Shown here: in pieces, positions 1 through 24,216 of the stretch | Layout: each line of letters starts with the position of its first letter | Numbering within the stretch: position 1 is the first letter of the stretch | Position numbers and translations under genes: made by a program | The notes under the pieces: model-generated | What the model was told of the DNA's origin: nothing | Database searches by the model: none | The model's input: only the letters and a program-made list of their open reading frames with translations | DNA from: a virus | DNA length: 24,216 nucleotides | Direction: 5' to 3' (one strand) | Virus record (IMG/VR): IMGVR_UViG_3300029319_000294 | Coordinates: 6,782 to 30,997 of that record

Positions 1-3000
1 AACTGTTTCGGATGTTCCATCTGTAGAAACTGTAATATCTGCAGGTAAAATACCAACTCTAGCAAAATCCTGAACAACTTTATTTTTTGGTGTTCCACCA
101 ATATCAGTTTCTCTTATTTCCACAAAAACTTTTTCAGTTTGATCTTTTGTTTTAAAGAAAAGACCAACTTTGGTTAAGAAACCACCAGTATTGTCTGTCC
201 TAAACGTTTGTGATAGTGGATCTCTCCTTGTAGCATTAACAGTCAATGCTGATGGAGGTCTTCTAACAGTAACACTTTCAGTATACACACCAGAATTAAT
301 AACTCCATTATTATGGAATGTCTCTTGAGTGAATCTTACGTTAGTAGCATTAGAGTTGATAGAACTACTAGTTAACTTAAGTGTTTTTGAACCAGATCTA
401 AAGGTTACTGCAGGTGCAGGAGAAGTTAATGGATTTCTAATGAACAAACAACCATTCAAATCACCAACTATATCGGTTGTTAATGATTGAGCAGAAACTG
501 TTGCTTGTGCAGAACTAGATTCTCCAACTAAAATCATATTTTGGGATGCATATCCATAGAATCTTCCATCACCATCATCAGCAAGTGACATTAGATCAAC
601 ATTGATCATTGGAGAAGATGATGAATATACTGTCGCAATATCAAGTGTTGGTGAATATGGATTTTTACTATAAACTTCTGATGGATTTAGATAAGAACCA
701 GATTTGTGATTGGCATTTGCTAATCTGAAAGCACTTACCTTTCTTCCGTCCTGATATCCATATACAGTTTCACCTGCTTGGAAAGATCCAGCAGACATTG
801 TTACTTGTAGAAGTTTTGGAATAACATCTATATTAGAACTTCCACCAAAAAATGAGTAATGATTTGTTGATGGTTGCAGACCACTTGCTTCAAAAGCAAT
901 ATTTCTTGATCTTAATTTATTGCTTACTCCAGAACTAGTAATTAGATTACTAATATATGTGTTAGACCAATCACTTTGTGATCTTAAAATTCTCCCCGCC
1001 TGAACATTTAATGTTCTTGCCCAAGTATCTGAAGATGGAGTAAGTTTTACAACACCATTAAAGTTTTCAACCCCAAAAGGATTTACTTTTTGTTCTTTGG
1101 TTGCAAAAGACTGTTGCACATCAGTCCACTCGATTGAAGAATAATTTAAAGTAACAAGATCACCAGTCTTCTTAACATTAGGATCACTTAAAGTAAAGTC
1201 TGATGAAAAATCTAACGTAGATAAATCTTCCGTTGATATTGGAGATACTCTAGATTTTAGTGAACTGAACACTAAATCAGATCTCAATTCAGTCTTATTT
1301 GTATCAATGGTAGAATTTGCATCTGGATCTTCAGTATTAATAAATCTAGTTCCCTTAAAGTTATCAACAAAGAAACCAGACTTAAACTTATCTAAACCAT
1401 CAATATCTCTAACTTGAAGTGATTTTGTATCCAATTCGAGTAGAGTTAGGGAAGTTAATTCTTCCACATTTTCAATACGATCTTCAAGTTCACGAAGATC
1501 TTGCATGGTATATCTCTTATTATTTGTAAGAGTAATTTTTGCGTCGTCTGGATTATAGAGATATGCTGGTAACTCGATAGTTCCCAAATCCATAGATTCA
1601 TCAATGGAAGTTGGTTCAACTGGATTAGATGATGCAACACCTCTAATTAGAGAAACTTCACCATCTTTTTTCAACACTACCTTATCAATTCTTGGTAAGT
1701 AATATGAGTATCCAACATTAAATGACTCATTAGGTGCAATAACTAATGAAGAGTTTGCGCCTACTGCAGAGAAGTCTCTACTTGCAAATACAAATGGTGA
1801 TGCTGTAATAGAAGTAAATGGTGCAACTCTTGGTCTAAAATCTAAAGTGTCGGTTGCTCTAACATTACCTGAGAGTAGTGGAATATCTTTACCGTATCTT
1901 TCTGTTCCATAACTATTAACAGTGTAAACATCTCCAGAATCACTTGAAGGCACCTGATAATAATCATAGATTATAGTTAGTCTTCTAGATGGGATATAAA
2001 AATCAGATTTTCTTACAATTCTAGAATAATCATAATATTGATCTCTTTGTCCCTTGTCCAACACATAATCATTTGTTTTATCGACATATGTTCCCTTACT
2101 GACTGTAAGGATAGATGATCTTATGTTAGATTCCTCAAAAGTAACAGATTCATTTGGTGAGAATCTATTTGCGTTTAAATAAACAAATTCAACTTCTGTT
2201 GATGAAGATCTAGTAACAACTTGACCAACTGCTCCACTACCTTGCCCAATAATTTTTTCACCTAAAATAGATGCAGTGTCAAGACTTAGACCAGATCCAA
2301 ATGTGAGTCTATCTAAGATAACACTTCCACTATCTACAGATTCATAGATAGCAATAACTTTATTAACGTCAGGAACATTTAAAGAAATTTCTCTATCTTC
2401 GATACGAAGACCATAGAAGTTATTTTGAGTTAATCCTGATTCAGTTGCAAGAGCACTATTTGCACTTCTTGCAATTTCCAGTTTTTCACTTCTAATATAA
2501 TTCTTCTTCTTACTTAAAACTGAAACCTTCTTCGCAGTAGCATTTACAAAAATATTAGATTGATTTGCAATCAAACCACTCAAAGTAACACTTTCACCAT
2601 CACCAGAAACTACAACTTGTTCAGAAGCAAGGTCTGCAGAAATACCATTGGAATATATGACAGAATATCTATTTAATGCATATGGTTCAAAGAAGGAACT
2701 AGTAATTCCAATATCGGATTTGTTAAGAGTTATAGAACCATTATTATCTGAAGATTGAGATATTGCTTGTCTTCTTACTATCAGATCTGAGTTAGTTAGA
2801 GAAACATTTGAAATATTGTTAGTATTTAAATTTGAATAGAGTTTAGCTCTATCAGTATCAGCAATGTCTGGTGTAAGAACTTTGAACGTATAATTACCAG
2901 CAGTGATTGCCGAATTGTTTATTCCAGTGACACTATGAGTAGCTGCTAGAGTAATTGATGTTCCATCTGTTGCAATACCAGTAATTCTATTGAAAGTTGG

Positions 3001-4854
3001 AAGATCTTCACCATCGACAGTATATTGAATAATACTATCTGTCTTAACACCTACAAAATTTCTACCAGCAACTGTTGAAATACCAGTCGTGGGTGCAATT
3101 GATATAATATCGGTAGAACTAAAGTTTGGTAGGACACTTTCAGTTAAAACAGCATCACCGTGGAATGCAGTAACAAGACTTGTATTAGTTGTTGTTTGGA
3201 ATACTGATTTAATGTCCTGAATACCAAAAACTTTTATCTTTACGATTGCTCTACTGAGAGCAGGACTTCCATTAACTGTTACTTGCTCACCTACAGTAAA
3301 TGATCCAGATGTTTGCTCTAACGAATATTCTCCAGATGCAGTATGACTTGCAACATATCCACTAGCACCACTATTAACACCTTCAATATATGATCCGGCA
3401 GGAACTTCTGTTGATGTAGCACCAGAAGATAGTGTTAGTATGGTATATGTTTGAATATCCCAGAGGAATAAATCCCAAACGTTTCTCGTATCCGAAATGT
3501 CAGAATCTGCAAGATCAAAAGAATATGCTCTTGCTGTTCCAACTTTTAAACCAGTTCCAGCGTTTGTATCTGATGGATTATGTCTTCTATTAAATAATTC
3601 AAGAATATGATTATTATTTAAATTAAGACCAATAGCAGGAGTTCCCGAAACATTATTCAGTCTTAGTCTATTTCCCATAGTAAAGGGAACAGAAGATGTT
3701 GCAACAGTTCTAGTAGTTCTTGGTTTTGCTACATCTAGAATAGTTGTGGATGTTTTCTCAATATCATATCCACGAACATATGCTTTTCCAGGAGAAACCT
3801 TAATTGCTAAGAGGTCTTCTGTAGGTGTGTTTCCTTTCTCTGTAATTTGACCAGGGAAGAAAACCCCATCAGATCCTAAGCGATCATTAAGGGAATTTTC
3901 TACCTCAATATTGAAAGGATCTACAGCATAATTTCCAGATTCTTCAAAAGTTCTTTTAGCAATATACTCTTTAATTTCTGAATACTGATTAGTATCTTGA
4001 ATTTTTTTAACTACACCATCAGATACTCTCAAGATTTCAACAAAATCTTTATCGTCAGTATCAGTTAATCTCTTTTTGGATAATTTTGTAGAAATTTGTA
4101 ATCTATCTGCACCTGGTGCAGCATAGTTTGAGAATCCTCTGGCGTTATCATATAAAGAATTATCTGCCTGTGCATCAACAATTGACTCTGAAATTGACAG
4201 ACCAACTCTATATGAAGGTGTATTAGAATACTGATCTAAAATTATAGTATCTTCAGCAACATTTACAAAATGTCCTCTAATATAGTAAATTCCATCAGAA
4301 ATAGAAACAGCAGATGCAGTGAATGTTGCTTCCGAATTAATTAAAGTTGCAAAAGTATCGCCTGCGGATATTGTAGTATTTCCGTAAGTTACGCTATCTA
4401 AGGTAACAAGTGTTTCTGCATCTGTAAACTGTGAAACATTAAATGCAGAGTCTGATGTAATATACTTAACATATAATGTATAGTCATCAGTTACAGACTC
4501 AGTATTTTTTATGACATTCTGAACTACTGCTGTAATTTGAGAAGTTTGTCCTTTGATTCTCTTACCAACTAATTGCTCAAGATATAAACCCACACTTAGA
4601 CCAACGTGTGTCGGGTTAATTTTTACAGCATAATATGATGAATTATATGATATATTTCCTGGAATTACGATAGATCCATCTTTAAAGATGTGATTACCAA
4701 ATGATTTAATTTGGTTTTGTAATATTGACTGTAAAACACTCAGTTCTCTAGACTGAACTGGAAATCCTGGTTTGAAAAGAACCCTATAGTAATTACTATT
4801 GGGATCAAAGTCATCATAATATGGTGAAACATTTAAGTTTGTTTTTTGTGACAT
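1..4854 (-). CDS. DUF4815-type virion structural protein (baseplate/tail), 3' end off the window
   Basis: At least 1618 codons read open from the ATG at 4854-4852 to the left edge, so the C-terminus is missing. The N-terminus carries the hallmark of the DUF4815 family of marine T4-like phages: NYYRVLFKPGFPVQSREL at residues 21-38, then a helical LQSILQNQI stretch. KAYVRGYDIEK follows at about 353-363. A probable helical segment rich in Glu/Leu (RELEDRIENVEELTSLTLLE) sits near 1118-1137, followed by GFFVDNFKG. DPLSQTF near 1543 opens a module continuing GGFLTKVGLFFKTKD, typical of cyanophage tail proteins, and the frame is still in it at the edge. Only one base separates the ATG from the gp8 stop, so it is co-transcribed and probably translationally coupled; GGA about 11 bases upstream is a weak SD. 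It occupies the place of T4 gp9/gp10, suggesting a peripheral wedge or fibre-attachment role. That role is inferred, and no biochemical function is known for the family. Confidence 0.9.
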   Translation of the reverse strand, partial: MSQKTNLNVSPYYDDFDPNSNYYRVLFKPGFPVQSRELSVLQSILQNQIKSFGNHIFKDGSIVIPGNISYNSSYYAVKINPTHVGLSVGLYLEQLVGKRIKGQTSQITAVVQNVIKNTESVTDDYTLYVKYITSDSAFNVSQFTDAETLVTLDSVTYGNTTISAGDTFATLINSEATFTASAVSISDGIYYIRGHFVNVAEDTIILDQYSNTPSYRVGLSISESIVDAQADNSLYDNARGFSNYAAPGADRLQISTKLSKKRLTDTDDKDFVEILRVSDGVVKKIQDTNQYSEIKEYIAKRTFEESGNYAVDPFNIEVENSLNDRLGSDGVFFPGQITEKGNTPTEDLLAIKVSPGKAYVRGYDIEKTSTTILDVAKPRTTRTVATSSVPFTMGNRLRLNNVSGTPAIGLNLNNNHILELFNRRHNPSDTNAGTGLKVGTARAYSFDLADSDISDTRNVWDLFLWDIQTYTILTLSSGATSTEVPAGSYIEGVNSGASGYVASHTASGEYSLEQTSGSFTVGEQVTVNGSPALSRAIVKIKVFGIQDIKSVFQTTTNTSLVTAFHGDAVLTESVLPNFSSTDIISIAPTTGISTVAGRNFVGVKTDSIIQYTVDGEDLPTFNRITGIATDGTSITLAATHSVTGINNSAITAGNYTFKVLTPDIADTDRAKLYSNLNTNNISNVSLTNSDLIVRRQAISQSSDNNGSITLNKSDIGITSSFFEPYALNRYSVIYSNGISADLASEQVVVSGDGESVTLSGLIANQSNIFVNATAKKVSVLSKKKNYIRSEKLEIARSANSALATESGLTQNNFYGLRIEDREISLNVPDVNKVIAIYESVDSGSVILDRLTFGSGLSLDTASILGEKIIGQGSGAVGQVVTRSSSTEVEFVYLNANRFSPNESVTFEESNIRSSILTVSKGTYVDKTNDYVLDKGQRDQYYDYSRIVRKSDFYIPSRRLTIIYDYYQVPSSDSGDVYTVNSYGTERYGKDIPLLSGNVRATDTLDFRPRVAPFTSITASPFVFASRDFSAVGANSSLVIAPNESFNVGYSYYLPRIDKVVLKKDGEVSLIRGVASSNPVEPTSIDESMDLGTIELPAYLYNPDDAKITLTNNKRYTMQDLRELEDRIENVEELTSLTLLELDTKSLQVRDIDGLDKFKSGFFVDNFKGTRFINTEDPDANSTIDTNKTELRSDLVFSSLKSRVSPISTEDLSTLDFSSDFTLSDPNVKKTGDLVTLNYSSIEWTDVQQSFATKEQKVNPFGVENFNGVVKLTPSSDTWARTLNVQAGRILRSQSDWSNTYISNLITSSGVSNKLRSRNIAFEASGLQPSTNHYSFFGGSSNIDVIPKLLQVTMSAGSFQAGETVYGYQDGRKVSAFRLANANHKSGSYLNPSEVYSKNPYSPTLDIATVYSSSSPMINVDLMSLADDGDGRFYGYASQNMILVGESSSAQATVSAQSLTTDIVGDLNGCLFIRNPLTSPAPAVTFRSGSKTLKLTSSSINSNATNVRFTQETFHNNGVINSGVYTESVTVRRPPSALTVNATRRDPLSQTFRTDNTGGFLTKVGLFFKTKDQTEKVFVEIRETDIGGTPKNKVVQDFARVGILPADITVSTDGTSETV

Positions 4855-4855
4855 T

Positions 4856-6415
4856 TTAGAATTCCAGTACTATTTTGATATCTTCTTTTTGTCTTGGGTT
4901 TCTTGAGACACGAGGTCTATTATCAAGATAGATAATGTCCCCCGATCCTTTATTTATCTCAGGAAGAGCAATCCCGTTTGTGAATTGAGTTGCTAGATTT
5001 ACATTTTTAGTTGAAGTAACTGCTGTCGTAATTCCAGTGAAATTTTGATCAATTGTTCCACTGAAACTATTTGTTGAAGTTACTGTTCCACCATCTTTCG
5101 AGAAAGCAACTTTTTTTGCTTCTGATAGAACACTCTTGGAATCTTTTTGATCATATGAACCAGCATTAAAATACAAACTTCTGTCTTGGAAGTATTTTAA
5201 AACCTGAGTTTCTGTATCATAAGAAGCAAGATATCCAGTTGCAGTTCCAACTCCACTAACAGTTTGGAAAATTCTATTTCCTGGATTTGCATCTTCTGCG
5301 TTCGAAACTGAGGATAATTTAAATCCACCAAGATTGGAAAACTGACTCTCTTTGAATACAGAAGATGCTGTTCCAACTCTACTTGGATTTTTTATGATTC
5401 CAATTTGTGCAAATCTTGTATCTAGTGGGAAATCTTTAGTAGATGCATCAAAACGAGCATAAACTAAAACACGGTCTGTTCCTAACTCTTCATATACATT
5501 ATATCCATGTCCTCTTGATGGAGGAATAATTGGAATTAGGTGTGCAAATCCAGTAGCACCTGAGTTGATAGTAGATAAATCAACTCTTCCATAAGTATAC
5601 CCATTTCCACCAGCAGAAACAGTTGCCGAGGTGATTTTGCCACCAACTACATTCACAACTGCCTTTCCACCTACACCATCACCTAAAATATCCAATTCGG
5701 CATCTGTAGTATTATAACCAGATCCCTGCTTTTCTACATAGATTTTTTTAATTTGATTCTCATTGATTGTAGAATCACCATTATCTCTAACTGAAACAAT
5801 TTGTTGATCTGTTGTTGTTTCCCAATCATTAGGAATTGGAATATATTCAATAGAGTCAAATTTTATGATGTCACTAGGAGAAACTGTAAATAAGTATTTC
5901 CAAATATATCCATCTCCACTCTCACCTGCTCGTGATGGTTCCAAATCAACAAAAGTTGGTTCATCTTGAGAGAAGTTTCCTGTTGGGTTTGCTTCCGAAG
6001 ATCCATTATCTATACAAACATATACTCTAAAGTCATTATTAATTACATAGTAATTTGCATCATATAATCTAGAAGAATTTGTTTGTGGAGATGGATTATC
6101 TAATCCATAATCATGTCTATACATTTCATAGACTGTTCCTTGCTTCCAGTCAACTCTCCTTACAAGTCTTCTAATATCATTTTTGGTAATTCTCTTACCA
6201 AAAATCATAGTATCTTTGACATGACTTAGGTAGTTTTTATTATCTATTGGGGAGGGAGTGTTAGTATCCCATGTAGTAGATCTCCCAAACCCAACATTTG
6301 CGGAGGGATTCACAAGACTCAGAAAAACGTAATAAGAATTATTAGGATCACTAACAGAATCCACAAAATTCTCAGCGTTTAAAAGTCTAAATTGATCTGT
6401 AACAATCGCAGCCAT
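4856..6415 (-). CDS. gp8: Baseplate wedge subunit gp8
   Basis: 519 aa; T4 gp8, a wedge protein binding gp7 and gp10, is 334 aa. Matches to recalled T4 gp8 run in order along the chain: VGFGRSTTW at 41-49 (T4 ITFGRSEPW), RRVDW at 86-90 (T4 PRRDW), SGDGYIWKYLF at 166-176 (T4 PGDGYVWEYLF), EYIPIPNDW at 190-198, FAQIGIIKNP at 335-344 (T4 FRQISIITNP) and the C-terminal IIYLDNRPR near 494-502 (T4 MIYMENRPP), ending in an acidic/hydrophobic tail like T4. The extra length lies largely at residues 224-286, a two-fold GSGY/GNGY glycine-rich module absent from T4 gp8 and shared with the giant neighbouring protein, plus a Ser/Thr-rich stretch near 345-490. The ATG at 6413-6415 has no clear Shine-Dalgarno sequence. 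A late-promoter box lies 19 bases upstream. Confidence 0.94.
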   Translation of the reverse strand: MAAIVTDQFRLLNAENFVDSVSDPNNSYYVFLSLVNPSANVGFGRSTTWDTNTPSPIDNKNYLSHVKDTMIFGKRITKNDIRRLVRRVDWKQGTVYEMYRHDYGLDNPSPQTNSSRLYDANYYVINNDFRVYVCIDNGSSEANPTGNFSQDEPTFVDLEPSRAGESGDGYIWKYLFTVSPSDIIKFDSIEYIPIPNDWETTTDQQIVSVRDNGDSTINENQIKKIYVEKQGSGYNTTDAELDILGDGVGGKAVVNVVGGKITSATVSAGGNGYTYGRVDLSTINSGATGFAHLIPIIPPSRGHGYNVYEELGTDRVLVYARFDASTKDFPLDTRFAQIGIIKNPSRVGTASSVFKESQFSNLGGFKLSSVSNAEDANPGNRIFQTVSGVGTATGYLASYDTETQVLKYFQDRSLYFNAGSYDQKDSKSVLSEAKKVAFSKDGGTVTSTNSFSGTIDQNFTGITTAVTSTKNVNLATQFTNGIALPEINKGSGDIIYLDNRPRVSRNPRQKEDIKIVLEF

Positions 6416-6433
6416 ATCGCTAGCTTTTTTCTA

Positions 6434-6441
6434 TATTTATA
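6434..6441 (-). promoter_or_regulatory. T4-type late promoter box ahead of gp8
   Basis: Exact TATAAATA on the minus strand inside the 31-base gap between the gp7-slot stop and the gp8 ATG. T4-like phages recognise this single -10-like element with gp55 and gp33. Initiation some 6-7 bases downstream would leave a leader of only about a dozen bases (AAAAAGCTAGCGAT region). The box lets gp8 and the DUF4815 gene be transcribed without reading through the preceding 13.6-kb gene. Confidence 0.75.
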
Positions 6442-6446
6442 AATGA

Positions 6447-9400
6447 TTAACCAAGATCTTTTCTTAGAGATCCATTATCTCTAAGTCCAAAGTCTCTTCT
6501 TTGGATTGTTGGATATGTCGTCAGACCAGAGTTTACGGTAAATCCAGAAACTCCGATACCGATAGCAGTTGATCCTCTCTTGAATCCAGATAATCTACCC
6601 CAGGAGAATGATCCACAATATGAACCAGTTGTAGTTCCAATACCAATGTGATTGGTAGTTGAAAGAATATTTGCTGTTACAATTCCTGTAAGGTTTTGTC
6701 TGGTAAATGCATGAACATAGTATATATTATCCGCAAATGTTGTTCCAATACCAACAACAGCACTATCACTATCATCAATAGATGTAATTCCTGTGCCAAC
6801 GGTCGTATTTGAAACCATAATTGGATAACCAACTTCTAAAGAATCAATAACTGATGTAGGTTCAAATTGTAAGTCGAATCTAACTGCTAGTGGATTGCCA
6901 CCAGTTCCAACACTAGTTGTGATACCAGTAATAATGCCACTATAACCAGAAACAAACTCAATACCAGTGATCAATTCATCTTGAACAACAGGTAGTGCTG
7001 TAAGTAAATCTGGAGTTGCTGTGGATGTATATCCAGAACCAGGATTAGTTATTGAAATAGAACCAATAGTTCCACCAGCAGAAACCGTTGTGGATGCAAT
7101 AGCACGAACTTGATCTTGATATAAACCAAAATCAAATGTTCTTACAAGTGTTCTGGTATTTGCTGGAGCTTTATTAAGTTCAATAGAATCTGTGCCAACT
7201 CCAATTACTGTGAATGTCTTATCTATGATTTCGAGTGCCCCATCAAATGCTCTATTCAGGGAGTGTCCAACTCTAATTGATGATGGATCAATTCCAGTTA
7301 TTACTGTAGATCCAATACCAACTGTTCCGACCTTATCTTTAATTTCTGGTTTAAAGATATCGGTTCCAATACCACCAATTGGTGTTGCAACAACAATAGT
7401 AACATTTGATCCAGGATCATATCCACTACCACCATCAACAATATCAATTGATGAAATTGTTCCAGCAGCAGATACAACAGCAGTTAAAGCACATGCAACA
7501 GGTTCTGGATTACCAGATACTAATAGACCAGAAACTTGATTGATAGTTATTGCAGATTCATTTTCTTCATAATTGAAGAGTTGTGCAGAATCAACAAAAA
7601 TCTCAGTATCTGTTGAAGTGAAATCTTTAATTACTTTAGCAGTTGGGAAAACCATACCCTCTAAAGAATCTCTAGTTTTTGGTTGTGCATTATCACCAAC
7701 CAATAGATCTCTCTTCTGCTTATTCCACTCAATGGGTTTATAATTAGTTTCATCAATACCATCACCAAGGTAAATTCCAGTTTCAATAGTATCTGCAGAT
7801 ATGATTGAAGATACAATTCTTGAATCTTGTGAAATTGTATTGACACTTAAGGAATCGTTTTTCAATACTCTAATTTCATCACCTGGTTTAATTGATTCAT
7901 CAACATCAACTTCAACACTATCAACATCTCTAGTTCCTCTATAGAAGAATACATCAACTTTGTCTTCTTTCTTAGGTGGTTCATTGAATGAGAATGTTGT
8001 TCCACCATCAAATGTGTATGAGTTACCTGGTTCCTGCATAACACCATTAACATAAATCAACAAAATTGCATCAAAATCAATGAGAGAAGATGTTACATCG
8101 GAATTATTTTTTTCAAAACTGAGTAGTTGATTATTCTTGAATAGTGGGAATCTAGTTCTTATACCATCTTGTCTAGATGCATTGCTATCAATGTAATCAA
8201 ATTCACCTAGTTGCCATGAGGAGAATGAGTCATTAAACACCTCAGTGACAGTGAATTCAATCTCAGAAATAGGTGATGATAATCCTGCAGCAGTAACTAA
8301 ACCAACTGGTTTAAATACATCACCCTTTTTGAATGAATAACCTGGATTTGTAATTTCAAATCGATCAATTTCAAAGTATGAAGTGCCAATACCAACAGAT
8401 GATGGTGACAGATCAAATGTCATTGATAAACCAATACCTGTTGCTGTTGTTGCACCAAGTCCAAGTCTTGATACTCCAGTAACAGATAGATTATCGTAAG
8501 ATGGACTATCAACTGATACAACTGGATTGATGTATCCACTACCACCATCAACAATATTAAATGCTAATGTTCCACCAGCACCAACAGTAGCAGTGATATT
8601 TGCACCAGTTCCTGCACCACCAGCAGGACCAATATTTACAGTAATTGTATTTGTAGTTACCGCAGTAATTGCAGTATGAATACCAACAACAGGATCAGTT
8701 GATCTTGGGTATAATTGATCAGTTTTAAAGTTATCACTAGAGCACTTGAATGTAAGTGATTCTCTTGCAATCTGAACTTCATCATTAACTGTCAACCCGT
8801 GATTCGGAACTGTTAATACAAGAACACCAGAATGTGAAGTATACTTAGCATTTGTTGGTGTTTTAGCATTACCAGCAACAATGGAATTAGCAACGGCACT
8901 AACAAATGTGTGTGCATATTGTTGACCAACTGGAGATGCTCCAACATTAACAGTGACCGTATTTGCAGTTGTTGCAATAATATCTAATGTTGCACCAAAT
9001 GCTTGGTCTGTTGTTCGTGGATATGTGTGATTGGATGAATTACCGTCCTTAGTGCAAGTAAACGTTAATGAATTTGCAGCAATGGTGAGAACATTATCAG
9101 TAGTTAATGTATGAGAACCTATAGTAAGTCTTAAAGTTCCAGTGGTTTGATTGTAAACCGCAGCAGTTGCTGTAAATACTCCAGCAGTATCATCAGCGAT
9201 TGAATCTGTTTGTGATTCAACAAATCTATGTTCATATGCAAGGTCAGTAACTGCAACACCAACAGATCCACGATATCCAGAACCAAAGGTTAATTGTGGG
9301 AAATATTGGCGAACAGTTCCACCAGATTCATATGTATGTGGAATTGTGCTTGTTCCAACATTAACTTCAAATGTCTTCGCGGAAGAAATACCAGTAACTG

Positions 9401-12400
9401 GATACTGGAATCCTTGAGTTCCATCTGGGAATATTGTTGTAGTCACACCAGCATGTGGTGCAGCACAAGAGAACTCTAAATCATTCAAATATACAAATGT
9501 TCCCGATCCATACAGATTATGTGGTGTTGCTGTAGTGATCTCAAGAATACCAGTCGATTCAATATAACGAGAAGTGCTGATATTAATTTGAGAAGAACTG
9601 AATGTAGAAACACCAAGTAAACCAGAAATTGATTTTCCAGCACCGATGGTTGGTTTTACCTTAGCATTAACTAGTGGTGCATATCCAAGACCACCAGTAG
9701 CTGCAACAGAGATTACAACACCACCTCTTGGAATTTGATTCTGGTTAACATCTTCTTCAGAGATGATAATATCATTAGATCCTGATCTGGTGATTCCAGT
9801 GAATGTAACACTAGAAATTCCAGTTACTTCATCAGCACTAAAGGAATAATTGTTACCAGTATTATTAGAAGTATCAGGAGTCTGGAAAATATCATTAATG
9901 AATACTAGGTTGCTTCCTGCTTCCAGTCCAAGAGTGTTTTCACCCTCCTTATAAACACTAAATGTTCTTCCAATTCCATTAAATCCTAAAGAAATATCAT
10001 CATATACAGTATTACCAGTATAATCTTGTCTTAGATAAACTCTACCATTAAATGTTGATTTTGGAAGAGACAATGCACTTTCATTTAATCTGTCATTGTT
10101 GCCCTTACCATCAGGAGCTTCTGTAAAGTGAATCTTATTACCAACAATATTGAATGCACCCTTAAAGATTCTTGCTTCAGAACCATCATTGTGTGATGTT
10201 GCTGAAGTTCCAACAAATCCTCTGGATACATTAATCAATGGAACTGTTCCAATACCACTGATTGGACCTGATGTTGTAGTTCCAAATCCTACATTTTGAA
10301 TTTCTAAGAACTCTTCATCTACTTTAAGAATATCTCTTGGTTTAATTGAAGAAATACCAGAAAGTGATATGAAGGAAACAGCGGCACCAATAGTTGTTCC
10401 TCCATTATTTTCCAAATTAAATGTTAATGGAGTATATGCTAATGGATATTGAGTTACACCATCAATAGTAATAAGTGCTTTTTCAAGCTTCTTCTTCATT
10501 TCAAGTTTATGGCGATTTCCAGTTCCAACATCCGTAAATGTGAATCCTATTCCACTACCACCAGCAGTTCCTGTTAACTTAAATGTATCCTTAGAAAGTC
10601 TGATTGCGTATACTCTAGAAGGCATCTTATCAGTAGTGATACCTGTAGTAAATACTTCTCTGATCGTCGATGCAGTAGAAACATTCGACATGGTCACCGA
10701 CCAATTTGGATTATCAACAAAATATGTTCTATCATCACCACCAACAATCGATGTGGATGCCGTTATAGAATTAATACCAATAGCAATGACAGTTCCTAAT
10801 GAAGTGTTATCTCCAGAGAAAATTCCAGAACCAACTTTGATAACTGATGTATTACCAATACCCGTAATTACTGTTGCACCTGCACTTACAACATCGCCTT
10901 GGAAGTATGAATTAAAGGTTTGAATACCCGTGATTGTAGTATTTGCAGCAATTCCATCACCAAATAGTAGAGCACCAGAGGTTAAACCTGTTGAATTTGC
11001 AATACCAGTAATTGTAGAGAAACCTGTCTCAACAATATCACCAGTGAATAAAGTTCCGTTAACAACAGTAGTTCCAATACCAACAGAAGTTGCAGCAATG
11101 CCAATCAATGTTGATGTTGGAGTGTAAATTAATTCCTCACCAGTTTCGAAGAAGTGGTCATCAATACTAAAGACACCAGTAGATCGATTTAATGTATTAG
11201 TGTTTGCTGGATTAAATGCTTTTTCATAAATTGGGATAGATTTATAATTTAGATCAAAATCAGTCTTATCCTTACCAAAGACATTAATTGAACCATAGAA
11301 AGAATTTGCAAGGTCTTCTTCAACAGTTCCTACAAGGTATGCTGGAGGAATATTGAACTCATCAATGTCAGTGTAAATATGCTGACTATACGCTTGATGT
11401 GTAATAGTATCAGATGCGAATTCTGGATCTGGGTGGAATTTAACAATTACATTACCTCCAACCATTTCGGAAGAATATGTTCCAATACCGTTTGATGTGT
11501 TGACATTGATGAATGGTGATGATTGAATAGTACTTCTCTGTTGATCAGCAACAACCATCAAGTTCTGAACTACTGTGGTTTCACCTACACCAATTCTTAT
11601 AATTGATTTTTGGCTGAATTGGAGCACACTATCAAACTCAAATACAGTGGCAACACCGACTGTTTCTTTTAATTGTGAATCAAACTTTGCAGTTCTTTCC
11701 GTTCCTGGAATTTGACCAGGAACCAAGAATCTATGTGTTCCAACTCCAGCACCAGTAGTTCCTATTCCAATTGTCTTTGTCTTAACAATTAGATTGTTAT
11801 TGATATTATTTTCAAAATTGAGACTAATAACACCACCAGAAACATTTAAACCAAATGTGCCAATGTTTGCACCAGAGAATGATGATGATGGTATAGTATC
11901 ATAGTAGAATTCTGATACATGATTATCTTGTCCATCATGATGAGCAACTACTTCGAAGTAGTTCATTCTATTGGTATCAGTATTCAGAACTTGTGCAAAG
12001 GTGTATAATGTATCATATTTACTGGAAAGTGCTTCAAAAACATCAGTCTTAAATCCAACTAATCCATTTCCATTTGCAGGACCCAGTCTCTTAGTTCTTC
12101 CATCAATTCTAAGGAAACCAAATTCAGTAAAACCAGTTCCAACTGTAGTAGAAGGTGCGAAAGACTCTCTATAAACTTTAACATTATAATTGAAGTTATT
12201 TGGATCAACAGGATCAAATCTTAAAGTTGGATCTCCACTAGGAGCAAAATCTCCAGATAAAGTTCCAAGTTTCTTATCTGTGAAAATATCTACTTTATTC
12301 AATGTATAAGTGTTATCAAAGTCATTCAATACAACAACTTCACTAAACTGAGAACTAATTTTATCCTCATCAGAAATTTGAACTAAGAATCTTGAATAAA

Positions 12401-15400
12401 AATCAGTAATTGGATATTCTATTGTTTCAACAAAAGTATCCTTGTTAAATTCTGCGCTTGAGAATCTATTACTAATATCATCAATTTGCAATACTCTATT
12501 AGTTCTACATTCAATAAAGTCAGAGAGTCTTCTATTTTTAAAAATTACAAATCTTGAAGTTTCACTAGTTGCATCATAATCTTGAACCAAATCAAAGTTA
12601 TTAATCGTGTCAACTCTTCTTTCACCAACAAAATCAAGAACAGTTGAAACAAATGAATCAGTTAATCCAATAGAAACAGTAGATTTAGACATCAACTGAG
12701 TGTCGGCAAAGTTCAACATCCCTGATGGATGGACATGACGACTTACATCTTCCTGGATAGTTTCAAATTCTTTTGGACTTTGAATAGTATATGAAAGATT
12801 TTGATAATAGTGATTATCAGGAATAACTTGCAATGAATTGCTCAATCGACCAACATCGTCTTTCCAACCAAAATTCTTTTTACTAGAATAATCTACGGAG
12901 AATCTTCCTTCAAAATCAGTAATAGAGTTAATAGTTGCAAAAACACCAGAGTTGATTCCTTTTAACTTATCACCAATTTTTACTTTATAATCACCATCAA
13001 CTTTAACCAATCCTTGCTCAACAACAGTAGTTACTAAATCAGTTTTATTACCATTTACGGTTAACTCTTCTCCAAGGAAGAAAATACCAGGTTCAATGTT
13101 TAATTTAAATGTTGGGAAGTTTTGTTTTTTAACAACTGCAGTAAATCCAGTTTGTAGTTCTTGTGGAGTTCCTGCATTAGTTGTTAAATCACCAATGTTA
13201 AACTTCAATATAGCTGGATTTGAGTTTGTGAACTCAACTACTCTAAAGAAATTATATCCATTATCTTCAGAGTTAAATCCATTACCAGGTGAAGTTACAT
13301 TACCAAGAGTATCTGTGAAAGATTGTTTTCTCAGTCCTTCAACAAAAATTTCATCTCCAACAGCAAATGGTGGATTTGCAAAACCATCAATTGGTGGAGT
13401 GCTTAATTCTAGAGTTACAATGCCATTACTATAATCAGTAATTTTTTCAACTTGAACACCATTACTATTCAATATTGGGAATAAACGGTGCTCGACAGAA
13501 TCTAGACCCTTTGGTTCAGCAATAACATCTACACCAACAATGGTATTTCCCGAAAATTGTGTCTCTAAAGAATATGTGGAGGAATCAATAACCTCCCTAG
13601 TATACATGTTAACAATGATAAGACTTGGTGGTGAAAGATAATTTCTACCTCCATCTAGCACACTAATCGATTTTACAATATCTGTTCCACCTAAAGTAAA
13701 TAATTTTGAAATTTTTGCCTGAGGTCTTAGCGTTTTATCAGAAGCATATTCAAATCCTTCATTAACAATTCTGAAATTGTTTAGTTTACCAATCGATTCT
13801 GTTACAGGTCTAATAATTGCATTAGATCCAACAGTTGCTGCAGTTCCAGATCCTAAACCAGATATAACTGGTAATCTTGAATAATTGGAACCAGTTGAAA
13901 CTGTTGTTATTCTGGATATTGGTCCAGAAGCAGTTTTCGAATTCGTTGTGTATTCTAGAGTATCGGTATTTGTTGATGTGTATGATAATGCTTCTGGGAG
14001 TTCACTTGGGGAGATATTGAAGGTTGTAGATCCAACTCCAAATACATTGTAAGATCTGTTATACTTACTATCAATGTATATAATTTCTGAAGAATCAACA
14101 ACATCAGCGTCTGGTTTAATAGAAACACCATCTTTTTCAAAAGAATAATATAATTTTGTTGGTAGATCTTTACTATATGTAATAGTATAAGAAGAAGTTA
14201 CACCGCTAACTACACCCTCAACGACAGAGAATGTTGATGTTGTTCCTGTGGAAACGAATTCATTACTAAGGTTTTTATCATAGAAGAATTTAAATTCATA
14301 ATCCAATAGAGAACTATCAGAAACATTGAAAACAATATTATTATTTTTAAATACTTCAATTTGTGGGTTTAGGAGACTAATTTCTTGATTAGCACCACCA
14401 GTGCTTGCAATACTAACAATTACTGGTGGATTAGAAACAGTATCATTATACGTTTTTGCTAAATTAAATTTATCATCATCAACCCTGAATACAAAATATC
14501 CTCCAGTTTCTAAACCACTAGAAACTAAATCTGTGGCATCATAGAATACTTTTTGACCTGTTTTGTAACCATGACTATTAAGAGTAATAGTATTATCATC
14601 GGTATTAATTTTATCTGAACCAAATCCAACACTATCAACTAGAATCTTTTTATAAGTCGTATTATATTTGACATTTACAGATGGATTTGTGCCAAAACCA
14701 ACAGATTGATTTGGTGTTACTGTAAGATCAATAGAATCACCGTTGTTTAAGTTATGGATGGTTGAGATAGAAACCTGTGTTTTTATCTTCTTCGCATTTG
14801 CAGTTATTTCATTAAACTTGGTTGTAAAGGCATATTCAAAACTATTGTTAGTATTAACATTAGTTGCAGGGAAGAATAAACCACCTGTTGTGGTTGTAAG
14901 TCCAACTTGAGTTACAATGCCAATAAAATCTTTTCCTTTATTAATAACATAAACTGGTTGATTTGCTAATGCAAATGTTAAACCACCAGGAGTATCTCGG
15001 ACATCAATTCCAACAAAACCAGTAGGAACAGTAAATTGAACTTCTTGGTTATTTTTGAATGGATGATTTGGTAAGAAAATTGACTGAGTTGGGACAGAAA
15101 TTGTTTTTGGAGATCTTCCTACATGATATCCAAGAGATGTATCAGTTCCAGTTTGCAATCCAACACCAACAGATTCGAAGGGATTAAAATAAACGCTGTA
15201 ATTCTTTTTAGAATCTATCTCTTCTTCAGATTTTACTGGAATAGTGAAGAAATCATTTTTTACACTTACTAAATCAGCAAATGTATGAGAAGCTCCTACA
15301 ACACCTCTCTTGACACGTAAGACATTTTCATCACCAAATACGTTTAGAACCCTGAGGGTTTCACTACCAATTCCAATAGAAGTTCCAGATCCAATTACAG

Positions 15401-18400
15401 ATGAAAGTGATGAAACGTAAATGTCTGTAGATATACCACGATCTGCAGAAATGTAATCTGTTAATCTTGTCGTATTGGAAGAAACACCAATTACATGTGA
15501 TCCGATTAACCCTTCAACGTGAGTTGAAATACCAGATATTTGAATAGTATCCTTATCCAAATATTCATGAATTGTATTAGTGTATATTTTAAGAGTTTCT
15601 GAATTTTCTCTTTCAACAACAGAATTTTCATACTTAAGATATTCTGTAGAAATCTCGTTAATTTTTCTACCAAATACTCTAGATACCTCTGCTGCTGCAC
15701 CACCGCCACCAGTGCCAGCATTATTATAGATTAAAGAATTACCAACTTTATAATCATCACCAGAATTTACAATTACAAAAGATTCAACTGAACCTTTAGA
15801 TGCAGATTCAACAATAGTTGTTTGATCAACAGGAGAATTTGATTCGAAGAGAAAATCACTTCCCGAGTATTGTTTTGCTGTTCTATATGGGAATGTATTT
15901 CTAACAAGACTTGATTTATTAAAATCAAACGTTTGATCCAGTCTTTCAGTAATTACTTGTGATCTATAAGTATCACCAACAAAATAAGGGAATGCTGGAT
16001 CTAATTTTCCAGTAACAACATTTGTAGATACGCCTACAAAATATGCATATACACCATTAGGAAACTCTGGAGTCTTAGAGTATCTTCCGTTATGATAATC
16101 TAAATCACCACTGTCATTGAATTTAAAGTCTTCAATAAAGTATCCAGATTCAAATACATCAAGAGATGGGCGATTTTTAATATCGGAAGATGCTTCAACA
16201 TAACCACTGACTAATCTTCTAGTTGGTGAGTTATCATCATTAGGATCAGAAAATGCATATGGTCCATAAATTGGATTGCCATCATTTGCCCATCCAATAA
16301 CTTTAGAGTGTTCATCCTCAGAAACTGAATCTAGGAAAGATGCACCATCTCTGTCAGTTGAATAACCAACAACACCATATGATAAACTATCTTCATAATT
16401 TGAAAGTAGTTCATCAGAGAATCTCTTCAAGTTATTGACACGAAGATATCTAACGTTTGATTCTAAAACTACATTTCTACCAGGTGGTTTAACATTGATA
16501 CTTGTATTATTTTCTTTATATCCTGTTCCTTTATTAATAATAACTACGTCAATAATTTTACCATCACTTACAACTGCTCTTAATTTTGCACCAACACCTT
16601 CACCATTGATCTCCAAATCTGGTGCAGCATCATAAAATTTTCCACGATTTTGAACTTCAACTGCAACAATATATCCTCTCTTAACAATAGGTTTTAGTTG
16701 AGCACCCTGTCCTGTTTTTGTAACAACTTTTGGATTTCTATGGAAGTTTAAAATATTTGATCCATAGTCAGATCCTTCTTCATAAACATATACGTCAGTA
16801 ATCTGACCACGAACAATTGGAGTTGTAAAAATTGTATTGATTCCACCAGACCCTGGAGCAAATTCTGCATCGATCTTGACTTGAATTGGTGGATAAGAGA
16901 ATATTTGATACCCCTCACCAGAAGTAGAACCAAAACTTACATAATTTTTTCTATTATAATTTGTTCTTGCTGCACCAACCGCTTCTGCAAGTTGGAACTC
17001 AGAATCATTTAATTTTAGAATTCTATATTGTGTAGAACTGGAAAGACCAGAAACTGCAGAAGTTTGGAATGTATAATTGATTAAATCACCATCATTAAAT
17101 CCATGATTATCAGATTTAATAATATTTGTGATTGTAGATATACCAACTGGATGAACTCTGAGTTTTCTATTGGTAAAACCAGAACCAGGATTTAAAACTT
17201 TAATTTCAGAAACAACATTTTGCTCATCAAATGTTCTAAACTTATGAATACCACCGGTGTTAACAGTAGTAAAACCAACTGTATTAATACCTGCAGAATA
17301 ATCAGCTAGATTTTTGTATAAGTAAATGGATTTTGTATTAATAATTTGTGGATAATAAATTCCACCATTCACCAAATTATCATTTTGATTTGTATTTGAT
17401 CCACCAAAAGAACCAATACCAAGAGGTAGGTTACCACTAGAACTATAAACAATTCTTTGACCATCAACTAGGTTGTGGAAGTTTTCAAACGTTAGAGCAT
17501 CGTTAACAATATCAATACCACCAGTTGCTGCAACACCAACTCTAGATGCGTTAAAAGGCATCTCTCTGAATTGTTTAGAAACAACTGCTTCTAAAACAGC
17601 ATCTTTACCATTACCACCCTCTATAGTTGTTGATAGAACTCTATTAATACTAAAATCTTGTGGATCAACAATAACTTCTTTAACGGTGCCAGTAACAACT
17701 GTTTGTGCTCTTGCAGTTGTTCCTGTCGAAATAACAGGATCAGAAATTTCAAGTTGTGGTGGATTTAGAACATCATAATCTGCTCCACCATTCAAAACTT
17801 TAATATTATCTAAAGGACCATAGTAAACCCTATCATCAGATTTATAGTTTTGAATTTCAACACCATTAATCATTAAACCAACAGGTCCAGGTTCTGTTGG
17901 TGTATTCTTTCCAGATTTAATGTCAGGAACTAATGGGAAGTTTACTAATGATTTTTTCGCTTTTAAATTTTTATTGTAATGTTGTTTTAGAGTGAATGTA
18001 TGATTTGTTGTGGTATTGAACGCAGTATCTTGCAACCCCACATGTTGACTTGTTCCAATGAATGAACGTGCATTATATAATTTAATTCTATTCGTTCTAA
18101 CAGGATTTGTATCTCTTATAACTTCAACATAGTAGACTCTACCGAATTCCAATCCAACAATTTTATTACCATCACCAGTATAAATTACTTCATCTCCCGT
18201 CATGAACGGAACATCATTGGCAAATGATAATGTGGAATATGTTCCAAGAGTTGGGAAAAATCCTTGGTAAATATTATTTAAATTTGTTGTTGGTGTAATG
18301 GTAATTGTTGCTTCCGAAATTTCTTTCGTTATGTCATAATCTGGAAGTGAGTTTGATGCAACATACATCCCACTAGGTTTTTCACTATAAGTATTTTGAA

Positions 18401-20015
18401 CATTAGACAAAATCTTATCGGATTCTAGTTGAATACCAGATGAAGTAGTATAATCAAACCTCTTACGTATGCTTAAATCTCTATTGGATGCAACGTTAAT
18501 TGACTGATTTATCTGAACTTCCTTTCCATTTACAGAGGTAACAACTGCATTAGATACTACGATATTTTCGGCATTTCTATCTAAAATATCTACAGAATCA
18601 TTTTTCTTAAGACTTGATTTATCTGCCGTTTCAAATAAAGTTACTGTATTATTTGAGAAACTTTCAATTTCATATCTTGTTCTGGTATTGTAAATCCAGG
18701 TATTGAAAGCAAATTGCTTATAATTTTCGTCATTATTGACAATACTATCACCCAGATTTTTGACACTAATTAAATCATCATTGAATAATAACGTATATTG
18801 ATCTTTATCCTCAATATCTGACATTACGCCAGTAATTCTAAGATCTACTCTCTTTGATGTATCACCATCTTCATATCCATAAACAGTATCAGTTTGTGAA
18901 TATGCAAGAGTTCCTGGTGTAATTGCAGAAGTAATTCCACTGCAACCAAAGAATTGATTGATACTCTTATCTGTATATTCTATCTTTTGATCATTAACAT
19001 TTATAATACCCGTTTGACCAAAACCAATAGTGCTATCTACGGTAACTACTGAGGATCCAATAGAAACATTATCAGAAATTAAACTATTGGGTGTAATATT
19101 AAATGTTCCTTCAATTAGACTTTTCTCATTGTATCCAGAGAAAAGTTGAATTTTATAGAACGTTTTTTTATTTCTAGTAATAATCTCAACTTCTGATACT
19201 GGACCAGTAGCAGTATCTCTATAATTGTTGATCATTTGACCAACAAGTTTATTTGGATCACCAGAAAGTTGCTCACCAACAAGAACTCTTCTTCTTATAA
19301 ACTCTGCATAAGAGGGTTTTAGAAGGAAATCTTCTAAGTTAATAACTTTAGGAACTTCATTATATAAGATTGCAAATAGAATTCTAAAAGATTCTTCGGT
19401 TCCTTTACTTTGATATAGATTACGAATCTGCTTGATGAGATTGTTTACATCAAGAGAACTCTCAAAACTAACATCTTCAAATCCAGGTGCAAGAAGATAT
19501 TTTAATTTTCTATAAAACTCTTTAAGAAATAAAGAACTTAAATTTTTAACCTGAGTTCCAGTGGTATGAGAATCTGCTGCTGAAGATTCAAATACTAATT
19601 CTTCAGCATCTAGACGATCCCTATACGAGGTAATTCCACTAAATCCACGAATACATCCAGTAAAACTATTTGTGGTTATTCCAGTATATGTAATAATCTC
19701 ATCATTTAGTCTAAAAAGACCATAATCTTTAGGGAAACCACCTGTAGTTGTTACGTTAATTGTAGTATCGGTAGACGTAACATTGGAAGTTATTGAAGTA
19801 TGATCAGTTAAAATTTCTGGTGTTAAATTATTAAGACTTAGATATTGATCTAAATTCTCGACAATATCAATTGCACCTCCCCTAAATTCCTGGGAAGTAT
19901 AATACTGCTTGAGAAAGTCTACGACTTTAGGGCTTTCATTTAAAATGAATTCTGGTAATTGGCTATCAATGACTTGCTGTACTTTTACCCTAGCGTCAAA
20001 ACCAGTAGTGATCAT
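6447..20015 (-). CDS. gp7: Giant gp7-like baseplate wedge protein (4522 aa) with YHYH domain and repeat modules
   Basis: It lies between gp6 and gp8, exactly where T4 has gp7 (1032 aa), the wedge protein linking gp6/gp53 to gp8 and gp10. Resemblance to the C-terminal third of recalled T4 gp7 is split into blocks: QLPEFILNESPKVVDFLKQYY near residues 18-39; LYQSKGTEESFRILFAILYNE near 198-218 (T4 FYSTKGIEASYKFLFKVLYNE); and VSRHVHPSGM ending at residue 2433 (T4 VIRFVHPVGF). Between and after them are Gly/Thr/Val-rich modules: four RG-containing modules, many G-x-GY units, a YHYH domain (about 1200-1340), a tandem 48-aa pair (about 2988-3080), three ~100-aa repeats from 3484, and three NGV-x-Q modules. 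No signal peptide or membrane segment is seen. The ATG has a good SD (AGAGGA, about 5 bases upstream). It is probably virion-associated at the baseplate. The gp7 identity rests on synteny plus short blocks; 'large virion structural protein' is the safe minimum. Confidence 0.88.
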   Translation of the reverse strand: MITTGFDARVKVQQVIDSQLPEFILNESPKVVDFLKQYYTSQEFRGGAIDIVENLDQYLSLNNLTPEILTDHTSITSNVTSTDTTINVTTTGGFPKDYGLFRLNDEIITYTGITTNSFTGCIRGFSGITSYRDRLDAEELVFESSAADSHTTGTQVKNLSSLFLKEFYRKLKYLLAPGFEDVSFESSLDVNNLIKQIRNLYQSKGTEESFRILFAILYNEVPKVINLEDFLLKPSYAEFIRRRVLVGEQLSGDPNKLVGQMINNYRDTATGPVSEVEIITRNKKTFYKIQLFSGYNEKSLIEGTFNITPNSLISDNVSIGSSVVTVDSTIGFGQTGIINVNDQKIEYTDKSINQFFGCSGITSAITPGTLAYSQTDTVYGYEDGDTSKRVDLRITGVMSDIEDKDQYTLLFNDDLISVKNLGDSIVNNDENYKQFAFNTWIYNTRTRYEIESFSNNTVTLFETADKSSLKKNDSVDILDRNAENIVVSNAVVTSVNGKEVQINQSINVASNRDLSIRKRFDYTTSSGIQLESDKILSNVQNTYSEKPSGMYVASNSLPDYDITKEISEATITITPTTNLNNIYQGFFPTLGTYSTLSFANDVPFMTGDEVIYTGDGNKIVGLEFGRVYYVEVIRDTNPVRTNRIKLYNARSFIGTSQHVGLQDTAFNTTTNHTFTLKQHYNKNLKAKKSLVNFPLVPDIKSGKNTPTEPGPVGLMINGVEIQNYKSDDRVYYGPLDNIKVLNGGADYDVLNPPQLEISDPVISTGTTARAQTVVTGTVKEVIVDPQDFSINRVLSTTIEGGNGKDAVLEAVVSKQFREMPFNASRVGVAATGGIDIVNDALTFENFHNLVDGQRIVYSSSGNLPLGIGSFGGSNTNQNDNLVNGGIYYPQIINTKSIYLYKNLADYSAGINTVGFTTVNTGGIHKFRTFDEQNVVSEIKVLNPGSGFTNRKLRVHPVGISTITNIIKSDNHGFNDGDLINYTFQTSAVSGLSSSTQYRILKLNDSEFQLAEAVGAARTNYNRKNYVSFGSTSGEGYQIFSYPPIQVKIDAEFAPGSGGINTIFTTPIVRGQITDVYVYEEGSDYGSNILNFHRNPKVVTKTGQGAQLKPIVKRGYIVAVEVQNRGKFYDAAPDLEINGEGVGAKLRAVVSDGKIIDVVIINKGTGYKENNTSINVKPPGRNVVLESNVRYLRVNNLKRFSDELLSNYEDSLSYGVVGYSTDRDGASFLDSVSEDEHSKVIGWANDGNPIYGPYAFSDPNDDNSPTRRLVSGYVEASSDIKNRPSLDVFESGYFIEDFKFNDSGDLDYHNGRYSKTPEFPNGVYAYFVGVSTNVVTGKLDPAFPYFVGDTYRSQVITERLDQTFDFNKSSLVRNTFPYRTAKQYSGSDFLFESNSPVDQTTIVESASKGSVESFVIVNSGDDYKVGNSLIYNNAGTGGGGAAAEVSRVFGRKINEISTEYLKYENSVVERENSETLKIYTNTIHEYLDKDTIQISGISTHVEGLIGSHVIGVSSNTTRLTDYISADRGISTDIYVSSLSSVIGSGTSIGIGSETLRVLNVFGDENVLRVKRGVVGASHTFADLVSVKNDFFTIPVKSEEEIDSKKNYSVYFNPFESVGVGLQTGTDTSLGYHVGRSPKTISVPTQSIFLPNHPFKNNQEVQFTVPTGFVGIDVRDTPGGLTFALANQPVYVINKGKDFIGIVTQVGLTTTTGGLFFPATNVNTNNSFEYAFTTKFNEITANAKKIKTQVSISTIHNLNNGDSIDLTVTPNQSVGFGTNPSVNVKYNTTYKKILVDSVGFGSDKINTDDNTITLNSHGYKTGQKVFYDATDLVSSGLETGGYFVFRVDDDKFNLAKTYNDTVSNPPVIVSIASTGGANQEISLLNPQIEVFKNNNIVFNVSDSSLLDYEFKFFYDKNLSNEFVSTGTTSTFSVVEGVVSGVTSSYTITYSKDLPTKLYYSFEKDGVSIKPDADVVDSSEIIYIDSKYNRSYNVFGVGSTTFNISPSELPEALSYTSTNTDTLEYTTNSKTASGPISRITTVSTGSNYSRLPVISGLGSGTAATVGSNAIIRPVTESIGKLNNFRIVNEGFEYASDKTLRPQAKISKLFTLGGTDIVKSISVLDGGRNYLSPPSLIIVNMYTREVIDSSTYSLETQFSGNTIVGVDVIAEPKGLDSVEHRLFPILNSNGVQVEKITDYSNGIVTLELSTPPIDGFANPPFAVGDEIFVEGLRKQSFTDTLGNVTSPGNGFNSEDNGYNFFRVVEFTNSNPAILKFNIGDLTTNAGTPQELQTGFTAVVKKQNFPTFKLNIEPGIFFLGEELTVNGNKTDLVTTVVEQGLVKVDGDYKVKIGDKLKGINSGVFATINSITDFEGRFSVDYSSKKNFGWKDDVGRLSNSLQVIPDNHYYQNLSYTIQSPKEFETIQEDVSRHVHPSGMLNFADTQLMSKSTVSIGLTDSFVSTVLDFVGERRVDTINNFDLVQDYDATSETSRFVIFKNRRLSDFIECRTNRVLQIDDISNRFSSAEFNKDTFVETIEYPITDFYSRFLVQISDEDKISSQFSEVVVLNDFDNTYTLNKVDIFTDKKLGTLSGDFAPSGDPTLRFDPVDPNNFNYNVKVYRESFAPSTTVGTGFTEFGFLRIDGRTKRLGPANGNGLVGFKTDVFEALSSKYDTLYTFAQVLNTDTNRMNYFEVVAHHDGQDNHVSEFYYDTIPSSSFSGANIGTFGLNVSGGVISLNFENNINNNLIVKTKTIGIGTTGAGVGTHRFLVPGQIPGTERTAKFDSQLKETVGVATVFEFDSVLQFSQKSIIRIGVGETTVVQNLMVVADQQRSTIQSSPFINVNTSNGIGTYSSEMVGGNVIVKFHPDPEFASDTITHQAYSQHIYTDIDEFNIPPAYLVGTVEEDLANSFYGSINVFGKDKTDFDLNYKSIPIYEKAFNPANTNTLNRSTGVFSIDDHFFETGEELIYTPTSTLIGIAATSVGIGTTVVNGTLFTGDIVETGFSTITGIANSTGLTSGALLFGDGIAANTTITGIQTFNSYFQGDVVSAGATVITGIGNTSVIKVGSGIFSGDNTSLGTVIAIGINSITASTSIVGGDDRTYFVDNPNWSVTMSNVSTASTIREVFTTGITTDKMPSRVYAIRLSKDTFKLTGTAGGSGIGFTFTDVGTGNRHKLEMKKKLEKALITIDGVTQYPLAYTPLTFNLENNGGTTIGAAVSFISLSGISSIKPRDILKVDEEFLEIQNVGFGTTTSGPISGIGTVPLINVSRGFVGTSATSHNDGSEARIFKGAFNIVGNKIHFTEAPDGKGNNDRLNESALSLPKSTFNGRVYLRQDYTGNTVYDDISLGFNGIGRTFSVYKEGENTLGLEAGSNLVFINDIFQTPDTSNNTGNNYSFSADEVTGISSVTFTGITRSGSNDIIISEEDVNQNQIPRGGVVISVAATGGLGYAPLVNAKVKPTIGAGKSISGLLGVSTFSSSQINISTSRYIESTGILEITTATPHNLYGSGTFVYLNDLEFSCAAPHAGVTTTIFPDGTQGFQYPVTGISSAKTFEVNVGTSTIPHTYESGGTVRQYFPQLTFGSGYRGSVGVAVTDLAYEHRFVESQTDSIADDTAGVFTATAAVYNQTTGTLRLTIGSHTLTTDNVLTIAANSLTFTCTKDGNSSNHTYPRTTDQAFGATLDIIATTANTVTVNVGASPVGQQYAHTFVSAVANSIVAGNAKTPTNAKYTSHSGVLVLTVPNHGLTVNDEVQIARESLTFKCSSDNFKTDQLYPRSTDPVVGIHTAITAVTTNTITVNIGPAGGAGTGANITATVGAGGTLAFNIVDGGSGYINPVVSVDSPSYDNLSVTGVSRLGLGATTATGIGLSMTFDLSPSSVGIGTSYFEIDRFEITNPGYSFKKGDVFKPVGLVTAAGLSSPISEIEFTVTEVFNDSFSSWQLGEFDYIDSNASRQDGIRTRFPLFKNNQLLSFEKNNSDVTSSLIDFDAILLIYVNGVMQEPGNSYTFDGGTTFSFNEPPKKEDKVDVFFYRGTRDVDSVEVDVDESIKPGDEIRVLKNDSLSVNTISQDSRIVSSIISADTIETGIYLGDGIDETNYKPIEWNKQKRDLLVGDNAQPKTRDSLEGMVFPTAKVIKDFTSTDTEIFVDSAQLFNYEENESAITINQVSGLLVSGNPEPVACALTAVVSAAGTISSIDIVDGGSGYDPGSNVTIVVATPIGGIGTDIFKPEIKDKVGTVGIGSTVITGIDPSSIRVGHSLNRAFDGALEIIDKTFTVIGVGTDSIELNKAPANTRTLVRTFDFGLYQDQVRAIASTTVSAGGTIGSISITNPGSGYTSTATPDLLTALPVVQDELITGIEFVSGYSGIITGITTSVGTGGNPLAVRFDLQFEPTSVIDSLEVGYPIMVSNTTVGTGITSIDDSDSAVVGIGTTFADNIYYVHAFTRQNLTGIVTANILSTTNHIGIGTTTGSYCGSFSWGRLSGFKRGSTAIGIGVSGFTVNSGLTTYPTIQRRDFGLRDNGSLRKDLG
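8620..9566 (-). repeat. Three ~100-aa protein repeats in the giant protein
   Basis: Copies begin at residues 3484 (YIESTGILEI), 3621 (YNQTTGTLRLTIGSHTLT) and 3725 (YTSHSGVLVLTVPNHGLT). Copies 2 and 3 are 104 residues apart and the most alike, sharing NSLTFTC/ESLTFKC, YPRTTD/YPRSTD and NTVTVNVG/NTITVNIG. Copy 1 is diverged (LEFSC, FEVNVG). The 'HGL..gd.v.i...slTFtC...YPR..D...vtVNvG' pattern recurs in tail-fibre-like proteins of marine T4-like phages. Confidence 0.8.
10780..11052 (-). repeat. Tandem 48-aa protein repeat (two copies) in the giant protein
   Basis: Two adjacent units start FTGDIVETGFSTITGI and FQGDVVSAGATVITGI, each followed by a 'GLxxGxxhFGDGIxxxTxITGI'-like half, 48 residues apart. 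Such 'GD..xG...ITGI..t..L..G..V' units are common in phage fibre-type proteins and suggest short beta-strand repeats. Divergence at DNA level means they are old, not recent duplications. Confidence 0.7.
12560..12765 (-). other. Second gp7 homology block (HPSG motif) of the giant protein
   Basis: Residues about 2418-2485, with ETIQEDVSRHVHPSGM ending at residue 2433, then NFADTQLMSK and a more polar stretch rich in Asp/Asn. T4 gp7 has VIRFVHPVGFGFIAITLLTMF downstream of its KGIEASYKFLFKVLYNEE motif. Here the two motifs are about 2200 residues apart, so the intervening repeats look like insertions into the wedge domain. Confidence 0.6.
16000..16420 (-). other. YHYH domain within the giant protein
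   Basis: Residues about 1200-1340 contain SKVIGWANDGNPIYGPYAF (about 1233-1253) and LDYHNGRYSKTPEFPNGVYAYF (about 1299-1321), the two signature segments of the YHYH family: a 'dG-PIYGP' turn and an 'hNGr-..tpe-p.G.YaYF' strand. The domain occurs in bacterial secreted proteins and in large structural proteins of marine T4-like phages. Its function is unknown, and a carbohydrate- or surface-binding role is only a guess. Confidence 0.8.
19340..19965 (-). other. gp7 N-terminal homology blocks of the giant protein
   Basis: Residues about 18-225. The segment runs QLPEFILNES, VVDFLKQYY, then (after an inserted module at about 70-150) LFLKEFYRKLKYLLAPG and finally LYQSKGTEESFRILFAILYNE. It parallels the order in T4 gp7, where a helical stretch on fibre/hub contacts precedes STKGIEASYKFLFKVLYNEE. 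This is the part most likely to bind gp6/gp25 in the wedge. The comparison is with a recalled T4 sequence and is inference until profile alignment is done. Confidence 0.7.
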
Positions 20016-20027
20016 ATTTCCTCTCTA

Positions 20028-21890
20028 TTACCTTGTTATTTTTCCGTTTAAGTAACTTGATTTCACTGGGAAGTTCACTCCAGAAATTTGCTCTCCAGAG
20101 GCAATCGTATCCTTAACCATATTTATAGTGCTTTTCGAGACATCGAAGATGAGATATAAGTCCTTCAAACCGATAACATCATTTGAATCTGGGATTGCTT
20201 GAATCTCTACAACGTTCTCTGGAAGATCTGTTGAAGTAATATTAATTGTATTGACAATGATTTCACCTTTCTTGTAATCAACTGTTCCAATTGATTTTTT
20301 AACAACTTCAAAAGTATCTGGATCTAGTGTTGGTTTAACAATTGAAAGGATACCAATATCACTATTTTCTACTGGAACATCTAAGAAATATACAGTTTCT
20401 GCTTCACCAGCAACTTTAAATCCAGTGCTCTTAATACTAGAACCATCTAGTTTTTTAAAGAACTTATTACCAAAGCAAATTTCATATTGAGCAAATGTAT
20501 TAGTAATACAATTCATATTCCTTCTCATCTTCACTTTAGTAATATTGGAAGTAATGGAAGTATCTACATTATCAATGATTTGAAGAACTTTACTATATCT
20601 AAATCTTCCACCAAACTTATTCATATCAACAGTTTTGGAATGTTTGGTTAGAGATGCTATGATACTTGATCTTAATGATGCAATATCTGTAATCTTAGAA
20701 GAATCATAGAAGACATCACTCTCAAGTTCAACAAATAGTAGTTTGAGATCTGATAATTCTTGTTTGACACCAGATACAGTGTATTGCTTCAGATCATTTA
20801 AAATTTGTGTTTTTGCGAAGTCGGAAATAGCATAACCATTTTTTGGTTTGATACTAATAACAACCTTACCAAACTCTGGTGGATCTAACTCTTCGCCACC
20901 AACAACAGCAACTGATTCGGTGCTTGGGAATACCTGTTGTATGATTGCCTCATAATCCTTCGCTGTAACGGCACGATACTGCGAAGAATACACTCTAGGG
21001 GCAAAGTATTTGATTGAATCAATTGGTTCAATTGAACCGCCTCCTATTGCCTTCTGAGTGGTTGTTACTGATGGTGTTGAGACTGGTGAAACAGTAAGAC
21101 CGTTGCTATCTGTAGTTGTTCCAGAATACTTAAACAATGATGGTCCATTACCATTTTCACCATCGGTCACAATATAAGAAACTTGAATTACATCACCCGA
21201 TGATAATTTCTTACCAATAATTCCATCACCGAAAAGAAGTTCATATTTTTCATCTGCAACTTCTTGAATTAGATAGATTTCAGATTCTTTATCAACAGTA
21301 ATAATATTATCTACTTGCTTATACTCTTTTGTCCCAATTCTTACTTTAATAGTTGTTGTATCAATATTGGGATTATTTAAAATAAATCTTTGGTCCTGAG
21401 AGGTATCTACAATAAACTCCTTTGTTAGATACGTTCCCTGACAAATTTCTAAATCAGTAAATGTTGCCTGATTATTAACGATATTGGCGCTCACATCGCC
21501 TGGAACAGAGAAAGTGTATGCACTGTTGTTAACTGCCCCAACACACACTAAACCTGCCTTCAGGATCAACTGAGAGGCAGTTGTCGATACATCTATAGTA
21601 AAACTAACCGTTGCCTTTGCTGCAGTTTTTGATCTAGGGACATATCCAATATTTCTTGCTAAAGAAACAACATTCTCTCTGAGAGTTGCCGAATCCAAGA
21701 AGGATTCATTAGCAACCATGTTAGAGTTGAATGCTGTAATATACGTATTATATGCTAACGTATCGATCAGAACAGAAAAGTTAGATCCTTCAAAGTCAAA
21801 ATCCGTGAAATCAGAATTAGCACGGAGATAATCTTTGATAGATGTTTTTATCTGATCAAAATCTAGATTGGTAAACTTAGTAAAAGGCAT
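20028..21890 (-). CDS. gp6: Baseplate wedge subunit gp6 (baseplate J-like)
   Basis: 620 aa, close to T4 gp6 (660 aa). gp6 dimers form the ring joining adjacent wedges and contact gp25, gp53 and gp7. The N-terminal helical part has the conserved LRENVVSLARNIGYVPRSK near residues 69-87. The baseplate_J-type core shows FGDGIIGKKLSSGDVIQVSY near 220-239 and YRAVTAKDYEAIIQQVFPS near 300-318, then KVVISIKPKNG. The C-terminal domain is variable. It starts with ATG 4 bases after the gp25 stop and ends 12 bases before the giant gene, whose SD lies in that gap. A TATAAATA box falls inside its last ~35 codons. Synteny 25-6-7-8 agrees with T4. Confidence 0.96.
   Translation of the reverse strand: MPFTKFTNLDFDQIKTSIKDYLRANSDFTDFDFEGSNFSVLIDTLAYNTYITAFNSNMVANESFLDSATLRENVVSLARNIGYVPRSKTAAKATVSFTIDVSTTASQLILKAGLVCVGAVNNSAYTFSVPGDVSANIVNNQATFTDLEICQGTYLTKEFIVDTSQDQRFILNNPNIDTTTIKVRIGTKEYKQVDNIITVDKESEIYLIQEVADEKYELLFGDGIIGKKLSSGDVIQVSYIVTDGENGNGPSLFKYSGTTTDSNGLTVSPVSTPSVTTTQKAIGGGSIEPIDSIKYFAPRVYSSQYRAVTAKDYEAIIQQVFPSTESVAVVGGEELDPPEFGKVVISIKPKNGYAISDFAKTQILNDLKQYTVSGVKQELSDLKLLFVELESDVFYDSSKITDIASLRSSIIASLTKHSKTVDMNKFGGRFRYSKVLQIIDNVDTSITSNITKVKMRRNMNCITNTFAQYEICFGNKFFKKLDGSSIKSTGFKVAGEAETVYFLDVPVENSDIGILSIVKPTLDPDTFEVVKKSIGTVDYKKGEIIVNTINITSTDLPENVVEIQAIPDSNDVIGLKDLYLIFDVSKSTINMVKDTIASGEQISGVNFPVKSSYLNGKITR
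20120..20127 (-). promoter_or_regulatory. T4-type late promoter box inside the gp6 3' coding region, ahead of the giant gene
   Basis: Exact TATAAATA on the minus strand, overlapping the codons for the T-I-N-M stretch of gp6, about 105 bases before the ATG of the giant gene. It is one of only three exact copies I found, and each precedes a wedge gene. Because it lies in coding sequence the match could be accidental in AT-rich DNA. Confidence 0.5.
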
Positions 21891-21894
21891 TATT

Positions 21895-22293
21895 TTATCT
21901 GGTTGCCTCTAGGATGAATGAAAATTGTTGTGGTGGAACCTCTTGTCCAACAATGTTATAGGATATAAAGATCTCAAATTCGTTTCTATCCGCATTTGGA
22001 TCTACTCTAACCCGAACATTGTTTATCCTTGGTTCGTAGTTTTCAATTGCAACTAAAATCTGATCCTCAAGAAGGGATGCAGTACCAAAATCAACAAATT
22101 CAAATAAACTAGTTTTTACGTCAGAACCAAAAATAGGGTTAAAAAATCTCTCACTGGGAACAGTTTGCACAATATTACGGACTGCTTTCTTGATTGCATC
22201 CTCATTTTTAATATTGAGGATATCATTAGTTACAGGATGCCTATCAAATGATAGACTAATGTCCTTAAACGCTCTGGATATCCTCTGAACCAC
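21895..22293 (-). CDS. gp25: Baseplate wedge subunit gp25 (GPW/gp25 family)
   Basis: 132 aa, the same length as T4 gp25, the small wedge protein that fixes gp6/gp53 to the hub at the start of sheath assembly. Residues 50-65 (FFNPIFGSDVKTSLFE) match recalled T4 FDPEFGCDLSDQLFE, and IENYEPRI at 83-90 matches T4 VRNYEPRI, the family's core EPR segment. The N-terminus RISRAFKDISLSF is typical of marine T4-like phages, which supports this start. The start codon is GTG (CAC on the plus strand at 22291-22293), with no strong SD. A TATAAATA box lies 26 bases upstream, so this is probably the first gene of the late wedge transcript. gp6 begins 4 bases after its stop. Confidence 0.95.
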   Translation of the reverse strand: MVQRISRAFKDISLSFDRHPVTNDILNIKNEDAIKKAVRNIVQTVPSERFFNPIFGSDVKTSLFEFVDFGTASLLEDQILVAIENYEPRINNVRVRVDPNADRNEFEIFISYNIVGQEVPPQQFSFILEATR

Positions 22294-22319
22294 GACAATA
22301 TGGAGATTTTACTTAATTT

Positions 22320-22327
22320 TATTTATA
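22320..22327 (-). promoter_or_regulatory. T4-type late promoter box ahead of gp25
   Basis: Exact TATAAATA on the minus strand in the 40-base gap between the 83-aa gene and gp25, 26 bases before the GTG start. Position and sequence fit a gp55/gp33-dependent late promoter for gp25-gp6 and possibly onward. Confidence 0.75.
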
Positions 22328-22333
22328 CCCTAT

Positions 22334-22585
22334 TCAGAATAATTCGGTATTATCGTCTGCTTTCTCGTAAAGGTCCTCTTGATTCACCGTGTCGCGTTTT
22401 TTTGGTGTAATATCATCGTTTGAAATCTCACGAAGCATCTTTTGATGCTGATCATTTGCCAAATTATCCAAAAAATCGTGATTTGCAGTCATTTCTTCAT
22501 CTCTGTAGTAGTCTGTAACAAGTTTTGTGGTTCCCCACATCTCTCTCATGTAGTTTTTGTCTCTATCGACAGGTGAATTACCCAT
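22334..22585 (-). CDS. Small acidic hypothetical protein (83 aa)
   Basis: Not recognised. It is hydrophilic, with no membrane segment or signal peptide. The N-terminal half is probably helical (YMREMWGTTKLVTDYYRDEE, residues 12-31), a basic KKR follows at 62-64, and the C-terminal tail is acidic, ending DDNTELF. A strong Shine-Dalgarno AGGAG sits 5 bases before the ATG, which makes a real gene likely despite its size. It lies between the 158-aa gene (44-base gap) and the gp25 late promoter. An acidic helix plus hydrophobic C-terminus is reminiscent of clamp-binding late co-activators such as gp33, but that is a guess without sequence support. Confidence 0.75.
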   Translation of the reverse strand: MGNSPVDRDKNYMREMWGTTKLVTDYYRDEEMTANHDFLDNLANDQHQKMLREISNDDITPKKRDTVNQEDLYEKADDNTELF

Positions 22586-22590
22586 TTTAG

Positions 22591-22612
22591 CTCCTGATTT
22601 ACACGAAATCAG
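22591..22612 (-). promoter_or_regulatory. RNA hairpin overlapping the Shine-Dalgarno of the 83-aa gene
   Basis: On the minus strand CTGATTT (22612-22606), loop CGTGT, and AAATCAG (22600-22594) form a perfect 7-bp stem. The SD AGGAG occupies 22595-22591, so its first two bases are inside the 3' arm. No U-run follows, so it is not a typical terminator. It may modulate ribosome access or mark an RNA-processing site. Confidence 0.5.
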
Positions 22613-22629
22613 AACTTTTAGAGGGGTTG

Positions 22630-23106
22630 CTATCCCTTATTTTTATTTATTTTGCTTTTTATAAGATCGTAATCATCTTCAAGCACTTCTTTTAGATAAT
22701 TTTCATCCCAATAATCATAATAACTTGTTTTTGCAAGTTTTATTCTTGCTTCTGTTAGATCTTTTCGTGGTTGAACAAGAACTAAGTTGTATTTTCCGTT
22801 ATTAGATTGTATTTTATTAATAAAAGTATTAGTTTTTCCGTGATCTGCAATAAATTTATAGTCTTCGTACTTTAAATTATACTCATCTACAGCATTGTAG
22901 AGGTAATCGCTATCGTGATAATCTTCTACAATGTTAATTACAACATCATAATCAGGAGATGGAACAATTTCATCTAATTTTTGCTCGATAATAAGAAAAT
23001 TTGACTTTGATGCAAAAGGACACAACGAAAAATTACCTAATTCTGGTCTAATTTTAGATAAATCTCGGATCCATCTCCTAATATATCTACTTTTCTTGTC
23101 TCTCAT
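22630..23106 (-). CDS. Uncharacterised protein with LCPFA motif (158 aa)
   Basis: I place the start at the ATG at 23104-23106 (MRDKKSRYIRRWIRDL), which overlaps the upstream gene by 20 bases. A longer reading from 23163 would add 19 residues and a 77-base overlap. The N-terminus is a basic amphipathic helix, and SLCPFA at 27-32 follows it. That 'helix-W...LCPFA' layout recalls the start of DUF1415 proteins, whose function is unknown. The middle (VVINIVEDYHDSDYLYNAV) suggests an alpha/beta fold, and NLVLVQPRKDL at 107-117 resembles the strand before DUF1415's conserved end. The C-terminus is Lys/Asp-rich. Function cannot be assigned. The overlap implies co-translation with the 218-aa gene. Confidence 0.75.
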   Translation of the reverse strand: MRDKKSRYIRRWIRDLSKIRPELGNFSLCPFASKSNFLIIEQKLDEIVPSPDYDVVINIVEDYHDSDYLYNAVDEYNLKYEDYKFIADHGKTNTFINKIQSNNGKYNLVLVQPRKDLTEARIKLAKTSYYDYWDENYLKEVLEDDYDLIKSKINKNKG

Positions 23107-23743
23107 CGGGTGTTGTCCAAAAATAATCATCACAATCACCCAGTCTCCCCCATTCAACACCATTTTCAGTTTGGAAAATGTGTGTTGATACCTTAAAATC
23201 AGGTGTTTTGACTGGATCTGGGGTCATTGAGGTATCATAGATGCGACATCTATTGTTTGGATAGAGACAAAACTGTCCATTCCTCAATTCAATCAGGTTA
23301 AATGACTTATGTTCATCAGGGAGTTCACTAACGGATGCATCAATCTGATCAAAATCACCATGATAGTTATCAAGGGTACAGATATAAGTACCTTTTAACT
23401 CACCAAAGTGTCTTGTACGTACTTCCCATTCCATTGGTGCAACAAATTGCTTTTGAATCACAGTAAAATCATAATCCATACAATTCCAAAACTGTAAATT
23501 GTAGATATCCATATCAGGATTTGGAGGTTCTGGTCGCGATAAGAATGCCGATATAGGAAGTTTATCGAACATTGCTCCATATTCTGGTAGATAAGTTTCA
23601 AAATAAAATGCACGTCCTTGAATAGACTTAGCACATACCCAAATACCCTCTACATATTCACCATGACCATCTTTAAGATCACGGAGATATTCTTTTCTAA
23701 CCCATACTTTTTTTGTGGGTAAATTCGCTATCAAGTTTGCCAT
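23087..23743 (-). CDS. Conserved phage-type protein of unknown function (218 aa)
   Basis: I recognise the style (MANLIANLPTKKVWVRKEYL) as a hypothetical protein carried by marine T4-like phages, with no known activity. It is rich in aromatics and Trp (W14, W35, W86, W105, W198, W209) with no membrane segment. The C-terminal ENGVEWGRLGDCDDYFW (193-209) is its most distinctive part. IYDTSMTPDP at 168-177 and Cys at 88, 122, 159, 166 and 204 are notable, but no metal-binding pattern is evident. The ATG lies within the last codons of the upstream gene (13-base overlap), and the end overlaps the 158-aa gene by 20 bases, so the three form a tightly coupled unit. Confidence 0.85.
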   Translation of the reverse strand: MANLIANLPTKKVWVRKEYLRDLKDGHGEYVEGIWVCAKSIQGRAFYFETYLPEYGAMFDKLPISAFLSRPEPPNPDMDIYNLQFWNCMDYDFTVIQKQFVAPMEWEVRTRHFGELKGTYICTLDNYHGDFDQIDASVSELPDEHKSFNLIELRNGQFCLYPNNRCRIYDTSMTPDPVKTPDFKVSTHIFQTENGVEWGRLGDCDDYFWTTPDERQEK

Positions 23744-24171
23744 GTTTTAAAAAAATGTGAAATTTCGTAACCATCTAATTTAGATTTATAAGGAGAATCC
23801 TCTCCAAGATAGTAATATTCATATCCAAGACGTTTGTATAGCGCACACTCATTTTTATTTGCCATGTGCCCAATACTTAATTTGGGATTTTCATAATCCC
23901 AGGCAAACTGATCTCCATATACAGAATTTAAACTATCAAAACGATAAACTAATGAAAAGGCAACAAGTTTATCACCATCATAATATCCAACAATATCACA
24001 ATTCTTTTGTTCAAATTCTTCTCTAAAGATTGGTATTACACTGTCAAAGTTTTTGTACTCACAATACTTACGATATATTTCAAAGCACTCATCATAAAAA
24101 GAACTATCAAGAAGTTTATAGTTAGAAACCTCCTGATAGTTCGTATCTTTTAATTTAATTCGACAAAACAT
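23731..24171 (-). CDS. Putative GNAT-fold acyltransferase, Ate1/Bpt C-terminal-like (146 aa)
   Basis: The second half follows the pattern of the C-terminal domain of arginyl/leucyl-tRNA-protein transferases. DIVGYYDGDKLVAFSLVYRF (59-78) is the strand pair of a GNAT core. FAWDYENPKLSIGHMANKNE (89-108) parallels 'yFydPd...SlGtys.l.e', and LYKRLGYEYYYLGE (111-124) followed by YKSKLDGYE parallels 'a..lglpYyYLGyyi..c..M.YKa'. The Cys-rich N-terminal domain of Ate1 is absent, so this is a minimal version. It could attach an amino acid or acetyl group to a protein or small molecule; substrate and activity are unknown. Without alignment a generic GNAT acetyltransferase is equally tenable. The ATG directly follows a small GTTGT/ACAAC hairpin. 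Confidence 0.72.
   Translation of the reverse strand: MFCRIKLKDTNYQEVSNYKLLDSSFYDECFEIYRKYCEYKNFDSVIPIFREEFEQKNCDIVGYYDGDKLVAFSLVYRFDSLNSVYGDQFAWDYENPKLSIGHMANKNECALYKRLGYEYYYLGEDSPYKSKLDGYEISHFFKTWQT
23783..23790 (-). promoter_or_regulatory. Possible late promoter box (one mismatch) ahead of the 218-aa gene
   Basis: TATAAATC on the minus strand (7 of 8 with TATAAATA), inside the 146-aa gene and 40 bases before the ATG of the 218-aa gene. Placement fits a late promoter, but several 7-of-8 matches occur in coding sequence here, so it is weak. Confidence 0.25.
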
Positions 24172-24216
24172 TGTTGTGTATACAACTTTGGTTATTTACC
24201 TTGTCCGCGATATGGT
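24172..24216 (-). other. Right edge: leader of the 146-aa gene and possible 3' end of another gene
   Basis: The minus strand holds a degenerate late box (GGTAAATA, about 24200-24193) 22 bases before the ATG. A GTTGT-ATAC-ACAAC hairpin (24186-24173) lies between the box and the start. One frame reads PYRGQGK and then stops (TAA at 24194-24192), which could be the tail of a preceding same-strand gene cut by the window edge. The stretch is too short to decide. Confidence 0.25.

Follow-up and report, generated by a model that had tools for sequence, protein, structure and literature searches.

A small single-domain GNAT gene of the ATE_C branch and its linked partner gene, CPFA, in phages

The window, the whole stretch of 24,216 nucleotides analysed here, comes from a 31-kb virus record. 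Its minus strand carries a run of genes that begins 45 nt from the window end. The first, which we call the ATE-like gene (23731..24171, minus strand), has an ATG start and encodes a 146-residue, single-domain GNAT protein of the ATE_C branch in which the motifs SIGHMANKNECALYKRLGYE and YYYLGEDSPYKSK are present. The hexamer TAAATA, presumably a T4-like late-promoter-like motif, lies 22-27 nt before the ATG (24193..24198, minus strand). Of 31 loci, 13 have it in the 90 nt upstream, against a background of 5.5%; the window itself offers 45 nt only.

The next gene, p218 (23087..23743, minus strand; 218 aa, phrog_3704), overlaps the ATE-like gene by 13 nt, is widespread in cyanophages and has no Pfam match at E<=1. 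GenBank records label it 'ferredoxin', 'PurM' or 'transcriptional regulator', names that look like transferred errors. It is followed by CPFA (22630..23163, minus strand; phrog_10325), which has an invariant Cys-Pro and is listed at 177 aa with a start that may lie at the ATG at 23106, and by a small protein of 83 aa (22334..22585, minus strand) with a weak match to phrog_1414. Two baseplate wedge genes, gp25 (21895..22293, minus strand; Pfam and PHROGs matches) and gp6 (20028..21890, minus strand; PHROGs and GenBank matches), come four and five genes downstream of the ATE-like gene, which confirms the structural-gene neighbours claimed in the first-pass annotation. Directly after gp6 a single open frame of 4522 aa fills positions 6447-20015 of the minus strand; giant genes are annotated likewise in S-PM2 and S-SCSM2R. 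As the window has a GC content of 0.338 and its closest GenBank gp6 is that of Synechococcus phage S-SKS1 (61%), we assign it, on sequence grounds, to a T4-like phage of cyanophage type.

The ATE-like frame is a real gene under strong purifying selection, with dN of 0.014-0.13 against dS of 0.59-1.79 in five pairs that include the window gene. Its protein matched Pfam ATE_C (PF04377) with an E-value of 3.4e-6 and 28.1 bits against a gathering cut-off of 25, and no other Pfam family exceeded its own cut-off. ATE_C was also found at E <= 0.1 in all 22 members of relative set A1 and all 16 of set A3. When the window protein and 10 diverse relatives were scored singly, five of the 11 passed the cut-off and the remaining six scored 16.6-24.2 bits. 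A profile of the ATE-like proteins matched seven cellular ATE_C proteins with 88% probability (E 2.8e-6, 120 columns), aligning G101, Y121, G123, Y128, K129 and E136 with positions invariant in all seven. In sequence and profile searches of the PDB, Ate1 chains alone matched below E 0.01.

Among viral proteins the best match, at 50% identity, is an uncharacterised protein of 143 aa from an uncultured phage. Searching GenBank phages by tblastn gave no match, one search giving a single match at E 0.3, and the window protein matched no PHROGs family below E 0.05. Among 16 relatives two PHROGs families matched one member each (E 0.006-0.008), which we took as chance. Only one of 50 pattern matches in genome contigs is a cellular relative, whose 6.3-kb contig belongs to a Bacteroidetes MAG (L147) and is perhaps viral. 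It was the sole match in the bacterial genome scan.

The whole open frame around the ATE-like gene amounts to 154 aa, too few to accommodate an N-terminal Cys domain, and Pfam detected no ATE_N domain. The description of a minimal 146-aa protein without that domain is therefore accurate. The AlphaFold2 model (pLDDT 88.8, pTM 0.83) predicts one GNAT domain. Foldseek ranked yeast Ate1 (KlAte1, 7wfx) first, with E 5.6e-6 and TMq 0.66, and MprF-type domains close behind; Ate1 or MprF/PG-synthase chains make up 38 of the best 50 rows, many of which are chains of the same entries. Pfam, profile comparison and Foldseek thus agree with the proposed resemblance to the catalytic C-terminal part of Ate1/Bpt. 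The structural comparison suggested in the first-pass annotation did put Ate1 first, but acetyl- and myristoyl-CoA GNATs follow closely in structural score. In VIA, MprF (7f47) reached Z 15.5 with 139 residues aligned at rmsd 2.6, VipF with acetyl-CoA Z 14.9 and FemX (6snr) Z 14.5. Rows within 1 of each other count as tied, and the fold alone therefore does not choose the acyl donor.

A rival reading is a small CoA-dependent GNAT acetyltransferase whose sequence comes near ATE_C by chance, with CPFA as its substrate or regulator. Single-domain GNATs and VipF match the model at Z 12.5-14.9, the single GNATs near 13, and Acetyltransf_6 (PF13480) is the second Pfam match (E 0.0013) but stays below the family's cut-off. 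Against this, Acetyltransf_1 (PF00583) gave no match at E<=1 in the window protein or in relatives scored singly. The acetyl-CoA P-loop motif of GNATs is R/Q-x-x-G-x-G/A. It is not kept in 85 distinct ATE-like proteins, where the last glycine (G101) alone is invariant, the first is unconserved, position 96 is P or K and position 99 is S, F, Y, Q, G, R, K, T or another residue. What was found is a GNAT fold with no conserved P-loop; neither outcome that the first-pass annotation had named as contrary to its proposal, an ordinary acetyl-CoA GNAT with an intact P-loop as best match or the lack of a GNAT fold, came about. We think a CoA-dependent enzyme somewhat unlikely, although it is the rival that fares best.

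After identical and short proteins had been dropped (ATE-like proteins under 130 aa, CPFA under 140 aa), Y36, F42, P47, Y63, Q88, F89, W91, L98, G101, Y112, K113 and G116 were invariant in the 85 ATE-like proteins. At K129, which aligns with the invariant lysine of the YK pair of cellular ATE_C proteins, 73 have lysine, 11 methionine and one a gap. FemX and DhpH-C use a lysine, as described in an excerpt of PMC12945691. The family is acidic, with a median net charge of -3 over 85 proteins.

The strongest clue to function, overlooked in the earlier reading, is the linked CPFA gene. Relatives found with the ATE-like protein alone, the window excluded, gave 123 distinct contigs, many of them near-identical and not independent lineages, and CPFA lies near the ATE-like gene on 111 of these; the remaining 12 end on the CPFA side before CPFA could appear. 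The count merged repeated fetches and omitted copies of the window (L039, L148), the cellular loci L149-L160 and the GenBank cyanophage loci L087-L089, which had been chosen by CPFA; in one of the relative searches the best 80 of 105 matching relatives were taken as loci. CPFA is upstream on 33 contigs, separated by -28 to +2 nt (stop codon not counted), and downstream on 78, of which 76 have it on the same strand 570-711 nt away and two on the opposite strand. In window-type loci p218 sits between the two genes, while in distant T4-like phages the pair usually overlaps. Because gene order differs in this way between clades, the link is not inherited synteny alone. The neighbourhoods vary too, with gp25 and gp6 in the window, gp21, gp22, gp23 and a gp19-like gene ahead of the module and uvsY behind it in L136, and a T4 baseplate-family gene beside the module in L093. 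Distant carriers that could be judged (L136) are, by their gene content, T4-like too.

CPFA also matched 25 GenBank cyanophage records, and in the three examined it lies just upstream of gp25 with no ATE-like gene near. In cells it was found in two of 296 genomes, that of L147 and one with a weak partial match (E 4.2e-4), and tblastn found none in plasmids. All 86 CPFA proteins compared share C29, P30 and A32.

Such tight linkage would also suit a GNAT fold that has lost catalysis and acts for CPFA as a binding or chaperone subunit. Loss of the YK lysine in 11 of 85 proteins and the lack of any known donor site left intact fit this idea, but the invariance of Y36, Y63, Q88, W91, Y112 and K113 in all 85 is what would be expected of an active site, and we consider a dead subunit improbable.

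Tagging of proteins and use of tRNA are not supported. Yeast ATE1 holds tRNA mainly via helix alpha-f, residues 109-146, according to an excerpt of PMC10115844. By phmmer, residues 63-127 of the ATE-like protein align with yeast Ate1 235-299. Only some 25 residues then precede the corresponding helix, so that on this collinear alignment the protein is probably too short to include alpha-f. Another reading, in line with the N-degron-style role first proposed, is a pared-down Ate1/Bpt aminoacyltransferase that attaches Arg or Leu at N-termini, labelling proteins of host or phage for degradation. It is the most doubtful of the alternatives: it can draw on ATE_C homology and the first rank of Ate1 in Foldseek, but the ATE_N Cys domain is missing from a frame of 154 aa, the tRNA helix seems not to fit, the family is acidic, the YK lysine is methionine in 11 of 85, the nine loci scanned held no tRNA genes (a weak point), and CPFA has no Pfam ATE_N match. 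The last result also speaks against CPFA as an ATE_N domain acting in trans. With the Cys domain absent, the acetyl-CoA P-loop not conserved and no sign of tRNA use, the ATE-like protein is not an Ate1/Bpt member.

What CPFA does can be approached through its predicted structure (pLDDT 91.7). Foldseek returned nothing at E<=0.001 for this model. In VIA the five best rows were all AglA (Z 5.3-5.8, 132-139 aligned of 158), the next row scoring 3.7; the best, with Z 5.8 and 135 residues aligned at rmsd 4.1, falls in a range where a common arrangement can explain the match. According to an excerpt of PMC12866846, AglA is a heme-containing hydroxylase of arginine guanidine groups whose axial ligand is Cys44, and its own best DALI scores are at most 5.4. 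Like AglA and the YqcI/YcgG heme-thiolate guanidine N-hydroxylases, the CPFA model appears to place its cysteine in a loop after the first helix and to have four strands; counted from the ATG at 23106 it has 158 aa, most AglA entries 274. No sequence similarity between CPFA and AglA was detected. Membership of the YqcI family (PF08892) was rejected, as there was no Pfam match and hhalign against four YqcI-family proteins gave 0.3%, and NCBIfam matches of CPFA were at chance level alone.

A second hint of heme may come from DUF6875, which in Pfam searches of CPFA proteins reached at best 23.5 bits against a cut-off of 24.5, over the N-terminal part only. DUF6875 is reported to bind heme in an excerpt of PMC13307353, which also cites a bioRxiv paper on 'cytochrome P422' (DUF6875). 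The domain was found in none of 247 genomes of the phylum of the L147 genome, but controls were also 0, so the scan is uninformative. A literature search on '7-hydroxytryptophan' with heme found no paper. We treat the heme reading of CPFA as a lead.

A third gene accompanies the pair in some distant relatives. A relative of Arg amidinotransferases lies within 1.2 kb on 12 of the 123 contigs, often overlapping the ATE-like gene. It resembles L-Arg:Gly amidinotransferase, SxtG and HsvA, with phmmer E-values down to 2.7e-12, and D89, H220 and C356, an Asp-His-Cys set that we take to be the catalytic positions, are invariant in eight of eight proteins. No such gene was seen by eye among the window ORFs, and none was found in 13 window-type records searched, all possibly fragments. 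One distant record (G003) has two amidinotransferases elsewhere in the record. A DUF6614 gene is near or adjoins the pair on six contigs (L090, L091, L092, L093, L094, L095).

L090, L095 and L163, which carry distant relatives, hold cassettes in which genes that by eye are radical-SAM-, glycosyltransferase- and methyltransferase-like accompany the amidinotransferase. In L147 CPFA, the ATE-like gene and the amidinotransferase gene form a single overlapping run, and behind it lie several genes that by eye are 2OG-Fe(II) oxygenase-like.

The ATE-like gene of the window's clade carries a further feature. A terminator scan flagged a hairpin stem inside the frame (24101..24142, minus strand), about 30-71 nt past the ATG, with a stem of 15-17 bp. 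From 131 regions, 68 of them distinct, 49 distinct window-type sequences were used for the pairing count. Standard pairs fill 97.4% of the 735 hairpin cells, compared with 30-50% for slid controls and 93.1% for shuffled ones. Two pairs have both partners replaced, each in 11 sequences, perhaps through one event; neither the number of such pairs nor that of pair types exceeds the shuffles. The outer-stem codons are nearly frozen (Y12 TAT in 49 of 49, N11 AAC in 48, L21 CTT in 48), and the 62 other conserved codons of the gene have a median entropy of 0.9 bits. As its G-U pairs work on the mRNA strand only, the hairpin points to an action as RNA, possibly in translation control, attenuation or RNase processing. 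Each locus has one copy; the hairpin is absent from distant clades, and 44 sources gave no further copy at E below 0.01 beyond the ATE-like gene and its own reverse strand. Rfam gave 0 matches on the window.

The main finding is a linked phage gene pair. The nearly constant pairing of the ATE-like gene with CPFA suggests an undescribed two-gene chemical modification module. Building on what is established, namely ATE_C homology, a single GNAT domain with neither ATE_N nor a conserved P-loop, purifying selection and the almost perfect link to CPFA, we give a probability of about 0.4 to a one-domain acyltransferase of GNAT fold, from the branch that contains Ate1 and Bpt, working with CPFA as a two-protein module in marine T4-like phages. 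We favour a module for modifying an amino acid, perhaps at a guanidine group, a chemistry that we infer. CPFA may be a small oxidase, based on thiolate-ligated heme or on the cysteine in some other way, whose target is an amino acid or guanidine group. The ATE-like protein would make or break an amide bond on CPFA's substrate, possibly from aminoacyl-tRNA, and the adjoining Arg amidinotransferase, where present, might supply or remove an amidino group. The outcome, during infection, would be a chemically altered amino acid, peptide or protein side chain. Counting against this reading are the weak fit of CPFA to AglA, the 13 window-type records that gave no amidinotransferase, an acidic family too short for the yeast tRNA helix on the collinear alignment, the high Z of VipF with acetyl-CoA, methionine at K129 in 11 of 85 proteins, CPFA in three cyanophages with no ATE-like gene close by, and the tblastn outcome in GenBank phages.

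A bolder form of this acyltransferase-CPFA reading, which we hold to be unlikely, is a portable arginine/guanidine module. CPFA would be a miniature Cys-ligated heme hydroxylase, joined by an aminoacyl ligase reduced from the Ate1 fold and sometimes by an amidinotransferase, giving an N-hydroxyguanidine-type conjugate during infection, with the hairpin setting the ligase dose in one clade.

Our literature search of open-licence papers found no report of a phage gene of this kind. If active, the ATE-like protein would point to an undescribed chemical step run by many marine T4-like phages during infection, and the fixed partner gene offers a direct experimental handle. With the C-terminal domain of Ate1/Bpt (PF04377) it has in common the GNAT fold and the LG, Y.G, YK and E positions; it differs in being one 146-aa domain with no ATE_N, CPFA-linked and virus-borne, with no evidence of tRNA use. 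It is like the acetyl-CoA GNATs (VipF, RimI and others) in fold, with Z up to 14.9, but unlike them in that the P-loop is not conserved. MprF and Sba18-type aminoacyl-tRNA transferases carry two GNAT domains. FemX does so as well, according to an excerpt of PMC12945691. Nearly the whole of the predicted model fits the C-terminal GNAT half of FemX, MprF and Sba18 (Z 12.8-15.5), whereas the ATE-like protein has one GNAT domain in place of the two of the FemX/MprF dupli-GNAT. Should it prove active, it would be an ATE_C-type enzyme of very small size, revealing what one GNAT half can do alone.
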